DNA of 64,000 nt from Planctomycetia bacterium (GTDB lineage Bacteria; Planctomycetota; Brocadiia; Brocadiales; Brocadiaceae): the NCBI GenBank assembly GCA_015075005.1, contig JABTVC010000002.1:1346259-1410258 (forward strand), in the 5' to 3' direction. The notes beneath the pieces are model-generated. The model searched no databases. It saw only the letters and a program-made list of their open reading frames with translations, and had not been told where the DNA came from. Made by a program: the position numbers and the translations under genes. Numbering within the stretch: position 1 is the stretch's first letter; each line of letters opens with the position of its first letter. This document shows, piece after piece, positions 1 through 64,000 of this stretch.

Positions 1-1637
1 GCATAAATGGTCCAGGTATAAGGAACACTCCCTCCCGTTGGCATAAAGCTCCCATCGGTGACGTAAAGATTTTCAACATCATGTGCGCGGCAATCAGGAT
101 TAAGCACGGATTTTTTCGGATCGGTTCCAAACCGGCAGCCGCCTGCCACCAGGTTTGGCGGCGGGGAACCGCTGATGTTTGAATAAACGTTTCTCACGCC
201 CATTGTCCTCAAGAGGTATTTTGTCTTTTTCGCCAGATAATTGCCCACCGTAATGTCGTGCGGATGATAACCAACCCTTACCAGCGCTACCGGCGTTCCC
301 CATCTGTCTTTCACGTGTGTATCCAGGGAAACAAAACAATTATCTGTCGGCAACCAATCGCAAAAGATCTCATATTCAAAACGACGCTTTGTCGTAAAGT
401 AAGATTTTAATGCCTGTTTTAACGGCGACCCCCAGATCAGATTATTATTGTCGTCCCGTTTTTGCCCTTCCGCCATTGCAATAGGACCCGGATGTTCGAG
501 CAAAAAATCAATGGTGCCACCCTTTTGCCGCCCTCCCCAGGCAGGAGCATTGATAAAATACCAATCCTGCAAACTGCGATTTACAAACGGACCCTGGATT
601 TTCAGGGATTCGGTCATTGTCCTGCTCAGCTTTTTATAAATAAGATATCCACCTCCCGTACCGCCCGCAGAGAAAACAAGATTTTTGCCGACCTGCCCTG
701 TGTTGTTTGCAAGACCTTTTTCGTGGCGCGGGCCTGTGGAACACAGCAGTAAACGCGCGGTTTCTATCGCCTGGCACGCGACGACAAATATCTTCGCATC
801 GACCCGTTGCGACTTGCCGGCCCTGTCGTAATACTCAGCCGCAACAACCTTGCCCTGAGTATTACTGGTAAGTTTATAGGCCTTGGCATGTGGCCGAATT
901 TCGCAACGACCGGTTTCAAGGGCAGGGTTCAATAATGCCACACGGGCACTGCCTTTGGCTCCTGTTGAACAACCATAACTACCACACCAGCCAGAATAAC
1001 CGCAGCTCTGCCGGTTCATGGCGCTATTTGATAGAATCGCGCGCGGTGTCGGCAACGGGTGTAACCCCAGCTTGCGGCAAGCAGTATCGAACCACTCCGC
1101 AATGGGATGTTCCAGGGTGGGTGGGAAAGGGAAATCCCTGGTAGACCGCGGTTCCCGATGTGGATGTGGCACAACCCGGCCCGATATACCGACAACCGAT
1201 TCCACCTTCGCATAATACGGTTCAAGGTCTTCGTACGAGATCGGCCAATCTGCAAGATTAGCGCCATCGATCGGGCCGAAGGTTGAAAGCAAACGAAAGT
1301 CCTCAGGTTTCAGCCGGAAAAAAAACCCACTCATGAAATTAGAGGAACCGCCTACACAACTGCCCCTCCAGAAACTCCAGCCTGAAACAGATGTTGGCTC
1401 GCTGGTCCATCCCCCACGGCCATCCGGTTCTTCAATCACATGCTGTTCGTCGTTCAGATTCGGCGTGAAAACATTGCGTCTGCGACTGGCAAGCTCATCC
1501 TTATAAAAATCCTTTTCTGTAAACCAGGGACCTTTTTCAAGAACAACCACCGAATAGCCAGCTTTTGCCAGTGTAAGTGCAACAGGGCCAGCTCCGGCAC
1601 CGCTTCCTACAATACACACGTCAAAATCTGTATTCAT
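1..1637 (-). CDS. GMC-family FAD-dependent dehydrogenase (partial, runs off left edge)
   Basis: This is the flavoprotein subunit of a gluconate/alcohol-dehydrogenase-type enzyme that oxidizes a hydroxyl group with FAD. Reading from an ATG at 1637, the N-terminus shows the FAD-binding motif GSGAGAGPVALTLAKAG followed by VVVLEKG, then a GMC-like WRGSCVGGSSNF segment. The frame stays open to base 1, where the typical C-terminal DGSFMPTGGSVPYTWTIY is read, so nearly the whole protein (about 545 codons) is present and only the last residues are missing. The start overlaps the stop of the upstream subunit 3 gene by four bases (ATGA), so the two are translationally coupled. The substrate cannot be told from sequence. 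A c-type cytochrome partner, usual for this family, is not in the window. Confidence 0.9.
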   Translation of the reverse strand, partial: MNTDFDVCIVGSGAGAGPVALTLAKAGYSVVVLEKGPWFTEKDFYKDELASRRRNVFTPNLNDEQHVIEEPDGRGGWTSEPTSVSGWSFWRGSCVGGSSNFMSGFFFRLKPEDFRLLSTFGPIDGANLADWPISYEDLEPYYAKVESVVGISGRVVPHPHREPRSTRDFPFPPTLEHPIAEWFDTACRKLGLHPLPTPRAILSNSAMNRQSCGYSGWCGSYGCSTGAKGSARVALLNPALETGRCEIRPHAKAYKLTSNTQGKVVAAEYYDRAGKSQRVDAKIFVVACQAIETARLLLCSTGPRHEKGLANNTGQVGKNLVFSAGGTGGGYLIYKKLSRTMTESLKIQGPFVNRSLQDWYFINAPAWGGRQKGGTIDFLLEHPGPIAMAEGQKRDDNNNLIWGSPLKQALKSYFTTKRRFEYEIFCDWLPTDNCFVSLDTHVKDRWGTPVALVRVGYHPHDITVGNYLAKKTKYLLRTMGVRNVYSNISGSPPPNLVAGGCRFGTDPKKSVLNPDCRAHDVENLYVTDGSFMPTGGSVPYTWTIY

Positions 1638-2257
1638 ATCTTTAGCAAGTCATAATAACGTTTATTCACCGGTGGTCTCGGGTAACCGGGTTGATGGTCC
1701 AGCCACTTCCACCCTATGCCGTTGGGATTTCCACCGTACACAGGGTCGCTTAACAAGGCTTCAAACAGGTAAGAAAGGAGCTTGGATATCCAATTTCTCC
1801 CTGCTGTGGTTTTTGTAATTTGTTGCAACAAGGTTGATTGCTGCAACTGCGGTAAGCGTACGAAGACGGCTTTATGCCTTTCAAGCGCCAAGTCATCCAG
1901 CCATTTGACGCCGTTCAGGATAAATTCTTTTTCGTCCGGATCAATCGCGGGGTCAGCGATAACATTGCGTAAATACTCAATAGCGTTGATTTCCTTCGCG
2001 CCTGGTGAATCTGTTTCTGGTGGAAAGAGATGCTCTTGGACAACAGCCAGGGTCAGCCAGGGGTCCTCTGGCAGGGCAGCAGCGTAGCTTTTTGCCGCCC
2101 GTAAAACCACCGGGGATAAAAATAACGCGGCTAAAAACCCAACAGCACGCGATAGAAATGCGCGCCTGCCGATGATCTCAGACTTCGATGCTGTGTGAGA
2201 AAATGCACTACGATTCCTCCTCAGCCAGCATTTCGCGTTGGGTTTTCTCGTTTGCAT
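1634..2257 (-). CDS. gluconate 2-dehydrogenase subunit 3 family protein, Tat-type signal
   Basis: This is the small exported subunit that accompanies GMC flavoprotein dehydrogenases (PF13618 type). An RRAFL twin-arginine motif at about residues 31-35 is followed by a hydrophobic stretch, so the pair is probably exported folded by the Tat system. The C-terminal half carries the family motif with GGNPNGIGWKWLDHQPGYP near its end. I prefer the ATG at 2257, preceded by AAGG, over a TTG three codons upstream. The gene overlaps the flavoprotein gene by four bases, which supports a two-gene operon. The family assignment is firm; the substrate is unknown. Confidence 0.85.
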   Translation of the reverse strand: MQTRKPNAKCWLRRNRSAFSHTASKSEIIGRRAFLSRAVGFLAALFLSPVVLRAAKSYAAALPEDPWLTLAVVQEHLFPPETDSPGAKEINAIEYLRNVIADPAIDPDEKEFILNGVKWLDDLALERHKAVFVRLPQLQQSTLLQQITKTTAGRNWISKLLSYLFEALLSDPVYGGNPNGIGWKWLDHQPGYPRPPVNKRYYDLLKI

Positions 2258-2362
2258 AGATAACAACCTTTAAATGTTGATACGTTCATCTGTTTTTTAA
2301 GCAATTTTCGTAAAATCGACAAGGATAACGTCTCATCATAATGTATACGCGAACGTATGTCA

Positions 2363-2440
2363 TTACGGGAAGTGGAGCAACGAAGCAATCTCTTGTCCTA
2401 AAATACTTAAGATTGCTTCGCTGTCGCTCGCAATGAAATA
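2363..2440. repeat. dispersed REP-like imperfect inverted repeat
   Basis: The sequence CGAAGCAATCT is followed by an inverted copy, AGATTGCTTCG, and then CTGTCGCTCGCAATGA. The same words recur at 24335-24418, which suggests a dispersed intergenic repeat family. It lies between the dehydrogenase operon and the convergent end of the EGKCG gene region. No function is claimed. Confidence 0.5.
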
Positions 2441-2498
2441 TAATAGCTATCGTTAAAGAACGATTAACCTATATATGCGCCTTTATTCCCTATCCGCC

Positions 2499-2840
2499 TC
2501 ATTTACCTTCGCCACATTTGCCCTCATCTTTTTTCTTGCCCTCACCGCATTTGCCTTCATCTTTTTTCTTGCCCTCGCCGCACTTGCCTTCCGTTTTCTT
2601 CTTATCCCCACCGCATTTGCCTTCGTCTTTTTTCTTGCCCTCACCGCATTTACCTTCGTCTTTTTTCTTGCCCTCGTCGCATTTACCCTCCGTTTTTTTC
2701 TCCATATCAGTTTTGAAGGTAATTGCGTCATTGATTGCAAATGGATTAGACTCAGCAAATACCGTGGGAACTATAGCAGACGTAATAAAAAACGCAGCGC
2801 CAAGCGCCACAGTAAACAGTTTTTTCTTGTTGATAGTCAT
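2499..2840 (-). CDS. exported EGKCG-repeat peptide (HvfA/bufferin-like MNIO substrate family)
   Basis: A 113-residue protein with a clear signal peptide (residues 1-29, cleavage after VFA). After a short spacer the mature part is six tandem EGKC units (one EGKCD, five EGKCG) separated by Lys/Asp/Glu spacers such as DEGKKK. EGKCG repeats are the hallmark of HvfA-type peptides, in which the cysteines are known to be modified by DUF692 (MNIO) enzymes with a DUF2063 partner and to bind copper. No DUF692 or DUF2063 gene is in this window. An ECF sigma and anti-sigma pair lies upstream on the same strand, an arrangement known for related bufferin and gig operons. An AAAGGA ribosome site precedes the ATG. 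Modification and copper binding are inference from the motif. Confidence 0.75.
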   Translation of the reverse strand: MTINKKKLFTVALGAAFFITSAIVPTVFAESNPFAINDAITFKTDMEKKTEGKCDEGKKKDEGKCGEGKKKDEGKCGGDKKKTEGKCGEGKKKDEGKCGEGKKKDEGKCGEGK

Positions 2841-2981
2841 GATATTTCCTTTCTTTCTACACTAATATAAAATATAAATAAATTAGCTTTAAAATCACGA
2901 TACCCCCCAATATCGGAGAAAAGGGTTAATGAAATAGAATATGACCTCATCTTAAGTCTTGAAAGTTTCTTGCAGAAATCC

Positions 2982-3176
2982 CTAAACTGAATTATTCGTA
3001 AGTCCGGACACAAAATCACGGCCAAAGTACCTTGCCATGAGAAACGCCAGGGTTGCACCCGGATTGGAAGCAAGCACGTTATAGACAGCACCTCTCGCCA
3101 CTCCGAATATTGCACCTCCGCACAGTGTTAAGAGTGAACCCTGAAGAGCAACTATGCATCCAACATTAATTTGTTT
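2982..3176 (-). pseudogene. TVP38/TMEM64 (VTT, DedA-like) membrane protein remnant
   Basis: Immediately after the anti-sigma stop codon, the same frame reads through about 60 codons without a proper start. It contains SLLTLCGGAIFGVARGAV and then GATLAFLMARYFGRD, the core signature of VTT-domain proteins such as TVP38/TMEM64. A TAG at 2984-2982 ends it. There is no ATG, and both termini of the roughly 200-residue domain are missing, so this is a relic of a gene once downstream of the sigma/anti-sigma pair. The ORFs called here in other frames are shadows. Confidence 0.6.
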
Positions 3177-4046
3177 TTATGCCTTCGTAAGCGCTTTTAT
3201 CATTTTTTCGCTATGTAACATCGATACCATAACGTACTGAGTGTCAGTCTCTTTCCATCCAACAATTTGGCAGGAGCCGCAAAACCCGGTACCTGTGTAT
3301 ACCACCATCTTGTTCGCCATAACTTCTTTCATCTTTGAAAAATCAATGTTAGAATTACAAATCACAGCCAACGTAATTGGGGTATCATCAAGCATGTAAA
3401 AAACCAGGGGTACATTTTTGCCGCTAATATTAGTTAAAGATGCACCCACTAACTGTACATTTCCTTTCATAAAAGGAAGCGTTACCGTTAAACCAGTTTG
3501 TCTTTGGAAGTACTCCACAATCGCTTTTGTATTCTGTATCTGTATATTTTCTTCAATGCCAGGCAGGGTTATGTTTAGACCAGTTTCATTTTGAAAGGGG
3601 CCTATAATTTCTCTGGCATTCTGTAAACGTATGTCAGGAACAAGCTGCTTCATTATATAGTCGTGATATTTCGACTCAGTGAGGTAAAAAATATTATTTT
3701 TCTTCAGCATATTTTGTATCACAAAAAAACAAGCAATAAGAATTATTGCTGTTGCTATGCCAGAAACTAATGCGAATCTGCTTCTCAACAAGAAATTCTT
3801 TATACATTGAGTGAAGAAGTTTGGTCTTCTTTCCGCGCTTCTCAAAATTATTTGCTTAAGGTATGCAGGGGCTTTTACCTTGCAAACAGTTTCCTTCACT
3901 CTTGCTTGAAGCAGCCTTTCCTTTTCTATTTTCAGGCAGCAGGCATGGCACATATTAACATGCGCCAGAACATCGATATTCCTTTCCACATCGAGTTCGC
4001 TATCGAGAAAGGCATAAAAATATTTTCTTACATCGGTACAATTCAT
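3177..4046 (-). CDS. membrane anti-sigma factor with zinc-finger (zf-HC2) N-terminus
   Basis: A 289-residue protein. The N-terminus has a zf-HC2-like HVNMCHACC pattern (about residues 29-37), typical of anti-sigma domains that hold an ECF factor. One membrane segment lies near residues 92-112, followed by an extracytoplasmic domain of about 175 residues with the motif GTGFCGSCQIVGW near the C-terminus. It starts three bases after the stop of the ECF sigma gene, so the two are co-transcribed. The extracytoplasmic domain is presumably the sensor; its two close cysteines (FCGSC) could respond to a metal or to redox, but that is inference. Confidence 0.85.
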   Translation of the reverse strand: MNCTDVRKYFYAFLDSELDVERNIDVLAHVNMCHACCLKIEKERLLQARVKETVCKVKAPAYLKQIILRSAERRPNFFTQCIKNFLLRSRFALVSGIATAIILIACFFVIQNMLKKNNIFYLTESKYHDYIMKQLVPDIRLQNAREIIGPFQNETGLNITLPGIEENIQIQNTKAIVEYFQRQTGLTVTLPFMKGNVQLVGASLTNISGKNVPLVFYMLDDTPITLAVICNSNIDFSKMKEVMANKMVVYTGTGFCGSCQIVGWKETDTQYVMVSMLHSEKMIKALTKA

Positions 4047-4049
4047 TTC

Positions 4050-4592
4050 TTATTCTCTTTCGTAACCGTGTTTTTTTGCATACCCTGTTAATTTTTCCTT
4101 GAGAATCTTTCGCCCCCTATAGATTCTGGACATTACCGTCCCGATTGGGCAGCTAAGCATTTTGGAAATCTCCTTGTAGGAAAAGCCCTCTACTATTGAA
4201 AGTAAGATCACCAGTCGAAAATCATCGGGCAATTCTTCCAATGCTTTTTTTATATCAGAGTCCAACCATTCATCAAATTCTGTTTCATTTTCTGCAATAG
4301 GAGACGTTAAGGCCTCCTCTTTTATTGATTCATGAAAGGACTCAATGCTATCAAAATCAACCAAAGATGGTTCTGTTTTACTTTTCCTATAGTGATTGAT
4401 GAAAGTGTTCATTAATATTTTAAATAACCAAGCCCTTTCATTATTTATTATTTCGCCATTCTGGAGAGATTTGAATGCCTTTAAATAGGTTTCCTGAACC
4501 AGGTCGTCTGCATTATTTTCATTCTTAACAAGATATAATGCCGATCTGTATAAAGCATCTATATGTGTGAGAAGAGTATCTTTTTGGCTCAA
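4050..4592 (-). CDS. ECF-family RNA polymerase sigma factor
   Basis: A 180-residue sigma-70 family ECF factor. Region 2 is seen as DDLVQETYLKAFKSL (about residues 29-43) with a following WLFKILMN segment. Region 4 has LPDDFRLVILLSIVEGFSY, followed by the helix-turn-helix KEISKMLSCPIGTVMSRIYR. The start codon is TTG, with no strong ribosome site, so the exact start is uncertain. It is the first gene of a pair with its anti-sigma factor, and the EGKCG peptide gene lies 1.2 kb further along on the same strand and is a likely target. I could not identify a shared promoter motif by eye. Confidence 0.9.
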   Translation of the reverse strand: MSQKDTLLTHIDALYRSALYLVKNENNADDLVQETYLKAFKSLQNGEIINNERAWLFKILMNTFINHYRKSKTEPSLVDFDSIESFHESIKEEALTSPIAENETEFDEWLDSDIKKALEELPDDFRLVILLSIVEGFSYKEISKMLSCPIGTVMSRIYRGRKILKEKLTGYAKKHGYERE

Positions 4593-5061
4593 GATTTATT
4601 ACCAGGAAAAATATGATAGATAGTAACAACCTCATTGTGCGAGTACACCGTAGCAATCACCGACAATTTTGTAAATTTAGACATAATTTTGGCTTTTTAA
4701 TATTACATCGTAAAAACTTTTTTAAAAGAATATTTTATCTCCCCATATCCCCGCCTTGCGAAAGAGGGAATATGGGGAGTGGTCTATTTAGATGCAGTTG
4801 TGCCGCGTTATGATGTTAAAGACAAATAACAACCAAGGTTTATTCCTGCAAAATAAAAAATCCTTTTGGAGTTCCTTACAAGAATGAATGAAAAAAAGGT
4901 AGCGATGGGCGAAGAAAAATTGCGGAATGTGCAGAAGGGCAAATCCAGTCGCCCTACGGGATCCCTCCGTTACCTCAAATAGGCAAAATAAAATAAGGGA
5001 TAACACCATCAAAGATGTTATCCCTTAAGTCTAAGAATTTCCAACAAAAGCAAGCAATAGA
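4593..5061. other. intergenic region with hairpins
   Basis: No convincing gene. A hairpin with 10-bp arms (CTCCCCATAT and ATATGGGGAG) lies at 4739-4779, and a terminator-like hairpin at 4995-5026. A short minus-strand ORF at 4788-5012 lacks a ribosome site and runs through the terminator, so it is not called. Confidence 0.6.
4995..5026 (-). terminator. Rho-independent terminator of the radical SAM/methyltransferase gene
   Basis: Perfect 11-bp arms AAGGGATAACA (4995-5005) and TGTTATCCCTT (5016-5026) enclose a 10-base loop. On the minus strand the hairpin is followed by TATTTTATTTT. It sits about 35 bases beyond the stop codon of the gene ending at 5062. Confidence 0.75.
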
Positions 5062-6885
5062 TTAACAGCATTTTGGCCCACACGATATTTCCACGTCCTT
5101 GCCTGGCATACCAGACAACAGAAACATCACTTTATAGGGAGGATTTGAGAGTTTCCATGCAGTATCGGTACATATTTCCACAGGGATTCCTGCCGGATAC
5201 GTGTGCCCGTCATCATCCGAAACACTGCTAAAAGGTCCTCTATAGGTCGCATATTGTCCGGTGTATTTACATTCCTTCGACTTCTCGTATTTGTACCCCC
5301 TTGCAGTCACGGAGTAAAACGTAAAACCATTCACCTCCTTATAGAGATAGCGATTCACCACTTCCAGCCCATAGAAACCTGAAGTCTTCGCTATCGTGAA
5401 AAATTCCCGCTCTGTAATTGCCCCGGAAATGCACTCGCCCCACAATTTTTTATCCTGTTTCATAGACACGGGGACTTCCCTGCCAGAGACAATGTCTGAT
5501 ATCGCGAATCTACCACCTATCTTTAGCACCCTGAATATCTCTTGAAAAACCTTCGTCTTTTGGTCTGATAAATTGATGACGCAATTGGACGTTACCAGAT
5601 CAACGCATTCATCTGCCAGAGGTATCTCTTCCAGAAACCCTTTCATAAAATGTACATTATCAAAACCCAGTTTTTCCGCAACAGCGCCTTTTGACCTATG
5701 GGCATTTCGCAGCATTTCATCCGTCATGTCAACCCCGATAACCCGTCCATATTTGCCTACCAGCTTTGCAGCGATAAAACAGTCTATCCCACCGCCAGCG
5801 CCCAAATCCAGCACACTTTCTCCGGGTTCGACGTTGGCTTGCGTCATGGGGCTGCCGCACCCATACGAAATGCCCAAAACTTCCGGGGGAATATGCGATA
5901 GGTCTGTTGGATTATAACTGGTTGGACAACATAGTTCCTTTTGAGGATGAATGGCGGCAGTGGCATAAAATTCATTAACTGACTTCCTGACGACGTCTTT
6001 GACTTCCGGGTCTTCATTTTTACAGGTTAGTCCCGTTGTTCTGCAGGTATAACAAGCAGGCGATTCCATCGTGTACGGCCCAAGGGATTCTTGCAAAGTC
6101 CATCCCATCCAGGCTTTTGGAGTGGCAATAAGTAGGGGACAAACAAATACCCCTTTATTGGTCACGATACGGCTGGTGGTACATTGGAGATTGTCCATCG
6201 GGTAATTATCAAAGCACTGATCGGTAACCCGTTCGCTTTCATCATAAGGTCTGACAAATTCGGCGCATCGTCCCAGGAGAACCAAAGGTAGTTTTTTGAG
6301 TCTTAACTGTGGGATATTCAAAGAACGTTCAAACAACTGAAGTTCTTCTGCCGTTTCTTTCGTAAACTTTCCATATTTCGACCAATCAGCTACCGTAATA
6401 ATCGGATTAAAACCAGCATGTGTCAGGGATTGAATACCCCTGATTGCCCTCTTAAATGCTCCCTCTCCACGAATCTGGTCATTTTCTTCCTCTATAAAAC
6501 TTTCCAGGCTTACCCTGAATGCTAATGTATGTTTGGATAGGCGAGATACCTGGGCTAGCATTTGTGAAATATCCTCTGTTATTAAGGTGCCATTTGAAAG
6601 GACTGTGGTCTGACCGTATTTTAGGGACTCTTGTAAAATATCTACCATTTGAGGATGTAAAAAAGGCTCGCCTCCGGTAAGGTAAAATGCCTTTACTCCC
6701 AGCGTTGCTGCCTCTTTCAAATACCACTGTATAGTATCTACGGTTATCATCTCATGTGTTGTGTTTTTGGGGCTGCAGGAGATAAAGCAATGGGCACACT
6801 GTAAGTTACAATGAGTTCCTGTTACCTGAAACCACAATGTTTCGAGCTGTTTTAAATAAACCTTTGGCGTATTAATGGTTCTCAC
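5062..6885 (-). CDS. radical SAM / ArsM-type SAM methyltransferase fusion
   Basis: A 607-residue two-domain protein. The N-terminal radical SAM domain carries CNLQCAHC (the CX3CX2C 4Fe-4S ligands, residues 26-33) and a TGGEPFLHP motif; a cysteine-containing stretch with CYTCRTTGLTC around residue 285 could hold an auxiliary cluster. From about residue 340 an ArsM-like methyltransferase domain follows, with VLDLGAGGGIDCFIAAK and TSNCVINLSDQK, both close to arsenite methyltransferase motifs, and a conserved-type cysteine in WGECISGA. The protein ends in CGPKCC, a possible metal-binding tail. It probably builds a methylated or alkylated arsenic (or other metalloid) product; the substrate is inferred. 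The annotated GTG start lies inside the Shine-Dalgarno sequence. Confidence 0.85.
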   Translation of the reverse strand: MRTINTPKVYLKQLETLWFQVTGTHCNLQCAHCFISCSPKNTTHEMITVDTIQWYLKEAATLGVKAFYLTGGEPFLHPQMVDILQESLKYGQTTVLSNGTLITEDISQMLAQVSRLSKHTLAFRVSLESFIEEENDQIRGEGAFKRAIRGIQSLTHAGFNPIITVADWSKYGKFTKETAEELQLFERSLNIPQLRLKKLPLVLLGRCAEFVRPYDESERVTDQCFDNYPMDNLQCTTSRIVTNKGVFVCPLLIATPKAWMGWTLQESLGPYTMESPACYTCRTTGLTCKNEDPEVKDVVRKSVNEFYATAAIHPQKELCCPTSYNPTDLSHIPPEVLGISYGCGSPMTQANVEPGESVLDLGAGGGIDCFIAAKLVGKYGRVIGVDMTDEMLRNAHRSKGAVAEKLGFDNVHFMKGFLEEIPLADECVDLVTSNCVINLSDQKTKVFQEIFRVLKIGGRFAISDIVSGREVPVSMKQDKKLWGECISGAITEREFFTIAKTSGFYGLEVVNRYLYKEVNGFTFYSVTARGYKYEKSKECKYTGQYATYRGPFSSVSDDDGHTYPAGIPVEICTDTAWKLSNPPYKVMFLLSGMPGKDVEISCGPKCC

Positions 6886-6893
6886 CTCCTAAA
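6876..6893 (-). promoter_or_regulatory. unusual ribosome binding site over the GTG start
   Basis: The minus strand reads AGGAGGTGAGAACCATT. AGGAGGTGA is a perfect anti-16S match, but the only nearby standard start codon (GTG, 6885-6883) is inside it. An ATT eight bases after AGGAGG is at ideal spacing. Either the GTG is used with poor geometry or initiation is at the rare ATT codon. Confidence 0.45.
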
Positions 6894-7338
6894 ATTAAGT
6901 ATGGTGTACCCGGAATTTCATTCCGGATCCAGCAACCAGGTGGGATTTTCGATTATATCGTTACGTAAAATAGCCTTGCCGGTTCCTCCAATATAGCCTA
7001 TTTTCCCTGTGGCAGTGATGTTGTCCAATTCTTCTGTATAAAGGGGAAACCGTTTATACTGCCCTTTAGGCCACGGGTAACGTTGTTTATTATGAAGTGA
7101 TTGTCCATTACTTGCTACCAGATGCAAGCATTTCGTCTGAATTACTTTTAAAATATTCCATATATCTTTTTGCCAGCCTTTTCTCATGGAGTTTAAAAGA
7201 CGCATCTTGACAAGAGTGTGTCGCCTTCGTAATGTTTAAACCACTACATCGTTCCCTACTCTATCCTGTATCCAGATCGCATAACACGGCCATCAGCTAT
7301 CAACTTTCATCCTTACTTCGCCTCTCTCCCTGAGGCCA
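6894..7338. other. intergenic region with small hairpin, no supported gene
   Basis: A 7-bp-arm hairpin (CCGGAAT, loop TTC, ATTCCGG) lies at 6910-6926. A 95-codon minus-strand ORF (6918-7205) has no ribosome site and its end is formed by the hairpin, so it is not called as a gene. Nothing else is recognised. Confidence 0.5.
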
Positions 7339-9117
7339 TTATAATGTCTTGTACTCTTTCAGTAATTTTCTGAATTTGTTAACCGTCACTTCATATGCCT
7401 TTTTTCCGGCAAGGTCGACCCCGGCGTCCTTCAGAATTTCAAGTGGCTTTTTGTGCGATCCCGAGCCCAGAAATGTCAGATAATCTTCGACCGCACCTTT
7501 TTCGCCGGAGGTTACCCGCTCGGATAAAGCTATTGCCGCGGACAGACTGGTAGCATATTTGTAGACGTAAAAGGCATTGTAAAAATGGGGAATGCGCGCC
7601 CACTCGTAGTGTAACTGCTCATCAATAACCATTCCCTTACCCAGATAGGCCTCAAGATTTTTCCGGTAGGCGTCGGTGATGCTTTTTGCCATCAATACCT
7701 TGCCGGATTCAGCCATCTCGTGAACGTCCTTTTCGAAATTCGCAAACATCGTCTGCCTAAAGAAGGTGGCCTCTATGCGCTTCATGGAGTGATACAGGTA
7801 GAACTTTTTCTCTTCGCCGGATTCGACGGTCTTTGACATGTGATCAAACAGTAGCGCCTCGTTGAACGTTGAGGCGATCTCAGCTAAAAATATCGGATTT
7901 TGATAATAGATATAGGGTTGGTTTTCAATAGAGTAATCCCGGTGCAGGCAATGTCCGAACTCGTGGGCAAAGGTTGAGACGTCAGAGAATTTTTCTGTAT
8001 AATTCAAGAAAATTAGTCCCCGGCTTGCATAACTCCCCCAGGAGAAGGCCCCTGATCTTTTGCCGGGAGATTCGAATACATCGATTACCCGTGCACGAAC
8101 AGTGGCATCATATTTCCTGAGATATTCCACACCGAGGGGTGCAAGCGATGTACGAACCAGTTCAATTGCCTCTTCATAGGAATATTTTTTATCCACATCA
8201 CCAATTAGAGGGACATAATTATCATAGAAGTGTAATTCTTCTATTCCAAGCTCTTCCTGTTTTAGGACATTGAACTCGCTGATCACATCGATGTTTTCTT
8301 TTACAATCTCAACGAGATTACTGATTACTGTGGTTGGCAAGTAATCAGGAAACAAGGACATTTCCTGCATGGACGCGTAGTTGCGCACCTTCGCCAGCTT
8401 AATATTTGCAAGTACGTTTGCAGCATAGGTATTTGCCAGTACATCTACATTCTGCTGGTAAGGCCGGTAATAATACTCAAACGCTTTTTGACGTAGCGCC
8501 CGGTCAGATGATTCCAAGAGTTGCGCATACCTCGCATGAGAAAGACGGATTATTTCGCCTTTATGCTCAAACTCTCCGAATGAAATATTGTTATTATTAT
8601 AGGCCGAAAAAATATCATCAGGCTTTTTTAAGGCAATTTCCAGTTCCGCCAGGACAGTCTCCGTCTCTTCAGAAAGGACATGAGGATTATATCGGGCATA
8701 GCCTTCCAGAAAGAAGCGATATCCGGCCAGCTGTGCATTTTTATGAATCATGGTATCGATATCGTCCCGTGATAATGACGACAACTCTTTTTTTATAAAA
8801 ACGGTTTCAGCAGAAATCATTGAAACAAGCAGTTCAATACGCCCTTTCATCTCTTCGTATACGGCATTTCGGGTATCCTCAAAAAAGCGGACATGCGCAT
8901 ACACATATAAATTTTCTCTCATGATTGAATGGTCAATATAAAACTGCATGAACTGCCCGAGTTTGCATGGATCAGCAAGTGCGCCTTTGAACTCAAGAAG
9001 CTGGGGAAGTCCTTTTTCCACCTTCCGGTAGTCTTCTTCCCAATTGTCATCCGATGCATACAAAACGGACACATCCCACTTGTACTTTTCTTCCATTTGA
9101 TCTCTGTTTTTGTTCAT
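7339..9117 (-). CDS. pepF: oligoendopeptidase F (M3 family zinc peptidase)
   Basis: A 592-residue cytoplasmic metallopeptidase that degrades short peptides. The zinc site HEFGHCLH (HEXXH) lies near residue 387, with a supporting glutamate in the downstream segment FLAEIASTFNEALLFDHM. Length and N-terminal domain layout match the M3B/PepF family. The preceding bases give a modest ribosome site. It is followed on the same strand by nothing closely linked, and a GIY-YIG gene ends just upstream of its start (five bases apart), so those two may be co-transcribed. Confidence 0.92.
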   Translation of the reverse strand: MNKNRDQMEEKYKWDVSVLYASDDNWEEDYRKVEKGLPQLLEFKGALADPCKLGQFMQFYIDHSIMRENLYVYAHVRFFEDTRNAVYEEMKGRIELLVSMISAETVFIKKELSSLSRDDIDTMIHKNAQLAGYRFFLEGYARYNPHVLSEETETVLAELEIALKKPDDIFSAYNNNNISFGEFEHKGEIIRLSHARYAQLLESSDRALRQKAFEYYYRPYQQNVDVLANTYAANVLANIKLAKVRNYASMQEMSLFPDYLPTTVISNLVEIVKENIDVISEFNVLKQEELGIEELHFYDNYVPLIGDVDKKYSYEEAIELVRTSLAPLGVEYLRKYDATVRARVIDVFESPGKRSGAFSWGSYASRGLIFLNYTEKFSDVSTFAHEFGHCLHRDYSIENQPYIYYQNPIFLAEIASTFNEALLFDHMSKTVESGEEKKFYLYHSMKRIEATFFRQTMFANFEKDVHEMAESGKVLMAKSITDAYRKNLEAYLGKGMVIDEQLHYEWARIPHFYNAFYVYKYATSLSAAIALSERVTSGEKGAVEDYLTFLGSGSHKKPLEILKDAGVDLAGKKAYEVTVNKFRKLLKEYKTL

Positions 9118-9122
9118 AATAT

Positions 9123-9401
9123 TTATTTCCCTATTTCCCTTACTTTGATTTTACCAGCTACGAACATCTCTTTTTTGATCTTTGATAGTTTTTTTACCTT
9201 TGCCTCAATCTGTAACGCCATACTCCTGCTTCCAATCTTCTTTTTCATAACCAACGTTAAAGGGGCTTTCCCCCGTAAACATTTTGCTCCTTTTTTATCA
9301 TTACTTGTATGTTCTGCAAATCTTCTTTCCACGTCTGTGGTAATGCCTGTGTATAATCTTCCCTGTTTACATCGTATGATATACAAAAACCAATTTTTCA
9401 T
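9123..9401 (-). CDS. GIY-YIG domain protein (UPF0213/YhbQ-like)
   Basis: A small single-domain GIY-YIG nuclease-superfamily protein of about 92 residues. The family core is visible: the N-terminal WFLYIIRCKQGRLYTGITTD supplies the Y-x-Y...G-Y/T elements, followed by the conserved Arg in ERRFAEH and the catalytic-type Glu near IEAKVKKLSK. I choose the inner ATG at 9401 because family members start MKNW; five extra upstream codons are possible. Biological role of this family is poorly defined. Confidence 0.8.
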   Translation of the reverse strand: MKNWFLYIIRCKQGRLYTGITTDVERRFAEHTSNDKKGAKCLRGKAPLTLVMKKKIGSRSMALQIEAKVKKLSKIKKEMFVAGKIKVREIGK

Positions 9402-9474
9402 TTTTAAACGTCTCACGCAGGCATAGGCAGCGCGAAGAATTGAGCGTCTGCATGCATGCCATTGTTATATTTCT

Positions 9475-9927
9475 TCAACCCTTACAATATTTTGTCAGAA
9501 AGCGATCCAGTTGGCAGGCGAACAACTGAATGTCTTTCCGGCCAAACGAAGAGGGGCCTCCGGTAATTATACCGCCGTTCCGGAGTTCATTCAAAAGATT
9601 GCGCATAGCCAGCCGATGTTTTACGTTTGCTTCCGTATAAAGCTCACCTCGTGGGTCAATTGCATATCCGCCCTTCTCAACGACACGGTCTGCAAGCGGT
9701 ATATCAGCGGTAATAACCAAGTCACCCTGTTGAACCATCTCAACGATACAATTATCTGCCACATCAAAACCGGCAGATACGGTAATACTTGAAATATATA
9801 CCGATTGAGGAACCTTCAAATGCTTGTTCGAAACCATGATCAACGGAACCCGAACGCGCTCAACTGCCCGGAACAGGATATCCACGATTACACCGGGAAA
9901 TGCATCAGCATCGACGAGTATCTGCAT
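9475..9927 (-). CDS. yaiI: UPF0178 (DUF188, YaiI/YqxD) family protein
   Basis: A protein of 150 residues matching the DUF188 family, thought to have a PIN/NYN-like fold of unknown function. It has MQILVDADAF at the start and then VISADIP-like residues (VITADIPLADRVVEKGG) and RGELYTEANVK. The ATG at 9927 is favoured: an upstream in-frame TTG at 9942 exists but GGAAGGG sits between them as a likely ribosome site. It follows the yaeQ stop closely, so the two form an operon. Confidence 0.85.
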   Translation of the reverse strand: MQILVDADAFPGVIVDILFRAVERVRVPLIMVSNKHLKVPQSVYISSITVSAGFDVADNCIVEMVQQGDLVITADIPLADRVVEKGGYAIDPRGELYTEANVKHRLAMRNLLNELRNGGIITGGPSSFGRKDIQLFACQLDRFLTKYCKG

Positions 9928-9942
9928 TCTCTGCCCTTCCAA

Positions 9943-10491
9943 TTAACTTTCCTGTTCTTTCCACCTTATCGGACAAATCTTTACGGTTTTATCCTTACCT
10001 GATATCCATATTTCTCCTCCCTGGATGGTACAGGGGAAATCCATAGAGCGTTGCGCCAACGCTGCCATTTCCTGAATGGTTTCCGCAGGCAGGTTTATTA
10101 CCGATAGATTTTTAAACCGATTAATATCGGGATGTATCTTTTTCCACCAGGCGTTTGCGCTATTGCCGCTATAGGTGTAAATAATAACCTCTTTGGCACG
10201 GCCACAGGCCTTGCGGATCCGTTTCTCATCTGGCTGCCCGATGTCTATCCACACCTCAATATTCCCGTTTAAATCTTTTCGCCACAGGTCTGGTTCATCG
10301 CCGCTGCTCACGCCTTGAGTGAAGATAAGGTCTTCGTGGGCGTTGAGGACAAATGCCACTAAACGCGCCATCATACGGACGTCGTTTTCTGAAGGATGTC
10401 GTGCGATGGTGAGCTTATGATCGTGGAAGTAATTACGGTCTATATCAGCTATGTTCAGCTCGACCTTAAATATTGTTGCTTTTATTGCCAT
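9943..10491 (-). CDS. yaeQ: YaeQ family protein
   Basis: A 182-residue protein with the typical YaeQ beginning (MAIKATIFKVELNIADIDR) and conserved YSGNSANAWW and DEPDLW segments. YaeQ has a PD-(D/E)XK nuclease-like fold, but its function is not settled. It precedes the yaiI homologue with almost no gap, implying joint transcription. Confidence 0.88.
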   Translation of the reverse strand: MAIKATIFKVELNIADIDRNYFHDHKLTIARHPSENDVRMMARLVAFVLNAHEDLIFTQGVSSGDEPDLWRKDLNGNIEVWIDIGQPDEKRIRKACGRAKEVIIYTYSGNSANAWWKKIHPDINRFKNLSVINLPAETIQEMAALAQRSMDFPCTIQGGEIWISGKDKTVKICPIRWKEQES

Positions 10492-10969
10492 TGTTATGAT
10501 TCCCTGTCCGACGAAATTGCGTTACCCTGCAAACTATGCGTCATCATTTGATGGTTATTATTTTATAAATACGTTATGATATAATAATTCTGTGTAAAAT
10601 GAAACTGATATCAACATCCGGCATTATGAGGGGAGATTTTTGAAATGGTCAGATTAATAAACAGGACGAAACATCTTTGCTGCTATGGAACGCAAGTCTT
10701 TTTTATCTTGGTTCTGCTCGGCGCCTGGGCATTGCCCGCATATGCGCAAGAAAATTTATGGAAGGAACTCAATGATAAAACTACCTCGCTTTTACAAAAA
10801 AAGAGATATGCGGATGCCATAAAGGCGGGCGAAGAGGCATTGCAGGTAGCGAAAGATACATTTCCTTCCGGCAATACCCGTATTGCTGATTCAATGAACT
10901 TGCTGGGAATACTTTATAGAACCTATGGCAGATATGCCGAAGCAGAGCCTCTCTTTCAGCAGGCCCTTA

Positions 10970-10977
10970 CTATTTAC
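10970..10977. repeat. left target-site duplication of ISL3 copy 1
   Basis: CTATTTAC, identical to 12308-12315 at the other end of the element. Confidence 0.93.
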
Positions 10978-12307
10978 GGTTCTTCTCCAAATTAGTCAAT
11001 AGAAATTGAGGAGAAATTTCATTAAATCATTGAAAAGAGTGGACATTTGGTGTTTCCTATATACCGATATATAACTTATTTACAGGAGGCCAGCAATGTC
11101 CACGTTAAGTATATTACCCTATTTCCTTTTTCAGCGGGTAAGAATTACTAAGCAAACTGTTTTTTCTGATGCTGAGATATCCCAGCTTACTGCAGTACCC
11201 GATGAACGATTTCACCCAATATGTCATGTGTGGCAGCAAAGCACAGCGCATTTATCGTCACGACAAACGAGCTTTGCGGGATATGAATCTTGGTTCTGTT
11301 CGCGTATGGATAAATTGTTCGTATCGTAAGATAGCCTGTGAGTCATGCAATCGAATCGTAGTTGAAGACTTAGGTTTTTTCAACCTTACAGTCGTGTTAC
11401 GCATCGTTTAGCAGCGTATATTCACGAACTGTGTAAAATGTTAACCATTACCGAAGTTGCAAAACATTTTGGAATGAACTGGAAAACAGTAAAAGCAATC
11501 GATAAGTTTTTCTGGAACGACAATACGCGCAGACTGACTATCAGCATCTTCGCATACTGGCAGTAGACGAAATCTCTGTTAAGAAGGGACAGCGCTATTT
11601 GACCGTTGTTCTGGACTATCTGAGTGGTCGGGTAGTCTGGGTGGGTAAGGAAAGAACAAAAGAAACCCTGAAACCTTCTTTGCCGGTATGACAGAGGAGG
11701 AAAGACAGTCTCTTGAGGCCATTGCCATGGATATGTGGGGCCTTATATTCTTGCAGTAAAAAGCATGTGCCGCATGTCAAGATAGTCTTTGACCTGTTTC
11801 ATGTAGTATCAGGTTTTGGTAAAGTTATTGACAAGGTACGAAATGCTGAATACCAAAAAGCGTCGAAAGAGGACAAGGACGTCTTCAAGGGTTCAAAATA
11901 TCTTTTGTTAAAAAACAAACGAAATATTCGCAGGAAAAAACACCGAGAACATCTCAAACAGCTCTCTTGTCGCTCAATGAAACAATAAATACCGTTCTGA
12001 TTCTTAAAGACAAACTCAAACATATTTGGACTTATACCTCACGGACGTGGGCGAGAAAAGCCATTGACGAATGGTGCCTTTTAGCGAAAACGATAAACCA
12101 TTCTGTTGTGCATAAGTTTGCAAACATGCTTATGAAACATAGCTATGGAATCTTGAATCACTGTGACTATAAAATTCATACGAGTAAACTCGAAGGGGTT
12201 AATAATAAGATCAAGGTTATCAAAAGAAAAGCTTATGGATTTCATGACGAACGGTACTTTTCATTAAAAATTATACAAGCTTTTGCAAACTAATTTGGAG
12301 AAGAACC
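10978..12307 (+). mobile_element. ISL3-family insertion sequence, copy 1 (1330 bp)
   Basis: The element is bounded by 19-bp perfect terminal inverted repeats (GGTTCTTCTCCAAATTAGT at the left and its complement at the right) and flanked by the 8-bp direct repeat CTATTTAC (10970-10977 and 12308-12315). ISL3 elements make 8-bp duplications. A second copy lies at 27463-28765 in the opposite orientation. Confidence 0.93.
11096..12293 (+). pseudogene. ISL3-family transposase, multiply frameshifted
   Basis: A strong GGAGG precedes the ATG at 11096. The product is spread over several frames: an N-terminal zinc-binding/HTH part (CESCNRIVVEDLG, then LTITEVAKHFGMNWKTVKA), the DDE start AVDEISVKKGQRYLTVVLDY, EAIAMDMWG, and a C-terminal KLEGVNNKIKVIKRKAYGF typical of ISL3 transposases. 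At least four single-base frameshifts break it, for example around 11510-11570, 11690 and 11965, so this copy cannot make a full transposase as written. Confidence 0.85.
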
Positions 12308-12315
12308 CTATTTAC
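12308..12315. repeat. right target-site duplication of ISL3 copy 1
   Basis: CTATTTAC, identical to 10970-10977. Deleting one copy together with the IS restores the TPR reading frame. Confidence 0.93.
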
Positions 12316-12938
12316 AAAGAATCCCTTGGTTCTGACCATCCCTCTGTTGCCAAAGTATTGTATGAGATTGGAGAAAACTTTCTCCTTCAAGACAAATATG
12401 CTGAAGCAGAGCCCATTTACAAACAATCTCTCGGTATCTATGAGCATGTGTTTGGCCAGGAACATCTCCGTGTTGTTAACGTCCTGAACAGATTGGGAGA
12501 GCTTTATCAAGACCAAAAGAAATATGCGGAAGCGATACCGTTCTACAAAAGAGCCCTGGCCATCGAAGAAAAAACACTTGGCCCAGACCATCCAGACCTT
12601 GCCTCCGCAATGAACAATCTGGCAACGCTGTATTACTATCAGGGTGAAAACATGATGGCCGAGTCTCTTCATAAACAGGCGCTTGAAATATACGAAAAAG
12701 AATATGGCAAAGACCACCCTTTGATTGCAACCGTATTGGAGAAAATGGCAGTATTTTATGAGGGAACCGGAAGGAAAAACGAAGCAAAACAATTAACAGA
12801 AAGGGCAAAAAAGATTTATTCAAATTATCAGAAGTAAGATATGGTGTTGTTTCCCCATGCCAATTGAATTTGAGTGTGTGCCATATGTTAAACATTTGCA
12901 TATCCTTACCCCAGAAAGGGAAGAGAAAAGATTTTTTG

Positions 12939-13373
12939 TTAAAGCTTAAGTATATTTAATCCTGACACAGGATCAAACTCCCGCACCGCATTGATTCCAT
13001 TGAGTTCGATTATTACCGCCTCGAGGACGAGAAATGTCTGAGAATTTTCCCTCAGGCATCCGACTTTTACGGCATCTTTTTTACCAAATGCGGCATGCAA
13101 ATGGACCTTCGGCTCATTGTTTTGGTAAAATATTGTACCGAAACCGACGACTTCATGGCTTTCGCCAAGTTCTCTCCATACGGGGGTTGGAGGGAGTTCA
13201 TCTTTTTCAGGCCCTACCACGATCCTCCCCTCACGCATGCCTCCTAACAGATAAAATGCAGCTGCGCGTATCCCTTCTTTTTTTATTATGCTACCGAGAT
13301 TCCCAAGGACATCTTCTTTGTCTTCAAATCTTGCGACAACAACCCTTCCGACCTTACCGACCTGATATTTCAT
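12939..13373 (-). CDS. PPC/DUF296 domain protein
   Basis: About 144 residues of the PPC (plants and prokaryotes conserved, DUF296) fold. Conserved elements are the phosphate/DNA-contact-like start, AAAFYLLGGMREGRIVVGP in the middle, and a His-rich PKVHLHAAFGK that in family members binds a metal. The ATG at 13373 is chosen because TAAGGAGGG stands eight bases upstream; thirteen in-frame codons above it are probably untranslated. The family contains DNA-binding proteins in plants, but bacterial roles are unclear. Confidence 0.82.
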   Translation of the reverse strand: MKYQVGKVGRVVVARFEDKEDVLGNLGSIIKKEGIRAAAFYLLGGMREGRIVVGPEKDELPPTPVWRELGESHEVVGFGTIFYQNNEPKVHLHAAFGKKDAVKVGCLRENSQTFLVLEAVIIELNGINAVREFDPVSGLNILKL

Positions 13374-13419
13374 TCCAAAAACCCTCCTTACATAAATTGT
13401 TAACTTTATCACTGAGTAG

Positions 13420-13478
13420 AGACGCGACGCTTTGCGTCTCCGGAGATGGATGTCCCGCTGTCGCTCACAATGACACTT
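13420..13478. repeat. hairpin plus REP-like sequence
   Basis: GAGACGC and GCGTCTC form a short hairpin, followed by CTGTCGCTCACAATGACA, which resembles the CGCTCGCAATGA words of the intergenic repeats at 2363 and 24335. Confidence 0.4.
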
Positions 13479-13679
13479 GTAGTTGGTCTAAAGCAAGTTG
13501 CTCATGATACTATTACCGGTAGCTTAAATAAATAAAATTATTGTGTCAATATGGAAAGAGAAATTTCCTTGAAAGCGTTGAAAATACAGGTAAAATCGAA
13601 GGCAGGGAAAAAAGGTAATAAAGCGTTAAAGCATGTATAAATGCCGGGAAACAGATTGTCATTAACTTTGGAGGTGGAT

Positions 13680-15308
13680 ATGAAACAAGATGATTTTAAA
13701 AATGCCGCAGAATGCTGGAAGGTTATCCTTTCAGACGTAAAAAGGAACGCCAACCTTCTCAACGAAATTAGAAGGTTTACCATGGAAAACAGTACGCCCA
13801 CCGATGTAGTTTTTGGCACCTCCGGCTGGAGAGGTGAGACAGGCACGGATTTTACCTTTAGCAATGTACGCATTGTAACGACTGCAATTATAGAAATGTT
13901 CAAGACGGGTGGGCAAGAGGTGATGGAGTCGCTTGGAGTAAAGGATTTTGATGAGGTAAAAAGGCGGGGTGTAATAGTCGGCCATGACAACCGGTTTTTA
14001 GGGCCTGAATACGCTTCATCTGTGATGGGTTTACTTACGAAAGAAGGGATAAAGTTCTACTATGCTGGCGAGTCTATTACACCTGAATTATCTGCCGCCA
14101 TTGATATGTTGCATGCGGCATGTTCAATAAATCTTACCCCTTCACATAATCCGGCGAATTATTCCGGATTTAAGTTTAATCCATCGGACGGTGGCCCCGC
14201 AGGTCCGGAGATAACAAAGGTTATTGAGGAAAATGCAAACAGAATGATGGCTGAGAAGGCGGTGATACACGAGGTAAAGCCAGAGCATTTTCATACAATA
14301 GATACGATAAAGCTTTATGGGGACTTCCTCAAAAAGCGCGGTACTTTGGACTTTGAACGGATAAGACGTTTTATAAAAGAGGAAGACTGTCTTCTTTGTA
14401 TCGACCATATACACGGCGCTACGAGGAGAAGGCCCAACATGCTCCTGGGTGAGAGCGCTAAGATACAATATCTGAGAACGGAAGACGACTATCTCTTTGG
14501 AGGCATACCACCCGAACCTTCAGCAAAAAATATGAAGGGGGTGATGGATGTGTTGGGAAGGAGTACCTGTAAATTCAGGCTGGGTGTAATCATGGATCCC
14601 GACGGTGACAGGATACGGTTTACGGATGGGAACGTGGATATTACCATGAACCACTACGGGGCTATGGCGTTGCATTTTTTGCATGAATACAAGAATATTT
14701 CAGGTGTATTAGTAAAATCAGTAGCCACAAGTAATTTTGGAAATGCCATTGCAGAGAAGCTTGGTATCCCCATACGGGAAACGGCAGTTGGTTTTAAAAA
14801 TTTCCGGCCCTATATGCTTCAGGATGCAAAAGAGAGGGCGATACTCTCCTACGAAGAAAGCGATGGTATTTCGGGTTATAATAATACGCTCGAAAAGGAC
14901 GCTATGTTCGGACTTTTACTTGCTATTGAGATGATGGCCGTTACAGGAAAAAATATCGGTGCGTACCTCCATGAACTTGAGGAAAAATTTGGTGCTTATT
15001 TTCCGGAAAGGGCTAGTGTGGTGGTCGACCGTTCGCTGGCAGGAGCACCGCTTCTTAAAAAGCTTTCACGCCTCAAGGATAAACTTTCTGTTGGAAACGC
15101 AGTAAGGATTGGTAAAAATACGAAAAAAATTAAGACGGTAATAAGCATAGATGGAATAAAGGTGGTACTCGATGATAACTCATGGTTATTAATAAGGCCG
15201 TCAGGTACAGAGCCGAAGGTAAGATTTTACGTAGAGACACGGTCTTCTGAGGAACTGAAAGATATAATTGAGACAGCTGAGAGGTTGACACACGAGGCGC
15301 TTGCCTGA
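13680..15308 (+). CDS. phosphohexomutase (phosphoglucomutase/phosphomannomutase family)
   Basis: A 542-residue alpha-D-phosphohexomutase that interconverts sugar 1- and 6-phosphates. The four family signatures are present in order: the phosphoserine loop TPSHNPANYSGFKF (about residue 153), the Mg-binding DPDGDRIR (about 305), the sugar-binding EESDG (about 393) and the phosphate-binding RPSGTEPKVRFY (about 506). EESDG in place of GEESGG makes the substrate (glucose, mannose or another hexose) uncertain. The ATG at 13680 is preceded by GGAGGTG at ideal spacing; a longer reading from 13641 lacks this. The gene stands alone. Confidence 0.9.
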   Translation: MKQDDFKNAAECWKVILSDVKRNANLLNEIRRFTMENSTPTDVVFGTSGWRGETGTDFTFSNVRIVTTAIIEMFKTGGQEVMESLGVKDFDEVKRRGVIVGHDNRFLGPEYASSVMGLLTKEGIKFYYAGESITPELSAAIDMLHAACSINLTPSHNPANYSGFKFNPSDGGPAGPEITKVIEENANRMMAEKAVIHEVKPEHFHTIDTIKLYGDFLKKRGTLDFERIRRFIKEEDCLLCIDHIHGATRRRPNMLLGESAKIQYLRTEDDYLFGGIPPEPSAKNMKGVMDVLGRSTCKFRLGVIMDPDGDRIRFTDGNVDITMNHYGAMALHFLHEYKNISGVLVKSVATSNFGNAIAEKLGIPIRETAVGFKNFRPYMLQDAKERAILSYEESDGISGYNNTLEKDAMFGLLLAIEMMAVTGKNIGAYLHELEEKFGAYFPERASVVVDRSLAGAPLLKKLSRLKDKLSVGNAVRIGKNTKKIKTVISIDGIKVVLDDNSWLLIRPSGTEPKVRFYVETRSSEELKDIIETAERLTHEALA

Positions 15309-15893
15309 GAGTTCTTTACACAAGGTACTGCACCGCACTGGCTTTTCAGCTTTTAGAAGCGTTGGAATTTGGAATAATGAGAGGAGGAATGGGCATCATG
15401 GTGCCAGAAAGAAGAGAAGAAATTGTCTTCTTTGGTATGAAATCCCTCATTGCTGGCACTTTAGCCACTTGTCTAACGGGTGATCAAGCACACGAATTAA
15501 ATATTTGACATATAGTTTTTTTTTTTTATAATTACCACACTTCTGTTTTTTTACTGCAACTTTTGGTGCAAGGCTTTAATTTTGTGGTTAATTTAAGCCA
15601 CATATTTTTATAAAATATTTACGTTGTTTTCACTTTAGGTGTAATAAATCATTGTTTATGAATAGGTTGCTGCATTTTTTTGTTTTTCTTTGCTTTGGTA
15701 CAATACGTGCTAACTTGTGCCCGTATTGTTTTTGGAGCATTTCATGAAAATACTACTGAATATTTTAGTTGAATGACCATAAATGCAGTAATCTTACGTG
15801 TTACGTTAAGAACTGTCAAATATCGTTGCAGCTGTAAATTAACACTGTGATAATACAAAGTAGAATTTAGTTCATCGACGGAGGTTTAAGGAA
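15309..15893. other. AT-rich intergenic region
   Basis: No ORF with a ribosome site is seen. A run of twelve or more T lies near 15518, with very AT-rich sequence down to the cytochrome gene, consistent with a promoter region. No clear stem-loop follows the phosphohexomutase stop. Confidence 0.5.
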
Positions 15894-16424
15894 TTGGTAA
15901 GAGAGACTTTTTTGGCAGGTTTGATTGCATGTGTATGCATGTTTGGAACTCAGGGGTTTGCCGAAGAGGCACCCAAGGGTGAGAAGGAAAAGAGTGAATT
16001 GGCCAAGATTATGGGTGAAATCGATAAAAGCTATAAGGCAACAGAGCAAATATCCGGATATTATAATTACACCGATAACGATTGGAAGGTTATCTTAGAA
16101 TCGAGTACAAACATTATTCAATTGACAAAGACAGTCATTCGTAAGTTTTCGCGTCCTGATGACAAAAAATATCAGGATCTGAACAAGATGATGCTTTCAG
16201 AGGCTGAAAAGATGTTGGAAGTCGTAAGCCGTAAGGATGAGAAAGGGGCGTTAGAAGACGCACAATGGCAAGTGCGGCGACTAAGGCAGACCTGTGCTGT
16301 GTGTCACAAACATTTAGGAATTCATATTTATCCGCAATTGTACCCTGGCAAAAAGGAAGAATTACAACCTGGGCAAGAGGAAATTCCTGCACCAAAAGAA
16401 TCGGAGGTTCCAAAAGATTGGTAG
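15894..16424 (+). CDS. class II-type c-type cytochrome (c'/c556-like), exported
   Basis: A 176-residue exported protein beginning at TTG with GGAGG nine bases upstream. A signal peptide ends near GTQGFAEE. The body is predicted mostly helical, and the single heme site CAVCHKH lies near residue 138, toward the C-terminus as in four-helix-bundle class II cytochromes. A Pro/Glu-rich tail of about 30 residues follows. A second class II cytochrome and a class I cytochrome lie downstream on the same strand, so this is a small cluster of periplasmic (or anammoxosomal) electron carriers. Confidence 0.85.
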   Translation: MVRETFLAGLIACVCMFGTQGFAEEAPKGEKEKSELAKIMGEIDKSYKATEQISGYYNYTDNDWKVILESSTNIIQLTKTVIRKFSRPDDKKYQDLNKMMLSEAEKMLEVVSRKDEKGALEDAQWQVRRLRQTCAVCHKHLGIHIYPQLYPGKKEELQPGQEEIPAPKESEVPKDW

Positions 16425-17095
16425 CGAATATTTATGAGGGATGTTAAAAATATGGAAAGGCAAACGATTGGATTTTGTTAAGTTTCCTGCGTTAGGGTGA
16501 ACAAAGTTTTTTCTTGACTCGTTTTGTCCCTAATGATATAGTGGCAAAGATTGTGAATTCTAAATTACCCAGGTGAGACCTTGTTTTGAAATTAACAGCA
16601 GAGTGCCTTGATATGCGTTGTAAATAAGAGCTAATCTTATTGGTAGCGGCTGCCATAAAGTTGGCTGCTATCCGCTTGCCATCTGTTTTCCCATACTTCT
16701 TTCTGCGCTAAAGACACGTGAGTATTTACTCAAAAAACAACCATAATCACCTTTTTGTCTCACTTTATTGAAGGGATGAATAAAGATAAATCCAGGGTAT
16801 TTATGTATGCAAGCAGCAGGTTGATGGATAGTTGTTTGTTTTTATGTATTATGAAAAAATTTATGATGTCTTGCACTATGCAATTGTTTATTTTTAGTTA
16901 TGAAGGGAGGTGAAAGAAGTATCTTACGATAGTAGGAGGGGGAGAGTATATCTGAATTTCAGAAATACCGGAAGAATGAGTGCCCTTTCTTGTTGAGGTG
17001 GTTTTATTATAAAAGAAGAATTGTTTTCGGAGAAATTGATAAATAGTTTGGATGTTTATAAGTATTTTTAAAAAAGGAAAGTGAGGAGGGGAAAG
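16425..17095. other. long intergenic region before the second cytochrome
   Basis: About 670 bases without a supported gene. An imperfect hairpin (GGTAGCGGCTGCCA with TTGGCTGCTATCC) lies near 16640-16675, and purine-rich, ribosome-site-like stretches occur near 16905-16945 without a following ORF. It probably contains the cytochrome promoter. Confidence 0.4.
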
Positions 17096-17506
17096 ATGAG
17101 TCTAAAAAAAGGTATATTCGCCGGGACGTTCATATTGTTCATCGCTGCGGTGTCATCAGTTAGTTATGGACAGGCAACCCAGGGCGAGGTATGTAAAAAG
17201 ATGTGGGATAACTTTCAAACAATGAGGGCAATGACAGGACTTTCTGCAGCTAATGAAAGCGAATTTGGCAAATTTGCAAAAGCAGCAAAGGATATTATTG
17301 CTGATACTGAGACTTCCAAGAGCAAATTCGCATCAGATAAAAATTATAATGTTTTGAATGATGAGGTTCTTTATCATGCAAATGAAATTGATAAGGCATC
17401 AACAGACAAAGATCTGGAAGAAATTCAAGTACAATTCAGGAGGCTAACCATAGCCTGCAGGAATTGTCATAAGATTTATAGGTCAGAGCTAAAGCTCGTT
17501 CCGTAA
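17096..17506 (+). CDS. class II-type c-type cytochrome (c'/c556-like)
   Basis: A 136-residue exported protein. The ATG at 17096 is preceded by GAGGAGG at ideal spacing. A signal peptide ends near VSYGQA. The single heme site CRNCHKIY lies near the C-terminus, the class II arrangement, and the helical body has regularly spaced Lys and Asp/Glu. It is related in layout to the gene at 15894. A class I monoheme cytochrome follows 46 bases downstream, probably in the same transcript. Confidence 0.88.
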   Translation: MSLKKGIFAGTFILFIAAVSSVSYGQATQGEVCKKMWDNFQTMRAMTGLSAANESEFGKFAKAAKDIIADTETSKSKFASDKNYNVLNDEVLYHANEIDKASTDKDLEEIQVQFRRLTIACRNCHKIYRSELKLVP

Positions 17507-17552
17507 TATACTTAAAATATTCTACACAATAAAAATGAGGAGGAATTGAATA

Positions 17553-17933
17553 ATGAAAATATTCCGTTTAGCATATATCATACCTGTTATTGCAGGTTTA
17601 GGACTATCTTTAGGCGGCTCAGCATGGGCTTTAACAAAGCACACCCCTGGTGATACTACCAAGAGTCCCTATACCATTTTCGCTGGTCTTGGTTTCGCTG
17701 TACAAGAGAGCTGTTATTATTGCCACGGAAACGGTGGTAAAGGTACAGCCAAGGGACATGAGTATGGGGTGCCTGATTTTACTGACGCCGCGTTCCAAAG
17801 CGCCTGGACGGATGAAGCCCTGGTAAAACATATTAATGCAGGCAAGGGGAAATGCCCTGGATATCAAGGAAAGATGTCACCGGAAATGATTGAGAAGATG
17901 GTAGAGATCGTAAGGAATTTTGGTACGAAATAA
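17553..17933 (+). CDS. class I monoheme c-type cytochrome
   Basis: A 126-residue exported class I cytochrome c. A signal peptide ends near GGSAWALT. The heme site is CYYCHGNGGKG near residue 54, a standard class I start, and the distal Met ligand is probably that in YQGKMSPEM near residue 109. GAGGAGG precedes the ATG. It ends just before a strong hairpin terminator. Such small cytochromes shuttle electrons between membrane complexes and soluble enzymes; the partners here are not known. Confidence 0.9.
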   Translation: MKIFRLAYIIPVIAGLGLSLGGSAWALTKHTPGDTTKSPYTIFAGLGFAVQESCYYCHGNGGKGTAKGHEYGVPDFTDAAFQSAWTDEALVKHINAGKGKCPGYQGKMSPEMIEKMVEIVRNFGTK

Positions 17934-17977
17934 CCGATTGATCGGTTGTATTCGTGACTTTCTATAGAAGTAAAATA

Positions 17978-18013
17978 AAAGGGCATATGAAGTGGAAATT
18001 TCATATGCCCTTT
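17978..18013. terminator. bidirectional terminator between convergent genes
   Basis: AAAGGGCATATGA and TCATATGCCCTTT form perfect 13-bp arms around a 10-base loop, with T-rich sequence on both sides. It separates the cytochrome gene (+) from the isochorismatase-family gene (-). Confidence 0.85.
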
Positions 18014-18038
18014 ACGTTTTTGTATAAAATCGTGCGAT

Positions 18039-18581
18039 TTAGATTGTATCTACATGGAAAATACGCCTCATCTGCTGCAGGGCAAATCGATGTTCCCGTT
18101 GTGTAAGCGCTGCAACACAATTCCCAGGTATTGCAACCTTATAGCCTCTCATATAGGCATCTGCTGTGGTGTATAAAATACAGATGTTAGTTACAACTCC
18201 GGTTAATATCACATGGGTGATACCTAATTTTTTTAACAGCCTGTCCAGTGAAGTTTTATAGAAGCAGGTGTACCTGGTTTTAAATACCACATAATCTTCT
18301 TTGTTTGGTTTAAGTTGTTTGACAACCTGTGCACCATCAGTTCCTTTTACGGCGTGCCTGGGCCATACCTTAAATTCCGGATCTTTGTTTTTGTGTGCGT
18401 CACAGCAATAAATAATGGGAATATAGTTCTTTCTTGACCTTTTTATTTCTTTCCTGATATTGCCAATTATTGTCCTTGCCATTGGCACCTCAAGAGGGGA
18501 GCCTTTCCTGACGAAATCATTTAGCATATCACAAATGATAAGCGCATATTTTTCGTTGTCTGTCCCTTTTAATTCTTTCAT
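18039..18581 (-). CDS. isochorismatase/nicotinamidase-family hydrolase
   Basis: A 180-residue cysteine hydrolase. The catalytic triad is visible as Asp18 (CDMLNDF), Lys101 (FKTRYTCFY) and Cys134 (TNICILYT, preceded by the family cis-peptide GVVT). A metal-ligand-like set Asp61, His63 and His76 (CCDAHK ... WPRHAVKGT) favours a nicotinamidase-type, metal-containing enzyme that deamidates nicotinamide in NAD salvage. The exact substrate is not proven. It is followed upstream by an MBL-fold gene 33 bases away on the same strand. Confidence 0.85.
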   Translation of the reverse strand: MKELKGTDNEKYALIICDMLNDFVRKGSPLEVPMARTIIGNIRKEIKRSRKNYIPIIYCCDAHKNKDPEFKVWPRHAVKGTDGAQVVKQLKPNKEDYVVFKTRYTCFYKTSLDRLLKKLGITHVILTGVVTNICILYTTADAYMRGYKVAIPGNCVAALTQREHRFALQQMRRIFHVDTI

Positions 18582-18613
18582 AGTTCAGTTTGCTTTAAAA
18601 CAGAAAGATTATT

Positions 18614-19381
18614 TTAAACCGTAAATCTTGCAAAATCTTCCGCGAAAATAATCTCACCTTTATAAATGTTATTAAGTTCATAGAGTACATGGTTATTATT
18701 CTTTCCGGCGAGGTCGCAAACTGGATAAAAGTGCGACAATACTAATCTGCCACATTGGGACTCGCTTGCGATTTGAGCACAAAGTCGGGGAGTAAGATGT
18801 CCTTCGACCTTTTGATCATCGGGAAAAGAGCATTCAAGAATCAAGGTATTTACTTTTCTGGCAAGACGAAGAATACCGGCACAGTAATCTGTATCGCCAG
18901 AATACGTCAAGGTTTTACCTTCCAGGGATTCTATGCGAAAGCCAATACTATGCATTGAATGTTGTAATGGTTCCACAATAATTTTCCAATCATCAGAAGT
19001 CAATTCTCCCCTATCGATTTCTTTGAGATGCAGATCAAAAGTTTTTGGTTTTATAGTTTCCCCAAATACCGATAACAAGCCATCATGAAATGCCTTTAAA
19101 CCCGTGGGACCTGTAACATAAAGAGGCTTCGTTCTTTTCGGGGTATTATATCGCATTGCAAAAAGAATTGAAACGAGATCGAGTGAATGGTCCGGATGGA
19201 AATGTGAATAATATATATGGTCAATATCCAGGCAGGTAACACCCGCAAGGAATAACTGCCGTAAAGACCCGGGGCCGGTATCAAAGACAAGGTGCTTGTC
19301 TTTAATTTTTACGAGAGTACACGGATATGCCCTTGTCTTCGATGGTATTCCCGTGCCTGAACCAATAATTGTCACTTCCAT
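18614..19381 (-). CDS. MBL-fold (RNase Z-like) metallohydrolase
   Basis: A 255-residue metallo-beta-lactamase-fold protein. The zinc motif HFHPDH is at residues 60-65, with the additional ligands plausible in LQHSMHSIGF, SGDTDYC and LSHFYP. The domain order resembles RNase Z/arylsulfatase-type members (cd07716-like). Its start overlaps the end of the upstream phosphodiesterase-like gene by ten bases, so the two are translationally coupled. The substrate is unknown. Confidence 0.85.
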   Translation of the reverse strand: MEVTIIGSGTGIPSKTRAYPCTLVKIKDKHLVFDTGPGSLRQLFLAGVTCLDIDHIYYSHFHPDHSLDLVSILFAMRYNTPKRTKPLYVTGPTGLKAFHDGLLSVFGETIKPKTFDLHLKEIDRGELTSDDWKIIVEPLQHSMHSIGFRIESLEGKTLTYSGDTDYCAGILRLARKVNTLILECSFPDDQKVEGHLTPRLCAQIASESQCGRLVLSHFYPVCDLAGKNNNHVLYELNNIYKGEIIFAEDFARFTV

Positions 19382-20703
19382 TGTACAAAGTTTCTACCAT
19401 CCATGTCACTGGGTATGGGGATATCCATCGAATTCAAGATAGTTGCGGTAACGTCAATAATCTCTAAAGGTTGCTTGATAATATTTTTGTTATTAATATA
19501 CACAAAGGCGTCATCGTAGGTATGCATACCGCTAAAAACACCCTTGCCAAGCAGTGTTTCTTTATAGATAGCTCCTTTTAAGTCATAACCTCGTTTTGGT
19601 TCGATGACAAGATCGGGTGCCTTATTAAAATTTTCACCCTGGTAAATTTCTTCCCGTTTGTGGATTCTGTCAATTATATTTGTTTGTGTAACCGGGTCTT
19701 TGAGTCCTGTAAGTTTTGATATGAGGGTGTTCCTCAATTGTTCATAATCGTTGCCGGGTTCTATGCATCCCATTGGTTCTCTTCCTCTAAGGTTGACATA
19801 AATTCTTCCAGGATCAAGGCAGTATGCCTTTGACTCCGCCCCGATATCAGATAACGCCTTCGGCGGAGTTGTTTTAAAATGTAAAAATCCCTCTTCTTTT
19901 AACCAATGATTAATATATACCTCCTGTTGTAATGTACAGAATCCATGGTCAGACAGGAGAATAAGGGTAGTATCATTATCTATATTCTCCATAATCTTAC
20001 CAAGAGAGGCATCGATTGTTTTGTAATAGTTCAGAAATAAAGGACTATATTTTGAATCATTTTTTTCCATGAACTCCCAGAAGAAGTGATGGAGACGGTC
20101 TGTTTCCGTAAATATGCCAATAAAGAGATCCCAGTCTTCATTTTTCATAAAATGAAGCATGGCCCGGGTTCTTTTCTCCAGGGTAAGAAACAAATCCTCA
20201 AACAATTTATCCTTTGATTCATGAATAAGTTGTGTTTCAACATCGATTTTGTAACCCATATCTTTCAACGTGGGTACAATTGAAGCCGGGAACGATGCAC
20301 GAGCAAGGTCTATCGCTACGAATCCTGAGATGAGGATACCATTCATTGCCATGGCAGGATACGTTGACGGTACGTTAATCACGACAGAACGCTTATTATA
20401 ATTACTGAGGATATCCCAAATCGGTTTGGCTTGTATGTGTTTAGAATTAGGGTAATATATGTCATAGGTATTGGGAATTCTGTCCATAAAGCCAAAGATG
20501 CCGTGTTTGCCTGGATTTTTACCCGTCATAAAAGACGTCCATGCCACGGATGATATGGCGGGGTGTGTGGACTTCATCTCCGAATTGAACCTCAGATAGC
20601 AATTTGACAAATTCCGCATATCCTTGCATCGTACACGCATCGATAAGGCTGTAAATTCATCAAGTCCGATGACCACTGATTTTTTTTTCGTATGGTTACC
20701 CAT
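19372..20703 (-). CDS. alkaline-phosphatase-superfamily phosphodiesterase/pyrophosphatase
   Basis: A 443-residue protein of the type I phosphodiesterase/nucleotide pyrophosphatase (AlkP superfamily, PF01663) group. The N-terminal metal motif reads VVIGLDEFTA rather than the usual GLDGA. It continues with THPAISSVAWTSFMTGKNPG, carrying the nucleophile position, then ETDRLHHFFWEFM, LLSDHGFCTL and GMHTYDDAF, all matching superfamily metal ligands. It overlaps the MBL hydrolase gene by ten bases. Substrate not determined. Confidence 0.82.
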   Translation of the reverse strand: MGNHTKKKSVVIGLDEFTALSMRVRCKDMRNLSNCYLRFNSEMKSTHPAISSVAWTSFMTGKNPGKHGIFGFMDRIPNTYDIYYPNSKHIQAKPIWDILSNYNKRSVVINVPSTYPAMAMNGILISGFVAIDLARASFPASIVPTLKDMGYKIDVETQLIHESKDKLFEDLFLTLEKRTRAMLHFMKNEDWDLFIGIFTETDRLHHFFWEFMEKNDSKYSPLFLNYYKTIDASLGKIMENIDNDTTLILLSDHGFCTLQQEVYINHWLKEEGFLHFKTTPPKALSDIGAESKAYCLDPGRIYVNLRGREPMGCIEPGNDYEQLRNTLISKLTGLKDPVTQTNIIDRIHKREEIYQGENFNKAPDLVIEPKRGYDLKGAIYKETLLGKGVFSGMHTYDDAFVYINNKNIIKQPLEIIDVTATILNSMDIPIPSDMDGRNFVQWK

Positions 20704-20715
20704 TGCTTGATATTT

Positions 20716-20897
20716 TCATTCCGATTCTACACCATCAGCGACGGCCTCAAGTGCTGTTCTGCCTTCTAGCATCGCCAATCGCGTAGACATCAGGTCAAAG
20801 ATTGAATAGATGCAGCAAGCGCACCGTTGTTGGTGGAGCGTGGAATAACGATCGCTGTAAACCTCAAGTTTTGGTCTGCCCCGCCGCCGGCTAATAA
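20716..20897 (-). pseudogene. frameshifted C-terminal tail of the old-yellow-enzyme gene
   Basis: Beyond the stop at 20898 the minus strand still encodes pieces of the expected FAD-domain tail in other frames: ADQNLRFTAIVIPRSTNNGA, then PDVYAIGDAR, then EGRTALEAVADGVESE ending at a TGA at 20718-20716. Family members end with VYAIGD(C)...ALEAIxDG. At least two indels are needed to join these to the main ORF. Confidence 0.65.
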
Positions 20898-22619
20898 CTA
20901 TATAATTGCGCCTAATTCAGTGACCTTTGTGTTGAGATATAATTGAGCGCCCATCTTCTTAAGACGTTCAAAAACATGATAACGAGGATGCGCAACCAAT
21001 CCCAACCCAAACACCCGCCTCATTTCTATAAGGGTTACCTTCTTGCCGCGTGAGATGAGAAAGTCGGCAAGCTCACAACCCTCAGGTCCCCCTCCAACAA
21101 TAGCCACATTGTTTCCGATAGATTCTGCAGTTGTGAAAGCATCCTTAACATTGAGTATGCCGTTATGTTGTGTACCATGAATTTCAACAGGCACATGCCT
21201 GGCGCCATGTGCCAGAACAACGACATCGGCCGAAAATTGTTTGATAGATTCTGCCGTTGCTTCTTTGTTAAACTGAATCGTGGCAGGTGTTTTTTTTACC
21301 TGATTTATTAAATAATCGAGAAATTTTCCCAGCGACTCTTTTTTAGGCGCCAGTGATGCGTAACGGAAACTTCCGCCAAGCTGAGACTCCTTTTCCCACA
21401 AGGTAATCGTATGTCCACGACTTGCTAGTACCTGCGCGGCAGACAGCCCGGCAGGGCCACCCCCAACAACGAGTATTTTTTTTGGTTGTGCGGTTTTCCG
21501 TATGGGGGAAATACCTTCTTTACCAATATAAGGGTTGACTGTACATAGCAGCTTTTTATCGGAGATACTTTCAATGCATCGGTTGCAGCTTATGCAGGTG
21601 CGTACGTCATCAAGCCGGCCTTCTTTTACTTTGTTGGGAAGGTGTGGGTCGGCAATAAGAGTCCGCCCCAACACAACGAGGTCGGCCTTGTTCTCTTGTA
21701 ATACATTTTCAGCCATGACAGGACTCAAAATCCTGCCAACGGCCAAAATCGGTATCTTTACAACAGATTTGATACCCGCTGCAAGATGGACAAAACATCC
21801 TTCTTCCAGATAATAACACGGTATATTAAAAAAAGCTGATGCATAGTTGCATGCCGAAACGTGAATAGCGCTGGCGCCAGCCTTTTCAAGTATCCTGACT
21901 ATCTCCCTGCTTTCCTCCAATTTCAGCCCTGTATCGGTATATTCGTCTGCGCTGATCCGGCAAATTACCGGATAACCTTCGGGTGCACTATTTCTCAAGC
22001 CTTCAACAATTTCTCTGGCAAATCGTGAACGACGGAGAGTATCTCCCCCGTAGTCGTCTGTGCGTACATTGGATTCAGGGGAAAGAAATTGATTTACCAG
22101 ATAACCGTGCGCCATGTGGATTTCAATACCATCAAATCCTGCCTTTATCGCGCGTGCGGCACCTTCGATAAATTTGGTAATTAAGTCCACTATTTCCGCA
22201 ATCGTTAACTCTTTAGGCATTTCTTTGGTTAAAGGACTCGGAATAGCAGAGGGGGCTACTGGCTTCAAACCGGTGAAGTACGGCAACGCCTCTTTTCCTG
22301 CATGGCTTAACTGTATGACAATCTTTCCACCTGCTGCATGAATGCAGTCCGTTAGTTTTTTTAAACCCGGAATAAATTTGTCTTCATATATGCATAACAT
22401 GCCGTTATTGACCCTGCCAGAAGGGTCTACGGCCGTATTTTCCATGGTGATGTAGCCCACTCCGCCCAAAGCGCGCTCTTTGTAATAGGCGATAAGCTCC
22501 TCTGTAACAAAACCCTCTTTATCGCATAAATGGGTTTCCATAGGGGACATTACCATACGGTTCTTCATGCTCAGAGAACCTATCTTAAATGGGCTGAAGA
22601 GTTTTGGGAACTCAGTCAT
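20898..22619 (-). CDS. NADH:flavin oxidoreductase / 2,4-dienoyl-CoA reductase-like, C-terminally truncated
   Basis: A 573-residue multidomain flavoenzyme. The N-terminal FMN barrel shows MSPMETHL, IQLSHAGKEA, GFDGIEIHMAHGYLVNQFLS and LGRTLIADP. A 4Fe-4S site follows (CISCNRCIESISDKKLLC), then an FAD/NAD domain starting VVGGGPAGLSAAQVLASRG with a second GGGPEGCELADFL. Family members run to about 640-680 residues. Here the ORF stops soon after LNTKVTELGAII, and coding remains of the missing tail lie just beyond in other frames, so the gene is frameshifted. TAGGAGG precedes the ATG. It would reduce enoyl or enone substrates with NAD(P)H. Confidence 0.85.
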   Translation of the reverse strand: MTEFPKLFSPFKIGSLSMKNRMVMSPMETHLCDKEGFVTEELIAYYKERALGGVGYITMENTAVDPSGRVNNGMLCIYEDKFIPGLKKLTDCIHAAGGKIVIQLSHAGKEALPYFTGLKPVAPSAIPSPLTKEMPKELTIAEIVDLITKFIEGAARAIKAGFDGIEIHMAHGYLVNQFLSPESNVRTDDYGGDTLRRSRFAREIVEGLRNSAPEGYPVICRISADEYTDTGLKLEESREIVRILEKAGASAIHVSACNYASAFFNIPCYYLEEGCFVHLAAGIKSVVKIPILAVGRILSPVMAENVLQENKADLVVLGRTLIADPHLPNKVKEGRLDDVRTCISCNRCIESISDKKLLCTVNPYIGKEGISPIRKTAQPKKILVVGGGPAGLSAAQVLASRGHTITLWEKESQLGGSFRYASLAPKKESLGKFLDYLINQVKKTPATIQFNKEATAESIKQFSADVVVLAHGARHVPVEIHGTQHNGILNVKDAFTTAESIGNNVAIVGGGPEGCELADFLISRGKKVTLIEMRRVFGLGLVAHPRYHVFERLKKMGAQLYLNTKVTELGAII

Positions 22620-22775
22620 TGATTATAAAAACCTCCTAAAATGGACAAATCAGAACAAAGATATTTTAAATTTACGATTTGGGATTTAAAACCGTAATTC
22701 TCAAATCGTAATTCGCAATTTTTTGCAAAATTGATAAAGAAATTTAAAAATAAAGCGTTAATCGTTAATGTTGGC

Positions 22776-24011
22776 CTATGCCTTTTGAAGTAAGATGTCT
22801 CGTTGCCTTCTTTTTATCGGATTATAAAGTGTATCCCGTTCGACGGGCTCACGGCCAGCCTCCTTGATCAGCTTGATGATTTCACGGACAGATAATGCTT
22901 CCGGCGTTTCTGCGCCAGCAGCATGGGTGATTTTTTCTTCTTGTACCGTTCCGTCAATGTCGTCCACGCCGAAACTGAGAGAAACCTGGGACAGCTTGAT
23001 TCCCAGCATAATCCAGTATGCCTTGATGTGGTCAAAGTTGTCGAGCATCAACCGGCTTATTGAAATGACTTTTAAATCTAACATGGCTGTGGTACCAGAA
23101 CTATTTGACAATTCGGTATTTTTTGGATGAAATGCCAGCGGAATAAAAGCCAGAAATCCACCCGTTTCGTCTTGAAGCTCTCTTAACTTCATGAGATGGC
23201 TAATCCTGTCTTCGGGTGTTTCGACGTGACCGTAGAGCATTGTTGCGTTGCTTCGCAATCCCAGGGCATGGGCGTCACGCATTACCTGCAACCACCCCTC
23301 GCCACTGAGTTTTTCCGGACACAATTGTTCCCGGATTTTTGGGGAAAAAACCTCAGCGCCGCCCCCCGGTAAGGAACCCAATCCAGCCTCTTTGAGTGCT
23401 TTTAACGTCTGACGTACGGAAAGTCTTGCTATTTGCGACAGGTGCTCGATTTCAACTGCGGTAAATGCCTGGATATGCACATCAGGACAGCTTTCGTGAA
23501 TTTCACGAAGCATCTTTACATAAAAATCAAATGGGATATCCGGGTGTAATCCACCTACGATATGGAGTTCCATTGCGCCTTCTTCTACCGCAGCCATGGC
23601 CTTTTCCATAATTTCTTCCAAAGCCATTTCATATGAACCAGCCTCTTCCTTGTCCCTGCTAAAGGCGCAGAATTTACACCGGTTCTTGCAAATATTGGAG
23701 TAGTTGATGTGACGATTGGTGATATAATATGCCCTGTTACCGTTTTTCCGCTCACGGACGATATTTGCCATATGACCAATATGGAGGATGTCGTTGGACC
23801 TGAAGAGCCGAATACCATCATCGAAACTCAGTCGCTCGCCATGCCCTGCCTTTTGAAGAATATCGTATATAGGTGATGATCTTAAGAGATTTTCCATTTT
23901 CATGAAAATATCAGAATTTGACGTCAAAATCAAGGAATATGTCCCATTCACGATAACATAGGAACTTTTATTTTTGACAAGATTTACAGGATAAAACAAC
24001 TGAAATTCCAT
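22776..24011 (-). CDS. mqnE: aminodeoxyfutalosine synthase
   Basis: A radical SAM enzyme of the futalosine pathway for menaquinone. The CX3CX2C site is CKNRCKFCAF, preceded by NRHINYSN; downstream are HIVGGLHPDIPF, SLPGGGAEVFS and TMLYGHVETPEDR, then GFLAFIPLAFHP, all typical of MqnE rather than MqnC. The called ORF has 411 residues, about 36 more than typical, and an inner ATG at 23903 (MKMENLL) fits family length better. It implies menaquinone as the membrane quinone, consistent with the b6-type complex elsewhere in the window. Confidence 0.92.
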   Translation of the reverse strand: MEFQLFYPVNLVKNKSSYVIVNGTYSLILTSNSDIFMKMENLLRSSPIYDILQKAGHGERLSFDDGIRLFRSNDILHIGHMANIVRERKNGNRAYYITNRHINYSNICKNRCKFCAFSRDKEEAGSYEMALEEIMEKAMAAVEEGAMELHIVGGLHPDIPFDFYVKMLREIHESCPDVHIQAFTAVEIEHLSQIARLSVRQTLKALKEAGLGSLPGGGAEVFSPKIREQLCPEKLSGEGWLQVMRDAHALGLRSNATMLYGHVETPEDRISHLMKLRELQDETGGFLAFIPLAFHPKNTELSNSSGTTAMLDLKVISISRLMLDNFDHIKAYWIMLGIKLSQVSLSFGVDDIDGTVQEEKITHAAGAETPEALSVREIIKLIKEAGREPVERDTLYNPIKRRQRDILLQKA

Positions 24012-24450
24012 TGCCTTTATGTTTCAATATTAGTAACACTTTAGTTTTTTGAAAAACGTGTTACCTATAAGCTCCATAGGAGCAACCTGTTTGTAGCAAG
24101 ATAAGATGGCATTACAGATATTAGCTCCGTCAGGAGCGACCTGTCTCCCTGCCAATCATATACAGGTCGCTCCTACGGAGCTATTTACCCTATTGGATTT
24201 TATTGTGTTACAAACAGATTGCCCCTAACGGGGCTACATTCTTTTTTATGTCCCTCTGGATTATTCAAAGAACTAAAGTGTTATCAATATTATAGTAACC
24301 GCAGTAAATAAGTTTTTATGTAAGCGTCATTGCGAGGACGATAGGCCGAAGTAATCTCTGGGGCATGGATTGCTTCGCGGAGTTTATACTGAGCAAGGCG
24401 AATGTGCTCGCAATGACAACCTTACGTGTTGCGTTTCCCATATATCCTTA
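24012..24450. repeat. intergenic repeat island (two REP-like families)
   Basis: At 24118-24183, AGCTCCGTCAGGAGCGACCTGT and its inverted copy ACAGGTCGCTCCTACGGAGCT form a long imperfect hairpin. Flanking copies of the word GCTCC-AGGAGCAACCTGTTTGTA lie just upstream, and GTTACAAACAGATTGCCCC just downstream. At 24335-24418 a second family runs from CATTGCGAGGACGATAGG to GCTCGCAATGACA and includes GGATTGCTTCGCGGAG. No gene is seen here. Confidence 0.6.
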
Positions 24451-24478
24451 TTGACAAAATGGCATCCTTTATTATATT
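24451..24478 (+). promoter_or_regulatory. sigma-70-type promoter candidate reading into the cassette
   Basis: TTGACA (24451-24456) and TATATT (24473-24478) are 16 bases apart. Transcription would start about 70 bases before the integron cassette and about 110 before the HNH start codon. Before the insertion it could have served the DUF362 gene. Confidence 0.45.
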
Positions 24479-24554
24479 GTAGCAAGATGAATTTTTATGA
24501 TATCTGTAATAAAAGACCGCATATAGGCGGTGTAATCCATATTAATACTTAATG

Positions 24555-25374
24555 TTAGGCAACACGGCATACATTAAGCCGGATGGAGAAAGATATATGA
24601 CAGTCGAGTTCCATGATCAGCAGGGGCGTATTTTCCATCAGGAGTTTCAGAAGTGGAGGCGTCTTCATCCCCGCGGGTATTTCCTTACCTTTAGTGCCAA
24701 GCAGCGTGCGCAGCTACACACAACGCTATGTTGGCACTCAGGGACGTCGGACTGGACCTACGAGGACTTCGGGGCGTCCTTGACCACTAAGCGCAAGATA
24801 TGCGCTGATAGTTATGATGATCTCTTGGCTTGGGCAACCCGTGAGGGTGTGGCGGTCTCTCGGTGTGCGCACTGCCTCCATGAGCAAGCGAGCGTGCCAA
24901 GCTTGTCGGCGTCTCCTACCCAGGCGCACTCGGTAGTACCACACGAATCAGAAGACAGCGACACCTTTCAAGACGATGCGGTAGCCCTTGAGGGAATCGC
25001 TCGCGAGACGACCGTTATCACTCGGAGTCGTAGCGAACGACTTCGTCGGGCGGCGCGAGAACGCGCCCAGGGCATTTGCGAGGCATGCGACACTGACTTC
25101 TCTCGTATTCTCGGCGGCCTTGGTAAACGCGTTCTTCAAGTCCATCACCGCCAACAGCTTTCGCTCGCTGAGGTGCCGCCGTTCAATAGCATTGAAGACC
25201 TCGCAGTGGTCTGCGCGAATTGCCACCTGATGATTCACGCGGACCGTGAGCGGGCGATGCCGGTAGAGGAACTCAGACGACACCTTCCCTGAACTTCAGG
25301 TCCGTCAGAAAGAAACGACCAACAGTCTAACGAGGCGTTGCAGCCGACGCCACGGGGTGCAACTGAACTTAGCG
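24555..25374 (+). mobile_element. solitary integron gene cassette (820 bp)
   Basis: The left boundary is the G/TT point of GTTAGGC (24554-24560) and the right boundary the G/TT point of GTTAAAT in the attC site. The cassette holds one gene and ends with its attC. It is visibly more GC-rich than its AT-rich flanks. No integrase gene, attI or second attC is seen nearby. The reconstructed circular attC would end GTTAGGC, a canonical core, and the empty target would read AATG-TTAAATACTT. This implies insertion at a secondary GTT site. Confidence 0.75.
24597..25292 (+). CDS. HNH endonuclease domain protein (cassette-borne)
   Basis: An HNH-family protein of 231 residues from the ATG at 24597, which has GGAG eight bases upstream. 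An in-frame ATG at 24552 straddles the cassette boundary and is less likely. The N-terminal half is unrecognised and contains a CAHC pair. The C-terminal HNH domain shows CEACDTDF (first Cys pair), VHHRQQLS (catalytic His) and CANCHLMIH (second Cys pair). This resembles McrA-like nucleases often carried by cassettes, which may act in defence. Base composition and codon use differ from neighbours, a sign of transfer. Confidence 0.82.
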   Translation: MTVEFHDQQGRIFHQEFQKWRRLHPRGYFLTFSAKQRAQLHTTLCWHSGTSDWTYEDFGASLTTKRKICADSYDDLLAWATREGVAVSRCAHCLHEQASVPSLSASPTQAHSVVPHESEDSDTFQDDAVALEGIARETTVITRSRSERLRRAARERAQGICEACDTDFSRILGGLGKRVLQVHHRQQLSLAEVPPFNSIEDLAVVCANCHLMIHADRERAMPVEELRRHLP

Positions 25375-25380
25375 TTAAAT
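25325..25380 (+). repeat. integron attC recombination site (56 bp)
   Basis: The outer boxes match the consensus: R'' GTCTAAC (RYYYAAC) at 25325-25331 and R' GTTAAAT (GTTRRRY) at 25374-25380. Inside, GTTGCAG and GTGCAAC form the L''/L' stem, and TAACG pairs with CGTTA. The inner AGCCGACGCC is typical of well-known attC sites. Confidence 0.85.
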
Positions 25381-25450
25381 ACTTTTCTTCAGTATAGCAG
25401 TTCTGTGATTAAGGTTTGACAATGCTTTTGGTGTTTTATGGAGAAGAATT

Positions 25451-26527
25451 ATGAAGAGTAAGGTCTATTTTATCAAAGTAAATAACGGTGAAGGTGTTTC
25501 TTCCGTTGCGCAAAAGACGGGACAGCTCTTTGATTTCGCTGGTTTTGCAAATGCAATTGATAAAAATGACATGGTGGCCGTGAAGACCAGCTTTGGTGAA
25601 AAAGGGAATGTTGGCCATCTTAAGCCACCCATCATTAAAGCAGTTGTCGACAAGGTAAAGGATTATAAGGGTAAACCCTTTTTAATAGAGACGAACACCC
25701 TGTATGTGGGTCGCCGTACCAATGCCGTTGATCATATCTCGCATGCCCACGAGCACGGTTTTGGCTATGAAAATGTGGGTGCCCCTATTATTATTGGAGA
25801 CGGGCTCTTTGGCGAACATGGTGTGCAGGTAGAGATCAATCAGAAACTGTGCAAATATGCGTATGTAGCCGGCGTGGCCCAAGCGGCCAATGCCATCATT
25901 TCAATCGCACACGTGACAGGACACCTGGCTACCGGCATGGGCGCAACCCTGAAGAATATTGGGATGGGACTCTCCTCGCGTGGCGGAAAACTGGCACAAC
26001 ACTCAGGCGTAATTCCTCAAATCCTTAAGAAACGGTGCAATACCTGTGGTGCGTGCGGTAAATGGTGCCCGGTGGGGGCAATTAAGGTGGGTGAGCAGTA
26101 TGCCGTTATCGATCCGAAGATATGCATCGGTTGCGGAGAATGTCTTTCAGTTTGTCAGTTTGGCGCCGTGAAAATTGCCTGGGATGAGAGCACGGTCAAT
26201 CTTCAAAAAAAAGTGGCGGAACACTGTCTGGCCATTTTAAAAGGAAAACAGGGAAAGGCGGTCTTTTTCAATTTCCTGACCCACATTACAAAACACTGCG
26301 ATTGTATGGACAAGGCATTTGAGCCTGATATTGCTGATATCGGCATCCTTGCATCAAAAGATCCTGTTGCTATAGAAAAGGCAACAACGGATATTATTCG
26401 GGAACGCATTGGAAAGGATTTCTTCAAAGATGCCTGGCCTGACATCGATTACACCATTCAGATTTCTTACGCTCAGGAGATTGGACTGGGGATCATGGAT
26501 TATGAACTGGTGCCTTGTGGACAGTAG
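25451..26527 (+). CDS. DUF362-domain 4Fe-4S protein
   Basis: A 358-residue DUF362 protein with two inserted ferredoxin-type clusters. The DUF362 part includes VAVKTSFGEKGN at the N-terminus and GATLKNIGMGLSSRGGK in the middle. The two clusters are CNTCGACGKWCPVGAI and CIGCGECLSVCQFGAVK (about residues 196-240). It ends with a KDPVAIEKATTDII segment typical of the family. GGAG lies just before the ATG. Function is unknown; an iron-sulfur redox or regulatory role is likely. It lies just beyond the integron cassette, which may now separate it from its original promoter. Confidence 0.85.
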   Translation: MKSKVYFIKVNNGEGVSSVAQKTGQLFDFAGFANAIDKNDMVAVKTSFGEKGNVGHLKPPIIKAVVDKVKDYKGKPFLIETNTLYVGRRTNAVDHISHAHEHGFGYENVGAPIIIGDGLFGEHGVQVEINQKLCKYAYVAGVAQAANAIISIAHVTGHLATGMGATLKNIGMGLSSRGGKLAQHSGVIPQILKKRCNTCGACGKWCPVGAIKVGEQYAVIDPKICIGCGECLSVCQFGAVKIAWDESTVNLQKKVAEHCLAILKGKQGKAVFFNFLTHITKHCDCMDKAFEPDIADIGILASKDPVAIEKATTDIIRERIGKDFFKDAWPDIDYTIQISYAQEIGLGIMDYELVPCGQ

Positions 26528-26610
26528 CCTGGCGTAGTAGTTTAGATGTCTCAAGATTGGCTTGGTGATATATTGACGCATAAAAGTGGTCGGCATAAGA
26601 ACCCTCTTCC

Positions 26611-27418
26611 CTATTCCCTGAAAATTGTATGGAAGAATTTTTTCAATTCCTCCCATGATTTCCTGTCAGCATCGGCATTGTAAGCGAGTGGCAGATTGAA
26701 TTTCTTTGCGTAGGTATCCGCATCGGGATTCGTAAAGCTGTGGATGACTCCGGGATAGGAGATAAACTGATAATCTGCTCCGGCCGTCTTCATCTCCTTT
26801 TTGAATGCCGCAATCTGTTCCGGCGTAATGAACGTATCATCAGCGCCATGGAGCACCAATATCTTTGCCTTGACAGCACCGGGTTGCGCCGGCTTAATTG
26901 CAGTCAGGCTTCCATGAAAGCTGGCAACGCCTCTGATGTCTACGCCCTGACGCGCCATATTGAGCGCAATTCCTCCGCCGAAGCAGTAGCCAATGGCGGC
27001 AATGCGGTTGGGGTCAACGGTAGGCTGCTCTTTCAGAAAGTCCAACGCAGCCAGGAACCGCGCCTTAGCGGTGTCAAAGTCCTTCATAAGCCCCGATGAG
27101 AACTTCCCTGCTTCATCAGGATGCATTGCCTGCCTGCCATCGCCGTACATGTCCACAGCCAGGGCCGTGTACCCAAGTTCCGCCAGCATCCGTGCACGCT
27201 TACAGGCGTATTCATTATGCCCCCACCATTCATGAACTACCAGCACCCCCGGGTCGCTTACCTTTTATATTTTCGTCATAGGCCAGATAACCCTTCATCA
27301 CGACGCCCTGGGAATTGTAGTCAACCGCCTTTCCCAGGATGTTCGTATTTGCTGAGACTTGTCCTTTAATCATGAACGCCAATGTAATAATAACAAGACT
27401 TATCATTATCCGTTCCAT
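26611..27418 (-). pseudogene. exported dienelactone hydrolase family gene, single frameshift
   Basis: From an ATG at 27418 with GGAGG upstream, the reading begins with a signal peptide (MERIMISLVIITLAFMIKG) and runs to IKGKRPG. It then shifts frame at a run of five G (27246-27250) and continues as VLVVHEWWGHNEYACKR. The second part has the dienelactone-hydrolase features: the nucleophile motif IGYCFGGGIAL, ILVLHGADDTFI (Asp) and VIHSFTNP (His). Removing one G restores a single protein of about 268 residues. The frameshift may be real or a sequencing error. The second ISL3 copy ends about 45 bases before this start. Confidence 0.85.
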
Positions 27419-27454
27419 GGTATCCTCCATCACCTGGCGCGGCATAGCCGCAAC

Positions 27455-27462
27455 CAAAAAGA
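27455..27462. repeat. target-site duplication of ISL3 copy 2, left
   Basis: CAAAAAGA, identical to 28766-28773. Confidence 0.9.
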
Positions 27463-28765
27463 GGTTCTTCTCAAATTAGTTTGCAAAACTTGTATAATTT
27501 TAATGAAAGATACCGTTCGTCATGAAATCCATAGCTTTTCTTTTGATAACGCCTGATCTTATTATTAACCCCTGAGTTTACTCGTATGAATTTTATAGTC
27601 ACAGTGATTCAAGATTCCACTAGCTATGTTTCATAAGCATGTTTGCAACTTATGCACAACGGAATGGTTTATCGTTTTCGCTAAAGTGCACCATTCGTCA
27701 ATGGTTTTTCTCGCCCACGTCCGTGAGGTGTGTAAGTCCAATATGTTTGAGGTTTGTCTTTAAGAATCAGAACGGTATTTATTCATTGATGACAAGAGCT
27801 GTTTGAGATGTTCCGGTGTTTTGCGAATATTTCAGTTTGTTTTTAACAAAAGATATTTTGAACCCTGAAGACGTCCTTGTCCTCTTTCGACGCTTTTGAT
27901 TCAGCATTTCGTACCTTGTCAATAACTTTACCAAAACCTGATACTACATGAAACAGGTCAAAGACTATCTTGACATGCGGCACTGCTTTTTTACTGCAAG
28001 AATATAAGGGTCCCACATATCCTGGCAATGGCCTCAAGAGACTGTCTTTCCTCTGTCATACCGGCAAAGAAGGTTTCCAGGTTTCTTTGTTCTTTCCTTA
28101 CCCACCCAGACTACCCGACCACTCAGATAGTCCAGAACAACGGTCAAATAGCGCTGTCCCTTCTTAACAGAGATTTCTGTCTACTGCCAGTATGCGAAGA
28201 TGCTGATAGTCAGTCTGCGCGTATTGTCGTTCCAGAAAAACTTATCGATTGCTTTTACTGTTTTCAGTTCATTCCAAAATGTTTTGCAAGCTTCGGTAAT
28301 GGTTAATATTTTGTTACAGTTCGTGAATATACGCTGCTAAACGATGCGTAACACGACTGTAAGGTTAGAAAAAACCTAAGTCTTCAACTACGATTCTGAT
28401 TGCATGACTCACGGGCCATCTTACGATACGAACAATTTATCCATACGCGAACGAACCAAGATTCATATCCCGCAAAGCTCGTTTCGTCGTGACGATAAAT
28501 GCGCTGTGCTTTGCTGCCACACATGACATATTGCGAAATCGTTCATCGGGCACTTGCAATAAGCTGGGATATCTCAGCATCAGAAAAACAGTTTGCTTTG
28601 TAATTCTTACCCGCTGAAAAGGAAAATTGGTAATATACTTAACGTGGACATTGCTGGCCTCCTGTAAATAAGTTATATCGGATATAGGAAACACCAATGT
28701 CCACTCTTTTCAATGATTTAATGAAATTTCTCCTCAATTTCTATTGACTAATTTGGAGAAGAACC
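27463..28765 (-). mobile_element. ISL3-family insertion sequence, copy 2 (1303 bp)
   Basis: Nearly the same element as 10978-12307, in the opposite orientation. The end at 28765 has the intact 19-bp inverted repeat; the other end lacks one C. Both flanks carry the 8-bp duplication CAAAAAGA (27455-27462 and 28766-28773). It lies between the ribosome-site region of the dienelactone hydrolase gene and the recG stop. Confidence 0.92.
27477..28651 (-). pseudogene. ISL3-family transposase (copy 2), multiply frameshifted
   Basis: The same transposase as in copy 1, read on the minus strand from an ATG in the GGAGG-preceded position. Readable pieces include HVKIVFDLFHVVSGFGKVI followed by DKVRNA. Its indels are mostly at positions different from those in copy 1, so combining the two would restore most of the protein. 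Confidence 0.8.
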
Positions 28766-28773
28766 CAAAAAGA
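28766..28773. repeat. target-site duplication of ISL3 copy 2, right
   Basis: CAAAAAGA, identical to 27455-27462. Confidence 0.9.
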
Positions 28774-28851
28774 GTCATTCAACACTGAACAACAACATAA
28801 TGTTTGTTTTTCCACAAATTCGAAATTCGAAACAATTTCAAAATTACAAAT

Positions 28852-30963
28852 TCAAACGTTTATGAGTTCAAATCTATCCTTAAAAGTCTCCAAAACCCGT
28901 TGCCTGATTTTGAAATGTGTATCCATGGTGAGTTGCGGATCTTCGGAGACGAGCGCAAAGGCATCATCGCGGGCTTTTTTAAGTATGGGAAAATCTTTCA
29001 AGAGATCGCTGATCGTTAGTTCCGGTAATCCATGTTGACGCGTACCGAAGAATTCACCCGGTCCCCTTAACCGGAAGTCCATCTCTGCAATTTTAAATCC
29101 ATCGTTTGTCCTGGTCATAATCTTGAGCCGTTCGCTTGATATAGAGCTGTTAGGATTACCAAAAAGCAGGCAATATGACTGCTCGCTTCCCCTGCCGATG
29201 CGTCCACGCAGTTGGTGGAGTTGGGAAAGTCCAAACCGTTCTGCATGTACGATAACCATTACTGAGGCATTGGGGATGTCAATGCCTACCTCAATAATTA
29301 TGGTAGAAACCAGTATGTCATACCTCTTTTCCTTGAAATCCATCATGACCTTGTCTTTTTCAGCGGACTTCATTTTACCATGAAGCAAACCTACTCTGCG
29401 GGTTGGAAATACATCGCATTGCAACCTTTTTGCCTCTGTGACGGCCGATTTCAGATCAAAAAACTCTGATTCTTCAACAAGGGGATAGACAATAAAGACT
29501 TGCCTGCCCTTAGCGATTTCACCACTGATAAAGTCATAGGCATTTTTTTCTCTGTCTTGCGTCACCCAAACAGTCTTAGCAGGGGAGCGATCAGGCGGCA
29601 TTTCATCTAAGATCGAAATGTCCAGATCGCCAAATACGGTAAGCGAAAGGGTGCGGGGAATCGGGGTTGCTGTCATGATAAGCACATCGGGACAAGGCCC
29701 TTTCTTTTTTAACTTCAGGCGCTGCACGACACCAAATTTATGCTGCTCATCTATTACCACAAGACCTAACTGATTGAACTGGACGGTTTCTTCAATAAGG
29801 GCGTGCGTTCCAATAACCAGATCGATCTGCCCGGTTTTGATTTGATCAAGGTCGTTCTTTCTCTGTCTGGAATTTGTGTCTCCTGTCAACAAGTGTGTCC
29901 TGACATGAGAGTGAAGAAGGTATTTCTGCATGGTCTGAAAATGTTGTTTGGCCAGTATTTCTGTAGGCGCCATAAAAGCAGCCTGATAACCGTTAGCAAT
30001 GGCAGCAAGGATTGCATAAATAGCCACAACCGTTTTGCCAGAGCCAACGTCACCCTGCAGCAATCGGTTCATGGGCTTAGGACTTCGCATATCCTCGGCA
30101 ATTTCATGAATTACCCGTTCCTGCGCCTTTGTCAAGGTAAAAGGTATAAGGTTGCGGATGTGTGTGTCGACATTAGCCCCTATCTTGAACGAGATTCCTT
30201 TTTCCTCTTTAATGCCACGCCTCCTCAGTGCCATAGCCAACTCAAGGGTAAACAATTCGTCGTAGACAAGCCTGAATCTTGCATTTTTCAAGTTCTCAAA
30301 CGTCTCCGGGAAATGGATATTTTTTATTGCATTGTCTATGGGGAGCAGCTGATTCCTCTCCATAATCTCTTTTGGGAGTATTTCATCAATATACCCGGCA
30401 AAATGGTGCACTGCCTCCTTCATGATCTTTCGAAAGTGGGCCTGGTTCATATGCTCGGTAAGCGGATAAACAGGAACAATGCTTCCTTCCTTTGTATTAA
30501 TTTCGGCATCCTGCACGATTTCATATTCCGGGCTCAATAACTGCAGGTATTTATATTCCCCCACCTTGCCATGCAAAAAAACCGTATCTCCGGCATGAAA
30601 TTTTTTTGTGAGAAAAGGCTGGTTAAACCAGGTCGCAGCGATTGTACCTGTTTCATCACCGACAAAGACCTCCAGAATGCTCTTTCTGCTTCTTGTCATT
30701 CTCGTTTGAACGCCAAGCACCCTGCCCTGAATCGTAATCTCTGCGCCTATCCTGGCCTCTGAAATCTTTTGTATCCGGGTACGATCTTTGTAATCTCTTG
30801 GGAAATAATAAAGCATGTCGCGAATCGTGTGTAATCCTAACTTTCCGAAGGCTTCACATCGCTTTGGTCCAACGCCTTTGAGGTATTGAACTGATTGATA
30901 TAATGCAGACGGTGAGGCTGTCTTTGTTGTGGTGTTAGTAACTAACATGAATAAAGATGACAT
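28852..30963 (-). CDS. recG: ATP-dependent DNA helicase RecG
   Basis: A 703-residue branch-migrating helicase that processes stalled forks and recombination intermediates. The N-terminal wedge/OB domain includes YLKGVGPKRCEAFGKLGL. The helicase motifs follow: Walker A QGDVGSGKT (about residue 300), Walker B-like VIDEQHKFGV, TATPIPRT, and later VGIDIPNASVMVIVHAERFG and QLRGRIGRG. The C-terminal TRG-type region has EMDFRLRGPGEFFGTRQHG. Length and domain order are complete, so the gene is intact despite the IS just beyond its stop. Confidence 0.95.
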   Translation of the reverse strand: MSSLFMLVTNTTTKTASPSALYQSVQYLKGVGPKRCEAFGKLGLHTIRDMLYYFPRDYKDRTRIQKISEARIGAEITIQGRVLGVQTRMTRSRKSILEVFVGDETGTIAATWFNQPFLTKKFHAGDTVFLHGKVGEYKYLQLLSPEYEIVQDAEINTKEGSIVPVYPLTEHMNQAHFRKIMKEAVHHFAGYIDEILPKEIMERNQLLPIDNAIKNIHFPETFENLKNARFRLVYDELFTLELAMALRRRGIKEEKGISFKIGANVDTHIRNLIPFTLTKAQERVIHEIAEDMRSPKPMNRLLQGDVGSGKTVVAIYAILAAIANGYQAAFMAPTEILAKQHFQTMQKYLLHSHVRTHLLTGDTNSRQRKNDLDQIKTGQIDLVIGTHALIEETVQFNQLGLVVIDEQHKFGVVQRLKLKKKGPCPDVLIMTATPIPRTLSLTVFGDLDISILDEMPPDRSPAKTVWVTQDREKNAYDFISGEIAKGRQVFIVYPLVEESEFFDLKSAVTEAKRLQCDVFPTRRVGLLHGKMKSAEKDKVMMDFKEKRYDILVSTIIIEVGIDIPNASVMVIVHAERFGLSQLHQLRGRIGRGSEQSYCLLFGNPNSSISSERLKIMTRTNDGFKIAEMDFRLRGPGEFFGTRQHGLPELTISDLLKDFPILKKARDDAFALVSEDPQLTMDTHFKIRQRVLETFKDRFELINV

Positions 30964-30971
30964 GGATCAGG

Positions 30972-31184
30972 TTAATTTAGCTCTGGAATTATCGGTATCT
31001 CTTCTTTTTCTCCATCACCACGCCAACGATCCTGCGCTGGATACGTGAGGCTGAAAAATAATTCAGGATCAGCTTCCATTTTTTTCGCATTTTGGGAAGT
31101 TACATTAGCTAAATCAACAATCCCTTCGATACCCTCTTCAGAGATAGTTTCTGATCTGGCTCTAAGATATGATGAATAACCCAT
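30972..31184 (-). CDS. small hypothetical protein or gene fragment
   Basis: A 70-residue ORF between cobS and recG on the same strand, beginning MGYSSYLRARSETI and ending KEEIPIIPELN. I recognise no domain. It could be a short real gene in the cobS-recG transcript or the end of a larger lost gene. Spacing of eight bases to recG fits an operon. Confidence 0.35.
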   Translation of the reverse strand: MGYSSYLRARSETISEEGIEGIVDLANVTSQNAKKMEADPELFFSLTYPAQDRWRGDGEKEEIPIIPELN

Positions 31185-31197
31185 ATTGTTCTCTATT

Positions 31198-32013
31198 TTA
31201 AGATTTACTAAGTAATAGAAGGCTTAACAAAAACAGAAGTTCCGTTACTTCATTTATAAAACCCAACGTATCTCCCGTCATCCCACCAATTTTCTTTTTA
31301 ATATACCAAATCCAACTGAGCGTGAAAATAATTATTATTGCAAATACCATCAATCCTTTCAGGTTATAAAAAAAACAAAATAAAAAAACAGGGAAAAGTG
31401 ATGCATAGAACACCTGTTTTCGCGTAGTACATCCAGTAATAAAACTTCCCGTACCCGATTCGTTTCTGGCATACGTCGATAACCCCCCAGCACACACCTG
31501 TGCCCATCTCCCGACAACAGGCATGACCACTAACGCAACGCATTTATTTACCAGGACGGGCGGAATGAGGCAGGAAGCGCATTTTATGCTGACATGAAAA
31601 GGTGAATAGTTCATTACAGAGATTTCCCCAATGCTCAACAAACTAACATATTTGAGCCCAAGTAAACAAATCAGCCCAATGGCTCCAAAGCTCCCTATAC
31701 GGCTATCCCTCATAATTTCCAGGCGTTTTTCCTTATTCCAACCACCCCAAATACCGTCACAGGTATCGGCAAGACCGTCAAGGTGCAATGCACCGGTTAT
31801 GGCTATATAAACGAGGATAATCAAGGCGTCAGTAACCAGGGGAGGAAAAAAGAAATAGAACGGCAGATAAGCCAGAGACAGAAATATTCCTATGCATATG
31901 CCTGCAATGGGAAACCAGTATACCACATAATTGAGATTGTGTGGTTTTGTCCTGTCTTCCCTACCAATCGGGATAATCGTAAGAAATTTTAGCGCCCACA
32001 GGAAATTGTTCAT
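31198..32013 (-). CDS. cobS: adenosylcobinamide-GDP ribazoletransferase
   Basis: A 271-residue multi-pass membrane protein that joins adenosylcobinamide-GDP with alpha-ribazole in the last steps of cobalamin assembly. Diagnostic motifs are DGLADTCDGIWGG (residues about 79-91) and GGMTGDTLGFINE near the C-terminus, the metal-binding Asp pattern of CobS. It has several hydrophobic helices. The upstream partner enzyme CobU is encoded far away in this window (60776). Confidence 0.93.
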   Translation of the reverse strand: MNNFLWALKFLTIIPIGREDRTKPHNLNYVVYWFPIAGICIGIFLSLAYLPFYFFFPPLVTDALIILVYIAITGALHLDGLADTCDGIWGGWNKEKRLEIMRDSRIGSFGAIGLICLLGLKYVSLLSIGEISVMNYSPFHVSIKCASCLIPPVLVNKCVALVVMPVVGRWAQVCAGGLSTYARNESGTGSFITGCTTRKQVFYASLFPVFLFCFFYNLKGLMVFAIIIIFTLSWIWYIKKKIGGMTGDTLGFINEVTELLFLLSLLLLSKS

Positions 32014-32050
32014 TTTGTTGAATCAGGAATTGGTTTCTCTTTAAATGGCA

Positions 32051-33058
32051 TCATCTTTTCTGGTATTGTTGTTCATTTCCAATAAACTTTAAGAGTAGTT
32101 GCGATAACAGGATATTGTGCATACCATAAGATTCAATAAATCTTAGCAGGTCTGGCCTGTTTGTAACATCGAGCTGTAAAGGCCTCTTTTTTGGCAGGTA
32201 TTTTACTTCCTCTGCTTCCCTCCTTTTCAAATGAGGGGACAGTTTAAACAGAAATTCAGCCGTGGTATTTATCTGTTCCGTCAACAGGGAGGTGGTAAAA
32301 TTGGAAATTTGATTTCGGTTTTCCGCATTCTGTATATTACCCTCCTCGTTCTCGTAGTATTGTTTGATTTCAGAATCCAGCATCTTCTTCCATAAATCAA
32401 ACAATACCCCATAGCCGGAACTATGGCATTCTACGCATTTGTTTCGCACCGTTTCAAATGAAGATCCGTCCAATTCCAGCTTGTGACATTCCTTACAGGA
32501 AACCGCCGCAGACATCCAATCAGGTATTTTTGTAATCATGGCTTGAATAGATCCATCCATATATTCTTTTACCTCTGCATGACATTTCAAGCAATCGTTA
32601 TTGCTTGCGTCTTTATGGTGGCAGGCTACACAATCCTTATTCTGTATAATCAGATCACCATGTGGCTTCGTATCGTCAACGTAGTTTTCGTGGCACAAAT
32701 TACACTCCATTCCCTGTTCCGGAGAATGGTTCCTATGCCGAAAATAGTCATCATGGTACATAGTTTGATATTTCATGAAATTCACATGGCATCTGTCGAC
32801 GCATGAACCCGTGGTGTAGTGATACCTTGATTGTTGTATCCCGTCAGACGGCAAAAGATTCTCTTTTTTCTTAGATATTTTAATCTCACCTTCATCCGCT
32901 TTTTGCAAATCAGGTGATACCGTGGAAAGCAATAGAGGCGTTGCTTGCTGTAGTATAATGTGATTACTATTTCTGCATGCCGATTGTTGTGTGAGTATGA
33001 GGCTTATAAAAAAGATATACCGTATATGCATCCTCGTCAAATATTTCATATTTCTCAT
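32051..33058 (-). CDS. exported multiheme c-type cytochrome (5 CXXCH plus one CX3CH)
   Basis: A 335-residue protein with an N-terminal hydrophobic segment (YIFFISLILTQQSAC, possibly lipidated). It has five standard heme sites (CNLCH, CVACH, CLKCH, CKECH, CVECH) and one expanded site, CVDRCH, with three residues between the cysteines. The hemes occupy residues about 85-220, and a heme-free C-terminal part of over 100 residues follows. It lies just downstream of a NapC/NirT-like multiheme cytochrome and the cytochrome b genes, suggesting a shared electron-transfer complex. Confidence 0.85.
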   Translation of the reverse strand: MRNMKYLTRMHIRYIFFISLILTQQSACRNSNHIILQQATPLLLSTVSPDLQKADEGEIKISKKKENLLPSDGIQQSRYHYTTGSCVDRCHVNFMKYQTMYHDDYFRHRNHSPEQGMECNLCHENYVDDTKPHGDLIIQNKDCVACHHKDASNNDCLKCHAEVKEYMDGSIQAMITKIPDWMSAAVSCKECHKLELDGSSFETVRNKCVECHSSGYGVLFDLWKKMLDSEIKQYYENEEGNIQNAENRNQISNFTTSLLTEQINTTAEFLFKLSPHLKRREAEEVKYLPKKRPLQLDVTNRPDLLRFIESYGMHNILLSQLLLKFIGNEQQYQKR

Positions 33059-33081
33059 TATAAAGAATAAACGACGGAGTT

Positions 33082-34350
33082 TTATCTTGTTATTCGTTGC
33101 AGCTGCCCTATGCTGTGTCCCAGGAGATCTTTGACGTATTTGATATTATGCACACCGAAACTGCCGTCTTCCCTGATCAAATCATAATTTACTTTTGCTT
33201 CCCGAACAATGCGGTCTGTGTCCATGCCCTGGTGTCTTTTTACCTTTATTAACAAGGTTTTTAATACGCGTAAGTTAACTGACACAAAACGCTTTTGCTC
33301 AAATAATATTTTATCAAATCCTTTACCATGACAATTATTACATGTCTGGAATTTTACCTTGGTGAATAATGAATTTTTATGACATGCAGAGCAATTTAAC
33401 GTTGCCAGGTACATGGGATCTGGTTCACCTTTGATACCCACACCGCCCATTCCTGTCATAACTAAATTTTGGATATTATGGCCTGTATCAACGTTACGCA
33501 CGGCATAGCCATTTCCACGAATTATTGTATTGTTGTTATCCCTAATCCAGCCATGAGAAATAGAGGCATGGCATGACGTACAGGTAGTCTTGTGTTTAAG
33601 AATAGGGATGGGATGTATATCGGATGTACTATTTAAATCATCTCTAACTTTTACAGGGCATGGATAACAACTCTCTCTATCGACTTTTCCATTTCCTTGC
33701 ACGATTTCAAAATGACAATCAGAGCAACTCACTTTTTTATTCCCTTCGTACATATCGTGTCTAAAAGTCTTCCCATATATTTCCCTGGTCTTTTCTATAT
33801 GAGTATGACACAAGGTGCAATCGGAGACAAGTTTTTTGTCCCTCGTATAACCAGGTATTTCGGAACTCATGAAATGGCATGTATTACACGTATTTACATC
33901 CATCTCAAAATGTCTTTCTCCCCCAAGGTTGGTGTGACACGAGGTACATCTGAGCTTAAAATTTTCAGCAAGCTTATCTATATGTGTCCCATGTTCAAAA
34001 GGTGTAATCTTTTTATACTGAACTGGCTTAGCTGACAACGTACTCAACGGATGACATGATTCTGTCGTACAACACACATCTTTTATTTCTACCCGCATCA
34101 CAGCAGTGCCTTTATTTTTATGGGTATGACACTCACTACAGGCAACGTCCTCAGTTGCTGATTTTTTGCAGCCATTCTTAAATGAAATATGGTTGCGACT
34201 CTTGGAGTGACAGCTTGCACAAAATTGCGTCTGCTTCGGACTTATCACGGTAACAAACATGACGGCAAGAGTGATTCCTATAGCCACTCCTAAAAATACC
34301 GCAAGTTTGATAGCACTCCTTTTATTTAATCTTTTTACTTCTTCCAGCAT
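33082..34350 (-). CDS. NapC/NirT-like N-anchored multiheme cytochrome c with degenerate sites
   Basis: A 422-residue cytochrome from the ATG at 34350. A membrane anchor lies near residues 14-36, followed by the NapC/NirT-like start FCASCHSKSRNH. Nine CXXCH sites are seen (CASCH, CSECH, CTSCH, CNTCH, CTLCH, CSDCH, CTSCH, CSACH, CNNCH), one expanded site CTTESCH (CX4CH), and one lost site CYPCP, where His has become Pro. A longer start at 34398 would add residues encoded by a REP-like sequence and is not favoured. It sits between the cytochrome b genes and the five-heme cytochrome and probably takes electrons from the quinol-linked complex. Confidence 0.87.
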   Translation of the reverse strand: MLEEVKRLNKRSAIKLAVFLGVAIGITLAVMFVTVISPKQTQFCASCHSKSRNHISFKNGCKKSATEDVACSECHTHKNKGTAVMRVEIKDVCCTTESCHPLSTLSAKPVQYKKITPFEHGTHIDKLAENFKLRCTSCHTNLGGERHFEMDVNTCNTCHFMSSEIPGYTRDKKLVSDCTLCHTHIEKTREIYGKTFRHDMYEGNKKVSCSDCHFEIVQGNGKVDRESCYPCPVKVRDDLNSTSDIHPIPILKHKTTCTSCHASISHGWIRDNNNTIIRGNGYAVRNVDTGHNIQNLVMTGMGGVGIKGEPDPMYLATLNCSACHKNSLFTKVKFQTCNNCHGKGFDKILFEQKRFVSVNLRVLKTLLIKVKRHQGMDTDRIVREAKVNYDLIREDGSFGVHNIKYVKDLLGHSIGQLQRITR

Positions 34351-34364
34351 GGCGTTTGAATCTC

Positions 34365-34480
34365 TATTGTCATTCTGCGCGGAGCGGGGAATATTCAAGA
34401 TTTCTCCCGGAGTTTACCCTGTACAAACAAAGATTCTTCGGCTTCTCCCCGGAATGACACACGTCGAAGAAATGATAACT
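34365..34480. repeat. REP-like intergenic repeat
   Basis: GTCATTCTGCGCGGAGCGG on one side and CTTCTCCCCGGAATGACA on the other frame a REP-type repeat with AAGATTCTTCGGC inside. The same kind of sequence contaminates the apparent N-terminus of the cytochrome gene below 34398. Confidence 0.5.
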
Positions 34481-34517
34481 ACGAAGGGTTCGGAATGGCA
34501 ATTACAGGCGAATATCC

Positions 34518-34958
34518 CTATATAAAACACAACAAAATTACTGCGATAAGGGTAATAACAACAACGGTAAACTGAATGGGCATTTGCCACAGATTGAGGC
34601 GTTCTGCCGCGTCCTTGGTGTGATATTTATTGTACTTCTTTACTTTTTTAAGGAATACTAAATTATATATTTTGTCACTTGAAAGAAACGGCCATGAAAT
34701 AAATGCAAATGCGCCCGCAACTAAAATAAGAATAAAGAACTTTTCATTATGCACAAGCCTGCTTAATTTGTAAACAGGTAATAGGAACCAAGAAATATGG
34801 TCAGGCTTTTCAACTAATTTAAATGGTAATGGGAAGAAGTTTACCGCGACACATTCAATGACAAATAAAAAGCAGGACACGATGATGTACCTGAACACTT
34901 CATTTGGAAAAAATGGTTCCAACATATCAGGGCTTCTACCCTTTGTGTAATCTTTCAT
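34518..34958 (-). CDS. petD: cytochrome b/b6 C-terminal domain (subunit IV type)
   Basis: A membrane protein of about 146 residues matching the C-terminal half of cytochrome b (PetD-like). It has PFFPNEVFRY near the start, a hydrophobic helix, then WFLLPVYKLSR in the PEWY-loop position, where the PEWY motif itself is not clear (HISWFLLP), and two further helices. The ATG at 34958 is preceded by AAGGCGG. It is 36 bases downstream of the b6-like gene, the arrangement of split cytochrome b genes. The b6-type complex oxidizes menaquinol and passes electrons to c-type hemes. Confidence 0.8.
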   Translation of the reverse strand: MKDYTKGRSPDMLEPFFPNEVFRYIIVSCFLFVIECVAVNFFPLPFKLVEKPDHISWFLLPVYKLSRLVHNEKFFILILVAGAFAFISWPFLSSDKIYNLVFLKKVKKYNKYHTKDAAERLNLWQMPIQFTVVVITLIAVILLCFI

Positions 34959-34994
34959 GTAAATACCGCCTTCTGGCTGCATGTAATAGGGGCA

Positions 34995-35522
34995 CTATAA
35001 TTGTTCATAAATCCCCGTTGTTCTGACCATAAAAAAATGCATACCCATAAATGATCCCATTATCATGGGAATGCCTGCTATATGTATGGCATATATGTAT
35101 ACCAATCGCATGGGTGTATGCCCGGTAATATAGCCTACCGACACCAAACTACCTGTGTAAAACATGAATAAAGTCAGGAGAAGCAGGCATGCCCCTGATA
35201 CCCAGTGCAACTCCCGTGGATGACGATAAATCCTTTTAAAGAGAATGCGGAGCATGTGACTAAATACCATTCCAACCATGATGTTAGGACCAACTGCGTG
35301 GAAACGATGGATTAGCCATCCGTAAGGGACGTTGTGAATTACATTTTGAATACTGGGTAACGCCTCTTTTTCTGCGGGAATAAAATGAAACACAAGAAAT
35401 ATCCCCGTAACTACCTGTACCATGAATGCAACCAGTGACAATCCCCCCATACACCCGAACCAGCTCAATCCTTTGGGAATCAACTTCCTGGTAATATTAG
35501 TTTCTATGAGTTCCTTCAACAT
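34995..35522 (-). CDS. petB: cytochrome b6-like protein with covalent-heme cysteine
   Basis: A 175-residue N-terminal cytochrome b domain from the ATG at 35522. Two bis-His heme pairs are visible: H...H about 14 apart in FHAVGPNIMVGMVFSHML and 15 apart in HIAGIPMIMGSFMGMH. A cysteine in LSWFGCMGG lies where b6 proteins carry the Cys that binds heme c_n. This supports a b6-type rather than bc1-type complex. A longer start to 35657 is possible but runs into an unlikely sequence. No Rieske protein is encoded next to it; the multiheme cytochromes downstream may replace or accept its output. Confidence 0.85.
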   Translation of the reverse strand: MLKELIETNITRKLIPKGLSWFGCMGGLSLVAFMVQVVTGIFLVFHFIPAEKEALPSIQNVIHNVPYGWLIHRFHAVGPNIMVGMVFSHMLRILFKRIYRHPRELHWVSGACLLLLTLFMFYTGSLVSVGYITGHTPMRLVYIYAIHIAGIPMIMGSFMGMHFFMVRTTGIYEQL

Positions 35523-35879
35523 ACTCTTATTTTCAGTCTCGCTAGGTATTATTGCACCTTTCCTATGAAGAATATAACACAAAAAGAGGCAAGAAGGCAA
35601 CCGAAAATCAAGGCGGAGATGAAGAAAGAAAAGTTGCGAAAGGTCGGGTAGAGGCACGCATAGAAGTCCAGATTTTTATGCTGAAAATATCGGATGCCGC
35701 TAATGATTTCATAGGCCTTGTGATACGGGATTCTATAAAAAGAACAAAATAGGGAATTGACTTTACATGCTATCTTGTGTATATTCCAGGTTCAGTCCTT
35801 AAATTTCGGAAAAGAATCCCTTGGTTTATGAGTAGATTTTACGGATGAGATTTATGAATGACAGAAGGTGCAGGCAGCT

Positions 35880-36317
35880 ATGAATAAAATTAATAAGGCT
35901 CTTGCCTGTATTCAAATAGTAATTTTTCTCAGTCTCACATTATTATGCAGTAGTGAGACCACAATCAGTTCATTTAAAAAATCTGATACATTTCCGTGTA
36001 AAGATCATGCATGTGGGTGCAAATCGGAAGCCGATTGCAAGGCACATTGCTGCTGCTCGCCACAGGAAAATCAGACAACGTCTCAATATGATATAAAGAG
36101 ACAGAAAAACAGCTTTCAATCGTTCATAAGCAGCCTCAAGTGTAAATCAGGAAGTGGTGCAATTACCTGTATAAACGCTGAACTTACCTACATCCTGGAT
36201 GACTATTGTGTAATTCCTCAAATACCATTCTTTTGTTTTCTTGCCAGCGATACCCTAACTCACCTCTGTGAAGTTATGGTATCACCACCCAAAAAACCAC
36301 CACGCTGTCACGCATAA
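35880..36317 (+). CDS. exported Cys-rich protein, planctomycete-type CCC motif
   Basis: A 145-residue protein with a signal peptide (NKINKALACIQIVIFLSLTL). The mature N-terminus has a dense Cys/His motif, FPCKDHACGCKSEADCKAHC followed directly by CC. I recall similar CxxHxCGC...CCC patterns in short planctomycete proteins, but this is memory, not a search. More cysteines follow (LKCKSG, ITCINA, DYCVIP), and the tail ends PPKKPPRCHA. It may bind or chaperone a metal. It lies divergently from the cytochrome b genes and upstream of a DUF1775 protein. Confidence 0.6.
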   Translation: MNKINKALACIQIVIFLSLTLLCSSETTISSFKKSDTFPCKDHACGCKSEADCKAHCCCSPQENQTTSQYDIKRQKNSFQSFISSLKCKSGSGAITCINAELTYILDDYCVIPQIPFFCFLASDTLTHLCEVMVSPPKKPPRCHA

Positions 36318-36733
36318 AATCCAATCTCAATTATAGTAGACGCTGAAAGAAACTCGCTATTGCGTGTGTGTTTGCCCGCGGGTAATCGTTCTGCACAACT
36401 TATGGTGAAGTCTCTGGCCAGAATTGTTTCGCGATCACACGCAATGACTATGTTCTGCCTGCTCATGTCTACCTGTGCGAACAGGCAGATATATGTCAAT
36501 TTATTTGAAACGCTTCCTATAATAAAAATACTTAGTATTTCGACGAATAGGAATTTCAATCATGTAACGGCAATTCGTTAATTGCCATTACATGCGATTC
36601 GGGTGTTTCTAAATTCTGTTTGGGAACACTACATCATGGGAAAAGTCGCTGCTGAAGGCAGCAAATTTATCCATACATGACGTGAAAATGCGTAATAAAC
36701 TGTACTGACTTTTAAAATTGGAGGAGATAATTT
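36318..36733. other. intergenic region with strong hairpin
   Basis: No gene is supported. A 34-base hairpin at 36561-36594 (CATGTAACGGCAATT with AATTGCCATTACATG, one mismatch, CGTT loop) lies 140 bases before the DUF1775 start. It may be a terminator or part of the 5' regulatory region. Confidence 0.55.
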
Positions 36734-37582
36734 GTGGTAACTATCAAAGGAAGTCTTGCCATTGTCGCAATGTTAGGGACAATGATTGTTTCAGGGAATG
36801 CCATGGCTCATACAACGGTTATGTCGAAAAATACCCCTACTCAATTCAGTACCCGCGACGAGCTTGAAGGAACAAGTGGTTTTAATTGGTTTAGTATACC
36901 TCATGGATGCGGATCGTCCCATGCTCACGGTGTGAAAAATCAACCTGTACGCGCGCAAAGCATTGTGTTTCCCAATGGAGCAGACTCCATTGCCGAACGC
37001 TCCGGCACAAAAGAGTCCGTTAATCTTGTGGATTATATAGAAGGCAATCCGGTGATGACTGCAAAGCCAGCCATAAACAGTCTTTTTAAAAAAATAAAAA
37101 CGCTGAACGGACCTGTTCCTTCATTTATTTCACACGGTTCAGAATTAACAGAAGATGTAAGGGCTTTTGTGTTCACCAATGGCAAACTAGAGGACGGCTT
37201 ACTGGGAGTTATTCCATGGAGTGCATCATTTCCTACATTCAAATCAGATTCCTGCGCAACTGCTCTGACCGTGTACATTGCTATTGCTAACTACTGCACC
37301 AATTCCAGCAATGAAAATGACGATGATCGATCCGATATATGGATTGGCAGATTAACTGAAAAATTTAATGACCCTGACGTTGTGTCGGTGGACTTTTGGC
37401 CATATCTCAGAGTCGTAAGAGACCTGGCAAAGAATCCCCTTCCCGAGGGCTGTAACGAAGGATTTGAGATCGGTGTCTATCCTTCAGACGCAGCGATTGA
37501 TGCATTTCTGCCGATCGCAGGATATTGGCCTGCAAATGGTAACCATGAAGGTCGCGGAGATCACGGTGACCATAAACACTAA
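36734..37582 (+). CDS. DUF1775 (YcnI-like) exported protein with His-rich tail
   Basis: A 282-residue protein that starts at GTG with GGAGGAG seven bases upstream. A signal peptide ends at NAMAH, leaving His at the mature N-terminus, as in copper-binding YcnI-type DUF1775 proteins (HTTVMSKNTP). FNWFSIPHGCGSSHAHG lies about residue 51, and the protein ends in GNHEGRGDHGDHKH, a His-rich metal-binding tail. Known DUF1775 members bind Cu(II). The extra middle region of about 130 residues is not recognised. It is followed by a metal-locus-like beta-barrel gene. Confidence 0.65.
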   Translation: MVTIKGSLAIVAMLGTMIVSGNAMAHTTVMSKNTPTQFSTRDELEGTSGFNWFSIPHGCGSSHAHGVKNQPVRAQSIVFPNGADSIAERSGTKESVNLVDYIEGNPVMTAKPAINSLFKKIKTLNGPVPSFISHGSELTEDVRAFVFTNGKLEDGLLGVIPWSASFPTFKSDSCATALTVYIAIANYCTNSSNENDDDRSDIWIGRLTEKFNDPDVVSVDFWPYLRVVRDLAKNPLPEGCNEGFEIGVYPSDAAIDAFLPIAGYWPANGNHEGRGDHGDHKH

Positions 37583-37881
37583 GAATATTTCTCTGTTCCC
37601 AATGATTTGTGATAGTTTTATGTTCCCCTTGTAACTCGATTGCAGGGAAATCTCCATTTTATATAAGAGAATGAGGTGTCGGGTGGCACGGACAAACTTG
37701 TTTGTCCGTGCCTGCCTTTATGCTGGCAAGAAACGGGCATCTGGTTTTGAATACTAACGAAAATCATAGCAGCCGCCTTTCGTGTTTCTCACGAAACAGG
37801 GACAGAAAAGAAAATAGGGACATGGAATCCCTTTTCTGCTTAAGGACTGCGTAGTAATTTTAAGGAAAGGAAATACTGTGT
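37583..37881. other. intergenic region with hairpin
   Basis: A 12-bp-arm hairpin GGCACGGACAAA / TTTGTCCGTGCC at 37685-37712 resembles REP-type repeats. No gene is seen. It may terminate the DUF1775 transcript. Confidence 0.5.
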
Positions 37882-38996
37882 ATGCGGATTGCAACCACAG
37901 TTCTTTTATTTTTAGTCGTTACGAACAGGATTGTTTATGCCCATGGAGAATGCTGTTTATCAAGATCCATTGCAGATGCAACAATCTCGGGTGTGACCCT
38001 TGCACCGAATTTTGGGCTTTCCCTCCAGTATGAATATACGAACATGGAGACAATACGGGAGGGCAGCCATAGCATAAGCCCTAATTCAGTATTGGATAAT
38101 GTGGCTGCAGAATGGCCAGAAATGCCGGAAGATGGAAAGAGTTTTTCTGTGCCTACACGGATGATTATGCAAAAATACACCCTGTTGGGTACGTACGCTG
38201 CAACCAGGAGACTCCAATTTTTGACCACGGTTCCCTATGTTATCAATGACATGGATATGAAGATGGTGACAAGGGGCGCAGGAAGCGGCCATCATCATGT
38301 TGCGCAACGTGGCCTGCAGTCGTATCTGAGACCATTGGCAAGCGATACGACTGAGAACGATGTGCGTATGAACATGAAGATGAATACGGTTGAGGGGCTT
38401 GGGGATATAACCCTTATGGGGCTTTATACCCTGTACGCCAATAAGACCGAACTGCCAACAAGAAAAGTTACCCTGGGTTTGGGGGTAAAAACACCCACAG
38501 GGAAAAATGACGAGGAATTTGACTCTGGCGATCTTGTTCACGCTGCAATGCAAACGGGGACAGGTTCATGGGATCCGCTCTTTCTTGCTAATTATATGCA
38601 CGCTTTTTACCCGTGGGTATTTCAAACCAACCTTTTTTACCAGATGACCACAGAAGGTGACGAGGGCTATGAATTCGGGATAAGATATCATTCGACCTCA
38701 TTGCCAGGTACCAGATAACCAGGTATGTAAATCCTGGTTTAGAGCTGAATCTATTTTATGCCGGGCAGGATACGGATCACGACGACAGATACTCAAGGCC
38801 GGACGAATCACTTATAGACAATACTGACAACACAGGCATTACCTCTCTCTCTGTTTCTCCTTCTCTTCAGATAAAGATTCCAAAGACTGGTGGTAGTGTT
38901 GACCTGAAATTTCAACAACCCCTATACCAGCATGCCAGAGGCACTCAGCAGGTGGTGGACTGGAGGGCAATAGCCGCAATCGTGTGGGCTTTTTAG
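37882..38996 (+). pseudogene. outer-membrane beta-barrel (transporter/MetA-like) gene, single frameshift
   Basis: From ATG 37882 (AAGGAAAGG upstream) the gene encodes a signal peptide ending at VYAHG, an initial CC pair, and alternating polar/hydrophobic strands typical of a beta-barrel. The frame breaks at a GGG run (38677-38679): one extra G would turn FGIRYHSTS into FGDKISFDLIARYQITRY, and the barrel then continues through YAGQDTDHDD to a C-terminal phenylalanine (AIVWAF, stop at 38994). The restored protein has about 371 residues. The terminal Phe is the usual barrel-insertion signal. HHHVAQ and other His/Met-rich segments (MDMKMV, MNMKMN) suggest metal contact. Confidence 0.75.
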
Positions 38997-39045
38997 TATT
39001 TTACTTCTTATCAATTAAAAATCCACATTTTCTGTCTTTATGCCC

Positions 39046-39216
39046 TCAGGCCTTTTTCTCACGTGTTTTTCGTGCAGAAAGATTAACACATTTGACCCCA
39101 TGAGGCCGCCAGGATGGAGAAATAACGCCCGTGTGATGATAGCGTTCGATTAATGTACCCCAGGTAACACAAAATCCCCATAGCGATCGTTGATCCGTCC
39201 ATGGCACGCGCAGCTG
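39046..39216 (-). pseudogene. start-less ORF remnant downstream of dinB
   Basis: About 55 codons without ATG read QLRVPWTDQRSLWGFCVTWG near the start and NLSARKTREKKA at the end, stop at 39048-39046. The composition is protein-like, and it directly follows the dinB stop in another frame, but I do not recognise the family. It could be a remnant of a lost SOS-cluster gene. Confidence 0.35.
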
Positions 39217-39217
39217 C

Positions 39218-40294
39218 TTATTTCATCCTATCGCTACGGAAGAGTGGTATCTGGTAACGTTTCTTGTAAGATTGCAACACCAACACCGACCAGTCTGATG
39301 GGCTGTTGCAGCCGTATCGTATAGAGTATATCTTTTGCACACTATAGATGTCTATGCTGTTATTCATATGCATTCCAGTGGTACTGCGTCTTGTAATAGT
39401 GTTGAAATCCTGGTAACGCAGGGTAATGGCCACCGTTCTGCCAGCATAACCACCGCGACGCAAACGCCGTCCGACCATCTCTGATAAGTGGAGGATATGC
39501 CGCTCCAAAGTTTCCATATCACTCACATCCCTATCGAAAGTCATGCTATGTCCAACAGACTTGGCATCTGGTTCTTGCTCAAGGGGTATGACAGGGCTGT
39601 CATCTATACCCTGCGCCATGAGCTTTAGCCGTTCCCCGATCACACCAAATTGGTTTCTTAATAGCCGTATGGATGCCCGTCCCAGTTCACCGCAGGTCTT
39701 CATACCCATGACAGACAGGCGTCTTTCAATCTGTGAACCTATGCCACAGAGTTCTTTGGCTGGTAAGTGTTCCAGTAGTGTATCGACATCGTCCTGTCGT
39801 ATGATAACAAGTCCATCTGGTTTTTTCATATCGCTGCCCAGCTTTGCCAGGAGTTTGTTATGGGCAATGCCGATAGAGCAGGTCAATCGGCCCAGTCTTT
39901 TGCGAATGTCCATCTTGATTTTTTGAGCAATAACCTCGGCGCTGCCAAAGAGAGAAATCGAACCGGTGATATCCAGAAACACCTCATCGATAGAATAGAC
40001 TTCTACCATAGGGGTATATTGCCGATATATCCCAACAAGCTGACGACAGGTATCCGTATAGCGACCTGTGTCGCCTGCCACAAGGATAATATGCGGGCAC
40101 AACCGTTTTGCTTCATATTTGGTCATGCCCGTCTTGACTCCATACGCCCGTGCCTCGTAAGAGGCTGTGGTAACGACAGTCCGCTCATTAGAGCCAATTA
40201 CCGCGATGGGTTTTCCACTGAGCGCGGGATTGATCTGTTGTTCCACCGAAGCGAAGAAGGCGTTCATGTCGATGTGCATAATAATCTTGTTCAT
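39218..40294 (-). CDS. dinB: DNA polymerase IV
   Basis: A 358-residue Y-family translesion polymerase. Active-site motifs are clear: MHIDMNAFFASVEQQ (residues 6-20), TASYEARAYGVKTGM, and YSIDEVFLDITGS. The helix-hairpin-helix has LPAKELCGIGSQ, and the little-finger domain follows. The end shows the clamp-binding motif QIPLF. Between DIYS and KRYQIPLF the written frame is unusual, and the shifted frame gives AKDILYTIRLQQPIRLVGVG, the normal pol IV sequence, so two compensating indels lie at about 39340 and 39265. It lies downstream of lexA and a small protein gene, an SOS arrangement. Confidence 0.92.
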   Translation of the reverse strand: MNKIIMHIDMNAFFASVEQQINPALSGKPIAVIGSNERTVVTTASYEARAYGVKTGMTKYEAKRLCPHIILVAGDTGRYTDTCRQLVGIYRQYTPMVEVYSIDEVFLDITGSISLFGSAEVIAQKIKMDIRKRLGRLTCSIGIAHNKLLAKLGSDMKKPDGLVIIRQDDVDTLLEHLPAKELCGIGSQIERRLSVMGMKTCGELGRASIRLLRNQFGVIGERLKLMAQGIDDSPVIPLEQEPDAKSVGHSMTFDRDVSDMETLERHILHLSEMVGRRLRRGGYAGRTVAITLRYQDFNTITRRSTTGMHMNNSIDIYSVQKIYSIRYGCNSPSDWSVLVLQSYKKRYQIPLFRSDRMK

Positions 40295-40371
40295 TTTATA
40301 TTCGTGGCGTGTTCTATCTGGACTTCTTCATTCATGGGTTTTTACCACGATTGTCATGGTTTGTAGCACTA

Positions 40372-40638
40372 TCAAATAAAGTCCTGGCCAGCCGTTTCTA
40401 TAGAACGGAGTGTCCATACCAGGGTATCCGTATTATAGGAGATGACAAAGAGGTTAGTTCCGTCCGTAACGGTAAAATGGTGTATGCTGGTCTTTCCTGA
40501 CCTCTCCGTCCAGATATACGTGATCTCCCGGACACTGTATTTTCTGCCGCTCCATACAAACCAGACGGGCTTGAGTTTCTTGTTGTTATCGCCAAAAATA
40601 GCACCCACCTTGATTGTCTCGTTAATCTCCGTAATCAT
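40372..40638 (-). CDS. small dinB/lexA-associated protein (DUF6504-like)
   Basis: An 88-residue protein between lexA and dinB. It contains KPVWFVWSGRKYSVREITYI followed by WTERSGKTSIHHFTVTDG. Small proteins of this shape, with a W-rich R-Y-x-V segment, are often encoded beside lexA and DinB-type polymerases (DUF6504-like), though my identification is by pattern only. It probably belongs to the DNA-damage response. Confidence 0.6.
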   Translation of the reverse strand: MITEINETIKVGAIFGDNNKKLKPVWFVWSGRKYSVREITYIWTERSGKTSIHHFTVTDGTNLFVISYNTDTLVWTLRSIETAGQDFI

Positions 40639-40781
40639 AACTTTTTCCCATATTTGACACTGGAATTTGTTTCGGATTTCGATATTTGAATTTCGAATTT
40701 GTCAAAAAACGAACGACAGTATTTCTTGTTTAATATCGGGTAACTTTTCTTGGTTGTGGCTACGCAGCGCCAGGCCGTGTA

Positions 40782-41399
40782 CTATAATTGCCTTATCACC
40801 ACCGCAACCTTACCAATAATGTGCACATCCGCCTGTCCCTCTTTAATGATTATTGGTTTCATCGTTGGGTGCTCAGGTTTCAGTTGTATGGTGTCTCCTT
40901 TTTTGTAAAATCGCTTTACCGTAGCCTCGTCGCCGACAAGGACAACCACGATCTCCCCATTATGAGCCACAGGTTGTGGCTTGACGAGGACAAGGTCTCC
41001 ATCCTGGATATGGGCATCAATCATGCTATCTCCCACGACCCGTAAGAAAAAGATATCATTGCTACGGCATAGTGTTTTATCCACGGAGAGATATCCTTCA
41101 ATATCCTCTGTGACAGGCTGAGGAATACCCGCCCGAACCCTTCCTACTATAGGCACAGACCTGCCTTCCGGGCTTCTTGCAGATACATCAACAATCTCAA
41201 TAGCCCGCGGGCTATTGAATTGCCGCTTGATGTATCCCTTACGCTCCAGGATTTTCAGATACTTTCTCACAACATTGGTACTGGAAAGTCCCAGTCCATC
41301 CATAATCTCCCGTACCGTTGGAGGATAGCCTCTTTCCTGAAAATATTCTTTCAGAAAGGTCAAAAAACCAGACTGCTTTTTGGTTAGTGTCGAATTCAT
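40782..41399 (-). CDS. lexA: LexA repressor
   Basis: The SOS repressor and autoprotease, 205 residues from the ATG at 41399. The N-terminal winged helix includes TKKQSGFLTFLKEYFQERGY and the recognition region YPPTVREIMDGLGLSSTN. The cleavage site is RAG within VRAGIPQP, the catalytic Ser is in GDSMIDAHI and the Lys in DEATVKRFY. The earlier in-frame ATG at 41423 would lie only four or five bases from the predicted transcription start, and the still longer reading to 41462 overlaps the -35 box, so 41399 is preferred. Confidence 0.93.
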   Translation of the reverse strand: MNSTLTKKQSGFLTFLKEYFQERGYPPTVREIMDGLGLSSTNVVRKYLKILERKGYIKRQFNSPRAIEIVDVSARSPEGRSVPIVGRVRAGIPQPVTEDIEGYLSVDKTLCRSNDIFFLRVVGDSMIDAHIQDGDLVLVKPQPVAHNGEIVVVLVGDEATVKRFYKKGDTIQLKPEHPTMKPIIIKEGQADVHIIGKVAVVIRQL

Positions 41400-41433
41400 A
41401 GGCCTTGATGGATTGGTGCTCATTTGAGTCCCT

Positions 41434-41462
41434 ATTATATTTTTATATTCCCTGCTTGTCAA
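41434..41462 (-). promoter_or_regulatory. sigma-70 promoter of lexA
   Basis: On the minus strand, TTGACA (41462-41457) and TATAAT (41439-41434) are both perfect and separated by the optimal 17 bases. Transcription should begin near 41427. Confidence 0.8.
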
Positions 41463-41470
41463 GTCTTGAC
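41458..41470. promoter_or_regulatory. candidate LexA operator palindrome
   Basis: GTCAAGTCTTGAC is a perfect 13-bp palindrome around one base and overlaps the -35 box of the lexA promoter. Its position suits an autoregulatory operator. A second exact copy was not seen upstream of the small protein or dinB. Confidence 0.5.
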
Positions 41471-41553
41471 CGGTAATAAATTCATGAAGTTATGGGAATG
41501 AGAAAATGGCCGCCAAGTCATTGGTTTGCATCGCAGCACTCATGAAAACTCAC

Positions 41554-42234
41554 TTATGTCAGCAATGCCTCGGCGATATACATATCTTCTGGTGTGGTAA
41601 TTTTAATATTTTCATCAGTACCAGGTACAATATACACAGGGTGGCCTGTCTTTTCCACCATTTGCGCATCATCGGTAAATTCCCTGTCCACATCCTTAAA
41701 TTGATTGAAGGCTTTCAGGATGAGTTCCCGTGTGAATCCTTGTGGTGTTTGGGCCATCCACAGATTGTTCCTGGGGACGGTCCTCTGGATGCATAAATCA
41801 CTTCCCGCCTCCTTGACGGTAGCCTTCATGGGTGCAGCAAGGATAGCCGCGTGAGATACTTTTACTTTATGTATGACGGCTTCGATGTGTTCTTTTCTGA
41901 CAAGGGGTCTGACGATGTCATGAATCAGTACGATTTCAACATCCGTTCCGGTTGCGCAAAGCCCATTATAGACACTGTCCTGGCGCCGTTTGCCTCCGGC
42001 GATAATTTTCTTTACCTTGCAGGTATTCAGGGCATCCTGCCATTGTTCGCGAAGGGATATTATCTCGGCCTCGCCGACAACAACAACGATTTCACTGATC
42101 ATTTCGATTTGAGAAAAACGTTCAATCGTGTGAAGAAATATGGGTTTGCCATGAATTTGAAGGAAAGGTTTTTTGACTGACCCACCCATGCGTAATCCCA
42201 GACCAGCTCCAACCAAGACAACAGATACTTTCAT
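41554..42234 (-). CDS. ispD: 2-C-methyl-D-erythritol 4-phosphate cytidylyltransferase
   Basis: A 226-residue enzyme of the MEP isoprenoid pathway that transfers CMP to methylerythritol phosphate. The start VVLVGAGLGLRMGGSVKKPF is the nucleotide-binding signature (consensus AAGxGxRM...K), and GGKRRQDSVYNGL, HDIVRPLV and TPQGF are typical. It begins at the ATG at 42234; the longer reading to 42399 has no homologous features. It lies alone between the HIT gene and the lexA region. Confidence 0.92.
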   Translation of the reverse strand: MKVSVVLVGAGLGLRMGGSVKKPFLQIHGKPIFLHTIERFSQIEMISEIVVVVGEAEIISLREQWQDALNTCKVKKIIAGGKRRQDSVYNGLCATGTDVEIVLIHDIVRPLVRKEHIEAVIHKVKVSHAAILAAPMKATVKEAGSDLCIQRTVPRNNLWMAQTPQGFTRELILKAFNQFKDVDREFTDDAQMVEKTGHPVYIVPGTDENIKITTPEDMYIAEALLT

Positions 42235-42513
42235 CTTATATCCCGTCGTAATCGACCCCAAAGACGCAAAAGACGCAAGCCAGCAAATACTTTGCCTCTG
42301 CCTGTGCCTTACCGTAAACATCCTAAACCCTTTCATACGGGGAGAAGGGCTTTTGTACTCATCCGCGCAAAGCGGTCTGTCGTCCTGCGATGTAGTCACA
42401 CACCGCTTGATAAAGACCGGCTACTTCTATCCATCGCTGATATTCAACGGGAATCTGATAACGAAAATACCCCGTTTTTCATGTATGCCCATTTTTGTCT
42501 CGTGGCTAGATGG

Positions 42514-42990
42514 TTACAAATGTTTTTTGAGTTCTTTACAAAGGTCTTCCAGGGATTGCGGAATAACCTTTACATCTGAAATGACAGGCATAAAGTTAGT
42601 ATCACCATTCCAACGAGGTACAATATGAAGATGGAAATGACCAACAAGCCCTGCTCCGGCAGGTTTTCCTAAATTAACACCAAGATTAAAACCCTCAGGT
42701 TTCATTATATTCACCAGAATATCTTTCATGTCTCTTGTCAGCTTCATAATTTCCAGCATTTCATGATCGGTAAGGTCAGAAATATCCGGCTTGTGTTTGC
42801 TGGGTGCAATCATGAGATGTCCGCTGTTGTATGGATATTTGTTAAGGATGCAAAAGCACTCCTTCCCCCGATAAACAACGAGATGCTTTTCGTCCTGGTT
42901 ATCCTGAAATGCATTACAGAGGAAACAGCCCGTTTCTTTTGGATGTTCCTGGATATATGCGATAAGCCACGGTGCCCACAGATTTTTCAT
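42514..42990 (-). CDS. HIT-family nucleotide hydrolase/phosphorylase
   Basis: A 158-residue histidine-triad protein. The catalytic triad is HFHLHIVPRW (residues about 117-126), and CFLCNAFQ near the N-terminus gives a zinc-type Cys pair found in Ap4A phosphorylase-like HIT proteins. It starts MKNLWAPWL, the common start of this subfamily. It likely acts on diadenosine polyphosphates or related nucleotides. Confidence 0.9.
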   Translation of the reverse strand: MKNLWAPWLIAYIQEHPKETGCFLCNAFQDNQDEKHLVVYRGKECFCILNKYPYNSGHLMIAPSKHKPDISDLTDHEMLEIMKLTRDMKDILVNIMKPEGFNLGVNLGKPAGAGLVGHFHLHIVPRWNGDTNFMPVISDVKVIPQSLEDLCKELKKHL

Positions 42991-43057
42991 TGCTCATAAC
43001 CTGGAAAAACCAGGACCAAAATTTAACGGAATTAATCAAGATTTAGGGAATAAGGTA

Positions 43058-43276
43058 TTATCTGCATCCTGTACAGGTAGGGGCCGTGCAAGTTCCACAA
43101 CCACCAGAACCACTGCCTCCACTACCTCCCACAGACATCCCAAATACTGAAAATATCTTTTGGAGGTTATCACTTTGACAGGACGGGCAAAATAATTTTT
43201 TTCGTTCTGATGCACTCCGGAAATATTCATCAAATTTTGTGTTGCACTGATTACATAGGAAGTCATATATTGGCAT
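43058..43276 (-). CDS. FmdB-type zinc-ribbon protein
   Basis: A 72-residue protein that starts MPIYDFLCNQCNTKFDEYF, the FmdB/CxxC_CxxC_SSSS zinc-ribbon signature, with a second Cys pair in FCPSCQS. The C-terminal third is Gly/Ser/Cys-rich (GCGTCTAPTCTGC). These small proteins are thought to act in regulation, but function is not established. Confidence 0.88.
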   Translation of the reverse strand: MPIYDFLCNQCNTKFDEYFRSASERKKLFCPSCQSDNLQKIFSVFGMSVGGSGGSGSGGCGTCTAPTCTGCR

Positions 43277-43320
43277 AGTGAATTACCCCCGAATTTAATT
43301 TTTTGTACCATCGGCTGGAT

Positions 43321-44097
43321 TTATGGCAGATAAGTCATGGGATTAGCAGGCTTGTCTTTTACGTAAACTTTGAATTTAATCTCCGGAGGTTTCCCCGTAC
43401 CCGTCGAATTAATATTTGCTATAGGCTGGCCTATCGCCACATTGCCGCCTTCTCCCACAACAGGACTACAGCGGCCTTCGTATATGGTGCGTATGCCCCC
43501 CTCGTGTTTAATCACAATGACAGACATGCCATCGCCACTATCGGAAACTGCCTCAATAACGCCTTTTTTTGCCGCAACAATTTTTTGCTCCGCTTGGGGC
43601 ACGATACATATACCAGCATTTTTAGTCCCATTCCTCATTTCGCCGAATTGCGAAACGATTTGTCCTTTTACCGGCCAAATAAAACCGCGGGATGAGGCAC
43701 CACCCGCACCACGAGTTGCTGGTGCATAAATTGAACGCGATACAAAAGACGAAGACGCGTCAGTTTTTCCTAACATAGGGATAATAAGTTTTTGTCCTAC
43801 TTTCAGGTCTTTTGTATTTGTGATATGATTGGCCCTGAGCATTGTATCAACGGATACTCCGTATTTTTTAGAAATGCTCCATAGCGTATCACCTTTTTTT
43901 ACGACATAGGTTGTCTTTTCACCTGGAACAGGGCGCTGAAACTCCGTACTGGACTTTTGACCTTCAATCGATTTGATCTCACTTTCCAGTGGCGCTGGTA
44001 CCTTTGACTTTTTCGGTTGTACTGCACAGCCTCCTATAAAAAAAGATAAAACCATAGTGCCCACAACGGCGAGGGTCATGAAAGAATAATTTTCCAT
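43321..44097 (-). CDS. LysM lipoprotein with degenerate M23 (LytM) domain
   Basis: A cell-envelope lipoprotein of about 258 residues from ATG 44097, with lipobox FFIGGC at residue 24. A LysM domain (TYVVKKGDTLWSISKKYGV) binds peptidoglycan. The C-terminal M23-like domain is recognisable by FIWPVKGQIVSQFG and IGQPIANINSTG, but the zinc ligands are missing: the HxxxD-like position reads GICIV and the HxH position reads EIKFKV. It is therefore probably a catalytically inactive regulator or binder of NlpD/EnvC type rather than an endopeptidase. The longer start at 44133 is possible. Confidence 0.85.
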   Translation of the reverse strand: MENYSFMTLAVVGTMVLSFFIGGCAVQPKKSKVPAPLESEIKSIEGQKSSTEFQRPVPGEKTTYVVKKGDTLWSISKKYGVSVDTMLRANHITNTKDLKVGQKLIIPMLGKTDASSSFVSRSIYAPATRGAGGASSRGFIWPVKGQIVSQFGEMRNGTKNAGICIVPQAEQKIVAAKKGVIEAVSDSGDGMSVIVIKHEGGIRTIYEGRCSPVVGEGGNVAIGQPIANINSTGTGKPPEIKFKVYVKDKPANPMTYLP

Positions 44098-44409
44098 GGT
44101 ATTTGATACACGGCAACCGTTTGGTTTGTGCATAATTAGATACTATAAGGATGTAACTACCCGGATAATGCCTGAAATTTATGTAAGGTGTCACAATTTT
44201 ATCAGGGCTTAAAAGCAAATTCAAGTAATAATACTGTTTCCTGAAGAGCGAAGAGGCTTTTCACTCTGCAACCACAGCCTTGAAATTCCTTATCAATTCA
44301 CTTGATTTACAACTTGTGCTGTGATATAAAAATACTATTGTAACATGAGCCATATAAGTCACTTTTAAGAAAACAAAGAAAGATACTACATTACTCTTGG
44401 AAACACCAA

Positions 44410-44961
44410 ATGATACCTATAAGTTCTGTGAATATAGCTTGCGAGAAACTTCCCCTAGCCGACCTTAATGCGCCGAGAGTATTAAGTCGAAGGAATAGGG
44501 TGGGAAATGTTCCGTCACCCGATAGTATTACACAGGACGCTGAAGATGCCGAAACGATTCTTGGGCTTGCGGGTTTATGTGTCGACTTGTCGCCTGGCAA
44601 TATAATTGATGCCAGAGAAAAATATATGGTTGAAATACAACCGAATAAGGAGGAGGTTTCTTCTTTACAAATCTCCGATATCGGTATGAGGCAAAAAGGG
44701 CTTAGAAGACCGCACTATGCACGTCTCCTGGTATTTGCTCATACACTGGTCTTTCAAGCTGCTTGTTGCTTGCCCCTGAGGGTCATCGCTGCTAACCTGG
44801 ATGGTAATCCTGTTACCGGGAGGATTCTATTCAACAGATACTCGGAAGAACACGGGGGGAAATTAGTTTATGAGTTCCTGGGTAAAGGCACCGGGATGAT
44901 TATTGATTTGAAACGCGGAGAAAGCTCAAGGGCGCAGCGTCATATATTTCTTGGAATGTAA
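44410..44961 (+). CDS. hypothetical protein
   Basis: A 183-residue ORF on the plus strand between divergent neighbours. It has DAEDAETILGLAGLCVDLSP, then a Lys/Glu-rich middle, and a hydrophobic LLVFAHTLVFQAACCLPLRV, possibly one membrane segment, and a C-terminal GKLVYEFLGKGTGMIIDLKR. I do not recognise a family. It is followed by a perfect 40-bp palindromic terminator. Confidence 0.5.
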   Translation: MIPISSVNIACEKLPLADLNAPRVLSRRNRVGNVPSPDSITQDAEDAETILGLAGLCVDLSPGNIIDAREKYMVEIQPNKEEVSSLQISDIGMRQKGLRRPHYARLLVFAHTLVFQAACCLPLRVIAANLDGNPVTGRILFNRYSEEHGGKLVYEFLGKGTGMIIDLKRGESSRAQRHIFLGM

Positions 44962-45051
44962 AATAAAAAGAGGAGCCGCTTATTCAAACAATTACATTTC
45001 AGGAAAGAGGCAAACTTAAAAATTCTCTCTCGTGGATAAGAGAGCCACAAT

Positions 45052-45091
45052 AAAAAATCCCTGGGGAGTGTACACTCCCCAGGGATTTTTT
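45052..45091. terminator. perfect 40-bp palindromic bidirectional terminator
   Basis: The 20-base half-site AAAAAATCCCTGGGGAGTGT is followed immediately by its exact reverse complement, so both strands end in a T tract. It sits between the hypothetical gene (+) and the MSGCPGSK gene (-). Confidence 0.85.
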
Positions 45092-45117
45092 GATTGTTTG
45101 AATACATCTGCAAAGTT

Positions 45118-45579
45118 TTAAATCCACTCTTCGGACAATATATTGCCTTCCAGTCCAACAACGACCTGCTTGACCGGGATCTTGCGAGAAGCCTTTTCTG
45201 CCCCTTCTTTTGCGATTTGTGCCAATCCGAAACAGCATGGAACTTGCATGATCATAACGGTCAAGGTGTTTATCTTGGCGTCGTCAATCAATGACTTAAT
45301 CTTTTCGATATAAACTTCCTGGTCCGAATCAAGCTTTGGACAGGCGATTCCAATGCTCTTTCCTTTCAGATAATCTTTATGAAAATCACCAAGTGCAAAA
45401 GCAGAACAATCTGCCGCCAGCAATATATCCTTACCCTGAAAGTAAGGCGCCTGCGGAGAAACCAAATGCATCTGTATTGGCCACTGTCTTAATTGAGAAG
45501 GACGTTTTCCTTCTTCGCCTCCCTCTTGAATTGTCTTTTCACTAAAATCGATTGTTTTTGACCCTGGACATCCACTCAT
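45118..45579 (-). CDS. conserved MSGCPGSK protein (ferredoxin C-terminal-like module)
   Basis: A 153-residue protein starting MSGCPGSKTIDF and containing SQLRQWPIQMHLVSPQAPYF, LLAADCSAFALGDFH and IACPKLDS, with a Cys pair in VPCCFGL. I recall this module as the C-terminal half of some 4Fe-4S ferredoxin-like proteins; here it stands alone without the ferredoxin part. Its start overlaps the hemerythrin gene stop by four bases, so the pair is co-translated. Confidence 0.65.
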   Translation of the reverse strand: MSGCPGSKTIDFSEKTIQEGGEEGKRPSQLRQWPIQMHLVSPQAPYFQGKDILLAADCSAFALGDFHKDYLKGKSIGIACPKLDSDQEVYIEKIKSLIDDAKINTLTVMIMQVPCCFGLAQIAKEGAEKASRKIPVKQVVVGLEGNILSEEWI

Positions 45580-46373
45580 TTTGCAACCTCCTGTAAAAAT
45601 TTTTCTTCTAATTCAATAATAAACCTTTCATACTTTCTTGGTAGTTCGTCGCCTACCAACGCGTCTGCCTCATTACATTTACGGAACATTTCCCCGACTT
45701 GTTCCATAGATAACTGACGGTCAATCCATGGATAAAGAATTTCGTCTTCTTTTTTGATGTGTTGCGTTAGTAAATCCCGGTAAGCAAAAAGATGTTCTTT
45801 GATTTGTGATTTATTTCCTTTTTCGGCTCCTTCAACAACCTGTCTGATATGCGCTCGTCCCGTGTCGTGATCTTTGTACATGACCTGGATGACCTCTGCC
45901 TTTTCATCGACGTATTTAAAGAGAATGTCTTCTTCTTTCATGTGATGATATTTATCAGCATACGTGCGAATAAAATCGACACAATTCAGGATCAGTTCCT
46001 TATCTACCTTGGCACTGCCTTCAATATAATCGACGATCGCTGGAATCAAAGCCAGGAGTCGTTTGATCAATACATGCTCCTCTACAAGCTTTTTAACCGG
46101 TGGTGAATAACTGATTTTTTTTGGGGCTGTTTTTTTTGTCTTATCTACCACCGGTTTTGCAACATTCCTACCCGGGTAAACAGCCTTTTCTATCCTGTAC
46201 ATCAAAGTGGCTTCTTGTTCAGGATCGAGACTGTGAATCCCGACAACGTCCTTCAAAAGACAGCTTCCGACAGAACAGGGAACACAACCAATACCATACT
46301 CATCGAGAATACGACCCACTTCCGGACATGCGTCAATGATCTCTTTAATTTCTTTATTTAAAACATTCTCCAA
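45576..46373 (-). CDS. hemerythrin-domain protein with Cys-rich N-terminus
   Basis: A 265-residue protein. The N-terminal domain has YGIGCVPCSVGSCLLKDVVG, a DUF1858-like cysteine-bearing segment. From about residue 95 a hemerythrin domain shows the di-iron ligands in EEHVLIKRLL, KYHHMKEEDILF, YKDHDTGRAHIR and THQH-type LTQHIKKEDEILYPWID. Such proteins bind O2 or NO in a di-iron site and can help repair damaged iron-sulfur centres. It overlaps the next gene by four bases; the pair may belong to oxygen or NO defence in an anaerobe. Confidence 0.8.
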   Translation of the reverse strand: MENVLNKEIKEIIDACPEVGRILDEYGIGCVPCSVGSCLLKDVVGIHSLDPEQEATLMYRIEKAVYPGRNVAKPVVDKTKKTAPKKISYSPPVKKLVEEHVLIKRLLALIPAIVDYIEGSAKVDKELILNCVDFIRTYADKYHHMKEEDILFKYVDEKAEVIQVMYKDHDTGRAHIRQVVEGAEKGNKSQIKEHLFAYRDLLTQHIKKEDEILYPWIDRQLSMEQVGEMFRKCNEADALVGDELPRKYERFIIELEEKFLQEVAK

Positions 46374-46551
46374 AAACGCCCTCCTTCGATTATGGTTTTC
46401 TGCATTAATTACATGGAAATTTTATAAAAACTAAATTATAGCTCATTAAAGTAATTTATGTCAAGCCATAATCCTAATCATTACGCCAGGAAGAAATATC
46501 GTTTGTCTTCAGTTGACCTTACAAACTTTTTCAACCGGAATAATTATAAGA

Positions 46552-48147
46552 CTATTTATAGAAGTTTGTTGCTTCAGTTTCTTCAACGGGTCTCTTCAGG
46601 CAATCCTCGATCATCTCGACCTTAAAACGAACATCTCCATCACTTAATGCCTTAACGACAACCTTCCAAGTCGTTTTTGCCTTTGGAGCAAGGCTTGCTA
46701 AAGGATTAAAGATCACTGTTTTGCCATCGGATGTTCCCTTTGTTGGGCCAGATGATGATACATATTGCATCGTATCTTCGAGTGTGCAGGTGATCTTGAT
46801 GTTTGTGCTGTAGTCAGATCCCTGGTTTGTCACGGTAATCTCGTATGTCTCATTGCCACCAACCTCTATGGGGTCCTGTACGTCAATTACCTCCAGTAAA
46901 ATAGCCGCGATTCCAATTACATCGGTTGTAGCGGACGCAGATACGGGGTTAACACACACGGCCTTAACAGTCGCAGTGTTTCTAACTTCACCAAGACCGT
47001 TATCCTTTAAATTCACATTGACCTTCCTGGAATCACTCGGCTGTAAAGTTCCCAAATTCCATGTAATAGTGCTGCCCGACAACACACCACCCTGACCAGC
47101 ATTCACGAATGATGCATTTCCCGGTATTATGTCCTCAAGTACTGTAGATGCCGCAGTACCGTTACCTTTATTGGTTACAACGATATGATAGGTAATATTG
47201 TGACCGGTATAAATTCTTTTAGGAGCTGTTTTTGTAATCGTAAGTACGGGCTGTTTTACAATGGTTGTCGTTGTATTGGATTCAGCTTGCAGACCTCCTT
47301 CTGCTACGAGAGTTGCGGTATTCTTAAACTCGCCGGTTCTGTCTGCCCTGGCGGTAAAAGCAATCTCTCGTGACTCTCCAGGTCTTAACATACCAATTTC
47401 CTGGACTATATCACTCTTGCCATCCAACGTTTTCATGCCTGGCGGCAAAGACTCTCTCACCTGAGTATTTTGAGCGATCCCCGTGCCTGTGTTCCTTACC
47501 ACAAGGGTTATTGGTATCGTATCGCAAAGCAAAACCTCAGTCGGCGCCCGCTTGCTGAGAGTCAATTTTGGTTCCACAACATTTGTTATAAGACAGAGTG
47601 GTGGTAAATTATATTTGACGTCTGTACAAAATGGCATATCTCCGGTTTCCAGGGGTATGCCAGTAACCCGTATTGTTTTCGTTTCATTAGGGTTTAAATC
47701 TCCTATAAACCATTTTGCTGTAATCCCTTCTCTCTCCTTTTCCACTTTCGGAAGAGAGCCGCTGAGCTTATATTTATGAGAAAAAGTTTCGGTTATCTCA
47801 ACATCCTTTACATTACTGCCGGTGAGATTGGTGATTTTAATAGTATAACTAAACAATTTGCCAACCTGGATTTCAGCAGGTGCGTTCTTTTCTATGGATA
47901 TAACGCCGTATCCTTTACTGCTTGTGGAGGATAATCTGTTAAGCTCACTTTTTTCGTAAGTAACCTGTGGTTCTCCCTGTTGATGCATGCGTTCATGTCT
48001 TGCTCCTGGTTTATCTTCAACGTGGCCATGGTAGTATGGTGACTTTTCGTGTACAAATGCCCCTTCGTGATAACCACAACCATACAAACAAAATATTCCC
48101 ATGAGGAGTAATATCAACAACGCATTAACTCTTTTCCACTGCCTCAT
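46552..48147 (-). CDS. DUF11-repeat lipoprotein A
   Basis: A 531-residue surface lipoprotein with lipobox IFCLYGC. A His-rich N-terminal region (PYYHGHVEDKPGARHERMH) is followed by four DUF11-like beta-sandwich repeats. These can be read from VISIEKNAPAEIQVGK, LTLSKRAPTEVLLCD, LTITKTAPKRIYTGH and VIDVQDPIEVGGN. It ends KRPVEETEATNFYK. Its closest relative is the next upstream gene, with the same layout and end motif. DUF11 repeats occur in cell-surface and S-layer-like proteins, and in anammox bacteria they are common; the role is inferred. Confidence 0.85.
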   Translation of the reverse strand: MRQWKRVNALLILLLMGIFCLYGCGYHEGAFVHEKSPYYHGHVEDKPGARHERMHQQGEPQVTYEKSELNRLSSTSSKGYGVISIEKNAPAEIQVGKLFSYTIKITNLTGSNVKDVEITETFSHKYKLSGSLPKVEKEREGITAKWFIGDLNPNETKTIRVTGIPLETGDMPFCTDVKYNLPPLCLITNVVEPKLTLSKRAPTEVLLCDTIPITLVVRNTGTGIAQNTQVRESLPPGMKTLDGKSDIVQEIGMLRPGESREIAFTARADRTGEFKNTATLVAEGGLQAESNTTTTIVKQPVLTITKTAPKRIYTGHNITYHIVVTNKGNGTAASTVLEDIIPGNASFVNAGQGGVLSGSTITWNLGTLQPSDSRKVNVNLKDNGLGEVRNTATVKAVCVNPVSASATTDVIGIAAILLEVIDVQDPIEVGGNETYEITVTNQGSDYSTNIKITCTLEDTMQYVSSSGPTKGTSDGKTVIFNPLASLAPKAKTTWKVVVKALSDGDVRFKVEMIEDCLKRPVEETEATNFYK

Positions 48148-48223
48148 ACAGTAACCCCTTTCGAAACTCGTCGAATATATTTAAAAATAAAAACCCTGCT
48201 TCGGGAAAAACCCAACAAATGAA

Positions 48224-48256
48224 GAAAGCCGGTACGTCGCTAAACGCCCGGCTTTC
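48224..48256 (-). terminator. terminator-like hairpin between DUF11 genes
   Basis: GAAAGCCGG and CCGGCTTTC form 9-bp arms around a 15-base loop. On the minus strand it lies about 90 bases after the stop of DUF11 gene B and is followed by T-rich sequence. Confidence 0.5.
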
Positions 48257-48344
48257 TCTTATTATACTGAGTAATATGTGTACATGCTCTCGAGTCTAAA
48301 ACTTCACATCAAATCAACTCTTCCATCCTTAGTCAAAAAGAGCA

Positions 48345-49985
48345 TTACTCATAGAAGTTTGTTGCCTCGGTTTCTTCTACAGGTCTTCCCAGGCAATCCT
48401 CGATCATAATAACCTTGAAACGAACGTCCCCGGCTTGCAATGCCTTTACTACAACCTTCCAGTCAGCTTTTGCTTTTGCGGCAAGCGTTGGCAATGGTGC
48501 AAAGGTTACCGTCTTACCATCAGCAGAGACCGATGCCGTCGTAGGACCGGTAGACGATACATACTGCATTTCTTCCTCCAGCACGCAGGTTATTTTGATG
48601 TTTGTGCCTGTGTCAGAACCCTGATTGGTTACAACAATGTCGTATGTTTCGTTGTTTCCGACCTCGATTGGATCCTCTATATCAATTACCTCAAGCAGGA
48701 TTGCAGGAATACCCAACACTTCGGTTACTGCTGATGCAGAAACAGCTGAAGCACATGCAGCACTTGCTGTTACCATGTTTTTTACAGTACCGATACCATT
48801 GGGATTCAGAGTTAAGGTAACTTTCTGTGAATCTTGAGGCTGTAGGGTGCCTACATTCCAAGTAACTTTGTTACCTGATAATGTGGCTCCCTGGCTTGCA
48901 TTTACCACTGATGCATTAGCGGGCACTGTATCTTCAATAACTGTCGATACTGCCTGACCGTCACCATTATTGGTTACAACGATGCTATATGAGATAGTAC
49001 GACCTACATACACCTTCTCAGTGCCGCTTTTCTCAATAGCAAGAACAGGTTGCCTCACTACCGTTACAGTTGTATTGGATTCTGCAGTTAAATCTCCATC
49101 AGCTACTACCATTGCAGTATTTTTAAATTCTCCGGTATTTTCTGCCTTTACCGTCAGGGTAACTTCCCTTGACTCCCCCGCGCTTAACGAGCCAACATCC
49201 AATGTCACATCAGATTTGCCGTCCTGTGTGACCAATCCCGGCGGCAGTGACTCCTTAATTGCAACGTTGCTGGCAACACCCGTTCCTGTATTAGTTACCA
49301 CAAATGTTACGGGTATTATATCGCAAAGCAAAACTTCTGATGGGGCACGCTTTGCTATCAGCAGTTTCGCCTCTGTAATGATTGGGTCGATGCACAGTTC
49401 TGGTAAATTGTATGTTACGTCTGTACAAAATGGCATATGACCGCTTTGAGTTGGAATACCACATACGCGAATTTCTCGTACTTCTTCTGGACTGAATTCT
49501 CCCAGGGACCATTTTGCTACACCCTGAGTACTCCCTGACTGCATCTCAGGTGTAGAAGTTTTTACTTGAAAATTATTGGGAAGGGTTTGAACAACTTCAA
49601 CATTTTTAACTTTTCCCTTCGTAAGGTTCGTAACTTTTACTGTATAGCAGTATTCCTGGCCAACACGCCCGCTACATGAGCCCATTTTTTCCACATAAAT
49701 CACACTGCAACAGTTTTTATCGTTTGTAGGATATGCACCGGTAGCGGCACACATATCGGCAGGTGGAACAGATGGTGGCTCGACATGCCCATGCATCCGT
49801 TGATGCCTTGGTCCAGGCTCTTCTTCAACATGACCATGATAGTATGGCGGTTTTTCATCATGAATCACACCACCTCCTTTAAATGAGCCGCAACCGTACA
49901 TACCGAATGTTGCAACACCAGAAATAAACAACAACTTATACATCTTATTCCCCAATCCCATTCTATCCTCCTTTCTAAAAACCAC
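48345..49985 (-). CDS. DUF11-repeat lipoprotein B
   Basis: A 546-residue paralogue of the DUF11 lipoprotein at 46552, on the same strand. The N-terminus includes LFISGVATFGMYGC as a lipobox, then PYYHGHVEEEPGPRHQRMHG, the same His-rich segment. An added CAATGAYPTNDKNCC precedes four DUF11-like repeats matching those of A. The end is GRPVEETEATNFYE. Stop-to-start spacing between the two is about 200 bases with a hairpin between, so they may be separate transcripts or one with partial termination. A tandem gene duplication is evident. Confidence 0.85.
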   Translation of the reverse strand: MVFRKEDRMGLGNKMYKLLFISGVATFGMYGCGSFKGGGVIHDEKPPYYHGHVEEEPGPRHQRMHGHVEPPSVPPADMCAATGAYPTNDKNCCSVIYVEKMGSCSGRVGQEYCYTVKVTNLTKGKVKNVEVVQTLPNNFQVKTSTPEMQSGSTQGVAKWSLGEFSPEEVREIRVCGIPTQSGHMPFCTDVTYNLPELCIDPIITEAKLLIAKRAPSEVLLCDIIPVTFVVTNTGTGVASNVAIKESLPPGLVTQDGKSDVTLDVGSLSAGESREVTLTVKAENTGEFKNTAMVVADGDLTAESNTTVTVVRQPVLAIEKSGTEKVYVGRTISYSIVVTNNGDGQAVSTVIEDTVPANASVVNASQGATLSGNKVTWNVGTLQPQDSQKVTLTLNPNGIGTVKNMVTASAACASAVSASAVTEVLGIPAILLEVIDIEDPIEVGNNETYDIVVTNQGSDTGTNIKITCVLEEEMQYVSSTGPTTASVSADGKTVTFAPLPTLAAKAKADWKVVVKALQAGDVRFKVIMIEDCLGRPVEETEATNFYE

Positions 49986-50696
49986 TAGTTTTAATCAAGA
50001 AGTTACCCTATTTTACCGTATACTTTAGGATACTCCTTTGCTGCATCGGGCAGCTTTTGTCCTCATCTCGCTATCAACAGCAACTCAAGCAGGCATTAAA
50101 GAAGAAAATGGAAGCTTGCATTTTAACAAATGACCGTCAATAACGCCTTTTCTCATTTAACCAAAACGAAAAAACCTTACTGCTTAGATTCATATTTCTC
50201 GGCAGTAAGGCTATCTTTAATACCCCCAACTTCCTGTAATTTAAAGACCCTGTTACTTTGCGTCTCCTGATCACTCAGGATTTGCCATTATCGGGAGCAC
50301 GAATGATAGACTCAACAGCAGGTAATGTCAAGTAAAAAATTTAAAACACACATCCAACTCCCATCTTCCACCGAAAACTTTCAATTTAAATTACGAAAGG
50401 CATAAAATTATTTCCTATTGACTAGGCAATTAGGCATCAGATATGCTTGAAATCAAAAAAAGGGGGAAATTTTTATTTTGAAAGATTCCTTACAATTTCT
50501 ATAATATATGAATAGAGAAATTTTAATGTTAAACGCCATTTCTGGATAATTCTGAGAAATTTGTTACGACCACAGATCAACTTTGTACACAAGCAGTTAG
50601 GATTCATATTAGTAAATAGACCTTTCTGCGACATTGTTAAATCTTGCAAAAACTATCTAAGCTCGCATGAATTTGAAAATTAGAATAGAGGCCTGT
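49986..50696. other. divergent promoter region between DUF11 genes and a sugar transferase
   Basis: About 700 bases without a supported gene. It holds a hairpin (CCTTACTGC / GCAGTAAGG, loop 18) at 50175-50210 and AT-rich stretches toward the sugar transferase. I see no riboswitch I can name. Confidence 0.5.
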
Positions 50697-51278
50697 ATGA
50701 AGAGAATATTAGACGTTGTATGTTGTTTTTTTATACTACTTTTTCTTCTTCCCTTGTTTTTCATTATTGCCGTATCGATAAAACTTGATAGCAAGGGACC
50801 TGTTTTCTTTTTACAAAAGCGGTGCGGCAGGAATGGGAAGGTATTTAATATGTACAAGTTCAGAACAATGGTGGAAGATGCAGAATCATTAAAGAAAAGG
50901 CTCCAGAATGAAATGGATGGTCCCATGTTTAAAATGAGAAATGACCCCAGAATTACGAACGTCGGAAGAATTTTGAGAAGGTGTAGTCTTGACGAATTGC
51001 CTCAGGTATTGAACGTTTTAAAGGGCGAGATGAGCCTTGTAGGACCAAGGCCACTGGCAGAGGAAGAAATGGAGGGGGATGAGTATTGGAGAAGAATTAG
51101 ACTCTCGGTCAAACCGGGGATGACCGGATTATGGCAAATCATGGGGAGGGCCAGCGGCAAATTTGATGATTGGGTAAATTACGATATTGAATATGTACAG
51201 AAAAGGTCATTATATATGGATATGAAAATCCTGTATTTAACACTGTTTGCAGTTTTTAGCCATGAAGGGGCTTATTGA
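50697..51278 (+). CDS. bacterial sugar transferase (exopolysaccharide initiating transferase type)
   Basis: A 193-residue protein from ATG 50697 (MKRILDV). It has one membrane segment at the N-terminus and the PF02397 signatures KGPVFFLQKRCGRNGK, FNMYKFRTM, DELPQVLNVLKGEMSLVGPR and KPGMTGLWQIMGR. It is a phosphoglycosyltransferase that puts the first sugar on undecaprenyl phosphate. It resembles the C-terminal half of the larger gene at 56067 and lacks the CoA-binding-like N-terminal half. Confidence 0.88.
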   Translation: MKRILDVVCCFFILLFLLPLFFIIAVSIKLDSKGPVFFLQKRCGRNGKVFNMYKFRTMVEDAESLKKRLQNEMDGPMFKMRNDPRITNVGRILRRCSLDELPQVLNVLKGEMSLVGPRPLAEEEMEGDEYWRRIRLSVKPGMTGLWQIMGRASGKFDDWVNYDIEYVQKRSLYMDMKILYLTLFAVFSHEGAY

Positions 51279-51282
51279 GAAT

Positions 51283-51450
51283 TGCTTACCTCGTGTACAT
51301 CCTCTAACAAAGTATCAAATATCTCATTCTATAACATCTTCCAGTTCACGGACGCAGTCATTATCAACACGGATGAATTATACATCTCCTTGATTCTTTG
51401 AAGTAATTCACGTCCATCAATTCCTCCCGGGAGTTTCGTGTCTATTTCCA
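51283..51450 (-). pseudogene. response-regulator receiver domain remnant
   Basis: The minus strand contains DTKLPGGIDGRELLQRIKEM and then SSVLIMTA, which is the phosphoacceptor-Asp loop and following strand of a receiver domain (NtrC-like). There is no start, and the frame breaks soon after, so this is a fragment of a two-component regulator. Confidence 0.55.
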
Positions 51451-51479
51451 AATTTCAATTACTCCATGACCAATTTCTT

Positions 51480-52020
51480 GTTCTTTTTTTTTGTAAGTTT
51501 TTTTACGACCCCCTTCATCCCCTTGTGCAAGAGGATGTGGTTGCGGCAACGCTGTACCAGGCATATGATTTTACAATACGGCAATGAGTAACATCAAGGC
51601 ACAAATACCTATAAAATTTGACTTCCAATGATTTGTCAATAAATCGGACAACTGGGTGTACTCCATTGCAGGTCATTGATTTAGCCATCCTCAAAGCCTT
51701 CTCTATCGTGCGTAAGGGATCACCATTTCAATAGTTTTTCAATACACCAAACACTCTCTCTATCGGATTATATTTGCTGTGATAGGGAGGATAATACGCC
51801 AACCGAACAAATACTCCCCACCTTGCACTAAACAGTACGAGTCGCTTTAACCATTGACTGTGCACCCCACTGTTGTCAGGGCCATTGTCGGCATTAATTA
51901 CCAGGGTATGTGGAGAATTACCGTTTTTTTAGATATGGCCAGATGTCTTCGAGGCGGTCAATCATAAAATCAGAAGTAACGGATCCGCTTGTGAAAAACA
52001 GCCAAGTCCCTTAAGCGCTA
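51480..52020 (-). pseudogene. ISAzo13-like transposase remnant
   Basis: On the minus strand, in several frames, LVINADNGPDNSGVHSQWLK is followed by RLAYYPPYHSKYNPIERVFG, then MAKSMTCNGVHPVVR. This is the DDE core and tail of ISAzo13-type transposases. Stops and shifts, and no start, show decay. Confidence 0.7.
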
Positions 52021-52325
52021 CACACAAACCATTTTAAACAATATTGCATGGTGTAAATCAGCCACTCTATAGTACTCTGACAAAGTATGACAAAAATTAA
52101 ATACATTCAAAATAAGTTTTAAGACTTTTAATCACAGTGCTTTATAAATTTAGTAATTATTAATTATTTAAATTGGCCCGGAATATGCTCACGTATGGGC
52201 TGTGACAAAATGTTCATTTTTAGTAAATAATTAATTGTAAATAAACGCCAATTGGTTGGACTTTTTTTAAATTATGAAGTGTACCCAACAGAAAATTTAA
52301 TTTTTTATCATAAGGAGGTTTTTGT
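52021..52325. other. AT-rich intergenic region
   Basis: No gene is seen. An AAGGAGG ribosome site at the end serves the next gene. Confidence 0.5.
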
Positions 52326-53183
52326 ATGACAACACTTGCATATTCTACAGATATAAAATCTTCGTTCCGAGGTTTAAAAATCGGTGTCTTTTTAATTTTT
52401 ATCGCCATTAATATCGAATTTATTGTTGGAGATATAATTAAACCTCTTATTCTTATTGATGTAATTCAAACAAGTGGGCACGAGCACAGGTACGAATTTC
52501 ATACACCTAGCTTGCCTGATATATGTGGAGATGTTGTAGCGATTATCCTTATTGGGGCAGGATACCTCTTCATAACATCTTCGCATCTTAAAAATACCAT
52601 GAAAGGAATGATGTATACTTCTTGCGAAACAGATAATCCATTTCGCAAATCTATAGAAGAACGAAGGAATTACATCTTATGGGCGAAGAATATATTTATT
52701 ATGACTACTCTGGGTTTTAGTTTATATTTTTTCTCAAAATACATTTTAACTACCGGACTTGAAGTGTTTTTTCCCGAAGAATCTGAATCATTCAATGTGT
52801 TGTGTATTCTCAGTGTCTTAAATAGCATTCTTACCTTGGGTGCATCTGTCATTTTTGTCTATGCCTATTGTAAATATATTTCTGTAGGTAACCATATTAA
52901 AATCTTACTCTACTGTTTCTTTTTTACAAGAAATCTATTTTTCACTAATATGCTGGGATTTGTTCATGAATATGATATAGAAGCTATTGCTCCCCTGTTA
53001 GATGCATTATTACCGGCAATTCTTATTTATTCGACAATAAGTATTTTGACCGCGTATAGATTACAACATAGGTATCAGTTTGGAGATATGGTGAGTTTAG
53101 AAGTGACAGGGAAGTCTGACATATCGCCAAGAAGTTGTGTTAGAAAACACAAAACACCTGGACCTTATAACAACAAATCCTGA
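52326..53183 (+). CDS. multi-pass membrane protein, unknown
   Basis: A 285-residue protein with about six hydrophobic helices (for example LIFIAINIEFIVGDIIKPLI, ILIGAGYLFITSS, FIMTTLGFSLYFF). A His-containing segment GHEHRYEFHTP follows the first helix, and HE is repeated in FVHEYDIEAIAPLLD. The ATG follows AAGGAGG by eight bases. I do not recognise the family. The stop codon TGA lies inside a palindromic terminator shared with the TDT transporter gene. Confidence 0.65.
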   Translation: MTTLAYSTDIKSSFRGLKIGVFLIFIAINIEFIVGDIIKPLILIDVIQTSGHEHRYEFHTPSLPDICGDVVAIILIGAGYLFITSSHLKNTMKGMMYTSCETDNPFRKSIEERRNYILWAKNIFIMTTLGFSLYFFSKYILTTGLEVFFPEESESFNVLCILSVLNSILTLGASVIFVYAYCKYISVGNHIKILLYCFFFTRNLFFTNMLGFVHEYDIEAIAPLLDALLPAILIYSTISILTAYRLQHRYQFGDMVSLEVTGKSDISPRSCVRKHKTPGPYNNKS

Positions 53184-53206
53184 GACTTAAGTCTCAGGAT
53201 TTGTTG
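53171..53206. terminator. 36-bp perfect palindrome including a stop codon
   Basis: CAACAAATCCTGAGACTT is followed by its exact reverse complement. It overlaps the last codons and stop (53181-53183) of the membrane protein gene and ends eight bases before the stop of the convergent transporter gene. Confidence 0.75.
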
Positions 53207-53213
53207 CGGAATA

Positions 53214-54311
53214 TTAGCCTTTCGCAACATTTTCAGTTATCGGGGGCTGAATAACCTTTTCCTCTTTTGTTGTAAGGGCTTCTTTTGCGGTAGCTGTCTT
53301 TATCATGGAAAGCATCATATGAATAAAGATAAAGCCCCATGCAGCAAACGCAGCATAGATAAAATATTTTGATATATTAGCGATAAAGGGTATCTGAATA
53401 GCCTGCGCAAGTCTGATTGTGCATGCAGTGTACATCCCTAAAGGGAAGACCATTGCCCAGTAAAGTGGGCTGTATTTAAACGGTGTTTTATTCATAACGT
53501 ATTTCCATATTCCAATGATTATCAGAAATGGTATCCACCATGTACCAAATGACCAGAAAAACAAGGTAAATCCTTTTGTGAACCCCAGAAAATCAGCGTA
53601 GGTACCTTCTACTTTCGGAATATTTATACAGAGAATAGAACCTGCCAATGTGGTGATGGCAAGGGCACCCATGTTGATCCAATACGGCGGTACCAATGCA
53701 TCAGGTGATATCTTGAAAAACACGAGGCGGTAAATAATGAGCGTAATCAAAACCATATAAAGGAATGAACCAATCATCCACCACACAAGAGAAGAAAACA
53801 TCACAAGACTACCATAGCTTCCAAATTTTGGCGCAAGTATAGCGCCAAGAACTGCTAGAGATTGCGTTCCTACGGTCGCAGTCAACCACCCGCCATGCAA
53901 TACCATTTCAATCCTTTGTTCGCATTTAATAAAGAGAATGCTAAAGGTAGATAGCGAAACGGCTATCCAGAGAAAAATGCCAAAATACCAAAATACTTTT
54001 GCAACTTCAGGGAGATTAACTACCGTGGCAAACTGGGCTCCAAGTATATTCGTACCAGCAATTGTGGTAAAAAAGACAAGGCTTAATTTCGGGTTAGAAA
54101 GATCAGTGTAAAGATTACCCCAAAACATCCTTGCCTGGAGTATTTGCAATGACAGAATAATTGCATATGCAAGAATATTAAGATAGAAAAGCCCACAAGC
54201 AATAGCACTAAAACCCAGCAGATCAGATGCTATGGAAATTATTCCGGTAGACATCACCATTGCAAAATAGGCTGGATGAAATGTCTTGATTGTATTTCTG
54301 ATAACGCCCAT
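53214..54311 (-). CDS. TDT-family (TehA/SLAC1-like) transporter
   Basis: A 365-residue protein with ten or so hydrophobic helices and the TDT-family start FHPAYFAMVMSTGIISIAS, plus WWIPFLIIIGIWKY and a YSPLYWAMVFPLGMYTACT segment typical of the C4-dicarboxylate/tellurite-resistance (TehA/Mae1/SLAC1) family. Substrates of relatives include anions such as dicarboxylates or sulfite. A Lys-rich cytoplasmic tail follows. Substrate not determined. Confidence 0.88.
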   Translation of the reverse strand: MGVIRNTIKTFHPAYFAMVMSTGIISIASDLLGFSAIACGLFYLNILAYAIILSLQILQARMFWGNLYTDLSNPKLSLVFFTTIAGTNILGAQFATVVNLPEVAKVFWYFGIFLWIAVSLSTFSILFIKCEQRIEMVLHGGWLTATVGTQSLAVLGAILAPKFGSYGSLVMFSSLVWWMIGSFLYMVLITLIIYRLVFFKISPDALVPPYWINMGALAITTLAGSILCINIPKVEGTYADFLGFTKGFTLFFWSFGTWWIPFLIIIGIWKYVMNKTPFKYSPLYWAMVFPLGMYTACTIRLAQAIQIPFIANISKYFIYAAFAAWGFIFIHMMLSMIKTATAKEALTTKEEKVIQPPITENVAKG

Positions 54312-54490
54312 GTTGTTCCTATCTCTCCTTGTACAAGGTTTATATATACACCATAATTTATGAATTGTACCTTTGTTATAAACGATTTTTCAATGAAATA
54401 CAGGCGATTGATTTTTCTATTCTGGGTTACTAGTATCGTTGACTCATAGGAAAGCAAAAACATGTGCCTTGAGGACAACCAGGTCTTTTC

Positions 54491-56077
54491 TTACTTTAAA
54501 TTGTTTCTTAAATCCTCTATCGCATTCTTAACTTCTTCTCCATCCGGGGCGTTGGGGTTGAGTTTCAGGTAGGTCATGTAGTCCCTCAAAGTATTTTCAA
54601 TTTTTCCCAGCTTTTTAAAGGTATTCCCACGATGGAGGTAGGCAAGAGGGTTGTAAGGAAAGAGCTCAATGGATGTGTTAAAGTCTTTCAGGGCTTCGTC
54701 AGTCCTTTCTAACTGGTTTTTGATTTGGCCTCGTTCAAAATACACACCGGCAAGCCGGGGATTTAACTCTATCATCCTGTTATAATCCTCCAGAGATTTT
54801 TCTATGTCTCCTTTCCCGCGATGCGCCTTAGCCCGGATATAATAGGCAAAGGCATTGTCTGGTGAAAATTCTATGAAGGCTGTTATATCTTTTATCGCAT
54901 CGTCAAAACGTTGTGCATCGGCATGGAGAATACTCCTTTTCATATAGATTTCCTTATTACCAGGGTCGAGTTCCAGCCCCATGGTAAAGTCCTCCAATGC
55001 CTTTTCTTGTTCACCCGATTCGGCATAGGCCAGGCCGCGATGGGCGTAGGCAGCACCGAATTTGGGGTCTAATGAAATTGCCTTGCCCAGGTCTTCAATG
55101 GTCAAGTCTATCCTGTCGACCATTTTAAAGGCAATCCCCCGGTTATAATAAGACAAAGGAGAATTTGGGTCCAACGATAATGCCTGGCTATAATCCATAA
55201 TAGCCTTATCAAAAACCCTTATTGTGGCGTAAAGAGAGCCCCGATTGAAATAGGCTGGCGCATAATCGGGATTCAGTTCAATTGCTTTGTTATAATCACG
55301 TAATGCCTGTTCCGTATCTTTCATTTTCTCATAAGTAACACCTCGGTTACAAAAAGCTACGGCATCATTCCCGTGCAATTCAATGGCGTGGTTTACATCT
55401 TTTAATGCAGCAGTAATATTACCGTTCTCTTTTTGTATTATGGAACGGTTCAGGTAAATATTAGCAATTACCTCATTTGTGGTAAGATTATTGAGATAAT
55501 GTCTATTCTTGATACTTGCTTGAGAAATGCGCTTCCCTGACATATTGACGTAGTAGCTGTCAGGTGTCGCCATGCCTTCGTAACCAGTCTCAATGTTTTT
55601 GCGAAAATCCCCATCATCATAACGCAGAAAAACATGCTCTGGCACGCTTACCCCATAAATGGGTAGGTGTAAACCTTCTGCTATGCAGAGATAGAGAATG
55701 GTTAGCCCCACGCAATTGCCAATCTTTGTATCCAGTACCCTGTTGAGAGAAATAGAGTCAAGGTCGCCCTTTTGTACGTATTGGAACTGGAGTTCATGAA
55801 AAACTACGCGGTTGATGGTTTTAATAATTTGTTCCGGCTCTCTTTCATCACCGAGACCGATCCTGATATTGTTAACCATGCCATCCAGTTTTTTGAGATA
55901 GCCGTCTATGTCTATTTCGGGATAGAATTCTTGCGCAATTTCAAGGGCAGTTCGCGCAAGATTTGTTTCGTGTGTATCGATTTCCCAGCTCGTGTTTGGT
56001 TGTAGCACATCCGCAGACACAGGTAAACAGATGAATACAATTGATGCTGTAATAAAAAATAGTTTGCTAGTACGCAT
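54491..56077 (-). CDS. TPR protein with SirB1-type transglutaminase-like N-terminus
   Basis: A 528-residue exported protein from ATG 56077. After a signal peptide (FFITASIVFICLPVSADV), the SirB1/transglutaminase-like part has a Cys in KIGNCVGLTILYL and a His in VPEHVFLRYDDG. About nine TPR units follow, each around 34 residues with conserved Y-x-x-A/RG-x-x-x-x patterns such as AYFNRGSLYATI. It overlaps the sugar transferase gene by 11 bases, so it belongs to the same polysaccharide operon; it may be an assembly scaffold. A start 18 bases upstream is also possible. Confidence 0.85.
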   Translation of the reverse strand: MRTSKLFFITASIVFICLPVSADVLQPNTSWEIDTHETNLARTALEIAQEFYPEIDIDGYLKKLDGMVNNIRIGLGDEREPEQIIKTINRVVFHELQFQYVQKGDLDSISLNRVLDTKIGNCVGLTILYLCIAEGLHLPIYGVSVPEHVFLRYDDGDFRKNIETGYEGMATPDSYYVNMSGKRISQASIKNRHYLNNLTTNEVIANIYLNRSIIQKENGNITAALKDVNHAIELHGNDAVAFCNRGVTYEKMKDTEQALRDYNKAIELNPDYAPAYFNRGSLYATIRVFDKAIMDYSQALSLDPNSPLSYYNRGIAFKMVDRIDLTIEDLGKAISLDPKFGAAYAHRGLAYAESGEQEKALEDFTMGLELDPGNKEIYMKRSILHADAQRFDDAIKDITAFIEFSPDNAFAYYIRAKAHRGKGDIEKSLEDYNRMIELNPRLAGVYFERGQIKNQLERTDEALKDFNTSIELFPYNPLAYLHRGNTFKKLGKIENTLRDYMTYLKLNPNAPDGEEVKNAIEDLRNNLK

Positions 56078-57470
56078 GTTTATTGACAAATCCATTCCAT
56101 AGCGTAAGCCAGATTATTTTTAAATCAAAGTTTAGTGTCCAGTTTTCAATGTAATACAGGTCATATTCAATTCGTTTTTCAAGCGATGTATTCCCCCGCC
56201 AGCCGCTAACCTGTGCCCAGCCAGTTATTCCAGCCTTCATCTTGTGTCTTAACATGTATTTGGGGATGGTGTTTCTGAAATTTTTTATAAAGACCGGCCG
56301 TTCGGGACGTGGCCCAACAATACTCATGTCGCCTCGTAATACATTAATAAATTGTGGGAGTTCATCGATGCTTGTCCTCCTCAGAAATTTACCTATTTTT
56401 GTGCATCGAGGATCGTCCATCTTTGTCCATACAGGGCCCGTTTCCTGTTCTGCATTTATAAACATCGTCCGGAATTTGAGCATGTTAAATATCTTGCCGT
56501 CCAGCCCCATCCTTTCCTGTTTAAAGAAGACAGGGCCATGGGAGGCTGTTTTGATCAGGAGCGCGACAATTCCTATAACAGGGGACGTAAAAACTAATAC
56601 GACAGAAGCAAAAATAATATCTAAAAGCCTCTTTCCGATGATATTCCATCCATAGAGCGGCGTATCGCGAAGGCTGATAAGCGGCATGCCTTCAAACTCA
56701 CATACACTGCCACGCAGGCTAATGAACTCAAAGAGGTCTGGCAAGACCATAATACTAACCATCTCGTCCCCAATCCAATCCAAAACTTCCCGTAAGTGAT
56801 TGTGGGCATTGAAAGGCAGCGCAATGAAAACAATATCAATACTCATCTTTGTAACAAATTCGCGGACATGCGAGTACTCTCCCAATACCTTGATTCTTTG
56901 TATTGCATTTCCGATACTATTTACGTCGCTTGTTAAGAAACCTGAAATCTGTATCCCGAGTTCCGGATGTTTCTGCAATTGTTTTGCAAGATCTTGCCCT
57001 AATTTTTCTGTGCCAATAATCAGGGCGTATCTCTGATTGTACCCCTTCTGCCTCAAGAACCGGAGAAATTCACGGAACAGGATACGAGTCAAGCTGAGCA
57101 ATACAATGTTGATGAGCCAAAAATAAAAGAATGTCAGCCGGGAAAATTCATACTGACGGTAAAGGAAGGTAAGCGAGACCAGGATCAGGGTGGCAAACGT
57201 GGATGCCTTGCCAATATCAACGATTTCATAAAATCTGGTTGAAACCCTACGGGGGCGATATAACCCAAACACCTTAAAAACCAAACCCCATAAGGGGATC
57301 ATGAAAACGAGGAGGGTCAGGTAGATTTTAAATGAGGGAATCCCTTTATAAACAGGTATGATGCCGGAATAAAAACGTAAATAATAGGAAGATACCCATG
57401 CAACAGACAGGGTAAACCAATCCGCGAGGAGTAACAACGACTCAAAAAACTTGCTGTGCTTCTTTAGCAT
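56067..57470 (-). CDS. undecaprenyl-phosphate glucose phosphotransferase (WcaJ-type)
   Basis: A 467-residue membrane enzyme that starts exopolysaccharide repeat units on undecaprenyl phosphate. N-terminal helices are followed by a CoA-binding-like domain (ALIIGTEKLGQDLAKQL) and, from about residue 275, the sugar transferase domain with HGPVFFKQERMGLDGK, FNMLKFRTM, DELPQFINVLRGDMSIVGPR and KAGITGWAQVSGWRG. It overlaps its neighbours on both sides (7 and 11 bases), indicating a tight operon with the glycosyltransferase and the TPR protein. The sugar is assumed to be glucose by family resemblance. Confidence 0.88.
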   Translation of the reverse strand: MLKKHSKFFESLLLLADWFTLSVAWVSSYYLRFYSGIIPVYKGIPSFKIYLTLLVFMIPLWGLVFKVFGLYRPRRVSTRFYEIVDIGKASTFATLILVSLTFLYRQYEFSRLTFFYFWLINIVLLSLTRILFREFLRFLRQKGYNQRYALIIGTEKLGQDLAKQLQKHPELGIQISGFLTSDVNSIGNAIQRIKVLGEYSHVREFVTKMSIDIVFIALPFNAHNHLREVLDWIGDEMVSIMVLPDLFEFISLRGSVCEFEGMPLISLRDTPLYGWNIIGKRLLDIIFASVVLVFTSPVIGIVALLIKTASHGPVFFKQERMGLDGKIFNMLKFRTMFINAEQETGPVWTKMDDPRCTKIGKFLRRTSIDELPQFINVLRGDMSIVGPRPERPVFIKNFRNTIPKYMLRHKMKAGITGWAQVSGWRGNTSLEKRIEYDLYYIENWTLNFDLKIIWLTLWNGFVNKHAY

Positions 57471-58612
57471 ACTAATTTTTCTATATACTGTTTAAATCTT
57501 TCTTTAAATAGGAAACAATCAAAGCTTTCTGCATGTTTTCTGATTAAAACCGGGTCAAACAAATCTCTATGGCGTTCAAAAAACCTTACAGCCTCTGTTA
57601 AAGACGCTGTCGTTTGTTTTGTGAAAAACACCCCGGTGGGTGTTTCCGGCTGTTGAGCTGCCACTTCTGTTGCAGAATTGTAGCAAGGATATACTCCACG
57701 AACAGTTTCCAGTACGCCGCCTTTTGCAAAAGCAATCACCGGTTTTCCGCATGCCTGTGCCTCCAGCGGGACAATTCCAAAATCTTCTTCCCCCGGAAAG
57801 ATCAGTGCCTTGCATCCTTGATAATATTCCTTCAAAGATTCGCTGGATTGCCATCCGATACATTGCACATGCTTTTTTGCCATCTTTCTGATATTCCCTT
57901 CTTCCTGTCCCCCTCCAATAACGATAAGCGGCAAACCCATCCCTTCAAATGCATCTACAGCAATGTCAATCCTCTTATAGGGTGCAAACGCAGATACGAT
58001 AAGGTAGTAATCTCCTTCCCGGTGACTCTCCAAAGGCGTATACAATGAACAGTCTACCGGTGGATGGATAACCTCTGACGTTCTTTTATAATATTTTTTT
58101 ATCCGGTTTGCAACATGATAGGAGTTTGCCACAAAGTAATCCACCCGGTTACTGGAGGCAACGTCCCACATCCTCAAATAATGGGCAACTGCAGGCAACA
58201 AAAACCTGGGAACTAGTCCCTTCCTGTCACTGCCAAAATAGGTGTAGTAATGGTCCCATACATAACGCATAGGAGTGTGGCAATAACATACATGCAATGC
58301 AGATGAATTAGTCAATATACCTTTAGCCACGCAGTGGCTGCTGGATAAAACCATATCATACTCTCTCATATCAAATCCCTCTATCGCCAAAGGGAACAAC
58401 ATCAGAAAAGAGCGGTAGTGTCTCTTAACGAACGGCAGCCTTTGAAGAAATGAGGTATGTATGGTTCTGCCCTCTATTATCTTTGAGACTGAGCCGCGAA
58501 GATGAATTAATGTAAAGATGTCTGCATCGGGAAAGAGTTCACAGAAGGACTCCAAGACCTTCTCGCCTCCCCGCATTCCGGTAAGCCAGTCATGAACTAT
58601 TGCCACCCGCAT
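57464..58612 (-). CDS. glycosyltransferase family 4 (WbaZ-like)
   Basis: A 382-residue GT-B glycosyltransferase. The N-terminus VAIVHDWLTGMRGGEKVLES is typical of WbaZ-type family 4 enzymes, and the C-terminal domain has DYYLIVSAFAPYKRIDIAV, CIGWQSSESLKEYY and the nucleotide-sugar motif FPGEEDFGIVPLEAQACGKP. It should transfer a sugar (mannose in WbaZ) to a growing exopolysaccharide repeat. It is the first gene of an operon with the WcaJ-type transferase and the TPR protein. Confidence 0.9.
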   Translation of the reverse strand: MRVAIVHDWLTGMRGGEKVLESFCELFPDADIFTLIHLRGSVSKIIEGRTIHTSFLQRLPFVKRHYRSFLMLFPLAIEGFDMREYDMVLSSSHCVAKGILTNSSALHVCYCHTPMRYVWDHYYTYFGSDRKGLVPRFLLPAVAHYLRMWDVASSNRVDYFVANSYHVANRIKKYYKRTSEVIHPPVDCSLYTPLESHREGDYYLIVSAFAPYKRIDIAVDAFEGMGLPLIVIGGGQEEGNIRKMAKKHVQCIGWQSSESLKEYYQGCKALIFPGEEDFGIVPLEAQACGKPVIAFAKGGVLETVRGVYPCYNSATEVAAQQPETPTGVFFTKQTTASLTEAVRFFERHRDLFDPVLIRKHAESFDCFLFKERFKQYIEKLVC

Positions 58613-58824
58613 GACGCGTCCTCTTCCCTTATTGGACGAACCAAATGAGAAATACCGATATCGTAATCAGACAATTCCATCTTGCATTTTTTAATACTCT
58701 CTTGTAGTGTATTCAAAAAATTCCTTCCTATGTCTGTAATATTTAATATACCATTCTTTTTATCACCACGACAGGTAAAATCTACGGTACCATAATCATA
58801 TGCAATACGTAAAGGTCTTGCCAT
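58597..58824 (-). pseudogene. REP-associated tyrosine transposase remnant
   Basis: The 75-residue ORF begins MARPLRIAYDYGTVDFTCRG, the usual start of RAYT/Y1 transposases (MARPLRIEYPGA...HVT-RGN). The catalytic histidines and the Tyr region are missing, and the product ends after a further 50 residues that do not match. It overlaps the glycosyltransferase start. This is a decayed fragment rather than a working enzyme. Confidence 0.6.
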
Positions 58825-58854
58825 ATTCTGTGTATTACTTTAGCATGCCCTGCT

Positions 58855-59160
58855 TTATTTGTCAATAAATAAGGTCTGACCCCACGTGGCCCCGCTGCCC
58901 AGCATATGGCGGAACTGATAATCGTCTGGACCGCCGGGAGGCGCAGAGTGGATAATCTCTTTTCTTTGATTGAAGAGTTCGCGGCAAGAGATTGTCTCTT
59001 GTCCTGTGATTGCAGCAACGGGCAGAGAGAATGTGTGTGTTTCCTGTATGGCAGTGAGCCACTCTTCCTGATCGATACCGTATGGTATATTGAACTCTTT
59101 TCTTTGCCTTGAAAACCGCCCAACGACAAAGCGAACATGTACCCCTACCCATTTCAGAGA
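58855..59160 (-). pseudogene. start-less coding remnant, unidentified
   Basis: An open frame of about 100 codons without an ATG, preceded by an in-frame TAG and ended by TAA at 58857-58855. It reads EFNIPYGIDQEEWLTAIQET, then LPVAAITGQETIS and GGPDDYQFRHMLGS. The protein-like sequence suggests the C-terminal part of a lost gene, but I cannot name it. Confidence 0.4.
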
Positions 59161-59247
59161 CTATGAAAGAAGAAAAGAAGGGGATAAATTACATGATTTG
59201 ATTAGACACTCAGGTTGGGGGGCGGGTTGAGCAACTTGTTAGACGGT

Positions 59248-59520
59248 TTATATTCCTAACTTTTTTGTTATAGATGAGATAGGTATAGTTCCTTTTTCTT
59301 TCGATCTTTCATGGGGAAATTTAATGAATCTCTCACTACTGCCGAGTTCTTCTACCTCTTTCTCAAACTCATCAGTTTCCTCTAAGACATAATTTTTCCC
59401 GTCTTTGTCGTAAATTATTAAGGGTTCGTATCTAGATAGGGCCAATAACTCATCTATTGAATGTTTCTTTTTCCTTAACCCAAGTTCAATAAGTAAAAAT
59501 CGTATCTCTTGCAACATCAA
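59248..59520 (-). CDS. small hypothetical protein
   Basis: A 90-residue charged protein (LGLRKKKHSIDELLALSRYE, then IYDKDGKNYVLEETDEFEKE). Charge and size are like those of small regulatory or antitoxin proteins, but no toxin partner is seen. It lies in a region of mobile-element debris. Confidence that it is a real gene is moderate. Confidence 0.45.
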   Translation of the reverse strand: MMLQEIRFLLIELGLRKKKHSIDELLALSRYEPLIIYDKDGKNYVLEETDEFEKEVEELGSSERFIKFPHERSKEKGTIPISSITKKLGI

Positions 59521-59919
59521 TAAGGTGCAATTTTAGCACTTCATTTTTCAGCACTACATCTTTGAGTTTTAATAGGTGATTTTATATATTTTCTGCCTGG
59601 CGGTGTATGTTTCATATGAAGATTATTATAAATCATGTGTTGCTCTTCCGTGGGCGTTGTGCAGGTTCTGACATCAATAACGTGGTCATCCTCTGTGCGC
59701 GTTATTTACTCTTAGATGACCAAACTATCCGAATTACGAAAAAAGTACCAGAGCAGTGGCGTAGAGGGTCTTCTCTGACAATTATGTTGGATGTGCTTCA
59801 AGACTTACTGCAGAGCGAGAAGAGCAATTAAAGAACATCTTCGGAAAACACATAACCCGAACGAGTCGGAAAAGAAAGTTCTTCTGTTTCCTCACACAAA
59901 GCCACCAAGACACAAAGAT
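59521..59919. other. intergenic region in mobile-element debris
   Basis: No supported gene. A plus-strand ORF at 59607-59831 has no ribosome site or recognisable domain and is not called. Confidence 0.4.
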
Positions 59920-60126
59920 TTATGGTATATCCCCATCAATTATTCTTGATATTCCATCCTTCATAAAGGCTTCCCCAAAATTCAGCAAATATCCGGGCTT
60001 ATGCCCGGTCAAACGCAAGTAAGTTAAAACCTGTTTCTTGTGAGCTTTATTAATGGATTCCACGGATTTCAACTCGATTATCACCTTGTTCTCAACGAGA
60101 ATATCAACTCGAAAGGGATGGTACAC
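59920..60126 (-). pseudogene. GxxExxY-family protein, N-terminally truncated
   Basis: The 68 residues VDILVENKVIIELKSVESIN followed by KAHKKQVLTYLRLTGHKPG and LLNFGEAFMKDGISRI are the C-terminal half of GxxExxY-type proteins (PF13366), which are usually about 125 residues. The N-terminal part with the name-giving GxxExxY motif is absent, and an IS630-like remnant begins directly beside it, so the gene has been cut. Confidence 0.7.
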
Positions 60127-60127
60127 A

Positions 60128-60366
60128 CCCTCAACAGATTACATTTTACCTACAAAAGACGACTGCGGTTCCTGCAAGGCTGATCCTGAAAAGCAAAAGG
60201 AATTTATTGAAAAATACGAGCAATTGAAGGCTAATAAAGCCGCAGAAGACAAAATACTTTTTATGGATGGCACCCATCCTCAGCATAATTCTATGCCTGC
60301 TTACTGCTGGATTGAGAAAGGTGAAAAGAAAGAAATACCATCAAATACCGGCAGAAACATGATTTA
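60128..60366 (+). pseudogene. IS630-like transposase remnant
   Basis: The plus strand reads KILFMDGTHPQHNSMPAYCW, followed by IEKGEKKEIPSNTGR, which is the catalytic region of IS630-type transposases (DxxHPxHN then WIxKG...NxGR). The frame has no start of its own and shifts after NTGR. It abuts the truncated GxxExxY gene, marking an insertion point. Confidence 0.65.
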
Positions 60367-60775
60367 AAAACCTTTAGCCTTGAAAGTTATATTGAGCTTA
60401 AAGGAAGATATACCCTCGAAGACCTGAAAATATTTTGTGAAAAAGCTATTATACGCCCCGGAGGAAGTTTTGTCCCTTCGGGAGAAATCGTAACTCATTC
60501 GCAACTACGAAGCCCAGCTTCGATCGGAGTGTGAAGGGGTTTTAAATATCAGAGCGAAATGCGTTGGACTTATGTACCTTCATAGATGCCTTTAAGAAAT
60601 ATTAATTCATCTATTGCAGAGTTTTAAATTGTCTTGAAAGGCGTTAAACTACTGTTAAAATTAGAGAAAATTATCGGATATAGAGACATCAATAGTTATC
60701 TGAAAATACTTAAGAATTAAATTGCTTTATGCGCAGACAATTTATCTCTGAAAGTTAATTATTGTTTTTATCATA
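60367..60775. other. intergenic region after the IS630 remnant
   Basis: The first 120 bases carry an open frame with KTFSLESYIELKGRYTLEDL, which may be part of the debris. GAAGCCCAGCTTCG forms a small hairpin near 60511. No gene is supported before cobU. Confidence 0.4.
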
Positions 60776-61342
60776 ATGGCTAAAATAACCTTTGTTCTTG
60801 GCGGTGCACGCAGCGGCAAGTCTGCATTTGCGGAAGAACTTGCCAAAAAGTATAATGATGTGGTTTATATAGCTACCGCAGAAGCCAAAGATGACGAGAT
60901 GCGTGAACGGGTTCGGATACACCGTGCCCGACGTCCCTTTAACTGGAAGACCATCGAGTCTCCATATTATGTAGACAGGGTGGTTTCTGGCCTGAATGGG
61001 AAGGCAGGGCTTGTTTTAATTGATTGCATTACCCTCTATATTACGAATATGCTTTTAACCGGCGAAATAACAAATTCGACTGGTTGTTCAGACATGAAGA
61101 TGGTGGATGTACAACTGAGACAGAAATATATCATGGCAGAGATTGACAAACTCGGTCAGGTGTGCGGCGAGTCGAGGTCTGATGTTATTATCATATCAAA
61201 TGAGGTTGGTCTTGGTATTGTACCAGACAATGCCTTGTCTCGCGAATTTCGGGATATTGCAGGTTGTGCAAACCAAACTCTTGCCGGTGAAGCAGATGAG
61301 GTTTATTTTATGGTGGCAGGAATTGCCCAGAGGATAAAGTAA
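60776..61342 (+). CDS. cobU: adenosylcobinamide kinase / guanylyltransferase
   Basis: A 188-residue bifunctional enzyme that phosphorylates adenosylcobinamide and adds GMP before CobS acts. The P-loop is VLGGARSGKS near residue 7, with YIATAEAKDDEM and HRARRPFNWKTIES typical of CobU/CobP, and VLIDCITLYITNML and ISNEVGLGIVP following. It overlaps holA by one base (TAATG), so the two are translated together. CobS is encoded at 31198, separate from this gene. Confidence 0.93.
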   Translation: MAKITFVLGGARSGKSAFAEELAKKYNDVVYIATAEAKDDEMRERVRIHRARRPFNWKTIESPYYVDRVVSGLNGKAGLVLIDCITLYITNMLLTGEITNSTGCSDMKMVDVQLRQKYIMAEIDKLGQVCGESRSDVIIISNEVGLGIVPDNALSREFRDIAGCANQTLAGEADEVYFMVAGIAQRIK

Positions 61343-62334
61343 TGGATATTTACCAGTTCAGGACACTAATGAATAAAGACGATAAGTTTCCGGTTTTTGT
61401 TTTTTTTGGAGACGAAGACTTTTTTATCCATGAAGCGCTTTCAGCAGTAAAGGCCAGGGTACTCAAGGATAGTGACCCTACCCTGGCATTGATTGAATTT
61501 GGTGGGGACGAGACTTCGGGTGGGGTAATTTTTGATGAATTAAGGACGGTGCCATTTTTTTCCAGTAAGAGCAAGTTAGTGGTTGTAGAAGGGGCAGATG
61601 ATTTCGTTGAAAAAAATCGGGGGATACTCGAAAAATATTTACTGGCACCCGCAAGCCATGCTAAGCTGGTTCTGGTATGCAATAAATGGGATAAGAGGAC
61701 GAAATTGTCAACCCTTGTTGATAAGGTGGGCATTTCTATTGAGTGCAAAAAATTGAAAGAACACTCTTTGCCGAACTGGGTGCAGACTCATGCAAGGCAT
61801 TACAAAAAAGAAATTACCGCACTGGCAGCGCAAAAACTGGTTGATGATGTAGGGAACAATTTAGCGATCCTGGACAAACACCTTGAAAAATTGTCTATTT
61901 ACCTGAGCGAGAAGACCACTATTGATGAAAGGGACGTGGATGCCCTCGTGGGTGTAGATAGAAGCCGCACGGTATTCGAACTAACCGATGCCGTTGCTCA
62001 AAGAAATGTGGCACAGGCGCTAAAAGTCTTGAGCCAAATGTTAACGCACGGAGAAGATTCGGTGAGGATTATCAGTTTGTTGGCCTGGCAAATTAAGCGG
62101 TTGTGGAGGGCGAAACAAATACTAAATCAAGGGGGCAATGAACAGAAAGTTACATCGGAATTACAGATCATACCGTTCTTTGCAAAGCGGTTTTTTGAAC
62201 AGGTTAAACTTTATACCGAAGAAGATCTGGTGAAAAACCACGCGCTTTTACTTGAAGCTGATGTGAAAAGCAAGACCAGTTCTTTGAACACGCAATTGTT
62301 GCTGGAACTGCTCGTCTATAGACTATGTGCTTAA
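61342..62334 (+). CDS. holA: DNA polymerase III subunit delta
   Basis: A 330-residue clamp-loader delta subunit that opens the sliding clamp. The pattern FVFFGDEDFFIHEAL at the N-terminus, LVLVCNKWDKRTKLSTLVDK, and the three-domain layout with LAWQIKRLWRAKQIL in the C-terminal collar are typical of HolA. The gene begins on the last base of the cobU stop codon. It is convergent with pssA, with only a short gap. Confidence 0.9.
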   Translation: MDIYQFRTLMNKDDKFPVFVFFGDEDFFIHEALSAVKARVLKDSDPTLALIEFGGDETSGGVIFDELRTVPFFSSKSKLVVVEGADDFVEKNRGILEKYLLAPASHAKLVLVCNKWDKRTKLSTLVDKVGISIECKKLKEHSLPNWVQTHARHYKKEITALAAQKLVDDVGNNLAILDKHLEKLSIYLSEKTTIDERDVDALVGVDRSRTVFELTDAVAQRNVAQALKVLSQMLTHGEDSVRIISLLAWQIKRLWRAKQILNQGGNEQKVTSELQIIPFFAKRFFEQVKLYTEEDLVKNHALLLEADVKSKTSSLNTQLLLELLVYRLCA

Positions 62335-62350
62335 GTAGTGAAAAAGACCA

Positions 62351-63100
62351 TTATTTATTGGCTGAAACATATGTTGCCGAGTATCTCCTTTTTAGATGTT
62401 TACCTTTTACAACTCCATACGTTGCGCACGTTATCAAATAGCAACTCAATGCTGTCGACAGCGCCAATTCTGGCGTAATTACAAAGAATAGGATGGCAGC
62501 AGAAAATTCCAGTACCATAGCCAAAATACCTTGCTTAATACCAATTTTGCCAGTAATATTGAAAAAGGGGATTTTGCTTACCATAAATAAACCCAAAGCA
62601 AAGGTAATAAATGGCAAAAGCATTACAACTATATTTGAACCATATCTTATTTGAACAAAGTGATTAAGAACGACAAGCTGTGCAATTGTTCCCCCTGAAA
62701 GTGTAGTGGGTAATCCTGTAAAAAAATGACGTGGCATAGTAACACCTTCATCTTTTTGTACGTTAAATCTTGCCAAACGAAGGGCTGCACATATCATAAA
62801 AAACAAACCAACGCTCCACAAAAAGGCCACAGGTAAATTAGTACATGTCTTTATCATAAGCATGGCAGGAGCAATACCAAAAGTTACCAAATCTGCCATG
62901 GAATCTAATTGTGCCCCTATCATGCTTGTGCTCTTCATCATGCGAGCCAATCTTCCGTCAAAGCCATCTAGTACCATGGCAACCACAATCAACCATGCTG
63001 CAATCTCAAACCGTTGGCTTGAGACACTGAGGATAGCAAAAAAACCACAAATGAGATTTCCCATTGTTACCATCGTGGGTAACATTTTTTTTATTTTCAA
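62351..63100 (-). CDS. pssA: CDP-diacylglycerol-serine O-phosphatidyltransferase
   Basis: A 249-residue membrane enzyme that makes phosphatidylserine from CDP-diacylglycerol and serine. The CDP-alcohol transferase signature DGFDGRLARMM...GAQLDSMAD (D-G-x2-A-R-x8-G-x3-D-x3-D) is at about residues 42-70, followed by several hydrophobic helices. The gene starts at the ATG at 63100. Confidence 0.92.
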   Translation of the reverse strand: MKIKKMLPTMVTMGNLICGFFAILSVSSQRFEIAAWLIVVAMVLDGFDGRLARMMKSTSMIGAQLDSMADLVTFGIAPAMLMIKTCTNLPVAFLWSVGLFFMICAALRLARFNVQKDEGVTMPRHFFTGLPTTLSGGTIAQLVVLNHFVQIRYGSNIVVMLLPFITFALGLFMVSKIPFFNITGKIGIKQGILAMVLEFSAAILFFVITPELALSTALSCYLITCATYGVVKGKHLKRRYSATYVSANK

Positions 63101-63431
63101 TTCAGTCCTCCATGAATAGTTTGGATTTTATGTATAACAAAATACTCTTTTCATTTGTGTAGTTAAACGAGCAAATGTTGCGCCATAATCACAGATTAAT
63201 TTTATTTTGAGATTAATTTTATAATTATTCTATAGAACAATAGTTATGACCATATTTAAGAATGAACTACATTTTCATGTATCAGATTATTTTGTAAAAT
63301 AGCAGTATAATTACTGCATCTATCAAATATAATTACTGCAGTGATTATATTTGAGAAGGCAAACAAAGTGTTTGCAAAAAATTATTATTTCTGATAGCAT
63401 TTTTGCTTTTATGAATCTCAACGGATTATCA
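63101..63431. other. divergent intergenic region with palindrome
   Basis: Between pssA (-) and the lipoprotein gene (+). TATAATTACTGCA occurs at 63306-63318 and 63328-63340, a period of 22 bases, and a nearly perfect 28-bp palindrome spans 63325-63352. Confidence 0.55.
63325..63352. promoter_or_regulatory. candidate operator palindrome upstream of the lipoprotein gene
   Basis: AAATATAATTACTGC is followed by AGTGATTATATTT; only two positions differ from a perfect palindrome centred on CTGCAG. Its core overlaps one of two direct repeats spaced by two helical turns. A repressor or activator site is likely. Confidence 0.45.
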
Positions 63432-63893
63432 ATGAGAAGATATAGCGCGCTGGCAGCTTTATTATGTATTCTTTTCGCCGTCATTTTTATTGGATGTGCT
63501 ACAAGGCGTTTAGGGTTGAGAAACATGGCCGCTGTTTCCCGATATTTTGACAGAGATGTAAATACGGTATGGGACGCAGTTATTCAGTCCGTTAAAGGGA
63601 TTCCCATTGAAATTAAAGACAAGGAACAGGGGTTCATAAAGACTCATTGGGTTAAGGATTGGTCTGCGAAAAAAACTACGGGATTATTTCTGGAGGAAAG
63701 TTGGCAGGGGCGCTACCGTCTTCTCATTAAAGTAACCAGTGAACAAAACAAAAGTTATGTTTCCATAAACACCCAGATTGAAGAAAAGGCACCTGGCGGT
63801 AGCCGTGCATTTAGATGGAAACGTATTACATCAGACGGCACGATTGAACAAGATTTTTTAAAAAAAGTAGAAAATGTCCTTTCTAGCCCATGA
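63432..63893 (+). CDS. conserved envelope lipoprotein, unknown
   Basis: A 153-residue protein from the ATG at 63432 (MRRYSALAALLCILFAVIF), with lipobox FIGC. The mature part begins ATRRLGLRNMAAVSRYFDRD and has a mixed alpha/beta pattern (FIKTHWVKDW, YRLLIKVTSEQ, SYVSINTQIEEKAPG) resembling small BamC-like or DUF4810-like envelope proteins, but I do not assign a family. A 27-residue longer reading from 63351 lacks a signal-peptide start. It is preceded by an operator-like palindrome. Confidence 0.65.
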   Translation: MRRYSALAALLCILFAVIFIGCATRRLGLRNMAAVSRYFDRDVNTVWDAVIQSVKGIPIEIKDKEQGFIKTHWVKDWSAKKTTGLFLEESWQGRYRLLIKVTSEQNKSYVSINTQIEEKAPGGSRAFRWKRITSDGTIEQDFLKKVENVLSSP

Positions 63894-64000
63894 ACTTTCC
63901 ACGACGGACACCCAAGTCAAAATTCTTTGTTAGTTTGCAAGAAAGGGAAAATTAGCAATATCCGGAAATTTACCCAAAAACACCAAGGCAATTTTATAAA
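63894..64000. other. window end, no feature
   Basis: Nothing recognisable after the lipoprotein stop. Confidence 0.5.

Follow-up and report, generated by a model that had tools for sequence, protein, structure and literature searches.

EGKCG peptides have so far been understood as substrates of MNIO enzymes that turn into copper-binding thiooxazoles, and the locus analyzed here raises the question of how such a peptide is handled in an anammox bacterium of the family Brocadiaceae in whose genome no MNIO gene was matched. The locus lies in a 64,000-nucleotide stretch of DNA (the window), and its peptide belongs to a conserved EGKCG lineage in strict anaerobes without MNIO that is tied to a widespread flavoenzyme subfamily with an altered active site. 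This conserved peptide–flavoenzyme operon suggests a different, possibly oxygen-free, handling of cysteine-repeat peptides. With this cassette it becomes possible to test concretely whether EGKCG peptides function without modification, depend on a different class of enzyme for maturation, or act as thiol partners, and a first guess can be made at the substrate of a GMC subfamily whose present name derives solely from gluconate dehydrogenase.

An HvfA-family peptide without the GY motif

The peptide gene (positions 2,499 to 2,840, minus strand) encodes 113 amino acids with six EGKC units, one EGKCD and five EGKCG, and was found, together with the anti-sigma and ECF sigma genes, where the initial sequence-only reading had placed it. 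A Sec-type signal with a hydrophobic stretch forms the N-terminus and is closely followed by ESNPFA. When the six units were compared, every nucleotide difference fell at a third codon position, and shuffling the mature peptide sequence 20,000 times never produced three or more EGKC motifs; the repeat is thus protein-coding and not a product of chance. The peptide matched NF050137 (the NCBIfam HvfA-family domain) with 37.9 bits against a cut-off of 19.5, which supports its initial assignment to the exported HvfA/EGKCG family, and the relatives tested scored between 48.7 and 95.7 bits, except for those of locus L054 (no match) and locus L093 (17.5 bits, under the cut-off). The cut-off of the HvfA equivalog NF050188 (95 bits) was not reached (33 bits), and it is not discriminating here, as two MNIO-linked peptides likewise scored just 41 to 48 bits.

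The leader sequences set the two groups of peptides apart. All 11 MNIO-linked EGKCG peptides examined carry NPF followed by GY within about ten residues, while GY is missing from the GMC-linked peptides that bear NPF, the present one included, and the GMC-linked peptide of locus L118 has no NPF. Given that the N-terminal signal of HvfA serves substrate recognition by HvfBC (PMC13419390), the missing GY may reflect a lost recognition by MNIO. The predicted structure of the peptide alone was uninformative (pLDDT 47). Peptides in related genomes were located by an EGKC tandem pattern search; a whole-genome NF050137 search missed the peptide of the window genome itself, probably through its low-complexity filter. 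Three pattern matches (genomes G013, G028, and G031) had no GMC partner and were taken as chance, and an open reading frame on the strand opposite the repeat (2,475 to 2,870, plus strand) is mechanical and not a gene.

The peptide gene heads a peptide–G3–GMC cassette in Brocadiales

The cluster begins with the peptide gene and extends leftward through a G3 gene to a GMC gene that crosses the window start. G3 (1,634 to 2,266, minus strand) is a Gluconate_2-dh3 (PF13618) small subunit (67.3 bits, cut-off 23.4) with a Tat-like RRxFL signal whose RR is conserved in an alignment of 75 homologues, and it probably accompanies the GMC enzyme in export as its hitch-hiker. The GMC oxidoreductase (window positions 1 to 1,637, minus strand; full gene at G000:C12:1346210-1347895, its last codons lying before the window start) has 561 amino acids, and the start of its gene overlaps the G3 gene by 4 bases in this genome.

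The sequence-only reading had described the peptide as an orphan, which the related genomes contradict. The GMC enzyme was detected (E <= 1e-80) in 9 of 98 related genomes, and the exported EGKC tandem peptide occurs in exactly the same nine species, always beside G3–GMC. Within the family the distribution is patchy, with the cassette present in 1 of the 11 species of the window genome's own genus, as would be expected if the cassette is gained and lost as a whole. In genome G058 a duplication has placed two peptide–G3 pairs before one GMC gene, which ties the peptide to G3 directly. A tandem peptide-G3-peptide-G3-GMC arrangement was seen at L055:6334-8321, where the second peptide has His-rich spacers (DDHHHAKCGG). 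Two anammox genomes carry a GH15 glycoside hydrolase gene after GMC (L051:10192-12216 and L052:10605-12662), which the window genome does not. DoxX was considered as an obligate part in anammox bacteria and rejected, the window genome having one distant DoxX gene and genomes G018 and G059 none.

No MNIO gene was matched in the cassette species

The sequence-only reading had noted that the window holds no MNIO gene and had proposed that an MNIO encoded elsewhere acts on the peptide in trans. The first statement holds and extends to the whole genome assembly (3.89 Mb, 93% complete), which gave no match to PF05114 (DUF692, MNIO) or to PF09836 (DUF2063) in searches whose positive controls from Caulobacter and Deinobacterium matched. 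The same result speaks against the second, as do the other eight cassette species: PF05114 was matched in none of the nine, among them G020, a single contig that is 99% complete. The sole PF05114 match in the family and order is a partial one of 53 bits in G016, which is not among the nine. PF05114 was also not found in the genomes of the three loci outside Brocadiales that link an EGKCG peptide to G3–GMC (L080, L093, and L118), no DUF2063-like open reading frame was present in 91 G3–GMC loci, and an MNIO gene never precedes the G3–GMC pairs of other phyla.

The GMC enzyme has an altered active site

By both sequence and fold, the nearest solved relatives of the GMC enzyme are a Burkholderia FAD-glucose dehydrogenase (6a2u) and Gluconobacter fructose dehydrogenase (FDH; 7w2j), enzymes in which FAD and a [3Fe-4S] cluster are accompanied by a small Tat hitch-hiker subunit (PMC9727119). 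The cassette enzyme is of this FAD/[3Fe-4S] type: with these two and the gluconate dehydrogenase complexes it shares the GMC fold, the FAD motif, and a small Tat subunit of PF13618 encoded alongside, and its invariant Cys212, Cys218, and Cys223 align with the three cluster cysteines. It departs from them at the active site. According to PDB titles, H1147, N1146, and N1190 are the residues mutated in FDH; the position of the catalytic histidine H1147 is Leu496 in all 88 GMC sequences, and that of the catalytic asparagine N1190 is Pro539 in 85 of 88, while Asn1146 is kept. Cys501 nearby is kept in 87 of 88, and the subfamily has extra invariant cysteines that set it apart from the known complexes. 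This correspondence comes from sequence alignment, the AlphaFold model being poor around the active-site loops, and the replacement of both residues makes an ordinary sugar or alcohol dehydrogenase unlikely.

The known complexes also differ in their gene neighborhoods. No multiheme cytochrome c subunit adjoins the GMC gene, in that none of the 50 loci with a same-strand downstream gene had three or more CxxCH motifs in that gene (2 of 50 had any CxxCH), and a peptide or a thioredoxin-like partner stands upstream instead. The cassette itself encodes no electron acceptor.

G3–GMC pairs exchange partners outside Brocadiales

With the GMC alignment as query, 80 loci of 62 to 78% identity were recovered from GTDB contigs, and G3 was detected in 87 of the 91 loci examined, nearly always directly upstream of GMC. 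At 36 loci the gene before G3 encodes an exported, periplasmic thioredoxin-like protein (Thioredoxin_7/DsbH-like), in most cases with WCxWC, whereas an EGKCG peptide was present in 14 of 89 loci and never together with the thioredoxin-like partner. This mutual exclusion has a hypergeometric probability of 3e-4, which is indicative only, as the loci are related. About half of the loci outside Brocadiales have neither partner recognized alongside. The thioredoxin-like–G3–GMC operon (loci within L074 to L150, e.g., L116:3889-6665) is widespread, mostly in Gammaproteobacteria including sulfur oxidizers, and shows the same loss of histidine and asparagine.

The EGKCG peptide stands before or beside G3 in three lineages besides Brocadiales. 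Loci L080 and L118 have the order peptide-DoxX-G3-GMC, which is the hvf layout with G3 and GMC in place of DUF692 and DUF2063, and at L093 (Gallionellaceae) the peptide gene is divergent and its product falls just under the NF050137 cut-off. EGKCG-linked loci occupy four separate places on the GMC tree (Brocadiales, L080, L093, and L118), and the starred branches force as many changes of label. A pattern survey of 245 genomes of the phylum of L118 matched only the L118 genome itself. Among Gammaproteobacteria, genomes with a G3–GMC pair often encode a normal HvfA-MNIO-DUF2063-DoxX operon at another site, which shows that G3–GMC is not an MNIO replacement in every genome.

A possible MNIO-independent route and its alternatives

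Compared with the hvfABCX systems of HvfA/oxazolin-fontiphorin (Buf_EGKCG) peptides, the cassette shares the Sec-exported EGKCG repeat, the NPF after the signal, an NF050137 score above the cut-off, and, in the distant genomes of L080 and L118, a DoxX gene after the peptide gene. It differs in having neither a DUF692 MNIO nor a DUF2063/RRE partner, at the locus or in the genome, in the missing GY, and in carrying a Tat-type G3 with a GMC flavoenzyme instead. The trait of hvfABC-type MNIO clusters is a 5-thiooxazole on cysteine (−4 Da each) that binds copper. We tentatively favor, at somewhat less than even confidence, an HvfA-type system that is independent of MNIO, in which an exported flavoenzyme works on or with the cysteine thiols of the peptide. 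The peptide would leave through its Sec-type signal, and the folded FAD/[3Fe-4S] enzyme would, by homology, be carried out with G3 through the Tat-type signal. In the extracytoplasmic space the flavoenzyme could then act on or alongside the KC(G/D) thiols; in the simplest case it would withdraw electrons from them, forming disulfides or oxidizing the cysteines further, and pass these via FAD and the Fe-S cluster to an acceptor that the cassette does not encode. Metal binding by the peptide would be the end use. Many gammaproteobacteria have, in the position of the peptide and beside the same enzyme pair, a periplasmic thioredoxin-like protein with CxxC.

Several observations weigh against this reading. 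The linkage could stem from a stress response common to both, roughly half of the non-Brocadiales loci show no recognized partner, the Brocadiales cases form one lineage and the other three EGKCG links are single genomes, and the L093 peptide is divergent and the enzyme model weak around the active site. A thiol substrate is, to our knowledge, not an established activity for GMC enzymes, and the cassette supplies no acceptor. Anammox bacteria are anaerobes. Since MNIOs use O2 (PMC13097082), a flavoenzyme route free of O2 is attractive in such organisms, but its boldest form, with G3–GMC as a new class of peptide-modifying enzyme and the anaerobic counterpart of MNIO, an O2-independent FAD/[3Fe-4S] dehydrogenase that oxidizes EGKCG cysteines extracytoplasmically, appears improbable. 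Instead, the peptide might go unmodified, as the sequence-only reading had allowed, and be a thiol-rich envelope buffer for copper or another soft metal, with G3–GMC acting on some other small molecule and only the stress regulon in common. Free cysteines beside lysine and glycine can bind soft metals without modification, MNIO is absent, and the island around the cassette is of a stress type, with VTT, a redoxin, and a disulfide-reductase-like gene among its members. Even so, strict adjacency and co-occurrence in nine species, co-duplication, and the repeated links exceed what a shared regulon would lead one to expect, and the GMC enzyme is missing the catalytic pair for alcohol or sugar oxidation, so that we consider this buffer role rather unlikely, though still a serious candidate.

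A further alternative makes GMC–G3 a thiol-disulfide or redox relay, with the EGKCG peptide as its thiol partner or electron sink in the manner of thioredoxin and with metal binding not its purpose. The exchange of the two partners across loci and the RsrA-like anti-sigma factor in its ZAS part would agree with this, but low-complexity KCG repeats are unlike redox proteins of the CxxC kind, those HvfA-type peptides whose function is known bind copper (PMC13097082), and the exclusivity of the partners is partly phylogenetic; we therefore hold a relay to be doubtful. The arrangement first proposed, with modification by an MNIO encoded at another genomic site and control by the ECF sigma factor, draws on the HvfA-family match and on a landscape study that found numerous precursors not encoded with MNIO genes (PMC12452194). 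To hold, it would need an MNIO gene in the roughly 7% that this assembly lacks and likewise in the missing parts of every other cassette species, for none of which PF05114 was matched; together with the lost GY motif and the presence of the sigma pair in genomes without the peptide, this makes it very improbable. The landscape study does not mention GMC or gluconate-type genes (PMC12452194), and no paper was found in the open-licence literature that connects G3/GMC to EGKCG peptides or to GMC enzymes of anammox bacteria. Precursors without MNIO neighbors are already known, and the G3–GMC partner seems not to have been so far.

The cassette was most likely inserted into an older stress operon

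The sequence-only reading had also suggested that the peptide is under ECF sigma control. The ECF sigma factor (4,050 to 4,592, minus strand; TIGR02947-like) and the anti-sigma factor (3,177 to 4,046, minus strand; an HxxxCxxC zinc finger of zf-HC2 type, one transmembrane segment, and an extracytoplasmic part with CGSCQ) are not obligate to the cassette. Close homologues of the anti-sigma factor (56 to 92% identical) occur in at least six other anammox genomes, with the sigma gene alongside where the contig reaches; the genes after them encode a VTT protein, a disulfide-reductase-like flavoprotein, and in most cases DUF547, and not the peptide. The pair is divergent from the peptide in G018, and Scalindua-type loci have the cassette and no adjacent pair. 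The evidence thus goes against the suggested control, and the link of the sigma factor to the peptide is secondary. ECF-sigma-controlled bufferins (DUF2282, Buf2) likewise place a Cys-rich exported peptide near an ECF sigma/anti-sigma pair; here, in contrast, the peptide family is different, MNIO is absent, the anti-sigma factor is of ZAS type and not NrsF, and pair and peptide each occur without the other, so that the consistent linkage of the bufferin type was not found. The RsrA-like HxxxCxxC zinc finger and the extracytoplasmic CGxCQ of the anti-sigma factor are kept also in genomes without the peptide, and it is a possible thiol or metal sensor.

Between the anti-sigma and peptide genes lies a remnant of a VTT-domain (TVP38/DedA-like) gene (3,007 to 3,163, minus strand), whose 157 bases have 88.5% DNA identity to the gene that relatives carry intact after the anti-sigma gene and which marks the insertion point of the cassette. 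Taken with the peptide-free operons of the relatives, this remnant indicates that peptide–G3–GMC was most likely inserted into an older sigma/anti-sigma/VTT/reductase stress operon. A remnant of a second anti-sigma gene (G000:C12:1343647-1343793) and the VTT remnant flank the cassette on either side, as traces of recombination. The open reading frame at 2,837 to 3,115 (minus strand), in the region of the VTT remnant, is mechanical and was not counted as a gene.

Comparison by eye of the stretches before the sigma gene and before the peptide gene gave no shared motif, and a conserved dyad is present before the peptide only. This dyad, CGATA-N7/8-TATCG (2,898 to 2,915, minus strand), is the only copy in the window, lies 58 to 75 bases before the peptide start in an upstream stretch conserved in three genomes of the same family, and, as a candidate operator or promoter, may be the true control site of the peptide gene. 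Upstream of the sigma gene and on the same strand, positions 5,062 to 6,885 (minus) encode a protein of 607 amino acids that joins a radical SAM domain to an ArsM-type arsenite methyltransferase and carries a C-terminal GPKCC.
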